Shown piece by piece: positions 1 to 64,000 of a stretch of DNA of 64,000 nt; within the stretch, counting starts at the first letter, position 1, and each line of letters opens with the position of its first letter. Below the pieces are notes generated by a model, which saw only the letters and a list, made by a program, of their open reading frames with translations, ran no database searches and was not told the origin of the DNA. Origin of the DNA: Actinomyces lilanjuaniae (GTDB taxonomy: Bacteria > Actinomycetota > Actinomycetes > Actinomycetales > Actinomycetaceae); contig NZ_CP032514.1 in NCBI RefSeq assembly GCF_003606385.1, positions 620,001-684,000 of the forward strand. The letters run 5' to 3'. Position numbers and translations under genes: made by a program.

Positions 1-2
1 TC

Positions 3-194
3 CCCTACGGGAGGATGCAGCTTGTCGAGGTCTCCCAGGGACCTCTGGCGGCTCGGCTGGGTATTGCCGAGGTCAGGCTCCACACGGCCTCCGCCTCCAC
101 CGACGCCACGATCAACGGGCTGCCGCTGGCCCAGGCTGAGCGCCTGCGCCAGGTCCTGTCTGAGCGGGGCGAGGAGAGGATGGCGGGGCTGTGA
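3..194 (+). CDS. PH-domain membrane protein (YdbS-like), 3' end only
   Basis: The frame is open from the window edge and ends at a TGA at 192-194. The 63 visible residues read as the C-terminal end of a bacterial PH (bPH_2) domain: a QGPLAARLGIAEV stretch followed by a TINGLPLAQAERLR helix. This is the standard ending of YdbS-type proteins, in which a strand-rich domain ends in a helix containing 'gl..aea..lr'. The next gene overlaps this stop and encodes a larger PH-domain protein, as in the usual ydbS-ydbT pair. Function in the family is poorly known; a role at the membrane is inferred. The N-terminus and membrane segments lie outside the window. Confidence 0.75.
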   Translation, partial: PYGRMQLVEVSQGPLAARLGIAEVRLHTASASTDATINGLPLAQAERLRQVLSERGEERMAGL

Positions 195-1963
195 TCTCCC
201 CCATGACCACCACCGCTCGGGAAGTGGGAGACGTCGGAGCCCGGTCCCCGGGCCGGGGCGGCGCAGCGGCTGCCGAGCCGCGTGACGTGGTCTGGCACCG
301 GGTCTCCGTGGTGACGCCCTTCCTGGAGGGCTGGAAGACCGTGACCGGTGTGCTCGCGGTGATCCTCGTGCGCAACATTGAGGAGACGCTGGCGGCCTAC
401 CGCTACCTCAGGGAGCACGGAACGGTGCTGCGCGGGCCGTTTCCCTACCTTCTCGCCGTGATCGCGCTCCTGCTGCTGGGCTGGGCGGTGCTCGGCCTGG
501 TGTCGTGGTGGCGCCGCTCCTACGCGGTGGACGCCGACGGCGTCTACCTGCGCAGCGGGATCCTGGTGCGTCGGCTACGCGTGGCTCGTCTGAGCCGTAT
601 CCAGTCGGTGAGCACCGTCTACCCGCTGCTGGGGCGGCTGCTGGGACTGGGCCGCCTCACGGTGGAGGTGGCAGGCGGGCGGGGGAGCCGGGTCGTCATC
701 TCCTTCCTGCGTGCCAGGGAGCTCAGCGCCCTGCGGGACCAGATCCGCCGTCTCACCGAGGCCGGTCCTCCTCCCGGAGACCACCCGGAACAGCTCTCCG
801 GGGACGTGTCCGCCGGGCAAGCCGCCTCCGGGGTCGGCACTACCGGCCTGCACCAGCAGCCACCCGCCCAGGCCCGGGTGCAGGAGGTGCGCGGGGCAAG
901 GGCCTCACGGCAGGGAGCCTCCGGCGGGGACCGCCGTGACGACCAGGTGCGGGGCAGCCACCGGGACAACCAGGAGCAGTTTCTCTACGAGGTGGGTACG
1001 GGCGTCCTCATCGGGTCGATCCTGCGCAGTGTCGCGGCAGTGGGGGTGGTGCTGGGAGCGGTCTCCTACGCTGCGGTTGTCCTCGCGCTTGTCGTTCTTG
1101 ACGGAACCGAGCTGACCCTGGCGCTGCTGCTCAACCTGTGGGGGATGCTCGCCTTTCCTGTTATCTGCTGGTCCTATGCCTGGCAGCGTCTCACCCGGGG
1201 GTGGCGCTTCCGTGCCCTGGCGACCCCGCAGGGCATCCGCATGCGCTACGGCCTGACCTCTGAGACTACGCGGACACTGCCTCCCGGGCGCGTCCACGCC
1301 GTGAGCCTGGCCCAGCCGCTCCTGTGGCGGCGGAAGGACTGGTGGACGGTGGAGACCTCCGTAGCCGGCATGGAGGAGGCAGGGGAGGCCGGCTCCTCCA
1401 GGCTGGTCTCGGAGAGCCGCCTGCTTCCCGTCGGGAGCCGGCAGACCGCTCTGCTCGCCCTGGGCATGGTCGTCCCCGACCTGGGGCTGACGGGCTGTCC
1501 CCCCACCCTGGTCGATGGCGTGCTGAGCGGACGCGATGACGACGGCGTGGGGGACACCTCCTCCCCGGTCGGGGCGCCTGGGCGTGGCCTCATCCGGGTA
1601 CCCCGGCGCGCGCGGCTGTTCTCGCCCCTGGCGTGGCGGCGCGACGCGGTGGCCCTGACCGAGACCTGCGTTCTTATCCGGGGCGCGCGCTGGACGCGCA
1701 GGGTCAGCGTCGTCCCTTATGAGCGTGTCCAGTCGATCAGGATCACGCAGGGGTCCTGGGCACGGCGGTGGGGCCTGGCGGGTCTTCGCCTGGACATGGT
1801 CTCCACCAGCGTCACCACCTCGGTCGGCAACCTGGCACTCAGCGACGCCACCGCGCTGGCACAGGAGGTCTCCCTGCGTGCGCTGCGGCGTCGCAGGGCG
1901 GAGGAGGCGGAGCGCTGGATGGAGCGGGCTGCCCGGATGCTACCGGGAGGGGGCCAGGCGTGA
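191..1963 (+). CDS. PH-domain membrane protein (YdbT-like)
   Basis: This protein has the layout of YdbT: a pair of hydrophobic helices near residues 50-110, a first bPH_2 domain (RRSYAVDADGVYLRSG, residues ~110-195), a long charged low-complexity insert (~195-260), a second hydrophobic pair (~270-330), a second PH-like domain, and a third (RRDAVALTETCVLIRG to the SVGNLALSDA region). The GTG at 191 overlaps the stop of the preceding PH gene as GTGA, which supports translational coupling; an ATG at 203 is the alternative start. The two genes form a typical ydbS-ydbT pair. The function is unknown beyond a membrane location. Confidence 0.8.
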   Translation: MISPMTTTAREVGDVGARSPGRGGAAAAEPRDVVWHRVSVVTPFLEGWKTVTGVLAVILVRNIEETLAAYRYLREHGTVLRGPFPYLLAVIALLLLGWAVLGLVSWWRRSYAVDADGVYLRSGILVRRLRVARLSRIQSVSTVYPLLGRLLGLGRLTVEVAGGRGSRVVISFLRARELSALRDQIRRLTEAGPPPGDHPEQLSGDVSAGQAASGVGTTGLHQQPPAQARVQEVRGARASRQGASGGDRRDDQVRGSHRDNQEQFLYEVGTGVLIGSILRSVAAVGVVLGAVSYAAVVLALVVLDGTELTLALLLNLWGMLAFPVICWSYAWQRLTRGWRFRALATPQGIRMRYGLTSETTRTLPPGRVHAVSLAQPLLWRRKDWWTVETSVAGMEEAGEAGSSRLVSESRLLPVGSRQTALLALGMVVPDLGLTGCPPTLVDGVLSGRDDDGVGDTSSPVGAPGRGLIRVPRRARLFSPLAWRRDAVALTETCVLIRGARWTRRVSVVPYERVQSIRITQGSWARRWGLAGLRLDMVSTSVTTSVGNLALSDATALAQEVSLRALRRRRAEEAERWMERAARMLPGGGQA

Positions 1964-1975
1964 GACGATCGTGGC

Positions 1976-3007
1976 ATGACGGTGGACATGACGACAGGTA
2001 CCGGTGACGCACCGCAGCCCTCTTCCTCCGCTGACTCTCCCGGTGATCTGCCCGATGACCTCCCCCCTGCTCCTGGTCCCTCCCCGGCAAGTACATCCCG
2101 GCGTGCGGCGATCAGGCCTGGGCGCCTGGGGGTCGGCATCATCTCTGCGGGGCGCGTGGGGGCGGTCCTCGGCTCGGCGCTCATGGCGGTTGACCACCAG
2201 GTGGTCGGCGTCCACGCGGTCTCCGAGGCCTCCCGCGACCGGGCGGAGCTGCTGCTGCCCGGTGTCCCTGTCCTGGACGTCGATCAGGTCGTCGACAGGG
2301 CCGAGCTGGTGCTGCTGGCTGTGCCCGACGACGCGCTCAGCCCCTTGGTTACCGGACTTGCTGACCTTGGCCGCTGGCAGCCGGGACAGATAGTCGTCCA
2401 TACCTCTGGCCGCTACGGCGTAGGCGTCCTGGAGCCTGCCCGGCGCTGCGGGGCCATCCCGCTGGCCCTCCACCCGGCCATGACCTTCGGGGGCTGGTCT
2501 GCCGACACGGCCAGGCTCGCCGGGTGCCCGATGGCGGTGACAGCCCCTGCCGCTGTCCTCCCGATCGCCCAGGCCCTGGCGGTTGAGCTCGGCGGGGAGC
2601 CGTTCGTGCTGGAGGAGGAGGCCCGTCCCGCCTACCACGCTGCCCTCGCCCACGGTGCCAACCACCTCGTGGTCCTGGTGGACCAGGCCGTGCGTGCCCT
2701 GGCTGCCGCAGGAGTTGCGGAGGGTGCCGCCACTGTGCGCCCGCTGCTGGTCGCAGCCCTGGAGCGAGCGTTGAGCGAGGGCCTGTCAGGGCTGAGCGGG
2801 CCGGTCTCCCGGGGCGACGCCGGAACCGTCGCCGGGCACCTGGAGGCCCTGGGTGCCCTGCGGGACGGGCAGGGACACCGCCTTGACGACGTCGTCTCCT
2901 CCTACCGCCATCTTGCCGAGGCCGCGGTGCAGCGCTGCCAGGAGGAGCACAGGCTCACTGACGTCCAGGCACAGCGGCTGCGAGAGGTCCTGTCCCCTGA
3001 TTCGTGA
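1976..3007 (+). CDS. Rossmann-like / DUF2520 domain protein
   Basis: The protein has a 40-residue disordered leader, then an N-terminal NAD(P)-binding fold starting with LGVGIISAGRVGAVLGSAL (glycine-rich loop, residues ~48-66). The motif LVLLAVPDDAL closes the first half. A C-terminal helical DUF2520 domain begins near LHPAMTFGG (~160) and contains YHAALAHGANHLVVL. This resembles ProC/6-phosphogluconate dehydrogenase-type oxidoreductases. In actinobacteria this gene often sits just upstream of panC, as here, and it is commonly described as a putative oxidoreductase of pantothenate-linked metabolism; the substrate is not known. It begins 12 bp after the PH gene stop. Confidence 0.85.
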   Translation: MTVDMTTGTGDAPQPSSSADSPGDLPDDLPPAPGPSPASTSRRAAIRPGRLGVGIISAGRVGAVLGSALMAVDHQVVGVHAVSEASRDRAELLLPGVPVLDVDQVVDRAELVLLAVPDDALSPLVTGLADLGRWQPGQIVVHTSGRYGVGVLEPARRCGAIPLALHPAMTFGGWSADTARLAGCPMAVTAPAAVLPIAQALAVELGGEPFVLEEEARPAYHAALAHGANHLVVLVDQAVRALAAAGVAEGAATVRPLLVAALERALSEGLSGLSGPVSRGDAGTVAGHLEALGALRDGQGHRLDDVVSSYRHLAEAAVQRCQEEHRLTDVQAQRLREVLSPDS

Positions 3008-3119
3008 CCAGGCGGGTGTGAGACGGCCGGGTGCCGCAGGCGCGGGAGTGGCACCATTGGGTGTCGTCTACACTGCCTGGGCCGGGCCCGGGCCTTCCTG
3101 AAGAACCAAGGAGCACGCT

Positions 3120-3413
3120 ATGCCGCTGACCGCCAACGACGTCCTCAACAAGAAGTTCCAGCTGACCCGGCTTCGTGCGGGCTACGAGCAGGACGAGGTC
3201 GACGCCTACCTCGACGAGGTCGTCGAGGCCATGCGCCTCCTGGAGGCCCAGGTCGGTGCGGCCGGCGCTGCGGCAGGTCCCGGTGAGGAGCAGATCGCGG
3301 CAGCGGTCGCCCCGCGTGACCACCGTATCGAGGAGCTGGAGCGGGAGAACGCCTACCTGCGCGGCGAGCTGGAGGCCGCTCGTGCCCGCGCGGGGGACTC
3401 TCGTGCCCAGTGA
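3120..3413 (+). CDS. small DivIVA-domain protein
   Basis: The 97-aa protein begins MPLTANDVLNKKFQLTRLRAGYEQDEVDAYL, the canonical DivIVA N-terminal membrane-binding segment, followed by a coiled-coil helix rich in E, L and R (residues ~30-97) broken by a Gly/Ala-rich hinge near 45. It is far shorter than Wag31/DivIVA (about 250 aa or more), so it is a short paralogue rather than the polar-growth organiser itself. An AAGGAG ribosome-binding site precedes the ATG. Its 3' end overlaps the probable GTG start of panC by 11 bp, suggesting coupling. Confidence 0.85.
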   Translation: MPLTANDVLNKKFQLTRLRAGYEQDEVDAYLDEVVEAMRLLEAQVGAAGAAAGPGEEQIAAAVAPRDHRIEELERENAYLRGELEAARARAGDSRAQ

Positions 3414-4431
3414 GCCGGTGCCCTCCGGGCAGCAGCCGTCCACTGGCCCGCTGCTGGTGAGGACCCGTGACGAGCTGGCGCAGGCCCTGGCGGACCGGCC
3501 CGGCCCCCGTGCCGTGGTCATGACGATGGGAGCCCTGCACCAGGGGCACCTGGACCTGGTGCGGCAGGCGGTGCAGCGCGTCGGCACGCACGGGACCGTG
3601 GTGGTGACGATCTTCGTCAACCCGCTTCAGTTCGCCGCCGGAGAGGACCTGGAGACCTACCCTCGCGACCTCGGCGGCGACCTGGCCAGGCTGGAGGAGG
3701 CCCTGGGCGGGACGGGAGGCTCCGAGGCGGCGGTCAGTGAGGCGGGCGGGAGGAGCAGCACCGGTGCCGACCGCCTGGTGGTCTTTGCCCCGACCCAGCA
3801 GGAGGTCTACCCCGGTGGACAGCCGCAGGTTCGTATCGACCCGGGGCCGGTAGGGCGTGTCCTGGAGGGCCGTACCCGGCCCACGCACTTTGCCGGTGTC
3901 TGCCAGGTGGTCCTCACCCTGCTCCACCTGACGGCACCCCGTTGGGCGCTGTTCGGCCGCAAGGACGCCCAGCAGCTCGCGGTCGTGCGCGCCATGGTGC
4001 GCGACCTGGCTGTGCCCGTGGAGGTCGTCGCGGTGGATACCCGCCGGGAGGCTGACGGGCTGGCCATGAGCTCACGCAACGCCTATCTCTCGCCTGAGGA
4101 GCGTCGGCAGGCACTGGCTCTGTCCCAGGCGCTCACCGCAGGCCGTGAGGCGGCGGCCGCAGGCGCGCGGCCCCAGGAGGTGCGGGAGGCGGCGCTCAGG
4201 GTCCTGGAGCGCGCCCCCGGAGCCAGGGTGGACTACGTGGCGCTGGTGGAGCCGGACACGTTCGTGGACCTGGCCGGGGTCGGGCTCGGCCTGGTGCCGC
4301 GGGCTCCCGGAGGCCGGCTGGGCCAGGTGAACGAGGTGAGCCGGCGTCAGGGTCTGCTGGCCGTGGCGGCCTGGGTGGGGGCGACCCGGCTCATTGACAA
4401 CACCATCCTCGAGCTGGCGGCGCGGGACTAG
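3403..4431 (+). CDS. panC: pantothenate synthetase
   Basis: PanC joins D-pantoate and beta-alanine with ATP to give pantothenate in the cytosol. The ATP-binding HIGH-type motif is visible as [10 protein letters not shown] (~37-46), followed by IFVNPLQF and [10 protein letters not shown]. The KMSKS-like loop reads [13 protein letters not shown] (~221). The frame is open further upstream, but there it only shadows the DivIVA gene; the GTG at 3403 gives 342 aa with the motif at the usual distance from the N-terminus. A 25-residue Gly/Ser insert ([15 protein letters not shown]) makes it longer than typical 280-310 aa enzymes. panD follows after 10 bp, so beta-alanine supply and use are co-transcribed. 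Confidence 0.93.
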
Positions 4432-4441
4432 GCTGGGTGTG

Positions 4442-4897
4442 ATGACGACCCGTACCCGCACGATGATGACCTCCAAGATTCACCGGGCCACGGTGACCCG
4501 GGCTGACCTGGATTACGTCGGCTCCGTCACCGTGGACACCGACCTGCTTGAGGCGGCGGACATGCTTCCAGGTGAGCGCGTGGACGTCCTGGATTGCACC
4601 AACGGCAGCCGACTGACCACCTACACCATCCCCGGCCCGCGCGGCTCGGGGGAGGTCTGTGTCAACGGCGCGGCCGCCCACCTGGTGTCTCCCGGAGATG
4701 TCGTCATCCTCATCGCTTACTCCCAGCTCAGCGACGCCGAGGCCCGTACCTACGTGCCGCACGTGGTCTTCGTCGACGAGCGCAACCAGGTCGTCCACCT
4801 GGGAGGCGACCCGGGGGCGGTGCCCCAGGACGCCCAGGCGGCCCGCGTCCAGGGGCTGCGCTCCTCGGGCCTGACCTTTGAGGAGGCGCGCGCCTGA
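4442..4897 (+). CDS. panD: aspartate 1-decarboxylase precursor
   Basis: PanD makes beta-alanine from L-aspartate for pantothenate synthesis. It is a pyruvoyl enzyme that cleaves itself at a Gly-Ser bond; here the site is YVGSVT (Gly27-Ser28 from this start). Downstream NGAAAHLV and GDVVILIAY are the conserved barrel segments, and the catalytic TYTIPG region is present. An in-frame ATG at 4463 would also fit and puts the cleavage site nearer the position in short homologues. The 151-aa length is normal with a short C-terminal extension. It follows panC by 10 bp and the unit ends in a strong hairpin. Confidence 0.93.
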
Positions 4898-4935
4898 CCC
4901 TAGGCGCCGTCCCGGCGGTTCACGCGTGTGATCGT

Positions 4936-4972
4936 CTCCCATGTGCATCAAGGTCAGTGATGCACATGGGAG
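4936..4972. terminator. perfect 15-bp hairpin between panD and the convergent DUF559 gene
   Basis: Arms 4936-4950 and 4958-4972 are perfectly complementary with a 7-nt loop. The site lies 38 bp after panD and its loop contains the stop codon (complement of 4954-4956) of the opposing gene. No T-run follows, so it is a candidate bidirectional terminator or transcript-end stabiliser. Confidence 0.6.
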
Positions 4973-5922
4973 CCTTGACCGTCATTCCAGAGCCGCCCAA
5001 GCTTCCGCGCGATTGCAGGGCTATAGGGGTCTACGATAAAAGATGAGCGTGCAACTCCGCGCATCGCGCCCACGACAGTGCTCACAATGGCACGCTCGCC
5101 CTCCATGACGTCCTGGTGGGGCAGCCGAATCGTCACGTACCCGAGCCGGGCGGCCGCGTGCTCGCGGTGCCGGTCCTTGCGGATCTGCTCCCGTGAGCTG
5201 TGGAACTCGTAGCCGTCTATCTCGAGGATGAGCCACCCCTCGACAAGGAAGTCCACCTCGCCTACGTCCTCGATCCACACGCCGCACTCCACCCGCAGCC
5301 CGGCACGGCGCAGCGCCAGGCGGACTACTGTCTCCAGCACGGACCTGGTGCCCGGCTCGGTCTGGGCAAGGCGGTTGCGCGCGGTGGCGGCGTACCGGGA
5401 GGTCAGGAGGTCAGACACCTCCTCGCGGGTAACATCCCCGCGGTGGAGCGCAGCGTCTGCGACCGCGACGGCAGGTGTCTCATCCATGCAGACCAGGCAG
5501 CAGGCAACGACCTGGGCTGGGACGACGAGTGGCAGGCCGTCAACCGTCATCGGGGTGAGCTCGAGGACACGGTGGAGCCGGACACCGTCGAGCGGGCGCT
5601 TGACGGAGGCACGGACACCATGGTTACGGCTGACGGCGACGTGGACCTCCTCTGGCGGGTGCAGCACGGGGTAGCCGAGGACCTCCGCCGCGCTGGCGCA
5701 GGTCAGATGGCCCCGGAAGGAACGCGCGACCACGGTGCGGTGGTCGGTGTGGAGGGCCACCAGGAGAGAGCGGCCCTGACGGTGGAGAAGCCCAGCAGCC
5801 AGGGCGACCTTGACAGCCTCCTGCTCAGCAGGGGTGTGGGCGACCTCGTCGGAGTGCGCGGCCCCGTGCAGGGAGGCGACGTGCTCCAGGAGAAGTGAGA
5901 CGGCGGCGTCAGCGTGGTTCAT
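4954..5922 (-). CDS. DUF559 (endonuclease-fold) domain protein
   Basis: The C-terminal third is a DUF559 domain of the Vsr/PD-(D/E)XK superfamily: VDFLVEGWLILEIDGYEFHSS, then RKDRHREHAAARLGYVTIRLPHQDV. The D, E-x-D and nearby basic residues fit the catalytic core. The N-terminal two thirds (about 200 aa) is the helical/AbiEi-like region commonly joined to DUF559 in actinobacteria (RPLDGVRLHRVLELTPMTVDGLPLV is typical). The open frame runs another 150 codons upstream, but that part is the antisense of the next gene; the ATG at 5922 gives a normal 322-aa protein. The cellular role is unknown; it stands alone, convergent to panD. Confidence 0.8.
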   Translation of the reverse strand: MNHADAAVSLLLEHVASLHGAAHSDEVAHTPAEQEAVKVALAAGLLHRQGRSLLVALHTDHRTVVARSFRGHLTCASAAEVLGYPVLHPPEEVHVAVSRNHGVRASVKRPLDGVRLHRVLELTPMTVDGLPLVVPAQVVACCLVCMDETPAVAVADAALHRGDVTREEVSDLLTSRYAATARNRLAQTEPGTRSVLETVVRLALRRAGLRVECGVWIEDVGEVDFLVEGWLILEIDGYEFHSSREQIRKDRHREHAAARLGYVTIRLPHQDVMEGERAIVSTVVGAMRGVARSSFIVDPYSPAIARKLGRLWNDGQGSHVHH

Positions 5923-6099
5923 ATGCTGACGCTGCCTTGCGGTGGCCGGTTCCGCTCGGCTGGTGCTGCGGCTGCCCACCGGTGGTTGAGCCTGGCTGGC
6001 GAGAGCGCCCCCTGTGGTGACCGGGTCGTGCTGACATCGCGAGTACGCTGAGCTCGTGGGCGAAAAGAAGACAAGAGGGCGACAAAGGATGTGATAGGC

Positions 6100-7362
6100 A
6101 TGACACAGGCGGGCGCGGATGGTCCCGGGGAGAATATGCAGGTTTATGTCCGCCGTGAGCTCACACTGGACGACGTGGTTGCGGCGGTCCCGGCTGGTTA
6201 CGCCGTGGAGGGCGTTGACGGCGACGGGGCGTACATCACCGTGCGGCGCGAGGGGACAAAGGAGGTCCTCGCCGTCCTGGAGGAGAACTCCCTGGACATG
6301 GACTTCCGCTTCTACGACTATCTCGTCGAGGTCTCCGGCAAGGACGCCATGCACTTTGTGTACGACGTACACGAGGTGAGTTCTGGGCGCCAGCCGCGTG
6401 ATCGCCGGTCAGCGTGCGACCGCAGGCTCGAGCTGGCCGTCCGCCTGGCCCAGGCCGGTGACGGCGTGGTCGCGGACGCCCTGACCCGCCAGCTGTGGCC
6501 AGAGCCTGGGCCGCACGTGCCGGACTACGACCTTGACGCGGAGGACGAGGAGCCTGGACCCAGGGTGCGGGTGGTCTGCATGACCTGGTACGTGCGCCAC
6601 CGGGTGTGCAGCCAGCCGGTGCACGCCTGGGTGCGGGCGCTCAGCGCGGTCGCCCCACAGTGGCTTCCTACCAGGTACACGGGCGTCGCCCGGATGTGGC
6701 CCTTTGACGTGGGGCGCCTGGAGGAGGTCGAGGAGCGCTGGCGCAGCGACGAGAACGGGGTCAACATGGACTCGCCCTCCCCGATTGACCTCGCCTTGTT
6801 TCGCCATCTGGATCCGCGTGAGCCCCATGGCATGTACAGGGTTGAGTGCGTGGTGCCCGCCGAGGCCTTCATCCCTGCTGACACTCCCGCTGGCTCCCCA
6901 GCAGAGGTGCCGCTGCTGCACGAGCTGTTCACCACCGTTGCTGACGAGCTCCAGGCCGAGCTGGCTCTTGCCGAGGTCCTGGACGGCTGGGAGCGCAGCG
7001 ACAGGGGCGACGTCATGCCGGTGGAGTCGCCGCCCGAAGAGGAGTCGGAGTGGGCGCAGAGCCTGAAGGACGGTGCCGCACTGGTGGCCGGGCTGCCCGA
7101 GAAGCCGGTGTGGTGGACCTGGCTCGGCCCGGCCTACGAGCGCCTCGTGTACTCAGCGCTTCCCGGACTTCGCGGGGCATGGGACCAGCACCGCTCGCGT
7201 CATGGCCTGACCCTGGTGCCTGCTGGCCTCGACCTGGTGCCGACAAAGGCTGACGCACTACCCGCGACCTGGTTCCCGCAGGAGTTCTGCTTCTGGACGC
7301 AGCGCCGACGGTTCGGCAGGCCTAGGCGCAGGCCTGCCGACCGGTTGCCGCAGTGGGACTGA
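6100..7362 (+). CDS. hypothetical protein
   Basis: I do not recognise this family. The 420-aa protein is acidic in its first half (EENSLDMDFRFYDYLVEVSG; YDLDAEDEEPGP) and rich in W, P and R near the C-terminus (PEKPVWWTWLGPAYERLVY; CFWTQRRRFGRPRRRPADR). No signal peptide or membrane segment is visible, so it is probably cytosolic. Codon use matches the surrounding genes. The ATG at 6100 is chosen because AAGGA lies about 10 nt upstream; a GTG at 6091 is in frame but too close to that site. It stands between the DUF559 gene, which is divergent, and lysS. Confidence 0.65.
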   Translation: MTQAGADGPGENMQVYVRRELTLDDVVAAVPAGYAVEGVDGDGAYITVRREGTKEVLAVLEENSLDMDFRFYDYLVEVSGKDAMHFVYDVHEVSSGRQPRDRRSACDRRLELAVRLAQAGDGVVADALTRQLWPEPGPHVPDYDLDAEDEEPGPRVRVVCMTWYVRHRVCSQPVHAWVRALSAVAPQWLPTRYTGVARMWPFDVGRLEEVEERWRSDENGVNMDSPSPIDLALFRHLDPREPHGMYRVECVVPAEAFIPADTPAGSPAEVPLLHELFTTVADELQAELALAEVLDGWERSDRGDVMPVESPPEEESEWAQSLKDGAALVAGLPEKPVWWTWLGPAYERLVYSALPGLRGAWDQHRSRHGLTLVPAGLDLVPTKADALPATWFPQEFCFWTQRRRFGRPRRRPADRLPQWD

Positions 7363-7517
7363 CCAGGTGGTATGCGTGGGCACCGGCTGCCTGGGCTGGT
7401 GCCCGCAAGGCAGCCGGTGGGCCGGGTGGGTCTGGCGGGCGGCTGGTGGGTCGGCTGGATCTGGTGGTTCCAGTGGGCAGCCGGTAGGCAGCCAGCGGAC
7501 CAAGTACACTCTGCTGG

Positions 7518-9266
7518 GTGACTGACACCCCTGGCTCCCTGAGCCCTGCGACCAATGAGAACAGCGCCCGCAGCGCCCAGTACCCTGACACCAGGAGCGG
7601 GGGGAGCCGGGGTGGAGAGCCTGCGCGGGGCGTCCCCAGGGAGTCCGCTGCCAGCCATGCCGGGCACGCTCCCGCCCAGCCGTCCTCGCATCCCGGACCC
7701 GGCGAGCAGTTCGAGGTCCGCGCAGGCAAGCGTGAGCGGCTGCGCCAGGACGGCTGGGACCCCTACCCGGTCACCGTGCCGGTGACGACCACGATTGCTG
7801 CCGTCAGGCAGCAGCTCGGCCACCTGGAGGCGGGTGTGGAGACGGACACCGTGGTCGGCGTAGCCGGGCGGGTGGTCCTCCTGCGCAACACCGGCAGGCT
7901 CTGCTTCGCCACCCTCCAGGACGGGGCGGGAGCCACCCTCCAGGTCATGCTCTCGGCCAGGTCCCTGCCTGCCAGCGGCCACTCCAGCCTGGTCGCCTTC
8001 AAGACGGACGTCGACCTGGGGGACCACCTCTTTGTCCACGGCCATGTCGGTACCTCCCGCCGGGGCGAGCTGTCCGTCTTCGCGGAGCCGGTGCTGGCTG
8101 AGGGCGCTGACCTGGCCACGGCGACTGACGGCGACGTGGTGGTCCCGGCCTGGCGCATCGCCTCCAAGGCCCTGCGACCGCTGCCCAAGACCTGGACCAA
8201 CGAGGCCGGGGAGGCCGTCACCCTCTCGGAGGAGCAGCGGGTGCGGCGTCGGGAGCTGGACCTGCTGACACGCCCGGCGGCGCGCGACATGGTGCGTACC
8301 CGGGCAGCCGTGGTCCGCTCTATCCGCGACAGCCTCCACCGCCGCGACTACCTGGAGCTGGAGACCCCCATGCTCCAGGTGATCCACGGCGGGGCGGCGG
8401 CGCGGCCCTTCACCACCCACATGAACGCCTTCGACACCGACCTCTACCTGCGCATCGCCACGGAGATCTACCTCAAGCGCGCCGTGGTGGGTGGTGTGGA
8501 CCGCGTCTTCGAGATCAACCGGAACTTCCGCAACGAGGGTGTGGACTCCTCCCACTCCCCGGAGTTCACCGCCCTGGAGGCCTACGAGGCCTACTCGGAC
8601 TACCACGGCATGGCCGAGCTGACCCGTGACCTCATCCAGGCGGCCGCCCGCGACGCCTTCGGGCTGGCTGAGGGCCAGGAGGTCGTCACCCTGGCTGACG
8701 GCACCGAGTACGACCTGTCCGGCCAGTGGGCCATGATCGACCTCTACACCTCGGTGTCCCAGGCCCTGGGGGAGGAGGTCACCGTGGAGACCCCGCGCGG
8801 GCGGCTGGTGGGCCTTGCCGAGGCCCACGGCATCGACGTCAGCGACTACGCGGTGCCGGGGAAGATCGTCGAGGACCTCTTTGAGGAGCTCGTGGGCTCC
8901 ACCCTGTGGGAGCCCACCTTTGTCCTGGACTTCCCGGAGGACACCTCGCCACTGACCCGCTACCACCGCAGCCGTCCGGGGCTGACGGAGAAGTGGGACC
9001 TCTACGTTCGTGGCACGGAGACGGCCACTGCCTACTCCGAGCTGGCCGATCCCGTGGTCCAGCGCGAGCGCTTCGAGGCTCAAGCCCTGGCCGCCGCCAA
9101 GGGCGACCCGGAGGCCATGGTCCTGGACGAGGACTTCCTGGTGGCTATGGAGCAGGGGTTCCCGCCCTGCGGCGGCATGGGCATGGGGATCGACCGGGTG
9201 CTCATGGCCCTGACCGGCCAGGGGATCCGGGAGACCATCACCTTCCCCATCGTCAAGCGGTCCTGA
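7518..9266 (+). CDS. lysS: class II lysyl-tRNA synthetase (LysX-type)
   Basis: The enzyme charges tRNA-Lys with lysine. After a 55-75 residue disordered leader comes an OB-fold anticodon domain ([22 protein letters not shown], ~115-135), then the class II core: motif 2 [11 protein letters not shown] (~331), the lysine-pocket [15 protein letters not shown], and motif 3 [12 protein letters not shown] (~552). The sequence around [21 protein letters not shown] matches the LysRS half of mycobacterial LysX more closely than ordinary LysS, but there is no N-terminal membrane MprF-type domain. It may be the sole LysRS or a second one. The GTG start has only weak ribosome-binding sequence; some of the low-complexity leader may not be translated. 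Confidence 0.9.
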
Positions 9267-9368
9267 GACCAGCCCCTGGGAGGGGCCGCAACGACGCCTG
9301 TGCTCCGGCACCTGGCCGCCTTGATTCCGCAGGTTCCTGCGGTTGTCGCGCAGCCGCCCGAGTTGGCT

Positions 9369-9503
9369 GCCTGGGCTGGCTCCGTGGGCGATGACTACCC
9401 CGAGGTTGCGGGGGCCGTGCACGCCCTGGACGCGTACGAGCTCGATGTCGGCCGTGGCGCTGGGGCCGGCGATCCAGGTCACCGGGCGCGCGGGGTGGCG
9501 GCT
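9369..9503. repeat. 135-bp duplicate of the lutC 3' end (remote copy)
   Basis: This segment matches 10326-10460 with only four substitutions. The second copy is the terminal 41 codons and stop of lutC; in this copy the stop codon is changed (TCA to TCC on the + strand), and homology ends abruptly on both sides. The rest of 9267-9551 holds nothing else recognisable apart from a short CCGCAGG/CCTGCGG stem near 9328. The two copies bracket vapBC. Confidence 0.95.
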
Positions 9504-9537
9504 CGGGACCGTTGAGCTTGTGCGGCACAGAACTAGT

Positions 9538-9556
9538 GCCACACTGGTCGTGTGGC
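9538..9556 (+). promoter_or_regulatory. inverted repeat over the vapB start (likely VapB operator)
   Basis: GCCACAC (9538-9544) and GTGTGGC (9550-9556) form a perfect 7-bp inverted repeat with a 5-nt spacer that covers the GTG start. Ribbon-helix-helix antitoxins normally repress their own operon at such palindromes. No Shine-Dalgarno sequence is visible, so the transcript may be leaderless; that is inference. Confidence 0.5.
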
Positions 9557-9782
9557 CACACTGACTCTCTCCGTTGATGCCGACGTGCTTCGTCGTGCCC
9601 GGATCCGCGCGCTCGAGCGCAATGAGTCTGTCAACCAGTACCTCAGCGACATGCTGGAGCGCTACGCGGGTACCAGCCAGCAGGACGCTGTGGAGTCGCT
9701 GCTTGCTCTGGCGGACGCCAGGCCAGCAAGCAGTGGCGGGGGCGGACGCGGGTGGAGCCGCGAGGGCCTCTATGATGTCTAG
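9552..9782 (+). CDS. vapB: VapB-type antitoxin
   Basis: A 76-aa protein with an N-terminal strand and two helices typical of ribbon-helix-helix DNA-binding antitoxins (TLTLSVDADVLRRARIRALERN, then VNQYLSDMLERYAG). The C-terminus is Gly/Arg-rich and ends WSREGLYDV, a plausible toxin-wrapping tail. It would bind and neutralise the PIN toxin encoded 9 bp downstream and repress the shared promoter. The GTG start is set by the beginning of the conserved strand and by a palindrome covering it. The pair is inserted between lysS and lutC and is flanked by a duplication. Confidence 0.85.
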   Translation: MATLTLSVDADVLRRARIRALERNESVNQYLSDMLERYAGTSQQDAVESLLALADARPASSGGGGRGWSREGLYDV

Positions 9783-9791
9783 GCCCCTTTG

Positions 9792-10205
9792 ATGGTGAGG
9801 GTCTTCCTGGACACTAATGTCCTTGCCTACGCCTTTGACAGCGCTTCTGCGTCCAAGCAGGCAGCAGCACGAGCCGCCCTGACAAGTCACCGTGACTTCA
9901 CCGTGAGCACCCAGGTGATGCTTGAGCTGTTCGTCGTCCTGACCAGAAAGCTGAGGCCTGCATGGCCGGTTGAGGAGGCCAGGCGCGTTCTCCACCAGGT
10001 TGCAGACCTCGGGGTGGTCCTCGCTGACCGTGCGCTGGTTGAGCGGGCACTGATGACCGCTCAGAGGCACCAGCTCTCCGTCTGGGACGCCACGGTGCTT
10101 GAGGCTGTGGCCGAGTCCGGCTGCGGTGAGCTGTGGACCGAGGACCTGACGCATGGCAGCGTCCTGCGCGGGGTGAGAGTTGTCAACCCCCTCCTGAGCG
10201 CCTAG
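9792..10205 (+). CDS. vapC: VapC-type PIN-domain ribonuclease toxin
   Basis: A 137-aa PIN domain. The four acidic metal-binding positions are visible: D7 in FLDTNVLAY, E45 in MLELFVVL, D99 in WDATVLEA and D118 in LWTEDL. VapC toxins cut tRNA or rRNA under Mg2+/Mn2+; the target here is unknown. The gene starts 9 bp after vapB, the usual spacing for this module; the ATG at 9792 is chosen over a TTG one codon upstream. All catalytic residues are present, so the toxin looks active. Confidence 0.88.
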   Translation: MVRVFLDTNVLAYAFDSASASKQAAARAALTSHRDFTVSTQVMLELFVVLTRKLRPAWPVEEARRVLHQVADLGVVLADRALVERALMTAQRHQLSVWDATVLEAVAESGCGELWTEDLTHGSVLRGVRVVNPLLSA

Positions 10206-10283
10206 AGCGTGTTGGGAACGTTGGATGCGCTCGGAGCCGACTGAGCCGGTTGCTGAGCCGGTTGTGCTGAGGCGTGTGGTGCA

Positions 10284-10332
10284 CCCAGGCAGGCGCTTGG
10301 GACCTCCGGTGTCCCAGGGGTGCCTGCCTGGG
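10284..10332 (-). terminator. long hairpin after lutC
   Basis: An 11-bp arm CCCAGGCAGGC pairs with GCCTGCCTGGG, and an inner GGGAC/GTCCC extends the stem after a small internal loop. It lies immediately beyond the lutC stop (10338-10340) on the minus strand and so fits as terminator of lutABC. Its lut-proximal arm coincides with the start of the duplicated segment. Confidence 0.6.
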
Positions 10333-10460
10333 CAGGCTCAGTGGGCGATGACTACCCCGAGGTTGCGGGGGCCGTGCACGCCCTGGACGCGCACGAGCTC
10401 GATGTCGGCCGTGGCGCTGGGGCCGGCGATCCAGGTCATCGGGCGCGCGGGGTGGCGGCT
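10326..10460. repeat. 135-bp duplication, copy inside lutC
   Basis: This is the intact lutC-terminal copy of the repeat at 9369-9503, 131 of 135 positions identical by eye. It contains the true lutC stop and one arm of the downstream hairpin. The near identity suggests a recent event, probably linked to arrival of vapBC between the copies. Confidence 0.95.
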
Positions 10461-10988
10461 GAGGATATCGACAGCCTGTGGCACCGTGGGCACGATCGTC
10501 TCGCGCTCCAGCACGCACACGTGACGGTCGGGCACCAGGGAGATGGCGCGCCTGCCCTGGTCGGGCTCGCCGTCGAGCACGATAGTCCCCGAGATGGAGA
10601 TGCCCAGGCGCGAGCAGGTCACCACCGCGTCGATTGCGTCCAGGTCGAGGGTGGCGACGGGGGCCTCGCGCGAGTCCACGTGCACACTGCGACCCCGGCG
10701 CGCGGCGGCCTCCTTGTAGGTCTGCGGCAGACCTGCGGGCACCACCACGCTGCGGGCCTCGCCCAGGAGCTCGTCAACGGCCTGGACGACGCCAGTGTCG
10801 GTGGCCTCGGTGCGCACCAGGGCGTCGTAGTCCTCGAGCTTGCTCACCATGTCGGCCACGACTGGCGGTGACCCGGGCTCGTGCTCGCCCACGCGGATGT
10901 AGTCGCGCGGGACCGGACGCGCGGGGCCGCGCTGGGAGCGCGATACCGCGTCGCGGGCGCGGGCAAGAACGGCGGTACGTGCGTCCAT
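10338..10988 (-). CDS. lutC: L-lactate utilisation protein C (LUD domain)
   Basis: LutC is the non-FeS LUD-domain subunit of the LutABC L-lactate oxidation complex. The 216-aa protein shows the family pattern: a helical start (RTAVLARARDAVSRS), SVVVPAGLP, ITCS-like AVVTCSRLGISISGTIVLDG, and the ending HPARPMTWIAGPSATADIELVRVQGVHGP, which includes the conserved SATADIE segment. The ATG at 10988 overlaps the lutB stop as TGATG. It is the last gene of lutABC; its final 41 codons are duplicated 0.9 kb away beyond vapBC. Confidence 0.92.
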   Translation of the reverse strand: MDARTAVLARARDAVSRSQRGPARPVPRDYIRVGEHEPGSPPVVADMVSKLEDYDALVRTEATDTGVVQAVDELLGEARSVVVPAGLPQTYKEAAARRGRSVHVDSREAPVATLDLDAIDAVVTCSRLGISISGTIVLDGEPDQGRRAISLVPDRHVCVLERETIVPTVPQAVDILSRHPARPMTWIAGPSATADIELVRVQGVHGPRNLGVVIAH

Positions 10989-12570
10989 CACTGGTCCTCC
11001 TGGGAAGCTGCCTGGGGTGCGGTGGCGGCCTCACCGGGCCTCCTCCCCGACGTCGGATGGGTGCGTGCCCACCACTGGCGGAAGCTCTCCGCAGGCGCCT
11101 CGGGGATGTCGCGCGCGCCGGTCCACTGCGAGGCTGGGAAGGGCAGGGCACCGATCCGGCCGTCTCTGCTGACCAGCCGTGAGGCCTTGACCGCCTGCTG
11201 GGCCAGTGACCACAGGCGGCCGTCACTCATCGCCGGCGCGGTGGCCTTCATGGCCACGTCCCACATGCCTGGCACGACCCTGCGTCTGGCCTCCACGGTG
11301 CGGGCGCGCAGGTGGATGAGGATCGTGGGGATGTCGATGCTGACCGGACAGGCCTCCCCGCAGGCCCCGCACAGGGAGGAGGCGAAGGGCAGGGTGTGGA
11401 CCGGGTCGTCCTCGGACAGTCCCTGGGTCAGCTGGGGGGTGAGGATCGCGCCGATGGGGCCGGGGTAGACTGATCCGTAGGCGTGGCCGCCGGTGTGCTG
11501 GTAGACCGGGCAGATGTTCATGCACGCGCCACAGCGGATGCAGTGGAGGGCCTCGCGCCCCACCGGGTCGGACAGGACCTTGGTGCGCCCGTTGTCCATG
11601 AGGATGAGGTGGAACTCCTGGGGGCCGTCGCCCGGGGTGACTCCCGTCCACATTGAGGTGTAGGGGTTCATGCGCTCTCCCGTGGCGGAGCGCGGCAGGA
11701 TCTGGGAGAAGATCTCCACGTCCTGGAAGCGGGGGACGAGCTTCTCGATGCCCATGAGGGTGATGAGGGTGTCCGGCAGGGTCAGGCACATGCGCCCGTT
11801 GCCCTCGGACTCGAAGATCGAGACGGTCCCGGTCTCGGCGATGCCCATGTTGGTGCCTGAGACGGCCACGGAGGCGTGGAGGAACTTTCTGCGCAGATGG
11901 GCACGCGCTGCCCCGGCCAGCTCGACCGGGTCGTCGGAGAGATCGGCGGGGGCGTCCTCCATGCGGTCCAGGAAGATCCCGCGCACCTCGGAGCGGTTGC
12001 GGTGGATCGCGGGCACCACGATGTGTGAGGGCATGTCGTCGGCGAGCTGGACGATCATCTCGGCCAGGTCGGTCTCGTGGGCGGTGATCCCTCGGCCTTG
12101 AGGTGCTCGTTGAGGTTGGTCTCCTGGGTGGCCATCGACTTGATCTTGACGACGTCGTCCACCCCCTTGGCCTTGATGATGCTGGTGACGATCCGGTTGG
12201 CCTCGGCGGCGTCGCGGGCCCAGTGGACCACGCCGCCACGCGCGGTGACGTTGGCCTCGAACTGCTCCAGGTAGTCGGGCAGGTGGCTCATGACCTCGTT
12301 CTTGACGGCGCTGGCCGCCTCGCGCAGCTGCTCCCAGTCAGGCATCTCCGCCGCACGCATGTCCCGCTTGCCACGGATGGTGCGGGTGGCCCGGCCCAGG
12401 TTGGAGCGCAGCTGGGTGTTCTGGAGGGTCTTGTGTGCGGCCTGGGGGAAGGTCTCCCCCCAGCGCAGGGTGTCGGTAGGAATAGTGACCGTGGTACGCC
12501 AGCCGCCGGTACCAGGCTCCTGGGCGGTAGGCCTGGAGCGGGTAGGCATGCCGAGAAAGACGCTGCTCAT
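10988..12570 (-). pseudogene. lutB: L-lactate utilisation protein B, frameshifted (lutB)
   Basis: LutB is the iron-sulfur LUD subunit of the lactate oxidation complex. The first part begins at an ATG overlapping the lutA stop (ATGA at 12567-12570) and runs through VKIKSMATQETNLNEHLKAEG; the second part continues in another frame with DLAEMIVQLADDMPSHIVVPA. The junction is a GGG run at 12089-12091 where one more base restores the protein (528 codons including stop). Two 4Fe-4S ferredoxin motifs are intact: CIRCGACMNICP (~340) and CGACGEACP (~400). Everything else is conserved, so a sequencing error is more likely than decay. As read, the cell would lack LutB. Confidence 0.9.
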
Positions 12571-13370
12571 CGTGGTGTGGCCTCCTGGGTGTCCGCGGCA
12601 AAGGAGACGTTGCCGTGGAAGGGCTGGTCCTTGGTCGAGGCGAGGATCTCTGCCAGGTGCATGATCCGCACCCCGGAGTTGATGCGTGACAGTCCGCCTC
12701 CCACGTGCATGAGGCAGGAGTAGTCGCCCATGCACAGCACCTCCGCCTGGGTGGACATGACGTTGGAGACCTTGTCCGCCAGCATCGCGGTGGAGGTCTC
12801 GTGGTTCTTCATGGAGAAGGTGCCGCCGAACCCGCAGCAGACCTCCTCCTCGGGCAGGGGGAGCAGGGTGAGTGCCTCGACGGCGCGCAGCAGGCGGTAG
12901 GGCCGGTCACCGACCTTGGTGATGCGTAGCGAGTGGCAAGTCGGGTGGTAGGTCACCCGGTGGGGGAAGTAGGCACCGACGTCGGTTACTCCCAGGACGT
13001 CAACGAGCAGCTCGGGCAGGTCGTAGGTCCTGGCGGCGACCTCGGTGGCGCGCCGGGCCAGGGACGGGTTACCCACGTGCTCGGCGACCTGGGCCTGCTC
13101 GTGACGGGTGGCGCCTGTGCAGGAGCCCGAGGGGACGACGATGGCGTCCCACTCCCCGTCCAGGACCGGCTCAAAGGTCCGCACGTGGTTGGCGACCAGG
13201 GCGGAGGCCTGCTTGAAGTAGCCGGTGTTGGCGTGCATCTGGCCGCAGCACACCTGCCCTTCGGGGAAGACCACCTCGTGGCCAAGGCGTTCGAGGATGG
13301 TGACGGTGGCCTGCGGGGCTTGGGGGAACATCGAGTCCCCGATACAGGTGGCGAAGAGAGCGATGCGCAC
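12567..13370 (-). CDS. lutA: L-lactate utilisation protein A (CCG domain)
   Basis: LutA is a 267-aa protein with two cysteine-rich CCG domains: CIGD and VCCGQMHANTGY in the first half, and YHPTCHSLR with EVCCGFGGTFSMKN in the second. It matches the GlpC/HdrD-type electron-transfer subunit of the lactate oxidation complex. It is the first gene of the operon; lutB overlaps its stop by 4 bp. The ATG at 13370 begins the conserved MRIALFATCIGD. Lactate enters through a permease encoded 8 kb away. Confidence 0.93.
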   Translation of the reverse strand: MRIALFATCIGDSMFPQAPQATVTILERLGHEVVFPEGQVCCGQMHANTGYFKQASALVANHVRTFEPVLDGEWDAIVVPSGSCTGATRHEQAQVAEHVGNPSLARRATEVAARTYDLPELLVDVLGVTDVGAYFPHRVTYHPTCHSLRITKVGDRPYRLLRAVEALTLLPLPEEEVCCGFGGTFSMKNHETSTAMLADKVSNVMSTQAEVLCMGDYSCLMHVGGGLSRINSGVRIMHLAEILASTKDQPFHGNVSFAADTQEATPR

Positions 13371-13730
13371 GGAATAACCTCCACGACGTCGTTGGCGGGA
13401 AGATGGCTGGCGGGAGGGTGGCGAGGACTCCTCTACCGTATTCGCTAGGAGGGCGTGGCGCGCGATGTGGTGGCTGGAGGCTGGTGGCCTGGGGCGGGGA
13501 GAGATCGAAGCGGTGCCATGACGCCGAGAAGCCTCTGCCGTCCATGTCGCGTGAGGGTAGTGGCGGGGGAGCGCCGGGTCGTGATCTGCGCGTGATTAAG
13601 CAAGCGAGGACTGTGCTTTTTCTGAGGCCGACAGCCTCTGTGGTCACGAGTCCTCTGCCTCGGGGCGGGAGGAGGGGGAACTCGGGGCGGGAGGAGGGGG
13701 GAAGATGACGTCCCACAGTGGTACGAGAAT
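13371..13730. other. intergenic region upstream of lutA
   Basis: This stretch should hold the lut promoter, but no clear -10/-35 pair or palindromic operator stands out. It contains a tandem duplication of a 22-bp GC-rich unit starting CTCGGGGCGGGAGG at 13659-13680 and 13681-13703, the second with one extra G. No credible gene is present on either strand. Confidence 0.5.
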
Positions 13731-13772
13731 CAGGGGCGGCCCCGGGTGTGTGAGGACCCGGGGCCGCCCCTG
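13731..13772 (-). terminator. perfect 16-bp GC hairpin downstream of the polyol dehydrogenase
   Basis: Arms 13731-13746 and 13757-13772 are perfectly complementary with a 10-nt loop. The hairpin lies beyond the polyol dehydrogenase gene on the minus strand and points toward lutA's upstream region. If the dehydrogenase frameshift is corrected, its reading frame runs through this hairpin to a stop at 13730-13732. Confidence 0.65.
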
Positions 13773-13860
13773 AGCTGTCGCAGAGGGGTCCGGTCAGGCC
13801 CTGCCCCCTCGTCCACCAGCGCCCTCATGCGCGCGCGCGCGCCCTCGCGGCGCAGGGCAG

Positions 13861-15273
13861 CTAGCTCCTCAAGGAAGGTGGTGCGGAACCGCTCGTCGTC
13901 GGCCAGGTCCCGAAGACCTCCCGGTGACCGATGAAGGCGAGGTCATCGCCCGCCTCCTGCCTCTCCGCGAGTGGCCGCAGGTCGTCGGCCACCGGGATCT
14001 CCTGCCCGTTCTCGTCGGTGCCGAGAGCCCCCAGCGACCAGGCGGCGCACATGGCTGCTCCCAGTCGTACAGGTCCGTCGGCTGCCAGGTTGTCGCGCAC
14101 AGTCGGCAGCACGAACTTCGGCATCCCGGAGGGGCCGAACTGTGCCAGCCGCAGCAGGGTGTCCGCGATCGCCTCGTTGGTGAAGCGCTCAAAGAGCGTG
14201 TCGATGTAGGTGTCCAGGTCGATGCCGGGCACGGGCAGCAGGCGCGGCCGTGCCTCACGCTGCAGGTAGGTGCGCACCCATGCGGCGATATCAGGGTCGG
14301 CGGCGGCGGTGTGGGCGTAGTCGATGCCCAGCAGCCGCCCCCAGTGGGCCAGCCCCTGGTGGGCGGCGTTGAGCAGGCGCAGCTTCATAAGCTCGTAGGG
14401 GACCACGTCCTCCACCAGCTGGGCGCCGACCTCCTCGAAGGCGGGGCGCCCGGCGGGGAAGGCGTCCTCCAGGACCCACTGGGTGAAGGGCTCGGCGACG
14501 ACGGGCCAGGCGTCGTCCAGGCCTTCCAGGGCGCGGACCTCCTCAATGTCTGTCTGCGTGGTCGCGGGAGTGATGCGGTCCACCATGCAGTTGGGGAAGG
14601 AGACGTTGTCCTGGATCCACCCGGCCAGCTCGGGATCGCTCATCCGTGCCTGGGACACGACGGCGGTCCTGGCGACCTTTCCGTTTCCGGGAAGGTTGTC
14701 GCAGCTCATGACGGTGAAGGGCTGGGTCCCGGCCTCACGGCGGCGGCGCAGCGCCTCCACGACGTAGCCGAAGGTCGTCGTGGGCTGTCTCGGGTGGGTT
14801 GCGTCGTGGAGCGCCCCGGGGGAGTCGGTGCGGAAGGACCCGGTGGCGTCGTCAATGTTGTAGCCGCCCTCGGTCACAGTCAGCGACACGATGCGGGTCG
14901 TGGGCGCGGCCATGACCTCCAGGACGGCCTCAGGGTCGTCGGGGGCGAAGAGGTAGCGGTGGAGCGAGCCGATGACCGCGGGCTCGCGTCGCCCGCCAGG
15001 GTGCTTGAGCACGAGGGTGTACAGGTGGTCCTGGCCCTCCAGGGCGTCGCGCATGCGGGCGTCGCCGGGCAGCAGACCGACACCGCAGATGCCCCAGTCC
15101 GCCGCCTTGCCCTGGCGCATGAGGCGGTCGACGTACATGGCCTGGTGGGAGCGGTGGAAGCCGCCCACGCCGATGTGGACGATGCCGGTGGTGACGGCGG
15201 AGCGGTCGTAGTCGGGAGCCAGTGGTGACTCGGCCAGTGACAGGCCGGGGGCGGCGGGTGAGGTGGTGGTCAT
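13861..15273 (-). CDS. mannitol dehydrogenase-family polyol oxidoreductase, C-terminus frameshifted
   Basis: A long-chain NAD-dependent polyol dehydrogenase (mannitol, arabinitol or fructuronate type). Landmarks: VHIGVGGFHRSHQAMY (~30-45), the NAD site; MSCDNLPGNGKV; FPNCMVDRITP; and the catalytic-helix region KLRLLNAAHQGLAHWG with its K and N/H residues. The read frame ends EVFGTWPTTSG, whereas one more G in the run at 13909-13911 gives EVFGDLADDERFRTTFLEEL and continues to 13730, the normal ending (about 514 aa). The start is the ATG before TTTSPAAPG; the open frame upstream lacks homology. It is transcribed in the same direction as the MFS transporter encoded upstream, suggesting shared polyol use. 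Confidence 0.88.
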   Translation of the reverse strand: MTTTSPAAPGLSLAESPLAPDYDRSAVTTGIVHIGVGGFHRSHQAMYVDRLMRQGKAADWGICGVGLLPGDARMRDALEGQDHLYTLVLKHPGGRREPAVIGSLHRYLFAPDDPEAVLEVMAAPTTRIVSLTVTEGGYNIDDATGSFRTDSPGALHDATHPRQPTTTFGYVVEALRRRREAGTQPFTVMSCDNLPGNGKVARTAVVSQARMSDPELAGWIQDNVSFPNCMVDRITPATTQTDIEEVRALEGLDDAWPVVAEPFTQWVLEDAFPAGRPAFEEVGAQLVEDVVPYELMKLRLLNAAHQGLAHWGRLLGIDYAHTAAADPDIAAWVRTYLQREARPRLLPVPGIDLDTYIDTLFERFTNEAIADTLLRLAQFGPSGMPKFVLPTVRDNLAADGPVRLGAAMCAAWSLGALGTDENGQEIPVADDLRPLAERQEAGDDLAFIGHREVFGTWPTTSGSAPPSLRS

Positions 15274-15439
15274 GATGGTCTCGCTTTCTTCAGCGGTGAG
15301 TAGAGTGCATGGTTGGGGGCGTGCGTTGTCTGGGTGTGAGAAGGGGGTGGTGGGCACTGGTCCTGCCAGGGACACCGCCATAGTGCCATGGTTCCTGTAG
15401 TGCGCCTGTCATGGCGCCTGTGGGGAGTGGAGAGACCGT

Positions 15440-15479
15440 ATTCCCAGGTATTCCCAGGTATTTCCAGGTATCCCCAGGT
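15440..15479. repeat. four tandem copies of a 10-bp unit
   Basis: The unit ATTCCCAGGT occurs four times in a row, the third and fourth with one substitution each (ATTTCCAGGT, ATCCCCAGGT). It lies in the 231-bp gap between the MFS transporter stop and the dehydrogenase start, where transcription of the downstream gene would begin or pass. Confidence 0.9.
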
Positions 15480-15504
15480 CCCGGCGGGTGCCCGCCACGC
15501 ACCC

Positions 15505-16851
15505 CTAGCGTGCGGCTTCCTTGTCCCTGATCTCCTTGTCCCTGATCTCGGGCTCCTCGTGCAGGACCCGGGCGTTACCCGGGAGCTTGAGGAAGAACAG
15601 CAGGATGAAGGAGATGCCGTAGATGCCGGCCAGGGCCAGCCCGGGAGCGGCGTAGTCGCCAGCGGTGTTGCCGTCGCCGATCAGCAGCAGCGAGACGATC
15701 CCCGGGCCGACGAAGGCTCCTAGCCCTGCGCCGAGGTTGAGGATGGCCAGGGAGTTGCCGGTCTCCCCCTTGGCGTGGGCCATGACGAGCGGTGTGGTGG
15801 GCACGTGCGCGGACAGGCCGATGCCGATGGCGGCCATGCCCAATGAGACGAGCCAGAAGTTCGGCCCGGCGACCATGGGGATGAAGTAGAGGTAGACCAG
15901 GGAGGCCCCGGTCAGCGGCGCGGCGATCCACTGGAGGGTGTTGCGCCAGCCCAGCTGGTCCCCGACCACGCCCCACACGACGTCCCCGATGATGGCGACG
16001 AGCCCGAAGACCGCGAAGGCGCGGGCGGCGTCGGCCTCCGGCATCCCGTAGACACGGTGGAGGTAGACCAGGTAGTAGGCCTGCATGCCGTACTGCCCGG
16101 ACAGGTTGATGACCTTGACGATGCCCATGAGGGAGACCTTGGGGTGGCGCCACAGGACGCTGACTCCCTCAAAGAGGGAGGTCGCCACGGACACGCCCGT
16201 GGTCCGGGTGGAGGAGGGATGACGCAGCAGGAACAGCCACAGGATGGTGCCACCGATGCCGGCCAGTACCAGGCCCAGCCAGAGAGTGGCGATGTGTCCG
16301 ATGGGGTTGAGCAGCAGGGAGGACAGCCAGGAGCCGAGGAGCTGCATGCCCAGGGAGAAGGCGAACCAGAACCAGCCTGAGGCGGCACCCTGCCGTTCGG
16401 TGGGGGTTACCATCATGACCCAGGTGAGGAATCCGTAGGCAAGCATCGGGTATCCCAGTCCCCGCGCCCCGTAGAAGACCATGACCAGGGGAAGGTTCCC
16501 CGACGGCAGGCCGACGGCGATGAACAGGAAGTCGAAGACCATGAAGGACAGGAAGCCGATGAGCATGACCCTGCGCGGCCCGATGCCGTCGCACAGGGCT
16601 CCGGAGAGGAACGCCCCGATCGCGACGACGACGCCGTAGGCGGTGTAGACGTCGGTGCCCTGTGATGTCGCGAAGCCGACGGCGTCGCTGGACAGGTAGC
16701 TGACGATCCATACGGCCTCGATCCCGTCACCGATGACGAAGATGATGACCGCCAGGAAGCCCAGCGCCAGGTTGGTAGGGAAGCCGGTGCGCTGGATCGC
16801 GGCCACCAGTATGCGCTGGATCGCGGCCACCAGTGGGTTTGAGCTAGGCAT
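15505..16851 (-). CDS. MFS transporter (polyol/sugar permease)
   Basis: A 448-aa major facilitator with about 12 hydrophobic segments from residue 24 to 430. The loop 2-3 signature appears as SGALCDGIGPRRVMLIGF, and a matching DxxG appears in the second half as GVVGDQLGWRN. The sequence pattern (ARGLGYPMLAYGFLTW; GMQAYYLVYLHRVYGMPEA) resembles RbtT/DalT-like ribitol/arabinitol permeases. It is followed on the same strand by the polyol dehydrogenase, so polyol uptake is the best guess. Both protein ends carry short in-frame tandem duplications: VAAIQR twice near the N-terminus (16789-16834) and EIRDK twice near the C-terminus (15520-15549). AGAGG precedes the ATG. Confidence 0.85.
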   Translation of the reverse strand: MPSSNPLVAAIQRILVAAIQRTGFPTNLALGFLAVIIFVIGDGIEAVWIVSYLSSDAVGFATSQGTDVYTAYGVVVAIGAFLSGALCDGIGPRRVMLIGFLSFMVFDFLFIAVGLPSGNLPLVMVFYGARGLGYPMLAYGFLTWVMMVTPTERQGAASGWFWFAFSLGMQLLGSWLSSLLLNPIGHIATLWLGLVLAGIGGTILWLFLLRHPSSTRTTGVSVATSLFEGVSVLWRHPKVSLMGIVKVINLSGQYGMQAYYLVYLHRVYGMPEADAARAFAVFGLVAIIGDVVWGVVGDQLGWRNTLQWIAAPLTGASLVYLYFIPMVAGPNFWLVSLGMAAIGIGLSAHVPTTPLVMAHAKGETGNSLAILNLGAGLGAFVGPGIVSLLLIGDGNTAGDYAAPGLALAGIYGISFILLFFLKLPGNARVLHEEPEIRDKEIRDKEAAR

Positions 16852-17349
16852 TGATAGACCTCTGGTGTGAGACGACGGTGTCTGCGGGCTTGTCCGGTGG
16901 TGACGGTGCCGTGGCTTCCGTAACCGCGACCGCCCGTGTCTCTATCGTGGGGTGTGGTGCAGGTCGTGTGGTTGCCCGGTCTGGTGGGAGGGCGTGACCG
17001 TTTTCTGACTGCTTGTCGCCCGGTGCCCCCGGTCGTCGAGACTGTGCTGCTGCGGTGTTTTTAGCGGCGCCTTCCGCGGTGTCTTCGCGCTGCTGGTGCG
17101 GCCTGTGAGAATGCGGCCGCGCGGCGAGGGGACTGATGGGGAGAACTGGCGAGCAGGGGTGTGCCGGGCACTGGCTGACCGCTGTGGACCGTGACGGTGA
17201 CCGCTTCGTGGGGGCGGGGTGAGCAGGTTCGCGAGACTTTGTGCAGGTACGCAGCTCTCTTGTGCCCATCTGCATGTGTACAGTTCTCCTGTTCCTTGGT
17301 GAGGCAGGACAGGCCTGAGTTCCCTGCTGAGAGCAACAGAAGGTGTGCC
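16852..17349. other. divergent intergenic region
   Basis: About 500 bp between the divergent MFS transporter and the gene at 17350. It must contain promoters for both, but I see no convincing hexamer pair, palindrome or hairpin. It holds no credible gene; the short frames here lack ribosome-binding sites and protein-like composition. Confidence 0.4.
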
Positions 17350-18440
17350 ATGTTGTCGGTTGTTGTTTCAGTCCTTGTCGCCCTGGTGGCGCTGGTTGTG
17401 GTGGTGGCCGTGGTGCACCGGGGCAGCGGGCCGCGCACCCGTCTGCTCCAGCTGGCCGCCGCATCCATGCTTGTGTCGGTGCTCCTGCGTGAGTACGAGG
17501 CGGTCTACGGGGACCAGGTGGTGGTGGACCTGGTCAAGCGCCTGGTGTTCCTGGTGACGATGGTGTCGGTGGCGGTGCTGGTGATGACGTTCCGCCGTGG
17601 TGGGCTGTCGCGGCGTGCGGCCTGGCGGGTGGCCGGGGCGGGCGCCGTGCTGGGCGTGGTGGACTGCGTGGCTGCGGCGGCGATGCCGCTGCGTGAGGGC
17701 GGCCTGCTCTACTCCTACGACCAGGCGGGGGTCTCGGCCTGGGTGGGGGTCTACTACGGGACCTACGAGGTAGCCCTGGCCGCGATGGCGGTGGCACTGG
17801 GCACGGGTGGGGTGTCGGCGCTGGTGCGCCGGGGCCAGCCGGGGGCGGCGCGGGTGTCGCTGGTGCTGCTGGTGGCGGCGGCGGGGCTGACGGTGGTCTA
17901 CGCGGGCGTGGGCGTGGCCTCGCTGGCGGGGCTGGTCGGGCCCGGGGCCGGGAGGTGCGTCACGTGCTGTTCCTGGTGGTGCTGGTGCTGATCGTGGTGG
18001 CGCTGGCCGTGGGCGGCGTGCGCCGGATCGTGGAGGAGGGCCGCTCGGTGCTGGTGGAGCGCGTGGGCGAGCAGGTGGTGGAGCCGCTGTGGCGGGAGGT
18101 CACCCGGGTGCGTCCGGGGGTGCGCCTGTCGGTGGAGGGGCTGTCGGCTGGTGAGCGGGTGGTGCGTCAGGTGGTGGAGACCAACGACGTGCTGCACCTG
18201 GTGCGCTACGGGGAGGCCGCTGCGGGGGTGGCCGAGCCCGCCGGCCCGGCGGGCACCGCCGAGCTGGTGGTGGGCCTGGTGGGGCCTGAGGCGGTGCCGC
18301 GTCCGCTGGGGTGGTGGGACCGGGTGCTGGTGGGCCTGGGCCGGGTGGTCCTGCCGCGTGACGAGGTCAGTGCCTCCCTGCGCGAGCTCTACGAGCTGCG
18401 CCTGGCCCTGGCTCCCTACTACCCCGCACGCACGCGCTAG
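17350..18440 (+). pseudogene. integral membrane protein resembling the DUF6545/MAB_1171c family, frameshifted
   Basis: The first frame encodes about six or seven hydrophobic helices from the N-terminus (MLSVVVSVLVALVALVVV) to LAGLVGPG; the second continues REVRHVLFLVVLVLIVVALAVGGVRRIVEEG and a soluble tail (EPLWREVTRVRPGVRLS; NDVLHLVRYG). One extra G in the run at 17944-17947 joins them into a 363-aa protein. The layout, membrane N-half then a tail with 'plW..l....P.v.l', resembles DUF6545 proteins of actinobacteria. Function is unknown. AGAAGG precedes the ATG. The single homopolymer lesion suggests miscalling rather than decay. Confidence 0.65.
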
Positions 18441-18521
18441 GGGCACGAGACGGCCAGGCCCTGCTCCGGCGACGTCGAGGAGCCCCGCCCCCACACGCTA
18501 GACACCGGAGCAGTTCCTGGG

Positions 18522-18555
18522 GGGCTGGCGTGAACCAGTCCGCCTGAGCCAGCCC
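18522..18555. terminator. hairpin between convergent genes
   Basis: GGGCTGGC (18522-18529) pairs with GCCAGCCC (18548-18555). A second, wider pair CTGCTCCGG/CCGGAGCAG lies just upstream. Both sit between the converging membrane-protein and deoR genes; there is no T-run. Confidence 0.4.
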
Positions 18556-18568
18556 GTCAGTACCGGGC

Positions 18569-19480
18569 CTAGACCCGCTCCACCTTGGTGCCCAGGAGTG
18601 ACAGGCGCTGCGCCGTCGTGGAGCGTAGCTCGTGGCCGGTCAGGAGCACCTCCATCTCCCGCACGTGGGCGAAGCGGGTGAATGTCTGGCGTCCGAACTT
18701 CTCGTGGCCTCCTACGAAGACGCTGCGCCGGGCCGCGGCGATGACAGTCTCTTTGACGGAGGCGACAGCAGGATCGGGGGTGGACAGCCAGCCGTCCTCG
18801 CTGACGCCGTTGGCGCCGATAAAGGCCAGATCCGGGGTCATCTGCCGCAGGGTGCCCAGAGCCCAGAAGTCGACGACACCCATGGTGGTGCGTCGCACCC
18901 GCCCACCGACACTGATGACCCGGGTACGGGGACGTTCGCTCATCTCCATGGCTGTAGGAAGGGACGTGGTGATGATGGTGAGGTCGCGCTCCACGCTCAG
19001 TGCCCGGCCGACCAGCAGAGGCAGGTAGCCCTCGTCGAGGAAGATGGTCTCTGCGGTGTCGACGTACCTGCTGGCAGCGGCGGCAATTCTCAGTTTCTCC
19101 TCGGTCTGGTGGGTCTCCCGGAAGGCGCGGTCGGTCTCGAAGGTGGAGACGTCCACGGCGGTGACCTCGCCGTAGGAACGGGTGACCAGGCCGCGGTCCT
19201 CCAGGGCGCGCACGTCACGCCGGGCGGTCTCCTGGGAGACGCCGAACTGGGTGGACAGGTCGGAGACGGCTAGCGTGCCCTGCTCACGGATCAAGGCCAG
19301 CAGGACCTCACGACGGTCGCGTGCACTGCCTACTGGCCCAGTGGTGGTAGCGGTGGAGGCTGTCGGGGAGCTTGCTGACGACGCTGAGGCGGACGCCGGG
19401 GTGGGCGAGGGCGCGCTGGCTGGAGACGAGGTAGTCGGGGACGAGGAGGCCTGAGGGGTGGTGACATCGTCGTTACCCAT
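18569..19480 (-). CDS. DeoR-family transcriptional regulator
   Basis: A sugar-phosphate-responsive repressor. After a disordered Thr/Ser/Pro/Ala leader (~55 aa) comes the DeoR helix-turn-helix: REVLLALIREQGTLAVSDLSTQFGVSQETARRDVRAL. The DeoRC effector domain follows: AETIFLDEGYLPLLVGRAL, LTIITTSLPTAMEM, DLAFIGANGVSEDGWLSTPD and the closing VGGHEKFGRQTF. The glycine-rich EDGWLSTPD loop is the ligand signature. The ATG at 19480 is one option; several in-frame GTGs lie in the leader. Likely targets are the neighbouring polyol genes (dehydrogenase and MFS), but no matching operator was identified. Confidence 0.88.
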   Translation of the reverse strand: MGNDDVTTPQASSSPTTSSPASAPSPTPASASASSASSPTASTATTTGPVGSARDRREVLLALIREQGTLAVSDLSTQFGVSQETARRDVRALEDRGLVTRSYGEVTAVDVSTFETDRAFRETHQTEEKLRIAAAASRYVDTAETIFLDEGYLPLLVGRALSVERDLTIITTSLPTAMEMSERPRTRVISVGGRVRRTTMGVVDFWALGTLRQMTPDLAFIGANGVSEDGWLSTPDPAVASVKETVIAAARRSVFVGGHEKFGRQTFTRFAHVREMEVLLTGHELRSTTAQRLSLLGTKVERV

Positions 19481-19617
19481 ATCTCCATGGTGCGCCCGCA
19501 GGCGGCTGCGCGCAGCTGTTTGTGCCGGGAGTGGGTCGGAGACGTGCTGCCCAGGAGCAGCCCCGAAGAGCAGCACCATGAGGTCGTAGCCGAGGTCGAC
19601 GATGTGTGTGCCAGTCT

Positions 19618-19727
19618 CTGCTGCACATCTTCGGCTCTGGTTCGGTGCTGGAACGGCGTGGTTCCCGCGTGATGACGCCAGTTCGTCCGTGGCTGCTGGC
19701 TCAAGACAGTCTGAAGATGTGCAGCAG
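19618..19727. repeat. widely spaced 15-bp inverted repeat
   Basis: CTGCTGCACATCTTC at 19618-19632 recurs as its exact reverse complement at 19713-19727, 80 nt apart, in the 297-bp gene-free stretch upstream of deoR. It could be a pair of operator sites for a looping repressor or a remnant of an inserted element. No gene is credible in this stretch. Confidence 0.75.
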
Positions 19728-19777
19728 CCGATTCTCCCCGGCTCCAGGAGGTCAGGATGGGGTTGCCGTGCGTGGAG

Positions 19778-20173
19778 CTAGGAGGAGGTTCCTGTGCCGG
19801 TGAGGATGATGAGGTTGCAGCTGGTGGAGACGGCGAGCTCGTCGAGGGCCTGGGTGGTGGCTGGCCCGACGGAGACGACGGCGTGGAACCAGTAGGGACG
19901 ATCAGGCTCCGGCAGCCGTGACTCGCTCTTGCTGACCCTGTACTGTGCGACAAACTGCGCCTCTGTGGCGATGATGCCTGGCATGCGTTGGGTCACTGAG
20001 CCTAGAGACGTCTGGACTTTCAGCGGCTCTGGTACGTATTGGGTGAAGTCGGCGAAGCGGTCGTCCTGCGGCTCCTCCTGGCCGGGGAGGGGCAGGACGG
20101 AGCACCCCGTCAGGAGGACGGCGCAGGCGGTTGTCGGAGTCGTCGCAGGCAATCCACCGGCGTGGCTCGTCAC
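19778..20173 (-). CDS. putative lipoprotein
   Basis: A 131-aa frame with a short hydrophobic N-terminal segment and a lipobox (AVLLTGC, Cys24), then a polar domain (DRFADFTQYVPEPLKVQTSLG; IATEAQFVAQYRVSKSESRLP; YWFHAVVSVGPATTQALDEL) ending in TGTGTSS. The signal peptide lacks the usual early positive charges, so the start at the GTG is uncertain and one missing base upstream cannot be excluded. It follows two small genes on the same strand by 77 bp. I do not recognise the family. Compared with the other genes in the window, protein-like composition supports it being real. Confidence 0.5.
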   Translation of the reverse strand: MTSHAGGLPATTPTTACAVLLTGCSVLPLPGQEEPQDDRFADFTQYVPEPLKVQTSLGSVTQRMPGIIATEAQFVAQYRVSKSESRLPEPDRPYWFHAVVSVGPATTQALDELAVSTSCNLIILTGTGTSS

Positions 20174-20250
20174 CTCGTAGGGCCGGAATGAGTGGCAGAA
20201 GCGCAGCGGTGTCGGTTCGAAGTCGGCCAGTCACCATCGACGCAACCTCC

Positions 20251-20613
20251 TCAGTACTGCCTGCCGTCAGGGTACCGGTTGGCCTGGTCGTCGCCACCGG
20301 GCTCGTGGCGGGGGTAGCGGCCTCCACCGTTGTCCCACCCGCCGCGCCAGTCGTTGCGGTCCCGGGACTCATCGTCGTGCGAGTCGCCTGGCTCCTGGCC
20401 GGAGCCGTCCCCGAGCTGGGGCGGCTCCTCCCCGACCTTCCACGACACCGTTCGGGTGAGGGTCCCCTGACGTATAGGGGAGTGAAACTCGGTGTCGGTA
20501 TAGCCGTTCTCGACGAGCTCGTTGGCTGCCGTGATGGTCTCGTTCAGCTCTCCGTCAACCTCTTTGCGGATCGAGGTGTCCTCCCGGTACCCCTCCTCGT
20601 AGTCGAAGGTCAT
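20251..20613 (-). CDS. small acidic hypothetical protein
   Basis: A 120-aa protein: the first 60 residues are charged and mixed (MTFDYEEGYREDTS; ETITAANELVENGYTDTEFHS; TLTRTVSWKVGEEPP), the rest is disordered and rich in D, G, R and N (GDSHDDESRDRNDWRGG). Its ATG overlaps the stop of the upstream WXG-like gene as ATGA, strongly supporting a real, coupled gene. No signal or membrane segment is visible. Its partner relationship with the upstream gene suggests a secreted-substrate or chaperone pair, but that is inference. Confidence 0.6.
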   Translation of the reverse strand: MTFDYEEGYREDTSIRKEVDGELNETITAANELVENGYTDTEFHSPIRQGTLTRTVSWKVGEEPPQLGDGSGQEPGDSHDDESRDRNDWRGGWDNGGGRYPRHEPGGDDQANRYPDGRQY

Positions 20614-21194
20614 TTGATGGTCCGGTCCGGGGGTTCCCCGGTCGTGTAGCCATTGGCGGTGGTGTATGGGGCCTCCTGTGGCGACATGGGCGCAGTAGGC
20701 GCTGTAGAGGCCAGCGGGGCCGTGGCCTGGGTGTCCACCAGGGTGATCGCTTGGGCAAAGGCATTGAGCGTCGTCTGCATGGCAGCCATCTGGGTCAGGA
20801 GGAAACCTTGCCCGGTAGCCTGCTGCTGAGCCGCCGACAGGGACAGCGTCCAGTCGTCCGCAACCTCGAAACCCGCAGCCTCCATCTGCTGCGCGGCATC
20901 TACCGCTCTTGGCAGGCGGTGTTCCTCTGCATATGCATACCACTTCGGCAGGTTGGCATGCTGTATGAGGCTGCTGGCCAGCCCCTCTACCGTGCCTGCT
21001 ATTGAGGTGGCGCGTGCTGCAAAGGCTGCTGCGGCCCTGCCCTTCCACCCCTCGGCAGCCGTCGTCTTGGCGCTGACGATCCCGTGCGCGGCGTCTTGGG
21101 CGGTGCGCCCCTGTGAGTTCAAGCGAAAAGCGGCCTGGTAGTAAGGCTCCGGGGTGAAGGACGCCGCAGCCGACAGCGTGACGGTCGTAGTCAT
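20610..21194 (-). CDS. WXG100-like hypothetical protein
   Basis: The 194-aa protein is almost entirely helical by composition, rich in A and Q. A GWKG turn near residue 52 between two helices (AAHGIVSAKTTAAEGWKGRAAAAFAARATS) resembles the WXG motif of ESX/type VII substrates. The second helix pair runs through LIQHANLPKWYAYAEE and DDWTLSLSAAQQQ, with a proline-rich C-terminal tail. No type VII machinery is in the window. The ATG at 21194 begins TTTVTLSAAAS; the frame is open further upstream without homology. The next gene overlaps its stop. Confidence 0.6.
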   Translation of the reverse strand: MTTTVTLSAAASFTPEPYYQAAFRLNSQGRTAQDAAHGIVSAKTTAAEGWKGRAAAAFAARATSIAGTVEGLASSLIQHANLPKWYAYAEEHRLPRAVDAAQQMEAAGFEVADDWTLSLSAAQQQATGQGFLLTQMAAMQTTLNAFAQAITLVDTQATAPLASTAPTAPMSPQEAPYTTANGYTTGEPPDRTIK

Positions 21195-21348
21195 GGCCGC
21201 AACCAACTTTATTCTTCTGGAGTGCTGGCAGCCGGGCACCGTGAGATCGCCAGGGAAGACGCGCCCCTGGGTGTGCGCAACCACATGACCACCAGGACGC
21301 CAGGTACCGGGAGCGGCCAGCGAGTACCGGAGGGTTGCAGTCGGTACG

Positions 21349-21373
21349 CGCCCGCCCGCGCCTTAGGCGGGCG
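21349..21373 (-). terminator. hairpin overlapping the lldP stop
   Basis: CGCCCGCC and GGCGGGCG form an 8-bp stem whose 9-nt loop contains the lldP TAA. It fits a transcript end for the minus-strand permease. The 154 bp between it and the WXG-like gene hold nothing else recognisable. Confidence 0.45.
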
Positions 21374-23051
21374 TGTAGCCGCCCAGCCACCCCTGGGAGG
21401 CGGCCAGCACCAGTGCGCACAGGAGCAGGAGCAGGCCCACCGAGTACGGAGCCGCCCTGCGCAGGATCTCCGGCTCTGAGCCGGGGGAGTCCACGGCAGT
21501 GGTCACTACGGCCAGGTTCTGCGGGGAGACGATCTTGCCTAGACCGCCGCCGATGGTGTTGGCCGCCAGCAGGAGTCGGGGGTCCAGGTTCGCCCCCTGG
21601 GCTGCCGTGGCCTGGAGGTTGGCGAAGAGCGCCCCGGCGCTGGTGGCCGACCCTGCCACCGCCGTGCCGATCCAGCCCAGGACCGGGGACAGGAAGGCGA
21701 AGGCCCCGCCAGCCGTGGCCAGGGCCGCGCCCACCGCAGAGGTCTGCCCGGAGAAGTTCATGACGTAGGCCAGGGCCATGACCGTTGCGATGGTCAGGAT
21801 CGACAGGCGCAGGTTGTAGCAGGTCTCCGGCAGGGCACGGAACCCTCGCGCGGCCGTCATCGGGAACATGCCCCCCGAGGAGCGGGCAGCGTACACCAGG
21901 GTCACGATGACTGCCGTGAGGAAGATCCACGTCCCGGGGTTGGACAGGGTCTGCAGCGTGTAGATCGCCGACTGGGAGGCCTCCCCGGAGGGGGTCAGCA
22001 GGGACCCGTACACTCCCGGCCACTGGACGGCCACGTCGGTGGAGGCCAGGACCTCACGCAGGTCCACGCCGATCCGCCACAGCTTGGTGACGGCGATGAT
22101 TACCACCACCAGCACGTAGGGAAGCAGGGCCAGGACGACGCGCTCACGGTCCGGCCGGTCCTGTGCCGCCACCTCTGAGCGGTACTCCTGCGGAGTGCTC
22201 GGCGTCCACACCAGAAGGAACAGGTAGGAGGCGGCGAAGCCCAGGAGGGCGGCGATGACGCTGGTGAGCTCGTAGGAGACCGAGGGGGACAGGAAGTGCC
22301 CGGCGCCGGTCGCCAGTCCGGATACCAGGGCGAGAGGCCACAGCTGGCGCAGGGCACGCGCCCCGTCGAGCACGGACAGCAGGATGAAGGGCATGAGCAC
22401 GCACATGAGCCAGGTGAAGCGGCCCATGAACGTGGCGACCACGGCTGGGTCCTCGCCCCCACCCAGGTTGGCGGCGGTGGTCACCGGGATCGCCATCGCC
22501 CCAAAGCCCACGTAGATTGAGTTGCCCACGATGGTCAGCAGCGCTGCCTTGATCTTGGGCAGCCCCAGTACCAGCAGCATCGCGGCGGTGATCGCCACCG
22601 GCGCACCGAAGCCGGCCAGGCCCTCCAGCAGTCCGCAGAAGGAGAAGGCCACGATGAGCGCCTGGGCGCGCTGGTCGCCCTTGCCGATGGTGTTGAACAC
22701 GGCCCGCAGGTCCCGGGACCGGCCCGAGACCTCGGTCAGGTTGTACAGCCACACGGCCGCGATGATGATGTAGATGATGGGGACGAACCCCATGGCCAGT
22801 CCCTGGGTGGCTGACAGGGCCGTCATCCCCAGTGGCATGCGGAAGCACACGACTGCCAGGAGGGCGGAGACTCCCAGGCATATGAGGGAGCACCGGTGGG
22901 TGGGCACCTTGAAGGCTCCCATGAGGACGAAGAACAGGATGAGCGGGGCCAGCCCTACCAGGGCCGTGAGGAAGACGTTGCCGCCGACAGCGGTGGTAGA
23001 GGGGGTGAAGGAGGTTGCGAGCTGCAGGACCGGTTGGGTGAGGGGCGTCAT
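21363..23051 (-). CDS. lldP: L-lactate permease (LctP family)
   Basis: A 562-aa permease with about 12-14 hydrophobic segments. Family landmarks include the FVPIIYIIIAAVWLYNLT segment, SFCGLLEGLAGFGAPVAITAAML and IYVGFGAMAIPVTTAANLGG in the N-half, and GSATSAGALFANLQ, LLLAANTIGGGLGKIVSPQNLAV in the C-half. It imports lactate with protons for the LutABC complex encoded 8 kb away. The ATG at 23051 has GGAGAG 9 nt upstream; the longer open frame is not conserved. It is monocistronic, ending in a hairpin. Confidence 0.93.
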   Translation of the reverse strand: MTPLTQPVLQLATSFTPSTTAVGGNVFLTALVGLAPLILFFVLMGAFKVPTHRCSLICLGVSALLAVVCFRMPLGMTALSATQGLAMGFVPIIYIIIAAVWLYNLTEVSGRSRDLRAVFNTIGKGDQRAQALIVAFSFCGLLEGLAGFGAPVAITAAMLLVLGLPKIKAALLTIVGNSIYVGFGAMAIPVTTAANLGGGEDPAVVATFMGRFTWLMCVLMPFILLSVLDGARALRQLWPLALVSGLATGAGHFLSPSVSYELTSVIAALLGFAASYLFLLVWTPSTPQEYRSEVAAQDRPDRERVVLALLPYVLVVVIIAVTKLWRIGVDLREVLASTDVAVQWPGVYGSLLTPSGEASQSAIYTLQTLSNPGTWIFLTAVIVTLVYAARSSGGMFPMTAARGFRALPETCYNLRLSILTIATVMALAYVMNFSGQTSAVGAALATAGGAFAFLSPVLGWIGTAVAGSATSAGALFANLQATAAQGANLDPRLLLAANTIGGGLGKIVSPQNLAVVTTAVDSPGSEPEILRRAAPYSVGLLLLLCALVLAASQGWLGGYTPA

Positions 23052-23376
23052 TGGCGTGCTCTCCGAGTCTGGCGCGGGTTCGTGCAGACGGGACGTCACG
23101 GGCAGTGCGGGAGGGCGCTGCCTGGCGGACCGCGTTGTCCCAAGGGTGTGCCGGGCCGGGGCGGACGACGCCGGGACCCGACCGCGAGGGCGGGACGGCA
23201 GCACCAGCACTGACCGGACCGGCGTTGGCGCGACGTGTCACGATGATGCCACACGTTGTCACCATCATGTCATGGGGCGGTGCAGCCTGTCACAGGCGGT
23301 GTGGTGCCCTCGGTCAGGGTTCCGGTCTTGTCCAGCACCACCGGGGCCCAGCGGCTATGCCGTTCAGGCGCGCGAG

Positions 23377-23435
23377 GGCAACAAAAAACTCATAGGACAA
23401 CATGCTGCGCGTTGTCCTATGAGTTTTTTGTTGCC
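23377..23435. terminator. perfect 25-bp bidirectional terminator hairpin
   Basis: Arms 23377-23401 and 23411-23435 are perfectly complementary with a 9-nt loop. The stem carries an A6 tract on one side and a T6 tract on the other, outside a GTTGTCCTATGAG core, which is the layout of a bidirectional intrinsic terminator. It lies just after glpK (minus strand). The AT-rich stem is unusual in this GC-rich genome. Confidence 0.9.
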
Positions 23436-23498
23436 GTGGGCGGGCCTGCCGTGGGCGGTGCGGGCGCCTGGGGCGCGGTGCACGCCCCAGGCCAGCGC

Positions 23499-25049
23499 CT
23501 ACTCGACCACGTCCTCGTCCACCCAGTCGAGGGTGCGGGTCACGGCCTTCTTCCAGTTGCGGAAGAGACGCTCCCGCTCGCCCTCCTTCATGGCGGGCTC
23601 CCAGCGCCTGCCCTCGGCCCAGTTGTCGATGACGTCCTGGGTGCCGGACCAGAAGCCGACGGCAATACCGGCGGCGTAGGCTGCACCCAGTGCCGTGGTC
23701 TCGGTGACCTGGGGACGCACCACGGGCACGCCCACCTGGTCGGCCTGGAACTGCATGAGCAGCTCGTCGCGGGTCATGCCCCCGTCCACCTTGAGCTCGG
23801 TCAGCGTGGTGCCGGAGGCGGCCGCGTCGCGGTTCATCGCCTCCAGGACCTCACGGGTCTGGAAGGCGGTGGACTCCTCCACGGCCCTGGCGATGTGACC
23901 CTTGTTGACGTAGCGGGTCAGGCCCACCAGTGCGCCGCGGGCGTCGGGACGCCAGTAGGGGGCGAACAGCCCGGAGAAGGCGGGCACGAAGTAGGCGCCA
24001 CCGTTGTCCTCTACCGTCTTGGCCAGCTCCTCGACGTCCTTGGAGTCCTTGATGATCCCCAGGTTGTCGCGCAGCCACTGGACCAGGGAGCCTGCGACCG
24101 CGATGGAGCCCTCCAGGGCGTAGACGGCGGGCTGGTCCCCGATCTGGTAGCACACGGTGGTCAGCAGGCCGTTCTCGCTGCGCACCGGGGTGGTCCCGGT
24201 GTTGATGAGCATGAAGCAGCCCGTGCCGTAGGTGTTCTTGGCCTGGCCCACCTCGAAGCAGGCCTGGCCGAAGGTGGCCGCCTGCTGGTCCCCCAGGATG
24301 CCGGAGACGGGGGTGTCAACCAGCAGGCCGTTCTTGCGGCCGTAGCCGAAGATGCCTGAGGAGGGCTTGATCTCAGGCAGCATGGAGGTAGGAATCCCCA
24401 TGTCCGCGCAGATGTCCTCGTTCCAGTCGAGGGTGTCGATGTTCATGAGCATCGTGCGCGAGGCGTTGGTGACGTCGGTGGCGTGGACGCCGCCGTTGAC
24501 GCCGCCAGTCATGTTCCACAGTACCCAGGTGTCCATGGTGCCCAGGAGCAGGTCTCCGGCCTCGGCCCGCTGCCGGGCGCCCTCGACGTTCTCCAGGATC
24601 CAGGCGACCTTGGGGCCGGAGAAGTAGGTGGCCAGCCCCAGACCTACCTGGTCCTTGTACCTGTCGGGGCCGACGTCCCCGGCCAGGCGGTCACAGATGG
24701 CCTGGGTGCGGGTGTCCTGCCAGACGATGACGTTGTACACCGGCTCCCCGGTGTTCTTGTCCCACACCACGGCGCTCTCGCGCTGGTTGGTGATGCCGAC
24801 TGAGGCGATCTGGTGACGGTTGACCTCTGCCTTGGACAGCACTCCGGCCACGACGGAGCGCACGTTGTTCCAGATCTCGACGGCGTCGTGCTCCACCCAG
24901 CCTGCGCGGGGGAAGATCTGCTCGTGCTCCTTCTGGTCCACGGCGACGATGGCTCCAGCGTGGTCGAAGAGGATCGCACGCGAGGACGTGGTGCCCTGGT
25001 CGATCGACAGCACGTACTGCTTCTCGACGGTACCCGGGTTCTCGGACAT
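23499..25049 (-). CDS. glpK: glycerol kinase
   Basis: GlpK phosphorylates glycerol to sn-glycerol 3-phosphate with ATP. The 516-aa FGGY protein shows the phosphate-binding DQGTTSSR (~17-24), the glycerol-site ITNQRES and [30 protein letters not shown], and the second FGGY signature in [19 protein letters not shown]. The ATG at 25049 has AAAGGAA upstream; an ATG five codons earlier is less well placed. It is the last gene of glpD-glpF-glpK and ends before a strong terminator. Confidence 0.97.
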
Positions 25050-25110
25050 GGGGATTCCTTTCACTCCGTTGTGAGTCCGTATGCGGACACGGTGGGTGCG
25101 GCGGTCCTGC

Positions 25111-25854
25111 TCAGAACAGGCCGGCCAGGTTAGGGACGATCAGTCCCGCGGCAACGCCACCGACGATCGGGCCGACGACGGGGACCCACGAGTAGGCCCA
25201 GTCGGAGCCACCCTTGCCGGGGATCGGCAGGAAGGCGTGGGCGATGCGGGGACCGAGGTCACGGGCGGGGTTGATGGCGTAGCCGGTGGGGCCGCCCAGG
25301 CTCAGGCCGATAGCGACAATGACCAGGGCGACGGCCAGCGGGCCGAGCTGGGAGGGGGTCTGGCCGGAGGCCAGGATCCAGCCGACCAGGACGAAGGTGG
25401 CGATAGCCTCGGTGACGACGTTCCACCCGTAGGAGCGTACGGCCGGGCCGGTAGCGAAGATCCCGAGCTTGGCGGCGGGGTCAGCGTCCTGGTCGAACTG
25501 CTTCTTGTAGGTCAGCCACACGGCCACGGCACCCAGGATCGCGCCCACGAACTGGGCGACGACGTACACGGCGATGTTGCCAGCGGTGGCGGGGACGCCC
25601 TCGGCCAGGTCACTGCCGGCCACGGTCAGGCCGATGGTGACGGCCGGGTTGAGGTGGGCTCCGGTGGCGTAGGCGCCGTAGACGCCGGCGAAGACCGCCA
25701 GGCCCCATCCCCAGGTGACGACGATCCATCCCGCGTCCTTGGCCTTGGAGGTGGGCAGCGACACGGCTGCCACCACTCCGACACCTAGAAGAATGAGGAG
25801 GAAGGTTCCAAAGGCCTCCGAGACGAAGATCTCTACCATGGACAGTTCTGTCAT
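25111..25854 (-). CDS. glpF: glycerol uptake facilitator (aquaglyceroporin)
   Basis: A 247-aa MIP-family channel with six hydrophobic segments and the two pore half-helices: [11 protein letters not shown] (~66-76) and [13 protein letters not shown] (~196-208). The D after NPAR marks a glycerol facilitator rather than a water channel. It lets glycerol diffuse in, to be trapped by GlpK, whose gene follows after 61 bp. The ATG at 25854 is used; a second ATG five codons in is possible. Confidence 0.95.
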
Positions 25855-26186
25855 CGTGGTTCGCTTTCTGCGTGCCGACCCGGGTGGCCGTACGCGGTGT
25901 CGGGCGCGGCGGGCTGCCGTGCTCTGGACAAGGAAAAGGTGCCGTGGTCAGGTCGGCGGACGCACTCCTACCAGGCGGGTAGTGTGCCTGTGGCGGGAGC
26001 GCGGCCGTCTGGATCCAGGCGCCAGGACGTCACACGGGCCACGCAAGGTCCTCGCACGACGTCGGGAGAACTGTAGGGACCGGTGCGGCACAGCCGCGTG
26101 AGGAGCTCGGCGAGTCCTCCCTTTGTGACCTTTCTGGATGCGTGCCGGGTGTGTCCGGGTGGATGGGGCCACCGGTTCTTCCTGCC
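25855..26186. other. intergenic region between glpD and glpF
   Basis: A 332-bp gap inside the glycerol gene series. It is long enough for a separate glpF promoter or a terminator after glpD, but I see no strong hairpin, hexamer pair or palindrome, and no credible gene. Confidence 0.35.
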
Positions 26187-27941
26187 TCAGATCGGCCGGG
26201 AGACGTGGGCGACGGCGGCGGCGTCGCTCGTCTCCGTCTCGGCGGCGGCGAGCTGTGCCACTCGCTGGGCGTAGGACTCGCGCTCGGCGGAGACCTTCTC
26301 CTGGTCCCAGTCCAGCAGGGAGGCCATGACGGCCAGGACCTCGTCGGCTGCGCCCAGGCCCCGGTCCCGCCGGGAGATGTCCAGACGCACACGACGGGTC
26401 AGGACATCCTCCAGGTGCTCGGCCCCCTCATGGGTCACAGCCCAGGCGACCTCGGCACGCAGGTACTGCGGGGCCGCCTCCAGGGGCGCTGCCAGCCCCA
26501 GGCGCTCGGACTGCGGCGCAGCAGCGTCCGCGTCGATGGCGGCCAGCACCTCGGTGGTCTCCGAGCCGTAGCGGTCCAGCAGGTGGGTGACGCGCTCCAG
26601 GGTCCATCCGCGCTCCTGGGCGATCCTCCCGGCCTGGGAGGCCAGATCGGCGTATCCCGCGGCCCCGACCAGGGGCAGGTCGGCGGTTGCGGAGGGGTGT
26701 GCCTTGGCCAGACCCTCTCCCAGGGCGTGGTCGACGGCGTCGGCGGCCATGACCCGGTAGGTGGTCAGCTTGCCCCCGGCGATAGCGGTCAGGCCCGGGG
26801 CCACCCGGGTCACGGTGTGCTCACGGGAGACCTTGGTGGAGGCTGCCTGCGCCCCGGGCCTGAGGCGGGGCTGGAGCAGCGGGCGCAGGCCCGCGTAGAC
26901 GCCGATGATGTCCTCGCGCTGCACCGGGCGTGTCAGGACCGAGTTGGCGTGCTCCAGGACGTAGTCGACGTCGGCCGAGGTGGCCACGGGCTTGGCGACG
27001 TCCTGGTCCCAGGGGGTGTCAGTGGTGCCGATGACCCAGTAGTCCGGCCAGGGGATGATGAACAGGACGGACTTCTCGGTGCGCAGGAAGATGCCGGTCT
27101 CGGCGTCGATGACCTCCTTGGGCACCACGATGTGGATGCCCTTGGAGGCCAGGACCTTGAGGCCTCCCTCCTGGGTGGCCAGGTCCTGGACGTCCTCGGT
27201 CCACACCCCGGTGGCGTTGATGGTGCGCCTGGCGTGGACCTCCAGCTCCTGGCCGGTGGCCAGGTCGGTGATGCGGGCTCCGGTGACGTGGTCGTGGGCG
27301 TCCTTGAGGAAGCCGGTGACCTTGGTGCGCGAGACCGCGTGGGCACCCAGGCCGACGGCGGTGCGCACCAGGTCGATGACCAGCCGGGCGTCGTCCACGC
27401 GGGCGTCGTAGAAGCGGATGGCGCCCGCCAGGTGGGAGGTGTCCAGGGCGGGTGCCAGGGCGGCGGTGCCCTTGCGGCCCAGGTGCTGCTGGACGGGCAC
27501 GGTCTTGTGCCCGCGCGCGCCTGCCAGGGCCAGGGCGTCGTAGAGGCCGACCCCGACCGCGGAGTAGGACCTCTCGTAGTGGTGCTTGAGGGGCCACAGG
27601 AAGGGCTGGGCCTTGACTAGGTGCGGTGCGGTGGTGGTCAGCAGGCGGCCGCGCTCGGTCAGGGCCTCGTGGACCAGGGCGAAGTCGAGCTGGTAGAGGT
27701 AGCGCAGCCCGCCGTGGACGAGCTTGGAGGAGTAGGACGAGGTTCCGGCGGCCCAGTCGCCCATCTCGACGATGCCTGTGCGTAGGCCGCGGGAGGCGGC
27801 GTCCAGGGCGATGCCGGCGCCGGTGACTCCGCCGCCGACGACAAGGAGGTCGAGCCCCTCGGAGGAGGTGAGCTCGGCCAGTGCCGCCTGGCGCTGGCTG
27901 TGGTTGAGGGCTGTGGAGGGTTGATCAGTGGCGGGGCTCAT
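26187..27941 (-). CDS. glpD: aerobic glycerol-3-phosphate dehydrogenase
   Basis: GlpD oxidises sn-glycerol 3-phosphate to dihydroxyacetone phosphate and passes electrons to the quinone pool at the membrane face. The FAD-binding LLVVGGGVTGAGIALDAASRG lies near residue 30, followed by SSKLVHGGLRYL, TINATGVWTEDV and the second dinucleotide-contact region VIGTTDTPW and GVYAGLRPLL; the C-terminal helical domain carries DVLTRRVRLD. The ATG at 27941 has AGGAGA 7 nt upstream and gives a normal 584 aa. It heads the glycerol series with glpF and glpK downstream. Confidence 0.96.
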   Translation of the reverse strand: MSPATDQPSTALNHSQRQAALAELTSSEGLDLLVVGGGVTGAGIALDAASRGLRTGIVEMGDWAAGTSSYSSKLVHGGLRYLYQLDFALVHEALTERGRLLTTTAPHLVKAQPFLWPLKHHYERSYSAVGVGLYDALALAGARGHKTVPVQQHLGRKGTAALAPALDTSHLAGAIRFYDARVDDARLVIDLVRTAVGLGAHAVSRTKVTGFLKDAHDHVTGARITDLATGQELEVHARRTINATGVWTEDVQDLATQEGGLKVLASKGIHIVVPKEVIDAETGIFLRTEKSVLFIIPWPDYWVIGTTDTPWDQDVAKPVATSADVDYVLEHANSVLTRPVQREDIIGVYAGLRPLLQPRLRPGAQAASTKVSREHTVTRVAPGLTAIAGGKLTTYRVMAADAVDHALGEGLAKAHPSATADLPLVGAAGYADLASQAGRIAQERGWTLERVTHLLDRYGSETTEVLAAIDADAAAPQSERLGLAAPLEAAPQYLRAEVAWAVTHEGAEHLEDVLTRRVRLDISRRDRGLGAADEVLAVMASLLDWDQEKVSAERESYAQRVAQLAAAETETSDAAAVAHVSRPI

Positions 27942-28346
27942 GAGCTGTCTCCTGTCAGCGTTGGCTGTGCCTGCACTGGTGCCAGCCTCGTGCTGGGCTG
28001 GAACCTGCGCCATCTCTGCGGACGGGCGTGCAGGTGGGGGGAGGTGACCTGAACGTCGTTGCGGGACCGCAGCCCCTCCCAGAGGCGCCTTCTGGCCGGG
28101 TGCCAGGGGTGCCGGTGCCCGACGGGGAGCGGTCGCTCGAGAGAAGTAACAGAACTTCTGTTGTTTTTAACAAAAAATGTGTTTATAGTGGAGGGGTCAG
28201 GCAGCGCAGGCCTGAGCCCTGGCCCGTCGGCCCGCCCGGTTCGAGGGCGGGCTCACGTTGGCCCCAGCAGGGTGGCGGTCCCGGGCCGCCGGGCCGTGCG
28301 CGTCGGACTCGCAGCACCGTCGCTGCCCTCACACCTGGAGAGCGCT
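27942..28346. other. divergent promoter region between glpD and the AraB-like kinase
   Basis: A 405-bp gene-free region. Its only strong signals are on the right-hand side: a palindrome and a promoter-like hexamer pair (listed separately) facing the sugar operon. The glpD side shows a good ribosome-binding site but no obvious promoter. Confidence 0.5.
28148..28189 (+). promoter_or_regulatory. promoter and palindromic operator of the araB-like operon
   Basis: AACAGAACTTCTGTT (28148-28162) is a perfect palindrome around one central base. It abuts TTGTTTTTAACAA (28161-28173), a second short inverted repeat. TTGTTT (28161-28166) and TATAGT (28184-28189) are separated by 17 bp and make a good sigma70-type promoter. 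A repressor on either palindrome would block it. Such AT-rich sites are typical targets of DeoR-, SorC- or ROK-type sugar regulators; which one acts is unknown. Confidence 0.65.
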
Positions 28347-30347
28347 ATGTCCTCACAGTCAGCACAGTCAGCACCACAAGCCGTCTCGCAACAAGAACCG
28401 CAGCCAGTCTCACGGTCGGCTTCTCAGCCAGCCTCCCCACCAGCACCGTCCTCACCGACGTCACCTCCTTCCTCCCGCCGGGCGGGCTCACGCCCGGTCC
28501 GGCCCGGCCACCCTGAGGCTTCGCCCGGGTCGGCACCGGGGCTGACTCCCTCGGGTTCGGAGGCCTCCCTGCCCACCTGGCCCGACCAGGCCCTTGTCGT
28601 GGGAGTCGACTTCGGCACGCTGTCCGGCCGCGCGGTCGTGGTCCGCGCCGCTGACGGCGCGGAGCTGGCCAGCGCCACCCACGACTACGAGCACGCCGTC
28701 ATGGATTCCCGCCTCACCGCTGGTGACGGGCGTGAGCTGCCTCCTGACTGGGCGCTTCAGGACCCCGCTGACTACCTCGCCGTGCTGCAGCGCGCGGTGC
28801 CTGAGGCCTTGGAGGCAGCCCGCCGTGACCACGGGGCCAGTGCCCGCGACGTCGTCGGTCTTGCCGTTGACGCCACCTCCAGTACCGTCATGCCAGCCAA
28901 GGCCGACGGGACACCCCTGGCGCAGGTACCCGGCTTCGCCAACCGCCCCCACGCCTGGGTCAAGCTGTGGAAGCACCACGCTGCCCAGGCCCAGGCGGAC
29001 CGGCTCACCGAGCTCGCCAGCCAGCGCCAGGAGCCCTGGCTGGCCCGCTACGGGGGCGTGGTCTCCAGCGAGTGGTCGATGCCCAAAGCCCTGCAGGTCT
29101 ACGAGGAGGACCGCGAGGTCTTCGAGGTCATGGACCTGTGGGTAGAGGCCGCGGACTGGATCGTGTGGCAGCTGTGCGGCCGCTATGTCCCCAGCGCCTG
29201 CACGGTGGGGTACAAGCTTCTCTACCAGGACGGCCGCTACCCTGACGAGGAGCTCCTGGAGGAGCTGTCCCCCGGGTTCAGCGAGCTCAGCAGGAGCCGC
29301 CTGCCTCGTGAGACCTTTCCCCTGGGGGCGAGGGCCGGAGGGCTGAGCGCCCAGGCGGCTGCCTGGACCGGGCTGCCCCAGGGGGTGGCCGTAGCCGTGG
29401 CCAACGTGGACGCCCACGTGACCGCGCCTGCGGCCCAGGTGGTCGACCCCGGTCAGGTCCTGGCCATCATGGGGACCTCGACCTGCCTGGTGACCGTCAG
29501 CGAGGTGCTGGCCGAGGTCCCGGGCATGAGTGGCGTCGTGGACGGCGGCGTCGTGAAGGGGCTGTGGGGCTACGAGGCCGGGCAGTCCGGCGTCGGTGAC
29601 ATCTTCGCCTGGTTCGTCCAGTCCTGCCTGCCCGGCTCCTACCACCAGGAGGCCCGCCGCCAGGGAGTGAGTATCTACCGCTACCTGGGCGAGCTGGCCG
29701 CCCGCCAGGAGGTGGGTGAGCACGGGCTGCTCGCCCTGGACTGGCAGTCGGGCAACCGCAGCGTGCTGGCCGACTCCCGGCTCAGCGGCATGATCCTGGG
29801 GCTGACCCTCCAGACCCGCCCCGAGGAGATCTACCGGGCACTGGTCGAGGCCACGGCCTTTGGGGCGCGCACCATTATCGAGGCCTACGCCACCGCGGGC
29901 GTAGGCGCTACCGAACTGGTGGCTGCGGGCGGGCTGGTCAAGGATCCCTTCCTCATGCAGGTCTACTGCGACGTCCTGGGCGTGCCGGTCTCCGTGCTGG
30001 AGTCCAGCCAGGGTCCTGCCCTGGGCGCGGCCATCCACGCCGCGGTCGCAGCCGGGTGCTACCCGGACGTACGGGCGGCCTCGGCGGTGATGGGACGGCG
30101 CACCCGTGCGGCCTACACCCCTGACCCTGAGGCCCACGCCGCCTATGACGCCCTGTTCGCGGAGTACACGCTCCTGCACGACTACTTCGGCCGTGGCACC
30201 AACGAGGTTATGCACCGCTTGGGGGACCTGCGGCGCCAGGCCGTGGGTACTGGCGCTCTGAGCGCGCACGCAGGCAGGACAGGGGCGGTGCAGGAGACAG
30301 TGCAGGAGACGACAGTGCAGGGGAAGGAGCAGCAGACATGGCACTGA
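28347..30347 (+). CDS. araB: L-ribulokinase-like FGGY kinase (AraB family)
   Basis: The kinase domain begins near residue 83 with VVGVDFGTLSGRAVVV, the AraB form of the first phosphate motif, and continues with ELPPDWALQDPADYLAVLQ, LAVDATSSTVMP, EWSMPKALQVYEED, AIMGTSTCLVTV, VVKGLWGYEAGQSGVGDIF and the FGGY-type LVAAGGLVKDPFLMQVYCDVLG. AraB proteins phosphorylate ribulose. The first ~80 residues are Ser/Gln/Pro-rich and not part of the fold; the ATG has GGAG upstream but a later start is possible. No araA or araD is present, so the pathway is not the standard arabinose route. It overlaps the next gene by 10 bp. Confidence 0.85.
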   Translation: MSSQSAQSAPQAVSQQEPQPVSRSASQPASPPAPSSPTSPPSSRRAGSRPVRPGHPEASPGSAPGLTPSGSEASLPTWPDQALVVGVDFGTLSGRAVVVRAADGAELASATHDYEHAVMDSRLTAGDGRELPPDWALQDPADYLAVLQRAVPEALEAARRDHGASARDVVGLAVDATSSTVMPAKADGTPLAQVPGFANRPHAWVKLWKHHAAQAQADRLTELASQRQEPWLARYGGVVSSEWSMPKALQVYEEDREVFEVMDLWVEAADWIVWQLCGRYVPSACTVGYKLLYQDGRYPDEELLEELSPGFSELSRSRLPRETFPLGARAGGLSAQAAAWTGLPQGVAVAVANVDAHVTAPAAQVVDPGQVLAIMGTSTCLVTVSEVLAEVPGMSGVVDGGVVKGLWGYEAGQSGVGDIFAWFVQSCLPGSYHQEARRQGVSIYRYLGELAARQEVGEHGLLALDWQSGNRSVLADSRLSGMILGLTLQTRPEEIYRALVEATAFGARTIIEAYATAGVGATELVAAGGLVKDPFLMQVYCDVLGVPVSVLESSQGPALGAAIHAAVAAGCYPDVRAASAVMGRRTRAAYTPDPEAHAAYDALFAEYTLLHDYFGRGTNEVMHRLGDLRRQAVGTGALSAHAGRTGAVQETVQETTVQGKEQQTWH

Positions 30348-30811
30348 GGATCGTCGTCGCCGGGGACTCGGTGGGAGCCGACTACAAGGAGGCCATCAAG
30401 GCCGACCTGGAGGAGGACCCGCGGGTCGAGGAGGTCATCGACCTCGGAGCCACACCTGGTGAGGAGGCCACCTACCCGGGGCTCGGCTTCGCGGGTGCCC
30501 GGCTCATCGCCCAGGGGCGGGCCGACCGGGGGGTGTTCGTGTGCGGCACGGGCATGGGCATGGCCATCTGTGCCAACAAGGTACCGGGGGTGCGCGCCTG
30601 CACCGCCCACGACTCCTTCTCCGTGGAGCGCCTCATCATGTCCAACGACGCCCACGTGCTGTGCCTGGGTCAGCGGGTGATCGGCCGTGAGCTCGCCCGC
30701 AGGCTGGCCGGGGAGTTCCTCAGCTACACCTTCGACCCGGCGTCCCACTCCAAGGCCAATATCGACCTCCTGGACCGCCTGGAGGCCGAGGTCGGCAGCG
30801 CAACTACCTAG
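30338..30811 (+). CDS. RpiB/LacA/LacB-family sugar-phosphate isomerase
   Basis: A 157-aa enzyme of the ribose-5-phosphate isomerase B fold. MALRIVVAGDSVGADYKEAI is the substrate-binding start; VFVCGTGMGMAICANKVPGVRACTAHD carries the anion loop and catalytic region; LSNDA-type MSNDAHVLCLGQRVIG follows. The CGTG loop has Cys as base candidate. Members act on ribose/allose phosphates or, in polyol clusters, on erythrulose phosphates. Here it is translated directly after an AraB-like kinase (10-bp overlap), so it likely isomerises the kinase product. AAGGAG precedes the ATG. Confidence 0.88.
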   Translation: MALRIVVAGDSVGADYKEAIKADLEEDPRVEEVIDLGATPGEEATYPGLGFAGARLIAQGRADRGVFVCGTGMGMAICANKVPGVRACTAHDSFSVERLIMSNDAHVLCLGQRVIGRELARRLAGEFLSYTFDPASHSKANIDLLDRLEAEVGSATT

Positions 30812-30821
30812 GGCCACCCAC

Positions 30822-30938
30822 GTGGACCATCTACCTGGATCACCCGGCTAGACCACCTATCTAGACCGCCGACCTAGACCATCCACCTAGACCACCGACT
30901 TAGACCATCCACCTGGACTATCCACCTGGACCACCTAC
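30822..30938. repeat. nine tandem copies of a 13-bp unit
   Basis: The consensus CTAGACCACCCAC-like unit repeats nine times without gaps (117 bp), filling almost the whole 142-bp space between the isomerase and membrane-protein genes. Units differ by one to four bases. The period is not a multiple of three and no frame is conserved, so it is non-coding. It ends 15 bp before the next ATG. Confidence 0.9.
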
Positions 30939-30953
30939 GGCGAAGGAACAACG

Positions 30954-32030
30954 ATGTTTACCGCTTCCGTCGGGATACTCCTCTTCGGTCTCGTGCTCGC
31001 CTGCGCGGGCGGGGCCGTCGGTGCCGCGATCGGCGCCAACTACGCTTTTGTCCTTACCGGTGTCTGCGTGCTCGCCTCCTGGGGGGTGTTCGCCGCCACG
31101 GGATCGACTGTCGGCTTCGACTACCTGGCTTTCGGGCCGTTCATGGGGCCGCACGTCGCCTTCGCCGGCGGCGTGGCCGGCGCCGCCTACGCCGCCTACA
31201 GGGGCTACGTGGACGACGCCAAGGACATCAACTCCCCGCTGGCGGGCCTGGGGCGGCCCGACGTGCTCCTGGCAGGGGCGGTCTTCGGCGCCCTGGGCTA
31301 CCTCGGCCAGGCCGGGATCTCCCGGGTTCCCTGGTTCGGGACCCACACCGACTCTGTAGCCCTGACTGTCCTGGTGTCCGCGTTCCTAGCGCGCTGCCTC
31401 TTCGGAGGGGCACCAGGCCGGGGACTCATGCGCGGCTCTCTGCTCAACCGGGACGCGCTGCCCAGTGGCGTCCAGGGGCTGGCCCGGCTCAGGCCCGGTG
31501 AGAACGGCCGCTGGCTCCAGTGGCAGGAGAGGCCGGCCCAGGTGGTGACCATCGGAGTGATGTTCGGGGCCTTCGCTGGCGGGGCCGCCCTCTTCCTGGC
31601 CGCCAACGTGGGTGCGCACCTGGCGGGCCGGGGACTGGCCCCCAACCTGGCCGCGGCCAACGCCAACACCTTCGCTTTCGGTATCTCGGCCGTCATCATC
31701 CTCTTCCTCATCACCAACAGAAGCATGCCGGTCCAGCACCACGTCACCAATATCGCCGGCCTGGCCGCAGTACAGTTCTTCCCGCTCCTTGAGGGCTCCT
31801 CCTTCGCCGACTACACCTGGACGGCCACCTCCTCCTGGCAGTCCGGTGCCTGGCTGTCTGCCGTGGGCGCCGTCGGCCTGGCGGCGCTCTTCGGCACAAT
31901 GACGGCGTTCCTCGCCGAGGCTGCCGCGCGCCTGTGGCACAACCGGGGCACCAGCCATATCGACCCCCCGGCTGCCTCCATCTGGCTGGGCAACACGGTC
32001 GTGGTCAGCGTCGCGGCCCTCCTGTCGTGA
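30954..32030 (+). CDS. polytopic membrane protein of unknown function
   Basis: A 358-aa protein with about nine or ten hydrophobic segments beginning at the N-terminus (MFTASVGILLFGLVLACAGGAVGAA). Between them are polar loops such as RGYVDDAKDINSPLAGLGRPDV and RSMPVQHHVTNIAGLAAVQ. Gly/Ala packing motifs in the helices suggest a channel or carrier. No ATP-binding or signature motif of a known transporter family was recognised. Its place between an isomerase and a phosphatase gene in a sugar operon makes a transport role plausible; that is inference. GAAGGA precedes the ATG. Confidence 0.7.
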   Translation: MFTASVGILLFGLVLACAGGAVGAAIGANYAFVLTGVCVLASWGVFAATGSTVGFDYLAFGPFMGPHVAFAGGVAGAAYAAYRGYVDDAKDINSPLAGLGRPDVLLAGAVFGALGYLGQAGISRVPWFGTHTDSVALTVLVSAFLARCLFGGAPGRGLMRGSLLNRDALPSGVQGLARLRPGENGRWLQWQERPAQVVTIGVMFGAFAGGAALFLAANVGAHLAGRGLAPNLAAANANTFAFGISAVIILFLITNRSMPVQHHVTNIAGLAAVQFFPLLEGSSFADYTWTATSSWQSGAWLSAVGAVGLAALFGTMTAFLAEAAARLWHNRGTSHIDPPAASIWLGNTVVVSVAALLS

Positions 32031-32044
32031 CCGGGAGCACTGCC

Positions 32045-32929
32045 ATGAGACGCCCCCACCACCTGGTCCGCCACCAGGACCCAGCCCTGCTCTCCTTCCC
32101 CACCGAGCTCGCCCAGGCCTACGTGTTCGACCTTGATGGCACCATCTACCTGGGGGACCAGCTCCTCCCCGGCGCCAGAAGACTGGTCGCAGAGCTGAGG
32201 AGGCAGGGTGTCCCGGTGCGCTTCCTGTCGAACAACCCGACCAGGGACCCGCAGCAGTACCTGGACAAGCTCCGCGGCCTGGGAGTCTGCGTCCACCCTG
32301 AGGAGATCTGCAGCACCGTGGTGACCACGACCCGGTGGCTGCGCGAGCACCACCCCGGTGCCAAGGTCTTTGCCATCGCCGAGGAGCCTCTCAAGCGGGC
32401 ACTGGCACAGGCGGGCATCGTCCTGACCGAGGACCCGGAGGAGATCGACATCGTCGTCGCCTCCTACGACCGCACCTTCGACTACCGCAAGCTCCAGACT
32501 GCCTTCGACGCCATCTGGTTCTACCAGCGAGCCTTCCTCATCCAGACCAACCCGGACCCGTACTGCCCTTTCCCGGGCGGGCGTGGCGAGCCGGACTGCG
32601 CCGCCGTCACCGCAGCCATCGAGGCGTGCACCGGCCACAGGTGCCGGGTCAGCCTGGGCAAGCCCTCCCCGCTCATGGTGGCCGAGGCGCTGCGGGGCCT
32701 GGAGGTGGAGGTGTCCCAGTGCGTCATGGTGGGCGACCGCCTGGCCACCGACATCCAGATGGCGCTGGACGCCGGCATGGGATCGGCCTGCGTGCTGACC
32801 GGGGAGGCCACCGCCTCCGACATCGCCTCCCTGGAGCCGTCGCGTCGGCCCCGCTGGGTCCTTGACCGCGTTGACCGGCTCGTACCCGCAGGGACGTGGC
32901 AGCGGCTGGGGTGGTCCGAGGACGAGTGA
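32045..32929 (+). CDS. HAD-IIA sugar-phosphate phosphatase (NagD/AraL-like)
   Basis: The HAD motif I is VFDLDGTIYLG (~24-34), motif II is FLSNNPTRDP, and motifs III/IV are LGKPSPLMVAEAL and MVGDRLATDIQMALDAG. The cap of the IIA type lies between. The 294-aa length and SNNPTRDP region match the NagD group that includes B. subtilis AraL, a promiscuous sugar-phosphate phosphatase of the arabinose operon. Lying beside AraB-like and AraM-like genes, it probably clears stray phospho-sugars. GGGAG precedes the ATG, 14 bp after the membrane gene. Confidence 0.88.
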   Translation: MRRPHHLVRHQDPALLSFPTELAQAYVFDLDGTIYLGDQLLPGARRLVAELRRQGVPVRFLSNNPTRDPQQYLDKLRGLGVCVHPEEICSTVVTTTRWLREHHPGAKVFAIAEEPLKRALAQAGIVLTEDPEEIDIVVASYDRTFDYRKLQTAFDAIWFYQRAFLIQTNPDPYCPFPGGRGEPDCAAVTAAIEACTGHRCRVSLGKPSPLMVAEALRGLEVEVSQCVMVGDRLATDIQMALDAGMGSACVLTGEATASDIASLEPSRRPRWVLDRVDRLVPAGTWQRLGWSEDE

Positions 32930-32974
32930 GCTGCCTGTCGGCTACGACCTGCCTTCCCGCCGACCCGCCACGAC

Positions 32975-33019
32975 CACGACCACCAGCACGACGACCAGCA
33001 CGACCACCAGCACGACGAC
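32975..33019. repeat. 21-bp direct repeat in the spacer before the second FGGY kinase
   Basis: CACGACCACCAGCACGACGAC occurs at 32975-32995 and 32999-33019 (24-bp period), embedded in a longer CAC/GAC/CAG triplet-rich tract. It directly precedes the kinase ribosome-binding site (AAAGGAGAG). Confidence 0.85.
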
Positions 33020-33034
33020 TCAAAGGAGAGCATC

Positions 33035-34690
33035 ATGACTGACAGAACCGACACCGTTGGCAGCACCGGCAGCACCGGCGGCGCTGGAAACCAGGGCACC
33101 TACCTGATGGGGATCGACTTCGGCACCGAGTCCTGCCGGGTCTCCGTCTGCGACGTCGAGGGCCGCCCTCTGGCTCTGGCGGCTACCGGGTACCCCACCT
33201 CCCACCCCCGGCCAGGCTGGGCGGAACAGGACCCCGAGGACTGGTGGAACGCCCTCCAGGCCTCCACCCACAGGGCGCTGGACAGCGCGGGGATCTCCGC
33301 CTCCCAGATCGCGGGGATCTCCTATGACGCCACTACGCTGACGCTGGTGGCCATGGACAGGCGCGGCCAGGTCCTGCGCCCAGCCATCATGTGGATGGAC
33401 GTGCGTGCTACCGAGCAGGCCGCCCGGGCGCAGGCCTCAGACTCCGTGGCCCGCCTGTACAACGGCGGGGGGAGCTCCCCGGCCGTCGCCGAGTGGTACC
33501 CGTTCAAGGCCGCCTGGCTCAAGGAGAACGAGCCGCAGACCTACATCCAGGCCGCCCACGTGGTGGATGCGGTGGACTGGGCCACCTACAAGCTCACCGG
33601 GGAGTGGACCACCAGCATCAGCTCGGCGGCCCTACGCATGTACTACAACCGCAGCTACGGGGGGTGGCCGGAGGACTTCTACGAGACCATCGGCTGCGCC
33701 GACGTTCTGGCCAAGGTTCCTGAGCGGGTCCTGGACCTGGGTGTACCGGTGGGGCCGCTGGCCACTGTTCCCGCCCAGCTGCTAGGTCTGCGGCCCGGTA
33801 TCCCCGTGGCCCAGGGGCCTGCCGACGCCTGGGCCGGGCAGATCGGCCTGGGGGTGCTGTCCCCGGGGTCCATGGCGCTCATCACCGGCTCCTCCCACGT
33901 GCTCACCGGCCAGTCGGCCACTGAGATCCACGGGCCGGGGTTCTTCGGCGCCTACACCGACGCCGTCGTGCCCGGACAGTACACCGTCGAGGGAGGGCAG
34001 GTCTCCACCGGGTCGGTCCTGAAGTGGTTCAAGGACGGGTTCGCCTCGGACCTGACCAGCGCGGCGGAGAAGGTCGGCCTCAACCCCTACACGGTCCTTG
34101 ACGCCCAGGCCGCCAAGATCCGCCCCGGTAGCGACGGCCTCATCATCAACGACTACTTCCAGGGCAACCGCACGCCCTACTCCGACTCCAAGGCCCGCGG
34201 CATAGTCGCCGGGCTGTCCCTCATGCACACCCCGGCCCACTTCTACCGGGCTATTGAGGAGTCGGTGTGCTACGGGACGGCCCACAACCTGCAGGTCATG
34301 GCCGAGGCCGGGTTCCAGGTGCGTCGTATCGTCGCCTGCGGCGGGGCCACCAAGAGCCGGGACTGGATGCAGATGCACGCCGACGTCACCGGTGTGCCCA
34401 TAGCGGTCACGGAGGTCGGAGACGCCGTGGCCCTGGGGGCCTGCGTCGTGGCCGCCGTGGGAGCGGGCCTGTACCAGGACCTGGGCGAGGCGGCCGCGTC
34501 CATGGTCCGTGAGATCGACGTCTTCGAGCCGCGCTCGGAGCCGCACGAGGAGTACCGCTTCTACCTAGAGCGCTACCGCGAGCTGTTCCCCGGGTCCAGG
34601 ACACCATCCACAAGGTGGTTGACCGTGAGGCCATGCGCTAGAGAGGGCAGCAGTCAGGGAAAGAAAGAACCGGAAAGAAACAGGAGGTAG
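33035..34690 (+). CDS. FGGY-family carbohydrate kinase, C-terminus frameshifted
   Basis: A sugar kinase distinct from the AraB-like one. Motifs: LMGIDFGTESCRVSVCD (~25-41), SYDATTLTLVAMD, PAIMWMDVRATEQA, VVDAVDWATYKLTGEW, ALITGSSHVLTG, and the FGGY-like VACGGATKSRDWMQMHADVTG. The substrate cannot be named; the pattern is nearer xylulo-/ribulo-/erythritol-kinase relatives than glycerol kinase. The read C-terminus after YRELFPG is abnormal; one more C in the run at 34588-34591 gives PRVQDTIHKVVDREAMR and a stop at 34639-34641 (535 aa). The next gene starts just beyond, consistent with the corrected end. Confidence 0.88.
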   Translation: MTDRTDTVGSTGSTGGAGNQGTYLMGIDFGTESCRVSVCDVEGRPLALAATGYPTSHPRPGWAEQDPEDWWNALQASTHRALDSAGISASQIAGISYDATTLTLVAMDRRGQVLRPAIMWMDVRATEQAARAQASDSVARLYNGGGSSPAVAEWYPFKAAWLKENEPQTYIQAAHVVDAVDWATYKLTGEWTTSISSAALRMYYNRSYGGWPEDFYETIGCADVLAKVPERVLDLGVPVGPLATVPAQLLGLRPGIPVAQGPADAWAGQIGLGVLSPGSMALITGSSHVLTGQSATEIHGPGFFGAYTDAVVPGQYTVEGGQVSTGSVLKWFKDGFASDLTSAAEKVGLNPYTVLDAQAAKIRPGSDGLIINDYFQGNRTPYSDSKARGIVAGLSLMHTPAHFYRAIEESVCYGTAHNLQVMAEAGFQVRRIVACGGATKSRDWMQMHADVTGVPIAVTEVGDAVALGACVVAAVGAGLYQDLGEAAASMVREIDVFEPRSEPHEEYRFYLERYRELFPGSRTPSTRWLTVRPCAREGSSQGKKEPERNRR

Positions 34691-34694
34691 TGCC

Positions 34695-36133
34695 ATGGAG
34701 CATGATCAGGAGCACGATCAGGACGGGGAGACCTGGTGCAGCAGGCCCTCAGGGACGCCGACGACACTGACGTCGTGCTGCGGGGCCGGGGGTGCTCGCC
34801 CGGACTGGTCAGGTGTTCACCGAGCTCTTCGGGCAGGCCCGGGGGTCGTCGTCGCTGACGGCAACACCTGGGAGGCGGCCGGGCGGGCCGTGCAGGACTC
34901 GCTGCGGCAGGCGGGGGTCGAGCTGGCTGAGCCCTGCGTGCTGCCCGCCGTACCGACGCTTTACGCCGACTACCGCAACGTGGAGCTCCTCCGGGAGCGC
35001 CTGCGCGACCTGGACGCGGTGGCCTGCTCGGTGGGCTCGGGGACCCTCAACGACCTGGCCAAGCTCGCCAGCGAGGAGCTGGGACGCAGGTACATGCACG
35101 TGTGCACGGCGGCCTCGATGGACGGCTACGCGGCTTTCGGGGCGGCGATCACCCGGGAGGGGTTCAAGCAGACGATGACCTGCCGGGCGCCCCAGGGGCT
35201 CGTCGCTGACCTCGACGTCATCGCCAGGGCGCCCCGGCGCTGCACCGCGTCCGGGGTGGGTGACCTGATCGAGAAGATACCCGCTGGGGCGGACTGGATC
35301 CTGGCCGACGAGCTGGGGATCGAGCCCATCGACCACGAGGCCTGGAACCTGGCCCAGGGGTCCCTGGGCAGGGCAGTCGGTGACCCTGAGGGGCTGGTCG
35401 CGGGACGGGCCGAGGCCTTTGAGGGCTCCTGGAGGGCCTGGTCATGTCCGGGCTGTCCATGCAGAGGTACCGTGCCAGCTCACGGCCCGCCTCCGGGGCA
35501 GGACACCAGTTCTCCCACACCTGGGAGATGGAGCACCTGGGCGCGGAGCAGGAGCCGCCCCTGACCCACGGCTTCAAGGTAGGTCTGGGGACCGTCGCGG
35601 TGCTGGCGCTGTGGGAGCGGGTCGTCGGCCCTGGCAGTGCTGGCAGTGCAGGTAGCGCTGGTGATGCTGATAGCGCTGGTGGTACGGACCTGGGTGCCCT
35701 CGACGTGGACGCTGCCGTGGCTGCCTGGCCCAGCGCCGAGCAGGAGGAGGCGCGGGTGCGTGCCTCCTTCACCGGGGCGATGGTCGAGCCCGCGGTGCGC
35801 CAGACCATGGCCAAGTACGTCAGTGCCGAGGAGCTGCGCCAGCGCCTGGAGCTCGTGCGGCGCTCCTGGCCGCAGGTACGACGCCGCTGCCGGGCGCAGC
35901 TGGTCGCCGCCGCCGAGGTGGAGAGCCTCCTGCGCCGGGTGGGCGGTGTCTACCACCCCCAGCAGGTCGGCCTGAGCCGCCAGCGGTTCCGTGACACCTA
36001 CCTGCGCGCGCGGATGATCCGCTCGCGCTATACGCTCCTGGACCTCCTCTACCAGGCCGGGGTCCTGGAGGCGGAGGTGGACGCCCTCTTCTGCGACGGC
36101 GGCTTCTGGGCTGCTCGCCCGTGGTCACGGTAG
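34695..36133 (+). pseudogene. glycerol-1-phosphate dehydrogenase-like (AraM/EgsA), four frameshifts
   Basis: AraM-type enzymes reduce dihydroxyacetone phosphate to sn-glycerol 1-phosphate with NAD(P)H and a divalent metal. Recognisable parts lie in successive frames: DLVQQALRDADDTDVVL, VLARTGQVFTELF, GVVVADGNTWEAAG and CSVGSGTLNDLAK, TAASMDGYAA, then LLEGLVMSGLSMQ, SSRPASGAGHQFSHTWEME and THGFKVGLGT. The metal-binding D (SMDGYA) and the two H (GHQFSH, THGFK) are present. One extra G at each of 34725-34728, 34788-34792, 34841-34845 and 35423-35425 yields a single 480-aa frame. A Ser/Gly/Ala insert near GSAGSAGSAGD is unusual. AGGAGG precedes the ATG. Confidence 0.85.
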
Positions 36134-36158
36134 CTGTTCCGCTGGTCCTGGCGGCGGT

Positions 36159-36191
36159 CCCCGGGCGGTCCGCGAGGTCGCCGCCCCGGGG
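36159..36191. terminator. GC hairpin between convergent araM-like and deoR genes
   Basis: CCCCGGGCGG pairs with CCGCCCCGGGG, perfect except for one bulged G in the right arm. A 12-13 nt loop separates them. It sits between two converging stops and suits a bidirectional terminator. The bulge may itself be a G under-call in the left arm. Confidence 0.5.
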
Positions 36192-36216
36192 CTGCGGGCC
36201 ACCAGGGACGGTCGTG

Positions 36217-37005
36217 TCAGCCGGGTGGATCAGCCACCACCAGGCTGACCTCCGCCTCCCGCAGCCGCGCTACCAGGTCGGGGTCAAGGCCGGAGTCGAC
36301 GACGACGTGGTCGAAGTCGGTGAGGTCGGCGAACTTGAACAGGGCACGACGGCTCATCTTGGTGTGATCCAGCAGGAGCACCGAGGTGTGCGCGGAGCGC
36401 ATCATGGCCCGCTTGACCTCCGCAAAGGCCTGGTAGGGGTGGTAGCAGGACAGCCCGGCGATGCCGGAGGCGGACAGGAAGCAGAAGTCGGCGTGCATCG
36501 AGGCGATCTGCTCGGTCACGTACTGGCCCATCATGGCGTGCGCCCAGGGCTGGTACTCTCCGCCGGTGACGACGAGCTTGGCGGAGCGGGCGGAGGCGAT
36601 CTCGTTGGCTACCAGTAGCGAGTTGGTCACCACCGTCATCGAGCCGAGGTCCGCGACGGCGCGAAGCAGCCAGATACCGGAGGTCGAGTCGTCCATCATG
36701 AGCGAGCTGCCGTGGGGGACCAGGGCTGCGGCTGCCGAGGCGATGCTCTTCTTGGCCGACGTGTTCTGCTGCAGACGGAAGTCGGCGTCGGCCTCGTGCA
36801 GGCTTGAGGCCAGGGCGACGACCCTGCCTCGGTGCCGCTGGACCATGCCACTGTCCTCCAGGGCGGCCAGGTCCCGGTAGATCGTCATCGTGGACACGCC
36901 CGTCAGTGCGGCCAGCTCCTCGACGCTGACGTTGCCGCGCGCGAAGACCGTCTCAGCGACGGCCAGACGGCGGTCCCGGGGACTGCCTGGTGGGTCGGGC
37001 TGCAA
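36217..37005 (-). CDS. DeoR-family transcriptional regulator
   Basis: The helix-turn-helix reads RLAVAETVFARGNVSVEELAALTGVSTMTIYRDLAALEDSGMVQRHRG, with the DeoR-type MTIYRDL recognition helix. The DeoRC domain follows: LMMDDSTSGIWLLRAV, TVVTNSLLVANEI, FCFLSASGIAG and LLLDHTKMSRRALFKFADL. The TTG start is set by AGGAGAG seven bases upstream. It is convergent with the araM-like gene and probably represses the sugar operon ending there, at the palindromes near 28.15 kb; not proven. Confidence 0.9.
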   Translation of the reverse strand: MQPDPPGSPRDRRLAVAETVFARGNVSVEELAALTGVSTMTIYRDLAALEDSGMVQRHRGRVVALASSLHEADADFRLQQNTSAKKSIASAAAALVPHGSSLMMDDSTSGIWLLRAVADLGSMTVVTNSLLVANEIASARSAKLVVTGGEYQPWAHAMMGQYVTEQIASMHADFCFLSASGIAGLSCYHPYQAFAEVKRAMMRSAHTSVLLLDHTKMSRRALFKFADLTDFDHVVVDSGLDPDLVARLREAEVSLVVADPPG

Positions 37006-37363
37006 CGGGACTCTCCTGAGGGTCGTGGCTGAAGGGCCTTCTCACGCTACTGCCAGCCGTCGCCGGGGAGGCGCCTTGGGCACAGTGACCTGGGACAAGT
37101 GGCCTGGGGGCCGCGCGGTGCCTGCGGGCACCGGGACGGGTGTGCTCGTGTTGTAGCTGGCCGCGTCGGGTTCCGCTGCACGTGTGCGCGGGGCGAGGAT
37201 GGGACCATGTGCCCAGGGCCGTGCGCCCAGGTCCTCTGGCACCCTGGTTCCAGGGATGTGGTGCCCTCTGGGTGGCAGCACTGGCGGCCTGGCCGCGAAC
37301 AGGCCGCAGACAACGTGACAAGACGTGACAACAGACTGCAGACCACGGCAGCAGGAGGAGCGT
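37006..37363. promoter_or_regulatory. divergent promoter region between deoR and sorC with direct and inverted repeats
   Basis: Two signals stand out: a perfect 8-bp inverted repeat GCGGCCTG/CAGGCCGC (37284-37291, 37300-37307) and, just after it, a 10-bp direct repeat ACGTGACAAG/ACGTGACAAC (37313-37332) that lies 31 bp before the sorC ATG. Helically phased direct repeats of this kind suit a SorC-type oligomer binding its own promoter. No clear hexamer pair was found. Confidence 0.5.
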
Positions 37364-38353
37364 ATGAGTGACGTGGCTGGTGGGACGCCTCCCGTGTACG
37401 CCAGCACCGATGAGCGCGCCTACACCGCCGCCTCCATGTACTACCTTCAGGGCGAGACCATGGAGGTCGTTGCCCGGCACCTAGGCGTGTCACGCTCGAC
37501 CGTCTCCAGGCTCCTGGCGCACGCCCGCAGCACGGGCCTGGTGCGTATCGAGCTGGAGAGGCCCACGGGCGACTCCGCGGTCGTCAGGCGGCTTCGTGAG
37601 GAGTTCGGGGTGCGTGCCCGGCTGGTGCCTGTACGCAGGGGTGCCACGGAGATCCACCGGCTCAGGCAGGTGGCCACAGTAGCTGCCGAGCAGCTGACCG
37701 GCTACGTCACCCCGGGGTCGACCGTCGGGGTGGCCTGGGGGACGACCGTCTCCGAGATCGCGCTGTCCCTGCACCGGGCCACGGTCCCCGACGTCACGGT
37801 CGTCCAGCTCAACGGTGCCTCCGACGCGGTGGGGGAGGCGCCCTTCGCAGGGGAGGTCCTGTCGCGCATCGGAGAGGCTTTTGGCGCACGGACGGTCGCC
37901 TTCCCGGTGCCCGCCTTCTTTGACCGGGTCGAGGTGCGTGAGGCCATGTGGAAGGAGCGCTCCATCCGCAGGGTGCTGGCCCTGGCTGACCACACCGACG
38001 TCGCCGTGTTCGGTGTCGGCTCCGTGCGCGGGGCGGTTCCCTCCCAGGTGTACCAGGGAGAGCACCTGACCATGGAGGACCGCCGCACCCTGCGCGAGGA
38101 GGGGGTGGTCGGCGACGTGTGCACCGTGCTGCTGCGAGCGGACGGCACCTACCGTGGTATCGCCCTCAACGCCCGCGCGACCGGCCCCACGCCCGCCCAG
38201 CTCGCCCACATCCCGGTCCGGCTGTGTGCCGTTGCCGGGGAGGCCAAGGCCCCTGCGCTCCTGGCGGCCTTGCGTGCCAGGGTGGCCACGGACCTGGTCG
38301 TCGACGAGGCCACGGCCTACCGTGTGGTGGAGATCCTGGAGCGACGCCGCTAG
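37364..38353 (+). CDS. SorC-family sugar-responsive regulator
   Basis: A 329-aa SorC protein: N-terminal helix-turn-helix (AASMYYLQGETMEVVARHLGVSRSTVSRLLAHARSTGLVRI) and a C-terminal sugar-phosphate-binding domain (VGVAWGTTVSEIA; VVQLNGA; VPAFFDR; VAVFGVGSV; LLRADGTYRGIALNARATG). The 'GDVC...DGTYRGI' region is the effector site of this family. AGGAGG precedes the ATG. It is divergent from deoR and near the glycerol and araB-like operons, either of which could be its target. Confidence 0.9.
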   Translation: MSDVAGGTPPVYASTDERAYTAASMYYLQGETMEVVARHLGVSRSTVSRLLAHARSTGLVRIELERPTGDSAVVRRLREEFGVRARLVPVRRGATEIHRLRQVATVAAEQLTGYVTPGSTVGVAWGTTVSEIALSLHRATVPDVTVVQLNGASDAVGEAPFAGEVLSRIGEAFGARTVAFPVPAFFDRVEVREAMWKERSIRRVLALADHTDVAVFGVGSVRGAVPSQVYQGEHLTMEDRRTLREEGVVGDVCTVLLRADGTYRGIALNARATGPTPAQLAHIPVRLCAVAGEAKAPALLAALRARVATDLVVDEATAYRVVEILERRR

Positions 38354-38475
38354 GTGGGGCCGGGGCGCAGCGGCCAGGTGGGCATGGTCGAGGGTGGCCG
38401 TGAGCGGGTGTGGCACAATGTCGCGCCACCGGGCGGAGGCAGGTAGACAGACGGGTAGCACGGATATGAGTGACT

Positions 38476-39144
38476 ATGAGTGATACGGCGGCGTACGTGC
38501 CAGGTGGCGCCCAGGGTGTGGCTGCCCCGGGGGCTGTCCGCCCCGGGGCGGGTACCGTGCCCGGGCGCGCCGCAACGGGCCAGGGTGGGCCGGGTACGGG
38601 AACCCGGACCCTCCTGCGTCCGGCCCGCCCGGCCGACGTTCGGGCGATCGCCGAGCTGGTGCAGCCCTACTCCGACCGCAGGGTCCTCATCGCCAAGGAC
38701 CTCATCTCCTACTTTGAGGACGTCCAGGAGTTCACCGTGGCCGAGGACGTGGCCACCGCCAGCGCGCAGGCCGCCGACGGGTCAGCATCCCCGGGCTCGG
38801 CCATCGTGGGGTGCGGGGCGCTGCACGTCATGTGGGACGACATCGCTGAGGTGCGGACCCTGGCGGTCCACGCCGACCACCTGGGCAAGGGGGTGGGTTC
38901 GGCCCTGCTGCGTGAGCTGGTCGAGCGCGCCCGTACGCTGGGGCTCCAGCGCCTGTTCTGCCTGACCTTTGAGGTGGAGTTCTTTGCCTCCCACGGGTTC
39001 CGCAGGATCTCGGGTACTCCGGTGGGCACGGACGTGTTCTCCGAGATGGTCCGCTCCCACGATGACGGCGTGGCCGAGTTCCTCAACCTCGCCCGGGTCA
39101 AGCCCAACACCCTGGGCAACACCCGTATGCTGCTGCAGCTGTGA
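38476..39144 (+). CDS. argA: N-acetylglutamate synthase, GNAT type (ArgA, Rv2747-like)
   Basis: First enzyme of arginine synthesis, acetylating glutamate from acetyl-CoA. After a 45-residue disordered leader the GNAT fold reads TLLRPARPADVRAIAELVQPY, VGCGALHVMWDDIAEVRTLAV, the acetyl-CoA loop HLGKGVGSALL, LFCLTFEVEFFASHGF and the characteristic ending GVAEFLNLARVKPNTLGNTRMLL. This closely follows the mycobacterial stand-alone ArgA. Start: ATG at 38476, with an in-frame GTG two codons upstream. Its stop overlaps the mutY GTG. Confidence 0.88.
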   Translation: MSDTAAYVPGGAQGVAAPGAVRPGAGTVPGRAATGQGGPGTGTRTLLRPARPADVRAIAELVQPYSDRRVLIAKDLISYFEDVQEFTVAEDVATASAQAADGSASPGSAIVGCGALHVMWDDIAEVRTLAVHADHLGKGVGSALLRELVERARTLGLQRLFCLTFEVEFFASHGFRRISGTPVGTDVFSEMVRSHDDGVAEFLNLARVKPNTLGNTRMLLQL

Positions 39145-40166
39145 GTGGGAAGCAGACGGGCACCGGGTCTCCCGGGTCTCCTGCCGGCCGGGAGGGCGGG
39201 CGCGCCCGCCCAGGTGAGGCCCAGGCCGCCTCCGTGGGTGCCCTGACCCCGCAGTCCGTCATCTCCTGGTATCGGCGCAGTGCCCGTGACCTGCCGTGGA
39301 GGAGGCCGGGGACCACGCCGTGGGCGGTGCTTGTCAGTGAGGTCATGAGTCAGCAGACCCCCGTCTCACGTGTCGTGCCGGTCTGGCAGGAGTGGCTGCA
39401 GCGCTGGCCCGGGCCGGAGGAGCTGGCTGGTGCCCCAGCCTCGGAGGTCCTGCGCGTGTGGGGCCGTCTGGGCTACCCGCGCCGGGCACTGCGCCTTAAG
39501 GAGTGCGCCCAGGCGGTGGTAGAGCAGCACGGGGGCGTCCTGCCCCGGGACAGGCAGGAGCTGCTGCGCCTGCCGGGCGTGGGGGAGTACACGGCCGGGG
39601 CGGTCGTGGCCTTCGCCTACGGGCGGCGGGCGCTGGTTCTGGACACGAACGTGCGCCGGGTGCTGGCGCGGGCCGTCGGCGGTCAGGCCCTGCCTCCGCC
39701 CAGCCTGACCCGGGCTGAGCGGAGGCGTGCCGAGACGCTCCTGCCCTCCGGCGACAGCGAGGCGGCCGCGTGGTCGGTGGCGGTCATGGAGCTGGGCGCC
39801 CTGGTCTGCACGGCCCGTGAGCCTGGCTGCACCGCCTGTCCCTGGGAGGGTGGCTGCGCGTGGGTGGCGGCAGGTCGTCCCGCCGACCGTCACGCCTCCA
39901 GGCGCAGGACACAGGCATGGAGGGGGACGGACCGCCAGGCCAGAGGCATGGTCATGGCGGTGCTGCGCGAGACTGACGGACCTGTTGAGTCCGGTGTGCT
40001 GCGTGACGCCGCGGCACGGGCGTGGCAGGCCGGTCGCACCGCAACCGAGCGGCGCTCGCAGGGGCGAGCCGGGCTCGACGCCTCCTGCGACCGGGTACTG
40101 GCCAGCCTGCTGGCTGACGGCCTGGTTGTCACCCCTGACGGCGGCGCCACCTTCTCCCTGCCCTGA
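39141..40166 (+). CDS. mutY: A/G-specific adenine glycosylase
   Basis: MutY removes adenine mispaired with 8-oxoguanine or G. The protein shows the catalytic Glu67 in SEVMSQQT, the helix-hairpin-helix LRLPGVGEYTAGAVV (~143-156), catalytic Asp168 in VLDTNVRR, and the 4Fe-4S loop with Cys223, 230, 233 and 239. The C-terminal part is short, as in actinobacterial MutY, without an evident full NUDIX-type 8-oxoG reader. The GTG start overlaps the argA stop (GTGA), indicating coupling. Confidence 0.93.
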   Translation: MSGKQTGTGSPGSPAGREGGRARPGEAQAASVGALTPQSVISWYRRSARDLPWRRPGTTPWAVLVSEVMSQQTPVSRVVPVWQEWLQRWPGPEELAGAPASEVLRVWGRLGYPRRALRLKECAQAVVEQHGGVLPRDRQELLRLPGVGEYTAGAVVAFAYGRRALVLDTNVRRVLARAVGGQALPPPSLTRAERRRAETLLPSGDSEAAAWSVAVMELGALVCTAREPGCTACPWEGGCAWVAAGRPADRHASRRRTQAWRGTDRQARGMVMAVLRETDGPVESGVLRDAAARAWQAGRTATERRSQGRAGLDASCDRVLASLLADGLVVTPDGGATFSLP

Positions 40167-40374
40167 CTGTCTCCCCCTGCTCCTGTGCTCCTCGCCGTCC
40201 TGACCTGCTGCTCCTGTCCTGCCGCCCGGCCCTTGCCCCTGGGACTCGCCTCGAATCCGTGCCTGTGGAGTCGTGGGTGGTGCGGCGGTCTCGTGAGCCA
40301 CGGGTGCGGGCTGGCGGCGACGGTGGGTGAGGCGCTGGTCGGCGGGGGGAGTGGTCACCGGTACAGTCGTCTCC

Positions 40375-41709
40375 ATGGCTCAGGGACGGGGGAACGACGC
40401 TGGTCGGCAGCCAGCGGGCAGGCGAGGGGCGGCCCGCCGCCGCGTCAGTAGTAGCGCCTCCTCCAGCAGCCAAGGCAGGCCGCGCCGTCAGGCCTCCGGA
40501 GGCTCCCGCGGTGTAACCCACCAGAGGCGCTCTGGTGCTGTCGGAGGGGAGGCGGGCACGGCTGCTACGGGACGCGCAGCTGGTCGCCCTGGCGCCTCCG
40601 GGTCCTCTAGTGCCTCCGGTACCCGGACGCGCCAGGCCGTGCCCGGTACGGCTCGCTCCGCTCGCGCCACCTCCACGCAGGCAGGGCGTCCCAGCAGGCG
40701 GGCTGCGGCCAGGCGCCGCTCCTCCGGGCGCACCACCGCAGCCGGTGCCCAGGCGGCACAGGCCCGGCGCGGTTCAGGGCAGCGTTCGCATCGGCCGACG
40801 TCGCGCACGCAGGGTCAGGAGCCCCGTTCCGCCGGTTCGCAGGGAGCGCGCGGTGAGACCCACACCCCGCGCCGTCCCGCCTCCACAGGTGCGGCCACAG
40901 GAACCCGGGGCCGCGCTACCCCGAGGTCCTCGCAATCCCGGCCTGCCCGGCGGGCGCCCCGGCGCCCTCGCTACGGGCTGAGGCGTCTTGTCTTCGCGAT
41001 GGCGGCCGTCCTGCTTGTCGTGGGTGTGGGGGCGGGGGCCGTCGGCGGGGCTGCGTGGATGCGCCAGACTATCCGTTCCCAGGAGCAGGAGCGGGCGGCC
41101 GCCCAGACCCACACCGTCTACCCCGATCCGCAGGCCTGCGACCCGGCCTCCCTGGCGACGCAGGTCAGCGGACCTGAGTCCGTCAGCGCCGGCGCAGGTG
41201 CCACCTTCGTCCTGCGGGTCACGAACGACGGTGACGTCTCCTGCCTGCTGGATGCGGGCAGCGCCTCTCTGGGGGTCGTGGTCACCTCGGGCAGCCAGCA
41301 GGTCTGGAGCTCCACGGCCTGCCAGGAGGGGGCCTCAGAGCGCACCCTGCTGCTGGGGGGCGGCGACTCCACGGAGGTGACCCTAGGGTGGAACGGCTAC
41401 GTCACCACGTCGGACTGCGCCCTGGCAGCAGCACCCGCGCCCGGGGCGCAGGCGGAGGCCTCTGCCTCGGCGTCACCGGGCGGGACAACCGGGCCGGGTC
41501 AGGCCTCGACCAGCCCGTCAGCCGCCCCGGCGCCCTCGGACCCCGGGGCGGCACCGGAGCCGTCCTCTGCGTCTGACCCTGCCCGGGAGGAGCCCTCTGC
41601 CGGGCAGAGCTCGGTGGCAGGGCAGGTCGCAGCGGCCGGGACCTACCGCTTCCGTGTCGTCCTGGGGGACCAGGACCTGAGCGAGGACACGGTTTTTCTT
41701 GTCCAGTAG
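40375..41709 (+). CDS. membrane-anchored protein with disordered Arg/Ser-rich N-terminus
   Basis: The 444-aa protein has a 200-residue N-terminal region almost wholly of R, S, A, G, T, Q and P (cytosolic, strongly basic), one transmembrane helix (LVFAMAAVLLVVGVGAGAVGGAAW, ~205-230), then an extracellular beta-rich domain (ACDPASLATQVSG; GATFVLRVTNDGDVSCLLDAG; SGSQQVWSSTACQ) with paired cysteines, an A/S/P/E linker and a final strand pair (AGTYRFRVVLGDQDLSEDTVFLVQ). Similar proteins accompany disA in related genomes; function is unknown. It is convergent with disA. Confidence 0.7.
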   Translation: MAQGRGNDAGRQPAGRRGAARRRVSSSASSSSQGRPRRQASGGSRGVTHQRRSGAVGGEAGTAATGRAAGRPGASGSSSASGTRTRQAVPGTARSARATSTQAGRPSRRAAARRRSSGRTTAAGAQAAQARRGSGQRSHRPTSRTQGQEPRSAGSQGARGETHTPRRPASTGAATGTRGRATPRSSQSRPARRAPRRPRYGLRRLVFAMAAVLLVVGVGAGAVGGAAWMRQTIRSQEQERAAAQTHTVYPDPQACDPASLATQVSGPESVSAGAGATFVLRVTNDGDVSCLLDAGSASLGVVVTSGSQQVWSSTACQEGASERTLLLGGGDSTEVTLGWNGYVTTSDCALAAAPAPGAQAEASASASPGGTTGPGQASTSPSAAPAPSDPGAAPEPSSASDPAREEPSAGQSSVAGQVAAAGTYRFRVVLGDQDLSEDTVFLVQ

Positions 41710-41812
41710 CTGCGCGGCAGTCATGTCGTGGTCGTGCAGTAGTCATTCAGCGAGCGGGCCGTCAGCGACCTGGGCTGGCTGACCTGGCTGGCGGTGCTCC
41801 TGGGGAGGGGGT

Positions 41813-42883
41813 TCAGGTGGTGTAGCGCTCCACGATGGAGATCTCAGCCAGCCGGGACAGGCCGTCGCGCAGGATCCGTGCCCCGTGGCTTCCCACTCCC
41901 TCCACGGCGGCCAGCTCCTCGGTCGTGGCGCCCAGCACCGCCTGGAGGGAGCCCCAGTGCTCGACGACCGCCCGTGAGGTGGTGACGGGCAGGCGTGGGA
42001 TCTTGGAGAGGATACGCAGCCCCCGGGGTGAGACCGGGGTGTCCAGGTCCTGTCCGTCGCTGCCCCCCAGGCCCATGGAGCGGGCCACCATGGCCAGGTC
42101 CAGGAGGGCGGGGGAGCCCACCCACTTCAGGCGGGCCTCCACCGCTGGGGGCTCCAGCCCGGTCGCCAGGTAGTCCTCCAGGAGGAAGCTGTGCTCGGCT
42201 GCGAGCCCGCGGGTCAGCTCTTCTACCTGGAGGGCCAGGAGCCGCCCGTCTGTCCCCAGCTGGAGGACGTAGCCGTCGATGTCGGCGGAGATACGCCGCA
42301 CCATCTCCATGAGCTGGAGCACCGAGGTGACGTCACGCACGGTGACGAGGTCCTCGATCTCCAGGGAGTTGAGGGCGGCGGAGGTCTGGTCCAGGCGGGA
42401 CTTGTAGCGCTCCAGCGCGGCCAGGGCCTGGTTGGCGCGCGAGAGGATCACCTCGCTGGGGTCCAGGACGTGGCGCCTGCCGTCGACGTAGAGGGAGATG
42501 ATCCGCATGGACTGGCTGACTGAGATGACAGGGTAGCCGGTCTGGCGGGCGACGCGCTCGGCGGTGCGGTGACGCATCCCGGTCTCGGAGGTCTGGATGG
42601 AGGCGTTGGGCAGGAGCTGGACGCTGGCACGGCGGATACGGTTGGTGTCCATGTCCACCACGACGGCACCGTCCATCTTGGCCAGCTCGCGCATCCGGGC
42701 GGCTGACAGCTCGACGTCCAGGTGGAACCCTCCGGAGCAGATCGCCTCGACCACGGGGTCGAAACCCAGCACGATGATCGCACCCGTGCGCCCTCGCAGG
42801 ATCCGCTCCAGGCCGTCACGCAGGACGGTCCCAGGAGCGACGAGCGCAAGGGTCTCGCGCAGCTGGCTGGCGGGCTCGGTCAT
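41813..42883 (-). CDS. disA: diadenylate cyclase / DNA integrity scanning protein
   Basis: DisA makes cyclic di-AMP from two ATP and pauses on branched DNA. The cyclase domain is N-terminal: DGAVVVDMDTNRIRRA with DGA at 71-73, and TSETGMRHRTAERVA with RHR at 104-106, both required for catalysis. A helical linker follows, and a C-terminal helix-hairpin-helix (LSKIPRLPVTTSRAVVEHWGSL; LAAVEGVGSHGARILRDGL) for DNA. AGGAGG lies before the ATG. It follows radA on the same strand, the conserved arrangement; RadA regulates DisA in other bacteria. Confidence 0.96.
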   Translation of the reverse strand: MTEPASQLRETLALVAPGTVLRDGLERILRGRTGAIIVLGFDPVVEAICSGGFHLDVELSAARMRELAKMDGAVVVDMDTNRIRRASVQLLPNASIQTSETGMRHRTAERVARQTGYPVISVSQSMRIISLYVDGRRHVLDPSEVILSRANQALAALERYKSRLDQTSAALNSLEIEDLVTVRDVTSVLQLMEMVRRISADIDGYVLQLGTDGRLLALQVEELTRGLAAEHSFLLEDYLATGLEPPAVEARLKWVGSPALLDLAMVARSMGLGGSDGQDLDTPVSPRGLRILSKIPRLPVTTSRAVVEHWGSLQAVLGATTEELAAVEGVGSHGARILRDGLSRLAEISIVERYTT

Positions 42884-43056
42884 CAGTGCCTCCTGGTCGT
42901 GGGGCGTCCTCGGTAGGAGGGGCTCGGCGGGTGGTTGCTCCAGGGGAGGTCTGGACGGTCCTGGTGGGTCCAGGTGCTTCCCGTGCCCGCCGGGGCCATG
43001 GTAGCGGCCAGTACCCCCGGTACCCCGGTACTAGCTCTTCAACGTCCTGGCAGAGG

Positions 43057-44475
43057 CTACCCCTGGGGGAGCGCTGCTCCCAGGGCCTCGCCCACGTGGG
43101 ACACGGGCAGGACCTGCACGCCCGGCACGGGGCGCAGCTCCTGAGAGCCCGCTAGGGGGACGAGCGCCCGGTCGAACCCCAGGCGGGCGGCCTCCGCCAG
43201 GCGCCGCTGGATACCGACGGTGGCACGCACCTCACCGGTCAGCCCGACCTCGCCCAGGGCCACCAGCCCCGGGGAGGTCGGCAGGCCGCGCGCGGCCGAG
43301 ACCACGGCGAGTGTGACCGCCAGGTCGGTGGCGGGCTCCACGGCGCGGGCCCCGCCTACCGTGGAGACGTAGACGTCGCTGGAGGAGGTGTCCACGCGCA
43401 CGCGGGCGCTGAGCACGGCCAGCGCCATGGCCACGCGGGAGTGCTCCACCCCGGAGGTGGTCCGCCGGGGCGAGCCTGCGCCGGTGGCCGCGACGAGCGC
43501 CTGGACCTCCACAGGGACGGGGCGGCGCCCCTCCAGGGTGACGGTGGCACAGGTGCCGGGGACCTGCGACCGCGAGGCTGACAGGAACAGGCCGGAGGGG
43601 TCGGCCAGGCCGGTGATGCCGCGCTCGCCCAGGTCGAAGCAGCCGACCTCGTCGGTGGGGCCGTAGCGGTTCTTGACCGCCCTCAGCAGGCGCAGGCGCG
43701 CGTGCCGGTCCCCCTCGAAGTGGGTGACCACGTCCACCAGGTGCTCCAGGACCCGGGGGCCGGCGATCCCGCCGTCCTTGGTCACGTGCCCGACCAGGAG
43801 GACGGGGAGGCTGCGCTCCTTAGCCACGGCGATGAGCGCCCCTGCTACCGCGCGCACCTGGTTGACGCCCCCGGCACTGCCCTCCACCTGGGTGGAGGCG
43901 ATGGTCTGGACGGAGTCCACTACCAGCATGGAGGGGGAGGCCTCCTCCACGTGCCCCAGGAGCGCTCCCAGCTCGGTGACCGAGGCCAGGAGCAGGTCTG
44001 GGTCCAGGGCGTCGATGCGCTCGGCCCGTAGCCGGACCTGGGAGGCGGACTCCTCCCCAGTGGCGTAGAGGACTGGGCCCTCGTCGCGCGCGCGGGCGGC
44101 TGCGGCTGAGCGCGCTGCGACGTCGAGCAGCAGTGTGGACTTGCCCACCCCGGGCTCACCAGCCAGGAGGACCACCGCGCCGGGGACGATCCCGCCACCC
44201 AGGACACGGTCCAGCTCCTCGACGCCGGTGGAGCGGGCCCGGGCCTCCTCCGCGCTGACCTCCCCGATGGGACGCGCGGGCTCGGCAGGCGGCACCACGG
44301 GCGTGATAGGCAGGCTAGGTGCCCCGCTTGGGCCGCCTGTCGGGGAGGAGGCCTCCTCCAGGGTGCCCCACTCGCGGCACTCACGGCACTGCCCCTGCCA
44401 CTTGGGCGCGGTCCAGCCGCACTCGGTGCAGCGGAAGGAGGGGCGTGGTGCTCTTCTGGTCGTCGTGCTGGTCAT
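43057..44475 (-). CDS. radA: DNA repair protein RadA
   Basis: RadA is a RecA-like helicase that extends D-loop branches. Domains in order: N-terminal zinc finger (Cys16, 19, 30, 33), RecA-like ATPase with Walker A GEPGVGKST (106-114) and LVVDSVQ, the RadA signature KNRYG (268-272, variant of KNRFG), and a C-terminal Lon-protease-like domain (STVGGARAVEPATDLAVTLAVVS; LGEVGLTGEVRATVGIQRRL). The length of 472 aa is normal. It lies upstream of disA in the same direction. Confidence 0.96.
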   Translation of the reverse strand: MTSTTTRRAPRPSFRCTECGWTAPKWQGQCRECREWGTLEEASSPTGGPSGAPSLPITPVVPPAEPARPIGEVSAEEARARSTGVEELDRVLGGGIVPGAVVLLAGEPGVGKSTLLLDVAARSAAAARARDEGPVLYATGEESASQVRLRAERIDALDPDLLLASVTELGALLGHVEEASPSMLVVDSVQTIASTQVEGSAGGVNQVRAVAGALIAVAKERSLPVLLVGHVTKDGGIAGPRVLEHLVDVVTHFEGDRHARLRLLRAVKNRYGPTDEVGCFDLGERGITGLADPSGLFLSASRSQVPGTCATVTLEGRRPVPVEVQALVAATGAGSPRRTTSGVEHSRVAMALAVLSARVRVDTSSSDVYVSTVGGARAVEPATDLAVTLAVVSAARGLPTSPGLVALGEVGLTGEVRATVGIQRRLAEAARLGFDRALVPLAGSQELRPVPGVQVLPVSHVGEALGAALPQG

Positions 44476-44826
44476 GCTGGTGGTCCCGGTTGCTGTGTGG
44501 CTGTGGAGGGCGGGGTTGTGGAGGCTGGCACACAGGCAGGGTAGTCGGTGGGTGTGACAGCAATCGGGGCGGTGACCTGAGGACGCTGCCGTCCGCTGTA
44601 CTCGGCTGCCGCCGTCCTGCCGTAGTACGGACCGCCGGGGTCCGGAGGTGGCAGCCGGGGTCCGTCAGACGACAGAGTGCGCCCCCAACTTTATTTGGGT
44701 CTGATATTGATGAATGTTAGCTCTGTGCCTGTGGTTGTTGCGGTGGGTTCTGACGAGTGTTATCGTAACGATACAACCGGAACAAGCCGGTTGTTTTAGT
44801 CTCTGCTGTGGAAGGAGTGCAGACCG
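44476..44826. other. divergent region upstream of radA and the five-gene membrane locus
   Basis: A 351-bp gene-free stretch. Its right half is visibly richer in A and T than the surroundings (ACTTTATTTGGGTCTGATAT near 44690) and leads to two palindromes and the AAGGAG of the 88-aa gene. The left half, upstream of radA, shows nothing distinctive. Confidence 0.5.
44761..44792 (+). promoter_or_regulatory. paired palindromes (likely operator) before the 88-aa gene
   Basis: TATCGTAACGATA (44761-44773) is a perfect palindrome around a central A. AACCGG (44775-44780) and CCGGTT (44787-44792) form a second perfect inverted repeat with a 6-nt spacer immediately beside it. They lie 35-66 bp before the ATG, where a promoter should be, so a repressor site is likely. 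No regulator gene is adjacent. Confidence 0.55.
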
Positions 44827-45093
44827 ATGACCTCATCCTCACTGTTGTACAGTCCCGTGCCTAGCCCCATCCTGCTGACGTCTCCTGTGGTCACGCGAGC
44901 CCGTTCCCGTTTTGATCAGGCTATCGTGCGTCACGACGGGTGGTTTCTTGTGGTCGTTGCCGTGATCCTTGCGCTTGGTGCCACTCTCCTGGCGGGAATG
45001 GCGGTCTGGTGCGTCGTCAACCAGCATGGGGCCTTCACCGGCAGGTGGGCCTGGAAGGACGGGCTCGAGGTTTATGTCGAGTGCAGTCGCTGA
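44827..45093 (+). CDS. 88-aa single-pass membrane peptide
   Basis: The protein has a polar N-terminus (SSSLLYSPVPSPILL), a basic stretch (RARSRFDQAIVRH), one transmembrane helix (~39-66, FLVVVAVILALGATLLAGMAVWCV) and a 21-residue tail (GAFTGRWAWKDGLEVY then VECSR) with two aromatic W residues. AAGGAGTG precedes the ATG. It opens a five-gene unit with ABC-transporter and HEXXH-protein genes, so it could be a peptide precursor or a small transporter subunit. No known family is recognised. The next gene's likely start overlaps its end. Confidence 0.6.
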   Translation: MTSSSLLYSPVPSPILLTSPVVTRARSRFDQAIVRHDGWFLVVVAVILALGATLLAGMAVWCVVNQHGAFTGRWAWKDGLEVYVECSR

Positions 45094-45902
45094 CTGTGCC
45101 TCACTCGGGTAAGCGCGCCTTCTCTGTCCCTGCTCCTGTTCCTGGGAGCGGGGCGGAGTGGGCGCGTCAGGGGACGGTTGTCGATGTTCAGAACCTGACC
45201 TTCTCCTATAAAAGGACCCCGGTGCTTCTCAGGGTGTCGTTCAACGTCTACCCGGGTGACTTTGTTGCCATGATCGGCCCCAACGGCTCGGGGAAGTCGA
45301 CGCTGTGCCGGGTCCTGCGCGGTATCGTCCCCACTCCTGCGGCCGCACGCGTGGAGGTCGGAGGCGAGCCTGCCGGGTCAGCTCCGGCCCTGCGCATGAC
45401 CTGCTACACCGCCGATAACGACCACGTGCCCCGGTTTCTCAGCGCCCAGGAGTACGTCCGGTTCCTGGCACGGCTCCACTCGGCACCAGGGCGCCGGATC
45501 AGGTTTGACCCGGCTGCCGTTGACAGCCTGTTCGCCACGCTGGGGATGGGGGGCCGGACCCGCGAGCTCATGAGCGGCTACTCCCACGGCATGGTGAAGA
45601 AGACCCAGCTGGCTGCGGCCCTGCTGGTCAGCCGCCCCGTCACGGTCGTAGACGAGACCATGAACGGCATCGACATCGAGGCGCAGTACCGTATCGAGGG
45701 GATGCTGCGTGACTACTGCGCTGCCGGGGGCGCGGTCATCATGTGCAGCCACGACTTCTCCATGCTGCAGCGCTGCGCCAACCGGGTCATCATGCTTGAC
45801 GAGGGCTATATCGTCGAGGACGCCTATACCGAGTCGCTAGCTCGGCAGTCCACGAGCATTGAGGCCCTGGTCACCAGCTACCTAGGGGTCGGTGGTGGCT
45901 AG
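45081..45902 (+). CDS. ABC transporter ATP-binding protein
   Basis: A single nucleotide-binding domain: VVDVQNLTFSYKRTPVL, Walker A GPNGSGKST (~66), a signature region SGYSHGMVKKTQLAAALL (LSGGQ-type, degenerate first residues) and Walker B with VTVVDETMNGID, where Pro is replaced (DET instead of DEP). The H-loop is CSHDF. This resembles exporters of the ABC-2/peptide type. The start is uncertain: GTG 45081 overlaps the preceding gene, GTG 45096 is just after it. Its partner permease follows with an 11-bp overlap. Confidence 0.85.
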   Translation: MQSLTVPHSGKRAFSVPAPVPGSGAEWARQGTVVDVQNLTFSYKRTPVLLRVSFNVYPGDFVAMIGPNGSGKSTLCRVLRGIVPTPAAARVEVGGEPAGSAPALRMTCYTADNDHVPRFLSAQEYVRFLARLHSAPGRRIRFDPAAVDSLFATLGMGGRTRELMSGYSHGMVKKTQLAAALLVSRPVTVVDETMNGIDIEAQYRIEGMLRDYCAAGGAVIMCSHDFSMLQRCANRVIMLDEGYIVEDAYTESLARQSTSIEALVTSYLGVGGG

Positions 45903-47352
45903 AGGCGCGGTCCTGGAGAGGCCGGCACGCCTGGTGCAGGTGCTCCGCCTCCTCGCCCTCTACATCGTGCGGGTGGTGGTCTCCCGCGGGATTCTTGCCT
46001 CCCGGACGGTGCGTCGCGTCCTGGTCCTGTGCGTCACGGTGACAGGCCTGCTCATGGGCTCCCTGTCCTACCTCTTCCTGCGTCAGTCCGGTGATGACGC
46101 GCAGGTTGCGGTCTTCGTCTTTCGGCTGATGGCTGGATCGGCCCTCCTCTGGGCGCTGCTGTCGGTCCTGGTTGTCCGCGTGCTCGTCCAGGGGTCTCCG
46201 GAGATGATGGCGACGACGACCCTGCTTCCGGTCACCGCCCGGGAGCGCCAGCACGCGGTCAACGTCCTGGAGGCGGTGCTGGCCGCCTGTGTCAGTGCCG
46301 CCGCCCTGTCCTCCTTCACCACCGGGGCGGTTCTGGCCTACGGGGCGCCAGTCATGGCCGAGGTCCTTGCCTGCGTCGTCCTGCCCTGCCTGAGTGCGCT
46401 CACCGTCCTGCTCATCCTGTGCCGCCTGGCGGACCTGGCCATGGCTGTGGTCGGTATAGGAGGGATGAGGGCGAATATCATTGTTCTTGCGCTCATGCTG
46501 GTTGTGGTGCGGTCCTGGGGGTGGCTAGCGGACTACACCAGGCGCGTCAGCGCCTCTGCCCTGGACGGCGGGGAGGAGCCCTTCACGCTGTGGCCGCTGG
46601 TCTTTCACGACCTGCTGACGGTGCACGGTGTGCCAGCCCTCCTGCTCGCTGCCGTGGTGGCCACCATGACTGGGGCGGTGCTGATCCTCCTGGTCCCCGC
46701 GCCGCCGGTGCCCGTGAGGCCGCGCTACTACGCCCTGCGCCTTCCCGGCAGGCTGGTGGCCCTGGCGCCGTCGTTCTCCTACCACCTGGCCCAGGCGGCC
46801 CGCAGCAGGTTTGTCGTGGACAACCTGATGATCTCTGGGACGGCGGCGGTTCTCATTCTTGCCCTGCGGGCGCCGATCAGCTCCGTGTGGGCGCTTGAGC
46901 CCGTGGTGATGGGAGGCTTCTTCCACTACGCCAGCGTGAACCCGGGGCTCTTGGTCTTCCTCCCCCGCCAGAATACTGTCTGGCTGTACGCGCAGATGGT
47001 CGGGGCACAGGTCGTCATCGTGCTGCCCTTTATCGTTGGTGCCCTGCTCCTGGACGCGATGGCGGGAGTAATAACGCCGCAGGCCTCAGCCATTGCCTGC
47101 GCCAGCGTGATCTCCTCCGCGGTGGTGACGGTCTCGGTCGGCTCGATCATGCCGGCCCACGACGACAACCCGGTCTCGGTCCTCCTGGGCACGGCGATTA
47201 TCGGTGTCATCCTGCTGCTGGCCGCCCTGATGCTGGGAATTGTCCAGCTCCCGGTAGTTGTCAATATCTCCGCAGCTATCGTTGGCTGGATTGCTGTAGC
47301 GGCTATAGGCGTCGCAGGAATCAGTTACAATAGAAAGGTGTCTCACTCATGA
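45892..47352 (+). CDS. ABC transporter membrane protein
   Basis: A 486-aa protein with about 12 hydrophobic segments. The GTG start overlaps the ATPase stop and the gene ends in an ATGA overlap with the next gene, so it is almost certainly the permease of this transporter. No signature of a named family was recognised; the loop GSPEMMATTTLLPVTARERQHAVNV between helices 3 and 4 resembles the coupling region of ABC-2-type exporters ('LL.lP.t..e...'). Export of a peptide or lipid is plausible from context only. Confidence 0.75.
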   Translation: MVARGAVLERPARLVQVLRLLALYIVRVVVSRGILASRTVRRVLVLCVTVTGLLMGSLSYLFLRQSGDDAQVAVFVFRLMAGSALLWALLSVLVVRVLVQGSPEMMATTTLLPVTARERQHAVNVLEAVLAACVSAAALSSFTTGAVLAYGAPVMAEVLACVVLPCLSALTVLLILCRLADLAMAVVGIGGMRANIIVLALMLVVVRSWGWLADYTRRVSASALDGGEEPFTLWPLVFHDLLTVHGVPALLLAAVVATMTGAVLILLVPAPPVPVRPRYYALRLPGRLVALAPSFSYHLAQAARSRFVVDNLMISGTAAVLILALRAPISSVWALEPVVMGGFFHYASVNPGLLVFLPRQNTVWLYAQMVGAQVVIVLPFIVGALLLDAMAGVITPQASAIACASVISSAVVTVSVGSIMPAHDDNPVSVLLGTAIIGVILLLAALMLGIVQLPVVVNISAAIVGWIAVAAIGVAGISYNRKVSHS

Positions 47353-47675
47353 GGATCATGATGAGGGTCCTGCTCTCCGCCATGACGGGTCTTGTGGGGA
47401 CGCTGGCCCTGGCGGTCTTCTCCATTCTCTCCATTATGTTCCAGACCACGGAGGAGGAGGCGTACAGGACTGCCCTCTTTGGCTCTGTCTTCTTTCGCTC
47501 TGAATTGCTGGATAACGGAAATATTGGGGCGTCTGCGGGGATTCGCTCTTTTGCGCCTCTTGGTGTGATATGGGCGGTAATATTTGTCTTCTGTCTCCTC
47601 GTCTTCGTGATCTACGACAGGTTGAAGGCTCGGCGGAGGGAGCTCCTTGAGCAGCAGGACAACACCCTGGGCTGA
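47349..47675 (+). CDS. small two-helix membrane protein
   Basis: A 108-aa protein with two transmembrane helices (LLSAMTGLVGTLALAVFSIL near the N-terminus; LGVIWAVIFVFCLLVFVIY, ~72-90), an outside loop between them and a basic/acidic cytosolic tail (DRLKARRRELLEQQ). Its ATG overlaps the permease stop as ATGA. Position suggests an accessory transporter or immunity-type subunit; no family is recognised. Base composition falls slightly in the loop-encoding part. Confidence 0.65.
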   Translation: MRIMMRVLLSAMTGLVGTLALAVFSILSIMFQTTEEEAYRTALFGSVFFRSELLDNGNIGASAGIRSFAPLGVIWAVIFVFCLLVFVIYDRLKARRRELLEQQDNTLG

Positions 47676-48192
47676 TATTGCGGACCTGTCGTTCCGCCCG
47701 GTTGTGCGGCTGGTGGTGCGTGTCGGGGCAGTGCCTGCGGCCGTGGTGCTTCCTGCTCTGTGCTTCCAGCTGGCAGTGGAGTGGGGCTCGGGCTCCTACG
47801 GGGGGTCACTGCTGTTCGTCCACCTTCTGGTCGTGGTTGTCGCAGGGCTGGCTGGCTCCTACAGCCTCCATGAGGTGGCTCATCTCCTGGCCGCACGCCG
47901 CTGGTACCCGGCGGGGACGCAGGCCGCTTGGCAGTTGACCGTCCTGCGCGTGTCGCTGCTGACCCGGGGCGTGCCTCCTGTGCGGGGTGCGCGTGCCCTG
48001 GTCGCGGCGGCTGGCCCGCTGTCCTGTGTGGTACTGGGCGCGGTCATGGCCGTGGTGAGCGCGCCGACGTGGCTGTGGGCGTGGTACCTGTGCCACGGGG
48101 TCTTCCTGCTGCCGGTATTCGGTGATGGGATCACGGTGTGGAGGTACCTGTGGAGGCACTGCGTGCGCCGCTCCGGGGAGCCGGGAGACTAG
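47647..48192 (+). CDS. HEXXH membrane protein (M50-like putative metalloprotease)
   Basis: A 181-aa protein with four or five hydrophobic segments. Helix 3 ends in SLHEVAHLLAARRWYPAG, an HEXXH zinc site (H75, H79), and a later segment reads RALVAAAGPLSCVVLGAVM, like the GP-containing helix of site-2 (M50) proteases. The third ligand may be the D of VFGDGITVWRY, in the place of the usual DG. The TTG at 47647 overlaps the upstream gene; a downstream start near the first conserved helix is possible. It closes the five-gene locus and could process the 88-aa peptide; this is inference. Confidence 0.65.
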   Translation: MSSRTTPWADIADLSFRPVVRLVVRVGAVPAAVVLPALCFQLAVEWGSGSYGGSLLFVHLLVVVVAGLAGSYSLHEVAHLLAARRWYPAGTQAAWQLTVLRVSLLTRGVPPVRGARALVAAAGPLSCVVLGAVMAVVSAPTWLWAWYLCHGVFLLPVFGDGITVWRYLWRHCVRRSGEPGD

Positions 48193-48247
48193 CCTGCTGA
48201 CCAGCCTCCCGGCCGCCGGGTGCAGCCACCGTCGCCAGTGTCTGGGG

Positions 48248-50347
48248 CTACCGCTGCTGGCGCTCCAGCGCCTGGCGCGCGCGCTGTGCCACGGCCTCCC
48301 CGGTGAACCCGTAGTCCTCGAACAGCTGGGTGCCGGGCGCGGAGGCGCCGAAGTGGTCAAGAGAGATGACCTCGCCGCTGTCACCCACCAGCTCGCGCCA
48401 GCCCATGGCGACCCCCGCCTCCACGGAGACCTTGACGGCGTCATCCGGCAGCACCGAGACGCGGTAGTCCTCCGGCTGCTGGGCGAACCACTCCAGGCAG
48501 GGAGCGGAGACCACCCGGGTCGGTACACCCTCAGCCTGGAGGATCTCCCGCGCCTCCATGGCGACCCCCACCTCGGAGCCGGTGGCCACCAGGACCACGG
48601 CCGGTGCCGCAGTGGTCACCTCGCCGTCGGCAGGCTCCCCCGCCTCAGCCAGGACGTAGGCCCCCTGGCGCACCCCGACGGCGGCGGCCCCGGGCGTGGC
48701 GTAGACGGTGAGGTTCTGGCGGGACAGGACGAGGCCTGCGGGCTCCTGGGAACGGCACAGGATCTCCACCCAGGCGGCGGCGGTCTCGTTGGCGTCGGCG
48801 GGGCGGACCACGGCCAGCCCGGGGATGGCGCGCAGGGCGGCCAGGTGCTCGATGGGCTGATGGGTGGGGCCGTCCTCACCGACCCCGATCGAGTCGTGGG
48901 ACCACACGAAGACCGACCCGACTCCCATAAGGGCCGCCAGGCGCACCGCTGGGCGCATGTAGTCGGAGAAGACCATGAAGGTCCCCCCGTAGGGGCGGGT
49001 CAGGCCGTCCAGGGCGATGCCGTTGAGGATGCCGCCCATGGCGTGCTCGCGCACACCGAAGTGGATGGTGCGCCCGTAGGGGCCGTCGCCCTCCTTCGGC
49101 GCCACCGAGGCGGGCAGGAAGGATGGCTGGCCAGCCATGGTGGTGTTGTTGGAGCCCGCCAGGTCCGCCGACCCGCCCCACAGCTCGGGCATGACCGGGG
49201 CCAGGGCGGAGAGCACCTTGCCGGAGGCCGCGCGGGTAGCCAGGGAGTCGCCCATCTCCCATGCGGGCAGGGACTGCTCCAGCCCCATGGGGAGCTGCCC
49301 AGCCTCCAGCCGCTCCAGCAGGTCGGCCTGGTCGGGGTGGGCCTGCCGCCAGGCCTCGAACCGGGCGTCCCAGTCGGCCCGGGCCGCTGCGGCTCGCCTG
49401 GCCGCCTGGGAGCGCGTGTGGGCCAGCAGCTCCTCGGGCACATGGAAGGCCTGGTCGGGGTCCAGGCCCAGGGTGGTCTTGAGGCCTGCGACCTCCTCGC
49501 CGCCCAGCTTGGCCCCGTGGGAGGACTCGTCGCCCTGCTTGGTGGGGGCCGGCCAGGCGATCACCGTGTGCAGGCGGATGAGGCTGGGGCGGCGGGTCTC
49601 GGCCCGGGCGTGGTCCAGGGCGGTGTGGAGGGCGTCGTAGTCCTCCTGGTAGGCCTCCCCGGCCGTCCAGTCGACGTCGATGACCTGCCACCCGTAGGCC
49701 TCGAAGCGGGCGGAGGGGTCTTCGGTGAAGGCGATGTCGGTGCCGCCCTCGATGGAGATGTCGTTGTCGTCGTAGATGGCGATGAGGTTGCCCAGCTCCT
49801 GGGTGCCCGCCAGGGAGGCGGCCTCGGCGGTGACCCCCTCCTGCATGCACCCGTCGCCCATGATGGTGTAGACGTGGTGGTCGAAGACGGACTCCCCCAG
49901 GGGGGTGTCGGGGTCGAGCAGGCCGTGCTCGTAGCGGGTGGCCATGGCCAGGCCCACCGCGTTGGAGAAGCCTGCGCCCAGCGGGCCGGTGGTGGTCTCC
50001 ACGCCGGGGGTGTGGCGGTACTCGGGGTGGCCCGGGGTCAGGGAGCCCTTCTGCCGCAGCTGGCGCAGGTCCTCCACCTCCAGGCCGTAGCCGGCCAGCA
50101 CCAGCTGGATGTACTGCAGGAGGGAGGCGTGGCCGGCGGACAGGACGAACCGGTCGCGGCCCAGCCACCTCGGGTCCGCCGGGTCGCCGCGCATCTCGTG
50201 CTGGTAGAGCAGGTAGGCGACCCCGGCCAGGGAAATGGGTGTGCCCGGGTGCCCTGACCCGGCCTTCTCGACGGCGTCGGCGGCCAGCGCCCTGGAGACG
50301 GCGATGGCCTGGCGGTCGAGGTCGCTGAGCAGAGGCTCCGTACTCAT
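48248..50347 (-). CDS. tkt: transketolase
   Basis: Transfers two-carbon units between pentose-phosphate sugars using thiamine diphosphate. The 699-aa protein has all landmarks: DAVEKAGSGHPGTPISLAGVAY, the ThDP motif IMGDGCMQEGVTAEAASLAGTQELGNLIAIYDDNDIS, HTVIAWPAPTKQGDESSHGAKLG, the pyrimidine-domain SDYMRPAVRLAALM and HDSIGVGEDGPTHQPIEHLAALR, and a C-terminal domain (VVLVATGSEV). AAGGAG precedes the ATG at 50347; the frame is open far upstream but without homology. It supplies the link for the pentose pathways in this window. Confidence 0.97.
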   Translation of the reverse strand: MSTEPLLSDLDRQAIAVSRALAADAVEKAGSGHPGTPISLAGVAYLLYQHEMRGDPADPRWLGRDRFVLSAGHASLLQYIQLVLAGYGLEVEDLRQLRQKGSLTPGHPEYRHTPGVETTTGPLGAGFSNAVGLAMATRYEHGLLDPDTPLGESVFDHHVYTIMGDGCMQEGVTAEAASLAGTQELGNLIAIYDDNDISIEGGTDIAFTEDPSARFEAYGWQVIDVDWTAGEAYQEDYDALHTALDHARAETRRPSLIRLHTVIAWPAPTKQGDESSHGAKLGGEEVAGLKTTLGLDPDQAFHVPEELLAHTRSQAARRAAAARADWDARFEAWRQAHPDQADLLERLEAGQLPMGLEQSLPAWEMGDSLATRAASGKVLSALAPVMPELWGGSADLAGSNNTTMAGQPSFLPASVAPKEGDGPYGRTIHFGVREHAMGGILNGIALDGLTRPYGGTFMVFSDYMRPAVRLAALMGVGSVFVWSHDSIGVGEDGPTHQPIEHLAALRAIPGLAVVRPADANETAAAWVEILCRSQEPAGLVLSRQNLTVYATPGAAAVGVRQGAYVLAEAGEPADGEVTTAAPAVVLVATGSEVGVAMEAREILQAEGVPTRVVSAPCLEWFAQQPEDYRVSVLPDDAVKVSVEAGVAMGWRELVGDSGEVISLDHFGASAPGTQLFEDYGFTGEAVAQRARQALERQQR

Positions 50348-50652
50348 AAGTGCTCCTTGCCGCGGTACTGCGATACCGCTGGTTGTCTCCGCTTCCGGAC
50401 ACATTGTCGCCCCGGAGGTGGGACGTGAGCAACATGTCATAGTGTGTGGTGCGGTTACGGCTGAGGTGCCCCCTAGTCCTGGCCCAAGTGGCTGACAAGC
50501 GGACCGGGGAAAGGCTAGGGTGGCTGCGAGGCACAACTGCACGTGCCGCAGCGCACGCCCGCCCCGGGCGGCCTGTGAGATAGGACCGGCTTGCCGCTGT
50601 GTCCCTCCCAGGCCGCCCCGAGCACCCTGAGACCCAGGAACGAGGGAGATAC
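50348..50652. other. divergent region between transketolase and the truncated fabD
   Basis: A 305-bp stretch with the transketolase promoter presumably inside; no clear hexamers. I looked here for the missing N-terminal part of FabD (the GQGSQ region) in all frames and did not find it. Confidence 0.4.
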
Positions 50653-51420
50653 ATGGGCCTTCAGCTGTCACTGCCAGCCACCGCCCACACGCAGCCGACC
50701 CTGTTCTTCGTAAACGCACTGTATGCCCAGGAGTTGGAGCGGATGGGCATCCGTCCGAGTCTCGCCGCAGGCCACTCTCTGGGCGAGTTGAAGTCCCTGG
50801 TATGCGCAGGCGTCATGTCGCTCAAGGACGGCTTGAAGGTAGCACTCGCTAGAGGTCGAGCAATGGCATATGCGGCCGAGAAGCGCGCGTTCCACGGGGG
50901 GATGGTGGCCATTGGGTCGGCGACAGACCCGGAAAGTCTGCGCGGGTTTCTTGACGAGGAGTGCTCCGACTGTGATCTGGCCGCCGAGAACTCGCGGACA
51001 CAGCTCGCAGTGTCCGGACCAGCGGACCGCGTGAAAGGTCTGGCTCGACGCGTTGAGGAGAGGGGCCTTGGACGCGCAACAGTGCTGAACGTCGGAGGAG
51101 CTTTCCATAGCAGGTACATGCGGGATGCGTCAAACGCCTACCGTGAGTGGCTGCTCAGCGGCGAGATTGATGTCAACGCGCCCAGCATCCCCGTCTTTTC
51201 TAACGTCACGGCCGAGCCGTACCCATCAGATAGAACTGAGATCACCGAGCTAATGGTGCAGCAGCTGACCTCTCCTGTCCGATGGCGCGATGGGGTTCAT
51301 GCCATGGCCAAACAGGGGCCTGTTCTGTTCCAGGAGCTGGGTCCACGATCAATCGTAACGAGCTTGGCCTCCGAAGTGCTCCAAGCGGTGCACTGTGACG
51401 AGGTGGTCGGTCGTCAATGA
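50653..51420 (+). CDS. malonyl-CoA:ACP transacylase-like protein, N-terminally truncated
   Basis: FabD-like acyltransferase. Present: PTLFFVNALYAQEL, the nucleophile elbow AAGHSLGEL (Ser ~39), ALARGRAMAYAAE with the substrate Arg, NSRTQLAVSGP, GGAFHSRYM with the catalytic His, SNVTAEPY and LGPRSIVTSL. Missing: the first ~75 residues with the GQGSQ oxyanion motif, so activity is doubtful unless supplied otherwise. The ATG has GAGGGAGA upstream, so the fragment may be expressed. Base composition is lower in GC than the neighbours, suggesting transfer. It is followed directly by a SAP-domain gene (4-bp overlap) and an IS. Confidence 0.8.
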   Translation: MGLQLSLPATAHTQPTLFFVNALYAQELERMGIRPSLAAGHSLGELKSLVCAGVMSLKDGLKVALARGRAMAYAAEKRAFHGGMVAIGSATDPESLRGFLDEECSDCDLAAENSRTQLAVSGPADRVKGLARRVEERGLGRATVLNVGGAFHSRYMRDASNAYREWLLSGEIDVNAPSIPVFSNVTAEPYPSDRTEITELMVQQLTSPVRWRDGVHAMAKQGPVLFQELGPRSIVTSLASEVLQAVHCDEVVGRQ

Positions 51421-52052
51421 AAGACAACGGGCGCAAGAGCGGAGCAAGGTCTGACGGTCTCCACGCTTCCATGTCGGTGGAGGAGTTTGATGGAGGGTAC
51501 TTCTATGCAACGGAGATCAAGGCGTTCGCGCGGGAGATAGGAATTCCTGTTGGAAATCGCCGCAAGACTGATCTCGAGGATCTGATCCGGAGGTTTCTAG
51601 AGACTGGCGTCGTTCCGACTAGCAAGCCTGTGCAGCCGAGAAAAGCGGGCCAGGCCCGTGACAAACTGAGTCTTGATACGCGGGTGACGAACTACGTCGG
51701 AGACCGAACCACAAAGGAGTTCCTGCTCAGGTCTGTACGAGAAACGAGTCCGGGCCTCCCTAACAAGTCAGGTCAATGGTATTGGCTGAATGACTGGCGT
51801 CGCCAACAGCAGGCGTCGGGAGCAGTATTTACATACGCAGACCTTGTGAATCATTTGCGGGGTCTCATGCAGACCGAAGGGCGCCTCCCGCAGATACCGT
51901 CCGCGCGGATGAATAACTTCATAACGGATTATCGCGCAGACCCCAGGAGTCCGAATGTCTCTCGGGAGAGAGTGCTCGACGAGTGGCAGTGGTTGAAGCG
52001 GCAGCCAGGCCCAAATACCTATGAAGAGTATCGACGAATGCGTGGTTACTAG
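51417..52052 (+). CDS. SAP-domain protein
   Basis: The N-terminal SAP-type helix pair reads YFYATEIKAFAREIGIPVGNRRKTDLEDLIRRFLETG, a putative DNA-binding element seen in small accessory proteins. The middle (SLDTRVTNYVGDRTTKEFLLRSV) resembles DUF6434, often fused to SAP. The C-terminus (FTYADLVNHLRGLMQTEG; YEEYRRMRGY) is helical. Its ATG overlaps the stop of the FabD-like gene by 4 bp (ATGA). GC is clearly lower than in flanking DNA, so it is probably acquired. Its stop codon is 3 bp from the left end of the IS element. Confidence 0.75.
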   Translation: MKDNGRKSGARSDGLHASMSVEEFDGGYFYATEIKAFAREIGIPVGNRRKTDLEDLIRRFLETGVVPTSKPVQPRKAGQARDKLSLDTRVTNYVGDRTTKEFLLRSVRETSPGLPNKSGQWYWLNDWRRQQQASGAVFTYADLVNHLRGLMQTEGRLPQIPSARMNNFITDYRADPRSPNVSRERVLDEWQWLKRQPGPNTYEEYRRMRGY

Positions 52053-52054
52053 AA

Positions 52055-53733
52055 CCTAGCCTTGATGTTTCGTGGGTGGGGTGGGTGGGGTTGTGGGGGT
52101 TCGGGCTTGTTGGGATGGGGTTGACTGTGGTATGTGGGTGTGACGGGGTGCCGCGTGTCGTCGCGGTGGGCGGGCCTTGCCTGCCGGCGGGGTCCTTCCT
52201 GGGGCTCGTGGGTGGGCGGTGGTTTGCTGGTGCTATGGGTCGGCGTGTGCGCGCAGGTTGCTGATCGCTGGGGTCAGCAGGTCGGCGAAGGGGCTGGAGG
52301 TCTTGTAGCGGGTGGTGGTGCGTCGCGCGTGGCGCGCGATGACGGCTGGCACGTTGAGCAGGCGGTGGCGCACGGCCTTGGGCTCCCATCTGCGGGCGGG
52401 GTGGTCTGCCAGGCGGGGCATCTGCGTCCAGGCGAGGATGTCGCGGGCCAGGGCCACGACCTGGCACCAGATGCGGTTGGCCGCGAAGGCCTGCAGCGGC
52501 ATGCGATCGAGCCCGGTGTCCTTGGCGCAGCGGACACGGTCCTCGCACCTGGCGCGCTGACGGTGGCGTACCTCCAGGTCGGCGAGCTGGCCGATCCTGG
52601 TGCTTGTCGCGAAGGCGGTCAGCCGGTAGCCGTCGACGTCGTCGAGCCTGGGGTGGGCGCCGGGGTGCGGTCTTTCGCGGCCCACGATGACACGCACGGC
52701 CTTGGGCCGCCCGTCCAGGTCGAGCAGGTCCGTCAGCTCTGCCACGTCCGCCGCCTCGCGGGGGTCCCCGTCGGCGTTGTAGGCAGGGGTCCAGGCCTGG
52801 GCGGGGACCAGCCTGTAGATCCGCGACATGTCACTGGGCAGGGTGAATCCGACGCTGCAGGACACCCGTCTGCGCTCCAGGGCGGCCAGGGCAGCCTTGG
52901 TCCCACCAGCGGCGTCGGTGCGCACGACCACCTTGCGCCCGGGTCTGGGGCCCAGGCCCACCTGGGTCGGCACCGCGGCGGTGACAGCCTCATGGTCGGC
53001 GGCGGTATTCGATCCCGCGCTTCCGGGCCGCAGCATGATCGTGGCGCTCTCGCCGGCGCCTTGGGGACCGTGGTCGACCCGCGCGGTCAAGGGGCGGAAC
53101 CCGAAGCCCTTCTTGAAGGTCGGTGCCGCCCCCTTCTTGTCAGAGTGGGCGGTGACCAAGGTGGCGTCGATATCGATGACCAGCGGCCGCTGGGCGCTGG
53201 TAGCGGCCGTCGGCGCCCCCGATCCGGCCAGGGTCCAGGCCGCGCGGCGCGCCCGGGCCCTGGCCAGGGCCACCGCGCGCTCGAGCGCCGAAGCGTCCGC
53301 GGCCAGGGTGGCCAGCACACGACTAAGCGTCGGCGCCGACGCCACGGGCCCGAACACCTGCGGCTCGGCGCGCAGGAGCGAGACGTCGGCCAGGCAGTCG
53401 CCGCCGACCGCCAGCGACAGCGCCAGGTCGAGGACGACCTTAGCCGGGTCATGGCGCGCCAGCGGCTTGGACCACGACGCCAGAGCCTGTGACAGCAGCA
53501 CGTCCAGCCCGCAGGCGCGCACCGTCTCGGTCAGCAGCGCTCCACCACCATGAGCGAGCGCGTCGACCCGGCCGGTCTCGACATCCGTCAACGGGTACAA
53601 CCCTGCTACAGTCTTCACCTCGAAGGTGTCCTTCCCCTGAAACATGACGGATCTCAACAACCCGCATTATTCCAGGCGAAGCGACACCTTCACCCCTGCC
53701 TCAGCCCCTCAACCACGAAACCCCGAGGCCAGG
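52055..53733 (-). mobile_element. IS1380-family insertion sequence
   Basis: A 1,679-bp element with one transposase gene. Imperfect terminal inverted repeats of about 27 bp start CCTAGCCTTG (left, 52055) and CCTGGCCTCG (right, reading inward from 53733), sharing the core GTTTCGTGG; about 21 of 27 positions match. Length and layout fit the IS1380 family. No short target duplication is obvious in the flanks (AGAA left, CTGA right). It separates the low-GC fabD/SAP pair from the xyl region. Confidence 0.85.
52233..53660 (-). CDS. IS1380-family transposase
   Basis: A 475-aa DDE transposase. Landmarks: an N-terminal domain (DPAKVVLDLALSLAVGGDCLADVSLLR), the first catalytic Asp in PLVIDIDATLVTAHSDKKGA, the second in KVVVRTDAAGGTKAALAALE, and a late VGRERPHPG / FATSTRIGQLADLEVRHRQRARCEDR segment with the Glu, then KDTGLDRMPLQAFAANRIWCQVVALARDI, the family's C-terminal signature. 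The frame is intact, so the element may be active. The start may be the ATG six codons in. Confidence 0.92.
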   Translation of the reverse strand: MLRSVMFQGKDTFEVKTVAGLYPLTDVETGRVDALAHGGGALLTETVRACGLDVLLSQALASWSKPLARHDPAKVVLDLALSLAVGGDCLADVSLLRAEPQVFGPVASAPTLSRVLATLAADASALERAVALARARARRAAWTLAGSGAPTAATSAQRPLVIDIDATLVTAHSDKKGAAPTFKKGFGFRPLTARVDHGPQGAGESATIMLRPGSAGSNTAADHEAVTAAVPTQVGLGPRPGRKVVVRTDAAGGTKAALAALERRRVSCSVGFTLPSDMSRIYRLVPAQAWTPAYNADGDPREAADVAELTDLLDLDGRPKAVRVIVGRERPHPGAHPRLDDVDGYRLTAFATSTRIGQLADLEVRHRQRARCEDRVRCAKDTGLDRMPLQAFAANRIWCQVVALARDILAWTQMPRLADHPARRWEPKAVRHRLLNVPAVIARHARRTTTRYKTSSPFADLLTPAISNLRAHADP

Positions 53734-53827
53734 CTGACTTCTGCGAGCCAGGCTCCCTCATCCGGCTCCCCGGTCCCGCAGGGCTCTAGTGATGGCGGCG
53801 TGTTGTTATGAGGTGCCGCTGATTGTC

Positions 53828-53860
53828 GGCCGCTACTCACTGTTTGCGGTGTAGGCGGCC
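53828..53860 (-). terminator. hairpin after the ROK repressor
   Basis: GGCCGCTAC pairs with GTAGGCGGCC with one bulged base, loop about 14 nt, directly beyond the repressor stop (53863) on the minus strand. Confidence 0.45.
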
Positions 53861-53862
53861 CC

Positions 53863-55161
53863 TCACACCCACTCGGCAGGGTTGGCGACGACCCCCTCCA
53901 GGACCGCCCAGGCCGCTCCCGTGGCGCCGGGTGTCTCGTCGGAGGGTGCGGGCAGCACGCGCGGGGGCGACCAGGGGGAGGCCAGGACTCGTCGGCTCAG
54001 CTCGGGCTCCAGCTCGGGACGCAGCACCTCGGTCAGGGGTGCCAGGTGCCCGCCGAGGACGACTGCGGGAATGTCCAGGATGTTGATCGCCGCGCTCAGG
54101 GCCACCGCCAGGGCGTGGGCGGCTGCCGACACCGAGGCCCGCGCCTCCTCCCGGCCCTCCTGCCACGCACGGACCAGCTGGTCGGGGGAGGCGTCCTCAC
54201 CCAGACCCGCCCCGGTAAGGATGACCCGGCGTCCGGCGTAGCGCTCCAGGCAGCCCCGGTTACCGCAGCCACACTCGGGCCCGTCCGGGGCCACCTGGAC
54301 GTGGCCCACCTCCCCGGCGAACCCAGCCGACCCGTGGATGACGACACCGTCGCGCACCAGCCCCGCGCCGATTCCGTTCTCCCCGGACAGGTAGATGAAG
54401 TCGTGGGTCTGCGCCTGGGCGCCCGGGCGGGTGCGGGCGGCCACCAGCGCGCCGAAGTCGGCCTCGTTGCCCACCAGCAGCCTGCCTCCCACCGGGTCCA
54501 GGCGTGAGGCCAGGCGGGTGGCCGGGGCCACGCCTGACCAGCCGAGGTTGGGGGCGCGCAGCAGGGTGCCCTCGCTGACCAGGCCGGGCAGGGCCAGGGC
54601 CGCACCGGCCAGGCGCGCGCGTGCCAGGGCGGGGGCCTCTAGGACCTGCTCCATAAGGTCGGCAAGACGGCTCAGCGTTGCTGTCGGGTCCGAGCCTGCC
54701 AGGTCCGCGTGCACCACTCGCTCGGCCAGCACCGCCCCGGACAGGTCGATGGCGCGTACTGCCATGCGTGAGACGTTGACCTCCAGTCCCAGGGCCGCCA
54801 CCGTCCCCCGGGCCGGGACCAGCGGCACGGCGGGTCGCCCGGGACCCGAGGAGGCTGCAGGCGGCAGCTCGGCGAGCAGGTGGGCGGCCACGAGCGCGTC
54901 GACCAGGCGGGAGGCGGTGGAGCGGGTCATGCCGGTCGCCGCCGCCACGTCGGCCCTTGACAGAGGCGCAGGGGAGGCGAACACGTGCTGCGCCACAAGG
55001 GCCAGGTTGGTGTCGCGCAGCGAGGACTGGCTAGCAGAGGCGGCGCGCCGTCTTGAAGGCAGTCGTGAGGGTGGTGCGGGGGAGGCTGCCGAGGTGGGGC
55101 GGACTAACGTGCGCCCGCCCGGGCGTCGCAGTTTCTGACTCACCCCTTGACCATACTCCAT
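53863..55161 (-). CDS. ROK-family transcriptional repressor (XylR-like)
   Basis: A xylose-type repressor: helix-turn-helix [43 protein letters not shown] after a basic 50-residue leader, then the ROK sugar-binding fold ([47 protein letters not shown]) with the ROK zinc motif GEVGHVQV...[10 protein letters not shown] (three Cys and one His). It lies divergently from xylA with a palindrome between, so it most likely represses the xyl genes in absence of xylose. Start: ATG 55161, with a GTG one codon upstream. Confidence 0.9.
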
Positions 55162-55174
55162 CACCGTGCCATAG

Positions 55175-55190
55175 TTGTTTCAATAAACAA
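55175..55190. promoter_or_regulatory. XylR-type operator between xylR and xylA
   Basis: TTGTTT (55175-55180) and AAACAA (55185-55190) form a perfect inverted repeat with a CAAT spacer. It resembles the core of known Gram-positive XylR operators (GTTT..AAAC arms) and lies 14 bp from the repressor start and 112 bp before xylA, placed to control both. Confidence 0.65.
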
Positions 55191-55301
55191 ATGCTGCTGC
55201 CAGGGTCCTGGGCGGCCCGTCCCAGGTCGTCTGACGCCGTCGCTGTCCCACGTCGTCTCGCGCAGTCTCCACGCATCTCACGTCGTCTCAAGGAGGAGAC
55301 C

Positions 55302-56483
55302 ATGGTCCGCACACCCACCAAGGAGGACAGGTTCTCGTTCGGCCTGTGGACGGTCGGCTGGAACGCCGTCGACCCCTTCGGCACCGGGACCCGCCCGGTG
55401 CTGGACCCCTGGGAGTACACCGCCCGGCTCGCCGAGCTGGGGGCCTGGGGCATTACCTTCCACGACAACGACGTCTTCGACTTCGACGCCTCGCAGACCG
55501 AGCGCGAGCAGCGAGTCAGACGCGTGAGGAAGGTCGCCGACGAGGCTGGCCTGGTCATCGAGATGGTCACCACCAACACCTTCACCCACCCCGTGTTCAA
55601 GGACGGGGGTCTGACCAGCAACGACCGGGGCGTGCGCCGCTTCGCCCTGCGCAAGCTGTTGCGCAACGTGGACCTGGCCGCGCAGCTGGGCGCGACCACC
55701 TTTGTCATGTGGGGCGGTCGTGAGGGTGCGGAGTACGACTCCTCCAAGGATCTGGGTGCCGCCTTCGAGCGCTACAAGGAGGGCCTGGACACGGTGGCCG
55801 GCTACATCAGGTCCCAGGGCTACAGTCTTCGCATCGGCCTGGAGCCCAAGCCCAACGAGCCGCGCGGGGACATCCTCCTGCCCACCGTGGGTCACGCCCT
55901 GGCGCTCATCGCCGAGCTGGACAACGGTGAGGTCGTGGGCCTGAACCCCGAGGTGGGCCACGAGCAGATGGCAGGCCTCAACTACACCCACGGCATCGCC
56001 CAGGCCCTAGTGGCGGGCAAGCTCTTCCACATCGACCTCAACGGCCAGTCGGGCATCAAGTACGACCAGGACAAGGTCTTCGGCCACGGCGACCTGGCCA
56101 GCGCCTTCTTCACCGTGGATCTCCTGGAGAACGGCTTCCCCGGCGGAGGCCCCCGCTACGAGGGGCCGCGCCACTTCGACTACAAGCCCTCACGCACCGA
56201 GGGCCTGGAGGGGGTGTGGGCCTCCGCGGCGGCCAACATGGAGATGTACCTCATGCTTGCGGACAAGGCGCGCGCCTTCCGTGCCGACCCCGCTACCGCC
56301 GAGCTCATGGACAAGGCCTCCGTGCCTGAGCTGGCCCAGCCCACGCTCGCCCCCGGGGAGTCCGTCGCAGACCTCCTGGCTGACACCAGCGCCTACGAGG
56401 ACTTCGACGCCACGGCTGCGGGTGCGCGCGAATACCACTTTGTCGAGCTCTACCACCACGCCATGCGCCACCTCATTGGGTGA
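55302..56483 (+). CDS. xylA: xylose isomerase
   Basis: Converts D-xylose to D-xylulose. The 393-aa class I enzyme has the catalytic ITFHDND (His54, Asp57, numbering as in Streptomyces XylA), the [14 protein letters not shown] segment, metal ligands in [15 protein letters not shown] (Glu~181, Lys~183), [21 protein letters not shown] and [20 protein letters not shown] lies before the ATG. It is divergent from the ROK repressor and followed by xylB. Confidence 0.97.
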
Positions 56484-56670
56484 CCTGGCCTGCCGTCTCC
56501 CTGTTTTCCTGCCGGGATATGACGGGAGGTGGTCGGCGGCTGCTGGCCGCCCACGTCCGCGTACCGCACCGAGACGGGCCTGGCACGCGGACAGTCTGCG
56601 AACAGACCGGACAGACAACCCTCGCCTGGTCACACCGGGCGCGCTCGGGGACACCCGGGAAGGAGACCTC

Positions 56671-58130
56671 ATGACACTCGTAGCCGGAATCGACTCCTCC
56701 ACCCAGTCCTGCAAGATCGTCATCCGCGACGCCGCCACCGGCGCCCTGGTCCGGCAGGCGAAGACCTCTCACCCCGATGGCACCGAGGTCCACCCGGACC
56801 ACTGGTGGACGGCGCTGGAGCAGGCTGTTGACGCCGTCGGTGGTCTTGACGACGTCTCCGCCCTCAGCGTGGGAGGGCAGCAGCACGGGATGGTGGTCCT
56901 TGACGCCCACGGCGAGGTGATCCGCCCCGCCCTGCTGTGGAACGACACCCGCTCCGCGCAGGCTGCTGAGCAGCTTGTCGCCGACCTCGGGGACGGAGAC
57001 GTCGCTGTCGGGCGAGCTGCCTGGGCTGATGCCGTGGGCAGCGTCCCGGTGGCGTCTCTGACCGTCACCAAGCTGCGCTGGCTGGCCGACCACGAGCCGC
57101 AGGCTGCCGCCCGCGTCGCGGCCGTGTGCCTGCCCCACGACTGGCTGACGTGGAGGCTGTCAGGGTCGCGCTCCCTGACAGACCTGGTCACCGACCGCTC
57201 CGACGCCTCCGGGACCGGCTACTTTGACGCCGAGGCCAACGTCTACCGGCGTGACCTGCTGGCCCTGGCGCTGCGGCGCCGCGAGGAGGAGGTGGCCGAC
57301 ATCGTCCTGCCGCGCGTGGCGGGACCCAGGGAGGCTGTTGGCCGCGGAGGCGGCGATGTCGCCGGGCGGGACCTGTCCCACCTGGTTCTGGGGCCCGGGT
57401 GCGGGGACAACGCCGGGGCCGCTCTGGGGCTGGGCCTGCGTACCGGGCAGACCAGCGTGTCCCTGGGCACCAGCGGCGTGGTCGCCGCGGTCTCGGCCGT
57501 GGCCACCCACGACGCCTCTGGTCTGGTCACCGGCTTCTCCGACGCCACCGGAGGGTTCCTGCCGCTGGCCTGCACTCTCAACGGCGCCCGGGTGCTGGAT
57601 GCGGCCAGGACGGTGCTGGGGTGGGCTACGAGGAGTTCGACGCCCTGGCCCTGGCCGCGCCTGCCGGAGCGGGCGGCCTGGTGCACGTGCCCTACCTGGA
57701 GGGGAGCGCACCCCGAACCTGCCTCGTGCCACCGGGGTGCTCACCGGGATGACGCTGGCCTCTCTCACCCCGGGCAACTACGCCCGCGCCGCCGTGGAGG
57801 GGCTCCTGTGCCTCCTGGGGGCGGGATCGACGCCGTGCGCTCGCTGGGGTCGAGGTCGGCTCGGTGGTGCTGGTGGGCGGCGGCGTGAGGTGGGAGTGCG
57901 CCCGTAGGCTCGCTCCAGCCGTCCTGGGGGTGCCCGTGGAGGTGCCTGAGCCGGGGGAGTACGTGGCCGACGGCGCCGCCCGGCAGGCCGCCTGGGTCCT
58001 GGACGGGGGTGAGGAGCCGCCCGTCTGGGAGCTCGGCCCGGTTGAGCACCTGGAGGCCGAGCCTCAGCCCGAGGTGCGTGCCGCCTACGAGCGCGCTGCC
58101 GCCCTGGTGGCCTCCTCCCAGACGTCGTAG
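56671..58130 (+). pseudogene. xylB: xylulokinase, four frameshifts (xylB)
   Basis: XylB phosphorylates D-xylulose after XylA. The intact first frame shows [15 protein letters not shown] (~4-18), [51 protein letters not shown] and [13 protein letters not shown]. Later pieces lie in shifted frames: [60 protein letters not shown] and GAARQAAWVLDG. One extra G at 57618-57621, 57701-57704, 57823-57825 and 57846-57849 restores a 487-aa protein of normal length. GGGAAGGAGA precedes the ATG. Confidence 0.92.
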
Positions 58131-58381
58131 GGGCGGCGACGTTCCACGTGGTGGTGTGGTGGAGTTTCGCATCGCGGGACCGCGACGATATCGCGCGCTG
58201 CTGCGTCTGGCGCCGCAGGCCTGGGACCTCGGGGCCGCGGCGGTGGACCAGGTGCCCAGGAGCTCCGCTTCCCGGGCCGGTACCCTGTGTGGGAAAAGAG
58301 GCCGGGCCGCCAGGACCCGGTAGCGGTTTCCGACCGTGCGTTGCTCACAGCGGTCGCAGCCCTGCATCAAGGAGGATGCCC

Positions 58382-59333
58382 ATGAGTGTCGTGGTGGTGG
58401 GGTCGCTCAACGTGGATCTCAACGTGACTGTGGATCGTCTTCCCGGGCCGGGGGAGACCCTTCTGGGCGCTGGCGGCCGCACGAGCCCTGGCGGCAAAGG
58501 GGCCAACCAGGCGCTCGCCGCCGCCCTGCGCGGGGCCGAGGTACGCATGGTGGGGGCGGTCGGCGAGGACGCCAACGCTGCCGTCGCCCTGAGCCGTCTG
58601 TCACAGGCAGGTGTGGACACGTCCCTGGTGGCTGGCCTGGACGCGCCTACGGGGCTGGCTGTGTGCGTGGTGGACGGCGCCGGGCGGAACACTATCGTCG
58701 TCGTCCCGGGTGCCAACGGTCTGGTTGGTGCCGCCCAGGTGGAGGCGGCCGCGCCAGCGATCACCCGTGCCAGCGTCCTGGTGCTCCAGGGAGAGGTTCC
58801 TCCTGGTGCGGTGGCTGCGGCCGTGAGGGCGGCCTGCGGACACGCTGGCGGGGCTGGGGTCCCTGGGCGGCCCCGTATCCTTCTCAACCTCGCTCCCGTC
58901 ATCCCGCTGGACGCGCGGATCGTGCAGCTGGCCGACCCGCTGGTGGTCAACGAGCACGAGGGCCGACTGGTCCTCAAGGAGGTCTTCGGCATCGACCCGG
59001 CCTCCTTGGAGAAGCAGGCCGACCCGGACGTCGCGGTGGCCCGCGCCCTTGTGACCCAGGGCCTGGCCTCGGTGGTCATGACCCTGGGGAGCGGGGTGCG
59101 GTCGCGCTGGAGGCGGGAGATCCCAGTAGGCCGCTGGCCTTCCCCTCACCCGAGTGGCGGTGGTGGACACGGTGGGCGCTGGGGACGCCTTCGTGGGGCG
59201 CTGGCGGCCAGCCTGGCGGCAGGTGGCACGCTCGCCCAGGCCGTGGGGCCGGGGTGCGGGTGGGAGCCTACGCCTGTACCGGCCGCGGCGCCCAGGACTC
59301 CTACCCGGGCCGGGGGACGAGCTGCCGCGGTAG
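58382..59333 (+). pseudogene. rbsK: ribokinase (PfkB family), five frameshifts
   Basis: Phosphorylates ribose at C5. The intact part has VVVGSLNVDLNVTVDRLPGPGETL, GRTSPGGKGANQALAAA, VVPGANG, LNLAPV and VVNEHEG. The end lies in shifted frames: GAVALEAGDPSRPLAFP, VAVVDTVGAGDAFVG (the PfkB catalytic DTVGAGD with Asp base) and GAYACTGRGAQDSYPGRG. An extra G at 59086-59089, 59153, 59195-59198, 59245-59248 and 59312-59316 gives a 318-aa enzyme. AAGGAGGA precedes the ATG. The role beside a ribose-type ABC transporter is clear if the gene is intact. Confidence 0.9.
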
Positions 59334-59508
59334 CGGGGTGCGGCATCCCGACTCCGCTCGTGCCAGTGCGGTACGTCCGCCTTACATCCTCTTTACATCC
59401 TCCTTACCTCCTCCTCGCGCCCGGGCGGGCGTGAGGGCCGCCGCACGCCCCAGTACCTCCAGGCCTCGCTCTTGACGCCCGAGGGTGGACGTGAGAGCAT
59501 GGATGTAG

Positions 59509-59534
59509 TCCATTCGACGATGAATGGATATACA
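59509..59534 (+). promoter_or_regulatory. internal operator/promoter before the sugar ABC genes
   Basis: TCCATTC (59509-59515) and GAATGGA (59522-59528) form a perfect inverted repeat with a 6-nt spacer, followed at once by TATACA (59529-59534), a good -10. The -35 is weak. A direct repeat of TTTACATCCTC type lies about 110 bp upstream. This suggests separate control of the transporter genes within the sugar cluster. Confidence 0.5.
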
Positions 59535-59586
59535 CCAGGTTGGTGCGTCAGCCCTGGTGGGTCTGCCGGAGCAAGGAGGCTCTCGC

Positions 59587-60297
59587 GTGGCACAGATAGA
59601 CAGCACTACGGACAGCGGCACAGGCAGGAGCACCTCGGGCAGGCCGGGCGGGTCGGGTGTAGACCGGAGGGTGCGGGCAGGGGCGAGCGCGGCTTGGCGA
59701 CGCCCAATCCTGTGGCGTACGGTGGCGGCGGCGGTGCTGGTGGCCGTCTGCCTCCTGGGCACACGGTTCGTCTCGCCCTCCGAGGCTGAGGCGATCCTGT
59801 CGGGTGACAGCGTCGACCCCGTCGACTACGCGACGGACACCTACTCCGACGTCGTCGCCTACGTGGAGGACAACGCGGTCCCCCTTCCCGAGCTCGCGGC
59901 CGATCTGGAGGCTGACGAGGACGCGGCCGCCGAGCAGCACGGCCAGCGTGACGGCGAGGCCGCCTACACCTACGCCACCACCTTCACCGGCATCGTGGGT
60001 GGGGGAGGCTTCGGCACCGTCTCGGTCCAGGTGGACGGCATGCCCCGGGGTGTGGCCGTCTACGTGCCCACCGGGCCGGCACTGACCGGGACGGCGCTGC
60101 GGGACGTCACGGGGGAGACCACCTTTGACATGTTCACCAACCAGATCGACTACGCCCAGGTGGGCATTACCCTCAACGAGCAGGTCCGCGACGACGTCCT
60201 AGTCCCAGCGGACCTAGCCTCGCTGGGCGGGAGGACGGTCACCGTGACGGGCGCCTTTGCCTACTCCGACCCCAGGCCATCACCGTCGTGCCCGTAA
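59587..60297 (+). CDS. DUF2291 lipoprotein-like protein, C-terminus frameshifted
   Basis: DUF2291 proteins are periplasmic/exported proteins encoded with ribose-type ABC transporters. After a disordered 45-residue leader comes one membrane helix (RTVAAAVLVAVCLLGTRFV) and the domain: YATDTYSDVVAYVEDNAVPL, AYTYATTFTGIVGG, TFDMFTNQIDYAQVGITLNEQVRDDVL. The read frame ends early; one extra C in the run at 60270-60273 gives PQAITVVPVSIEVGS with a stop at 60315-60317 that overlaps the next gene's ATG (ATGA), strong support for the correction (243 aa). GTG start with AAGGAGG upstream. Confidence 0.82.
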   Translation: MAQIDSTTDSGTGRSTSGRPGGSGVDRRVRAGASAAWRRPILWRTVAAAVLVAVCLLGTRFVSPSEAEAILSGDSVDPVDYATDTYSDVVAYVEDNAVPLPELAADLEADEDAAAEQHGQRDGEAAYTYATTFTGIVGGGGFGTVSVQVDGMPRGVAVYVPTGPALTGTALRDVTGETTFDMFTNQIDYAQVGITLNEQVRDDVLVPADLASLGGRTVTVTGAFAYSDPRPSPSCP

Positions 60298-60313
60298 GCA
60301 TCGAGGTCGGGTC

Positions 60314-61858
60314 ATGACGGCGGGGCGGCCGACGGCACCTACTCGGCCAGTGGTCCTTGCGGGGCGGGGCGTCACCAAGGCCTATGGGGCCACCCACGCG
60401 CTGCGCGGCGTGGACCTGGAGATCCACCAGGGCGAGGTTCTCGCCCTCATTGGGGAGAATGGAGCCGGGAAGTCCACGCTGATGAAGATACTCTCCGGCG
60501 TGGAGCAGCCCAGCTCGGGGACCGTCGAGCTCGACGGGCAGCCGGTGCTCCTCGCCTCCCCGGCGCAGGCGGTGGCGCTGGGCGTGGCGATCATCCACCA
60601 GGAGCTCAGCCTGTGCCCCAACCTCTCCGTGGTGGACAACATCTTCCTGGGCCGCGAGCTGGCTGGGCCCACCGGTGTGGCCAGGCGCCGTGAGCGCGAG
60701 GCCACCCGCGCCGTCCTGGAGCGGCTGGGGGAGGAGATCGACCCTGACGCCCTGGTGGGCGACCTGAGCCTGGGCCAGCAGCAGCTCGTCGAGATCGCCC
60801 GCGCCCTGGACGAGGACGCCCGAGTACTCATCATGGACGAGCCCACCTCCGCCCTGTCCGCCTCCGAGGTCGAGATCCTCTTCAGTGTCATCCGCGACCT
60901 GACCTCCCGTGGCGTCGCCGTGGTCTACATCTCCCACCACATGGATGAGTGCCTGGAAGTCGCGGACACTGCCGTCGTCCTTCGGGACGGCTGGCTGGTG
61001 GCCAGCCGTCCCGTGGCGGAGGTGGACCTGCCCTGGATCGTGCGCACCATGGCCGGACGCGACCAGTCTGACCTTTTCCCCGCCATCACGGCGAGTCCGG
61101 GACAAGTGGTTCTCCAGGTGGAGGACCTTATGGTGCCCGACCCGGCCAACCCCTCCCGCCTCGCGGTGGACACGGTATCCCTGAGCGTGAGGGAGGGCGA
61201 GGTCGTCGCCGTCTACGGGCTCATGGGCGCCGGGCGCACCGAGCTGCTAGAGACCCTGGCCGGCCGCCACCGCCCGGCCGCAGGGCGGATCCTTCTGGAC
61301 GGGCGGGACGTCACCGCTACCTCGGTGGCCGACAGGATCGACCAGGGCGTGGTCCTGGCGCCGGAGGACCGCCAGGCTGACGGGCTGGTCCAAGTCATGA
61401 GCGTGGGCTCCAACATGTCGCTGGCCGCCCTGAGACGCCTCACCCGGGCGGGCGCCATCCACAGGCGGCGGGAGGCCGCCGAGGTGGGCCGGGGGATCGA
61501 GGCAGTGCGGGTCAAGACGGAGTCCGCCTCTGCACCTATCACCTCCCTGTCCGGCGGCAACCAGCAGAAGGTGGTCCTGGCCAAGGTGCTCATGACTGCC
61601 CCGCGCCTGGTGCTGCTGGACGAGCCCACACGGGGCGTGGACATCGGCGCCAGGTCGGACATCTTCGCCACGACGGCGCAGATCGCCGGGTCCGGCGCCG
61701 GAGTGCTCCTGGCCACCTCCGAGCTGGCCGAGGCTCTGCAGGCCAGTACCAGGCTCCTGGTCATGGCCCGGGGGCGCCTGGTGGCTGAGCTGGACCCGGG
61801 CACCGCTACCCGCGACCAGGTCATGGCCGCCACGGGTGAGCAGCTGAGGACCGCGTGA
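60314..61858 (+). CDS. sugar ABC transporter ATP-binding protein (RbsA type)
   Basis: A 514-aa tandem ATPase. First domain: Walker A GENGAGKST (~47-55), signature LSLGQQQLVEIARAL, Walker B VLIMDEPTSAL. Second domain: degenerate Walker A GLMGAGRTE (~302), signature LSGGNQQKVVLAKVL (~413) and VLLDEPTRGVD. This two-domain form drives ribose/xylose/galactose-type importers. It is preceded by DUF2291 (ATGA overlap with the corrected frame) and followed by a matching permease after 158 bp. Confidence 0.94.
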   Translation: MTAGRPTAPTRPVVLAGRGVTKAYGATHALRGVDLEIHQGEVLALIGENGAGKSTLMKILSGVEQPSSGTVELDGQPVLLASPAQAVALGVAIIHQELSLCPNLSVVDNIFLGRELAGPTGVARRREREATRAVLERLGEEIDPDALVGDLSLGQQQLVEIARALDEDARVLIMDEPTSALSASEVEILFSVIRDLTSRGVAVVYISHHMDECLEVADTAVVLRDGWLVASRPVAEVDLPWIVRTMAGRDQSDLFPAITASPGQVVLQVEDLMVPDPANPSRLAVDTVSLSVREGEVVAVYGLMGAGRTELLETLAGRHRPAAGRILLDGRDVTATSVADRIDQGVVLAPEDRQADGLVQVMSVGSNMSLAALRRLTRAGAIHRRREAAEVGRGIEAVRVKTESASAPITSLSGGNQQKVVLAKVLMTAPRLVLLDEPTRGVDIGARSDIFATTAQIAGSGAGVLLATSELAEALQASTRLLVMARGRLVAELDPGTATRDQVMAATGEQLRTA

Positions 61859-62016
61859 CAGCCGCACCTGCTTGCCTCGCCGCAGTGATGGCACGACCGC
61901 CGCGACTACCGCGTCCGTTCGACTGGGCCTCACCCGCACCACCTCGCGACTGACCCTCATCACCTTCATCCACTCACGCAAGACCCACTCAGGATATCTA
62001 CCCAGGACGGCCGCCC

Positions 62017-63372
62017 ATGACCACCCCGACCACCTCATCCACTCCGCCCGGCCCGACAGCCTCGTCGACCCAGTCCGCCCCTCCTGACGCACGTCTGGCG
62101 CGTACCGGCCTGCGCGTCGGCGACCGCAGCCTGGGAGAGTTCCTCATGGCGCAGCGCGCCTTCATCGCCCTCATCGTCCTCGTCGTCGTCTTCGCCTCCC
62201 TGTCCAGCAGCTTCCTGGACCCGACGAACCTCGTGTCCATGACCAAGCACGTGGCCTACAACGCCCTGCTCGCCCTGGGAATGCTCCTGGTCATCCTCAC
62301 CGGGGGCATCGACTTGTCGGTGGGGTCGGTAGTAGGTCTGACCGGCGTGGTCGCGGGTGTCATGCTGCGTGGGACGCACCTGTCCCTCCTGGACCTCAAC
62401 GCCTACCCCTCGGTACTTGTCGTCGTCATCGTCGCCCTGCTCGTGGGCACAGGAGTGGGTGCGCTCAACGGTCTCCTGGTCACCCGCTTCCGCGTGGCCC
62501 CCTTCATCGCCACCCTCGGCTCCCTGTACATGGCTAGGGGAGCCGCCCTGCTCATCTCTGGTGGGGAGACCTACTCCGACCTTGACGGCGCGGAAGGGCT
62601 GGGCAACACCGGATTCTACGTTCTGGGCGTCTCACGGTTCCTGGGCCTGCCTACCTCGGTGTGGCTCATGATCGTCCTCGGGGCGCTCGTGGCGCTCCTG
62701 GTCGCCCGGGCGCCCTTCGGGAGGTGGTTGTACGCCGTGGGTGGCAACGAGCGGGCCGCTGAGCTCTCCGGGGTGCCGGTGAACCGGGTGAAGATGCGCG
62801 TCTACATGGCCTCGGGGTTCTTCGCCGCCCTGGCCGGGCTCATTATCGCCTCAGAGCTGACAGCCGCCGCCCCTGCGGCGGGCGAGACCTACGAGATGAA
62901 CGCCATCGCGGCGGTCGTCATCGGCGGGGCCTCCCTGGCCGGAGGGCGCGGGGACGTCAAGGGGGCGCTTATCGGCGCCTTCGTCATCGGCTTCCTCAAC
63001 GACGGGCTGGTGCTGGTCGGGGTCTCCTCGTTCTGGCAGACCTTCCTCAAGGGTCTGGTCATCGTCCTGGCCGTGGTGCTCGACCAGGGCCAGCAGCGCC
63101 TGGAGCGCTCCCGGGCCGCCGCCCAGGCCGCCCGCAGCGTCAGGCTCGAGGTCGAGCGGACCAGCCCGGGCGGAGAGGCCAGTGCGGGTGCGCAGGCCGG
63201 TCCGCCTGACGAGGCAGGCGAGGGTGGCACCAGTGCCCGGCGGCCGCAGGCGCAGACCCAGACGCAGACCCGGACCCAGATACAGACCCAGACGCAGACC
63301 CGGACGGAGGCGGCGGCCTCCCGGTCGGCTTCCTTGCCGACAGCGACGGATGAGAGCGAGGACACGCAATGA
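62017..63372 (+). CDS. sugar ABC transporter permease (RbsC type)
   Basis: A 451-aa permease with about ten membrane helices. Landmarks: LLALGMLLVILTGGIDLSVGSVVGLTGVVAG, LLVTRFRVAPFIATLGSLYMARG, YAVGGNERAAELSGVPVNRVK and the EAA-like NAIAAVVIGGASLAGGRGDVKG. The 110-residue C-terminal extension is hydrophilic and ends in a QTQT/RTQ repeat encoded by a near-perfect DNA repeat (63247-63305), unusual for the family. Its stop overlaps the next gene (ATGA). Confidence 0.93.
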   Translation: MTTPTTSSTPPGPTASSTQSAPPDARLARTGLRVGDRSLGEFLMAQRAFIALIVLVVVFASLSSSFLDPTNLVSMTKHVAYNALLALGMLLVILTGGIDLSVGSVVGLTGVVAGVMLRGTHLSLLDLNAYPSVLVVVIVALLVGTGVGALNGLLVTRFRVAPFIATLGSLYMARGAALLISGGETYSDLDGAEGLGNTGFYVLGVSRFLGLPTSVWLMIVLGALVALLVARAPFGRWLYAVGGNERAAELSGVPVNRVKMRVYMASGFFAALAGLIIASELTAAAPAAGETYEMNAIAAVVIGGASLAGGRGDVKGALIGAFVIGFLNDGLVLVGVSSFWQTFLKGLVIVLAVVLDQGQQRLERSRAAAQAARSVRLEVERTSPGGEASAGAQAGPPDEAGEGGTSARRPQAQTQTQTRTQIQTQTQTRTEAAASRSASLPTATDESEDTQ

Positions 63373-64000
63373 CGCCCCGGACACCCCTGACATTCCCACC
63401 GGCTCTGCCCGCTCCTCCGGCGACCTCGGCCGCGCTGCTGGCCAGGACACCAGCCGCTGCGCTGACGCCCGGTGCAGCCGCTGTGGTGCCCACGCGGCGC
63501 AGCCTCCTGAGGGCCTCGCTGGTCGGCTGCGTCGCCCTGCCGGCGTTGGCTGCCCTGGGCGCCTGCTCCTCGCGGGGCGCGGACTCGGACTACATCGCCG
63601 TCATCACCCCGGCCCACGACAACCCCTACTTCAAGACCGAGGCTGACGCAGCCGTGGACAGAGCGCGCGCCCTGGGGTACGCGGCCACGGCCTTCTCCCA
63701 CCGCGACGACGTCAACGTGCAGTCCGAGCTCATCGACTCCGCGGTCTCCCAACGCGCGGTGGCCATCATCCTGGACAACGCGGGCGCGGACTCCACCGAG
63801 GGGGCCTCCCGCAGGGCCGTGGAGGCCGGGGTGCCCGTGTTCCTCATCGACCGCGAGATCAATGAGGCGGGGATCGTCCAGGCCCAGATCGTGGCCAACA
63901 ACTCCCAGGGGGCGGCGCTGGTGGCCCAGCGGCTGGCCGAGGAGCTTCAGGGAAAGGGGCGCTACTACGAGCTGCTCGGGCGTGAGACCGACACCAACGC
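63369..64000 (+). CDS. sugar ABC transporter substrate-binding lipoprotein (partial)
   Basis: The gene runs off the window. The first 50 residues are a disordered leader followed by a twin-arginine-like RRSLLRASLVGC region and a lipobox LGAC. The periplasmic-binding fold then reads DYIAVITPAHDNPYFKTEADAAVDRARALGY, AIILDNAGADSTEGASRRAVEAGVPVFLIDREI and NNSQGAALVAQRLAEEL, the ribose/allose-binding protein pattern (type I fold). It completes a DUF2291-ATPase-permease-receptor importer next to ribokinase. Confidence 0.92.
   Translation, partial: MTPRTPLTFPPALPAPPATSAALLARTPAAALTPGAAAVVPTRRSLLRASLVGCVALPALAALGACSSRGADSDYIAVITPAHDNPYFKTEADAAVDRARALGYAATAFSHRDDVNVQSELIDSAVSQRAVAIILDNAGADSTEGASRRAVEAGVPVFLIDREINEAGIVQAQIVANNSQGAALVAQRLAEELQGKGRYYELLGRETDTN

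Follow-up and report, generated by a model that had tools for sequence, protein, structure and literature searches.

Five plus-strand genes are packed within positions 44827-48192 of the window, the 64,000-nucleotide stretch of Actinomyces lilanjuaniae DNA that was analysed, and all five frames are open. With the start codons chosen here, neighbouring genes overlap by 4-29 bases; the GTG start of the second gene at 45081 was selected in the analysis, the mechanically called frame beginning at 44940. The genes, designated by the family names justified below, and the features discussed within them are as follows.

44827..45093, plus strand: tmcA homologue, putative TMcin precursor; 88 aa, ATG start with GGAAGGAG before it
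44938..45090, plus strand: predicted mature TmcA peptide, residues 38-88, placed by carrying over the published cysteine positions
45081..45902, plus strand: tmcB homologue, ABC ATPase; GTG start, the frame overlapping the end of tmcA
45892..47352, plus strand: tmcC homologue, membrane permease; 486 aa, GTG start
47349..47675, plus strand: tmcE homologue, two-helix membrane protein; 108 aa, assigned by profile and hhalign
47647..48192, plus strand: tmcP homologue, putative S2P-type membrane metalloprotease; 181 aa, TTG start
47869..47883, plus strand: HEVAH, TmcP residues 75-79; H, E and H identical across all homologues compared (34 of 34)
48106..48129, plus strand: LLPVFGDG, TmcP residues 154-161; P and D invariant in the same 34 of 34

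The initial annotation had read these genes as one unit, and we investigated whether their arrangement is conserved. The productive query was an alignment of the peptide (in one search, the 7,997 candidates with the most words in common were scored), which retrieved relatives of the cluster from Streptomyces, Cutibacterium, Arthrobacter, Glycomyces and others. Searching with the permease alone gave no match in genome contigs and, at the protein level, just two close relatives that were 91% and 88% identical. In 31 of 39 distinct loci, the window counted, all five genes were present in identical order and on the same strand. Because order and strand agree in so many loci, the five-gene arrangement is more than chance; a few broken clusters apart, the genes stay linked in relatives, and the reading as a single unit is borne out. 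Weak partial matches were removed before genomes were counted (at the family level 9 of 17 for the peptide and 2 of 11 for the permease, E 3.7e-4 to 9.8e-4; at the class level 1 of 5 for the permease, E 4e-4). Among 213 genomes of the family, including our own, the peptide then occurred in 8, the permease in 9 and both in 8, while 393 further genomes of the class held the peptide in 3, the permease in 3 and both in 3. This co-occurrence gave Fisher p values of about 1e-13 (family) and 1e-7 (class), calculated with kinship between genomes ignored. No flanking reading frame outside the unit (at least 60 aa, E 1e-15) recurred in more than three other genera, and the peptide was not found in the phage collection searched.

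TmcA has a single transmembrane helix, at about W39-W61, with Cys62 and Cys86 after it. Across 121 sequences (that of the window and the 120 listed among 151 matches), W39, C62, F70 and G72 are invariant, W61 is kept in 120 and C86 in 119. The tail that follows the WC pair is 26 residues long in 105 of 120 sequences, one of the 121 being left out, and the segment upstream of the RYDAW-like motif varies from 10 to 99 residues. One helix between two conserved tryptophans, with two conserved cysteines beyond it, is among the hallmarks of the TMcins, membrane-spanning antibacterial peptides that form large pores in rival bacteria (Nat Commun 2025, PMC12328743). In the literature consulted, this very recent class of pore-forming bacteriocins has been characterised from one S. 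aureus strain (PMC12328743, PMC13252029). Its genes are described as tmcA for the precursor, tmcBC for the exporter, tmcE for an escort protein and tmcP for an S2P protease (PMC12328743; 2026 biosynthesis preprint, PMC13252029), and homologues in Actinomycetota have already been reported (PMC12328743).

Profiles built from the actinobacterial homologues picked out the complete five-gene set of the cluster on S. epidermidis pHOB2 from among 90 reading frames, with E-values of 2e-22 for the peptide, 1.5e-70 for the ATPase, 2e-68 for the permease, 3e-24 for the small protein and 2e-17 for the protease. TmcA itself is 40% identical to the staphylococcal precursor across 84 residues, and W39, W61, C62, C86 and FTG are common to both. 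With a probability that we put at roughly 0.93, the locus is a TMcin biosynthetic gene cluster, tmcA-B-C-E-P, that would make an exported pore-forming bacteriocin, the functional steps being those of S. aureus. Where the initial annotation had proposed an undescribed system, these sequence matches place the locus in a recently described family (PMC12328743, PMC13252029). In Pfam and NCBIfam scans neither the peptide nor the permease received a family name and the small membrane protein had no match above cut-off, an outcome that shows how TMcin-type genes go unannotated, and the cluster and its relatives provide a family-wide picture of which residues and genes are retained.

The TMcin-G1905 cluster of S. 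aureus pCT545 has the same five core genes and likewise combines a two-Trp, two-Cys single-helix precursor, an S2P protease with HExxH and distal Asp/Pro, a two-helix TmcE and an ABC exporter. The gene order differs, being A-B-C-E-P here and B-C-E-P-A on the staphylococcal plasmid compared; the core operon is given in the preprint as tmcB-tmcA (PMC13252029). Staphylococcal clusters also carry tmcD, encoding a DsbA, and a regulator pair, whereas the Actinomyces unit is without both. Lack of tmcD is not defining, because the gene is stated in the preprint to be missing outside staphylococci (PMC13252029). Elsewhere in the genome lie a VKOR gene (E 5.5e-29) and a gene for a DsbA-like thioredoxin (E 1.4e-14), which could allow disulfide formation without a local tmcD. 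The mature peptide is predicted to comprise residues 38-88 (51 aa, about 5.56 kDa when oxidised), its N-terminus being uncertain by one or two positions. G38 was taken as the first residue because this start numbers the cysteines as 25 and 49, near the C25 and C50 published for TMcin-G1905 (PMC12328743, PMC13252029), the spacing between cysteines being 24 residues here and 25 there.

The HEVAH motif occupies residues 75-79 of the 181-aa TmcP, in agreement with the numbering H75/H79 given at the outset, and conservation of the HEXXH, which the initial annotation had left to be checked, proved complete, with the distal P and D equally invariant. Asp160 is predicted to supply the third ligand of the zinc; the DG aligns with the same region of MjS2P (3b4r), whose zinc-motif layout is similar, in a weak match (E 0.068). 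Structure prediction gave a pLDDT of 92.9, and a fold search with the model returned site-2 proteases at ranks 1-7, so that its best matches point to an S2P-like fold, in common with MjS2P (3b4r), SpoIVFB (8vjl) and RseP (7w6x). Unlike these proteins, the TmcP family is a short form of 172-181 aa with no space for an extra PDZ or CBS domain. Membership of tmcP in PF11667 (DUF3267) is one criterion for TMcin clusters: the Pfam scan listed no such match for our TmcP, matches were found in 9 of 35 relatives (best E 1.6e-4), and a Roseburia protein scored 25.2 bits, below the cut-off of 27.1.

The tmcB product matches the ABC ATPase family PF00005 (E 8e-16) and is 31% identical to staphylococcal TmcB across 216 residues. 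For TmcC, where the TMcin criterion is a 12-helix single-chain type V permease, prediction yielded a confident helical model; among known folds it resembled a mycobacterial efflux pump and also NosY, in both cases weakly, and Foldseek gave nothing at E <=0.001. TmcE has two helices, as does the published escort protein (PMC13252029, PMC12328743), and hhalign against the staphylococcal protein gave 98.7% over 80 columns. An anti-phage role was dropped as a candidate: of seven proteins scanned with PADLOC, the sole match was that of the ATPase to eight ATPase-type models.

A small peptide, a membrane HEXXH protease and an ABC pair without a radical SAM enzyme had initially been likened to YydF/YydH/YydIJ. 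As a description of layout this stands, since yydFGHIJ (epeXEPAB) of B. subtilis shares the peptide, the ABC pair and an intramembrane M50 protease, EpeP (PMC10885120). Extending the likeness to an epipeptide system, with an epimerase encoded at an unlinked site, is scarcely credible. The B. subtilis system has a radical SAM epimerase; no radical SAM gene lies in the unit, whose five genes leave no space for one, or among its recurring neighbours. Moreover, the YydF product has 17 residues (PMC7026026), whereas a helix and a loop of about 26 residues are conserved here. A pearlin-type scaffold peptide, with TglG as the M50 protease, was dropped because the recurring neighbours of the unit include no modifying gene.

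Transfer of the S. aureus mechanism, from which every functional step would be carried over, suggests that TmcA is synthesised as a precursor inserted in the membrane. TmcP, aided by TmcE, would remove a leader of about 37 residues near the start of the helix, the predicted cut falling before G38, and a C62-C86 disulfide, probably formed by oxidoreductases encoded elsewhere on the chromosome, would close the C-terminal loop. TmcBC would then draw the mature peptide of about 51 aa from the membrane for export, and in Gram-positive competitors the exported peptide may insert and oligomerise to form beta-barrel pores.

Homologous genes could also have been repurposed, so that an S2P-cut, ABC-exported membrane peptide serves as a signal or pheromone rather than as a pore-former. 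In S. aureus, peptide signals are indeed processed by a putative S2P protease together with an ABC exporter (PMC7157817), and the C-terminal tail of our TmcA has a net charge of 0, against a family mean of +2.9. The order of steps is likewise that of the Eep/RseP and EcsAB/PptAB pathway, in which an S2P-type protease acts first and an ABC transporter then exports the membrane-derived peptide; the substrates there differ, however, being lipoprotein signal peptides (PMC7157817). The residues common with the staphylococcal precursor are retained, and no regulator or receptor gene stands beside the unit in more than three other genera. When 29 permease homologues were compared with Pfam at E 0.05, they matched two DUF families only and not EcsB, the family in which a permease of the EcsAB/PptAB type would be expected, although distant kinship is compatible with this result. 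Genes for the protease, transporter and substrates of Eep and EcsAB/PptAB are not known to share an operon, and no TmcE is known in that pathway. We regard a signalling function as very unlikely.

A reading that contests function and is compatible with TMcin identity is that the cluster is a degenerate, unused remnant. Decay does occur: partial clusters were found in C. porci, in Kocuria sp. 36 and in a congener, G050, where replacement of two separate stretches has removed the whole of tmcP, almost the whole of tmcA and the end of tmcE from residue 70. Nor was a sigma-70-like promoter found at our locus, in a scan ill-suited to this organism for which 0.3 would be expected by chance. The five frames are nonetheless open, with catalytic and cysteine residues intact, and comparison with the close relative G050, in which tmcB and tmcC are still open, gave dN/dS of 0.18 for tmcB and 0.28 for tmcC. 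A remnant is unlikely on this evidence, and a TMcin cluster in use is preferred. One tentative possibility, which we consider doubtful, is that TmcBC, perhaps with TmcE, is also the self-immunity module, so that strains lacking the bacteriocin keep an orphan resistance cassette. The biosynthesis preprint itself states that it did not study self-immunity, and naturally broken clusters offer a way into the question that it leaves (PMC13252029). Novelty is at most limited to such natural partial losses and their bearing on TMcin immunity. In genome G181, a lone tmcE-like gene was present.

The unit, the host genome of which is a single contig of 3.02 Mb, lies between radA-like and transketolase-like genes (named by eye) that are both on the opposite strand, and is listed here together with a repeat that precedes it:

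44773-44794: inverted repeat with 8-bp arms that match perfectly (ACAACCGG/CCGGTTGT) and a short run of T after it, 32 bases upstream of tmcA
44827-48192, forward strand: five genes in the order peptide (tmcA), ATPase (tmcB), permease (tmcC), small protein (tmcE) and protease (tmcP)

Given the starts chosen, neighbouring genes overlap by 4-29 bases. The repeat may be terminator-like or attenuator-like, but the scan for such repeats returned 3 sites against 2.2 expected by chance. The initial annotation described the five genes accurately and numbered HEVAH in the protease correctly (residues 75-79). The ABC ATPase alone scored above the Pfam cut-off, and an NCBIfam scan of the unit's proteins gave nothing above cut-off (for the ATPase, among the best 25 of 190 matches). 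The nearest named relatives of the protease are in Actinomyces sp. 2119 and A. wuliandei.

TMcins, in print since August 2025 (PMC12328743), are bacteriocins in which a transmembrane helix makes up half of the molecule, and their oligomers form beta-barrel pores (PMC13252029, PMC12328743). In these accounts tmcA encodes a single-helix precursor in which two cysteines are universal, tmcB an ATPase, tmcC a 12-helix permease, tmcE a two-helix escort and tmcP an S2P-clan HExxH protease (PMC13252029, PMC12328743). Homologues are reported from Bacillota and Actinomycetota in three gene arrangements (PMC12328743), and the S. aureus work covers mutants of tmcA, tmcB, tmcP, tmcD and tmcE, with tmcC modelled (PMC13252029). 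We ran our actinobacterial profiles on the Staphylococcus epidermidis plasmid cluster pHOB2 (order B-C-E-P-A), and all five counterparts were matched, with E-values that refer to a set of 90 ORFs: peptide 2e-22, ATPase 1.5e-70, permease 2e-68, small protein 3e-24 and protease 2e-17. The window peptide is 40% identical to pHOB2 TmcA over 84 residues and the ATPase 31% identical to TmcB over 216, while permease, small protein and protease were compared by profile. Since all five pHOB2 counterparts were found, and all five genes likewise occur on a Roseburia plasmid in a different order, we file the window locus, on sequence grounds, as a TMcin cluster. The proposal of an undescribed peptide-processing or immunity system was a good guess at function, but "undescribed" was not borne out, as the five genes match a published cluster; the unit is a further member of the published TMcin systems.

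Conservation of the unit was followed from both the permease and the peptide. A permease search of 213 family genomes gave 9 carriers, the window's own included; around the other eight, the ATPase was found in 8 and the peptide, small protein and protease in 6 each. Outside the genus, permease identity in this search fell to 22-26%, and the peptide was better conserved (35-51% in six family loci). The peptide profile matched 151 proteins in a database of 5.8 billion sequences, of which the 120 listed were used, and 35 loci in genome_contigs; matches include Streptomyces, Cutibacterium, Glycomyces, Arthrobacter, Kocuria and others. Together these gave 44 loci, or 39 distinct ones after removal of 5 duplicates (8 via the permease, 30 via the peptide, and the window), in which genes were detected by iterated profiles. 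In 31 of the 39, all five genes are present with unchanged order and strand. The unit is incomplete at contig ends in L017, L033 and L047 (L047 and L035 share an assembly, and the former may supply the front that the latter lacks). No small protein was detected in L016, and the unit is partial or rearranged in L010, L011, L028 and L039. No flanking gene recurred in more than three other genera, and the ones that reach three encode ABC ATPases belonging to a different transporter. Association of peptide and permease was assessed by Fisher test, with weak partial matches excluded from the counts: strong peptide matches occurred in 8 family genomes, strong permease matches in 9 and both in 8, and the corresponding figures were 3, 3 and 3 in a further 393 class genomes; there, scoring was confined to the top first-look candidates of each genome, 13 for the peptide and 4 for the permease. 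The small-protein profile found 8 of the 213 family genomes, namely seven permease carriers and a lone copy in G181, and missed G136 and G182, both carriers of other cluster genes. The lone tmcE-like gene (L124:7563-7895, E 3e-11) has none of the other cluster genes in the 15.5 kb around it.

In an alignment of 121 peptides, every sequence has R35, D37, W39, C62, F70 and G72, 120 have W61 and 119 have C86, and the last cysteine lies one or two residues from the chain end in 118; the first ~27 residues vary in both sequence and length. This pattern describes a variable leader followed by a conserved helix and a loop with a cysteine at either end. By analogy with S. aureus, TmcA would enter the membrane and be held there by TmcE, TmcP would cleave it close to the helix start, and the cleaved peptide would be oxidised before extraction by TmcBC. 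Because a mature peptide begun at G38 has its cysteines at 25 and 49, compared with C25 and C50 in the published TMcin (PMC13252029), we predict a product of 51 residues, about 5.56 kDa. Staphylococcal TMcin clusters contain a DsbA gene, whereas the window unit does not; VKOR and DsbA-like proteins are encoded elsewhere in the genome, in agreement with the preprint's remark that organisms outside staphylococci may rely on distant oxidoreductases (PMC13252029).

Partial clusters bear on whether the transporter also confers immunity. In a congener (G050), 92-93% identical to the window at the DNA level in common blocks, tmcP is missing altogether, tmcA almost entirely, and tmcE is cut at residue 70, with tmcB and tmcC still open. 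Their dN/dS values are 0.18 and 0.28; radA gives 0.17 and the transketolase frame 0.475, the last figure suspected to be inflated by an over-long frame. The two surveys gave 12 permease carriers, of which this is the one orphan transporter; as evidence of immunity it is thin, and decay accounts for it equally well. Elsewhere, tmcP is reduced to its N-terminal part in C. porci, while in Kocuria sp. 36 tmcA and tmcP persist but the ATPase is split and the permease short, a mixed pattern that favours neither immunity nor decay. The congener's tmcP site (L010:4579-6298) is occupied by three different open reading frames, one of which encodes an Amidase_6 domain. In G047 (L075), transposase-like genes (by eye) separate the peptide gene from the other four, which lie on the opposite strand.

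Related clusters were also seen in other settings. On the plasmid of Roseburia sp. 831b (L079:7959-16192) the order is A-E-P ... B-C, with genes for a cysteine desulfurase and for an IS110 transposase in the gap; tmcP is overlapped by a gene whose product has two stretches resembling thioredoxin and a weakly DsbD-like region (below the Pfam cut-off), possibly representing local disulfide machinery outside staphylococci. On a Peribacillus muralis plasmid (L126:5965-8675) a TmcA-like peptide adjoins an ABC ATPase and a membrane protein whose resemblance to TmcC is only weak (E 8e-4); in the 12 kb around them no match to tmcE or tmcP was better than E 0.1. Finally, all five genes are present at L080:2802-6095 on a 53-kb IMG/VR 'viral' contig, where the flanking genes look, by eye, more like those of an integrative element than those of a phage.
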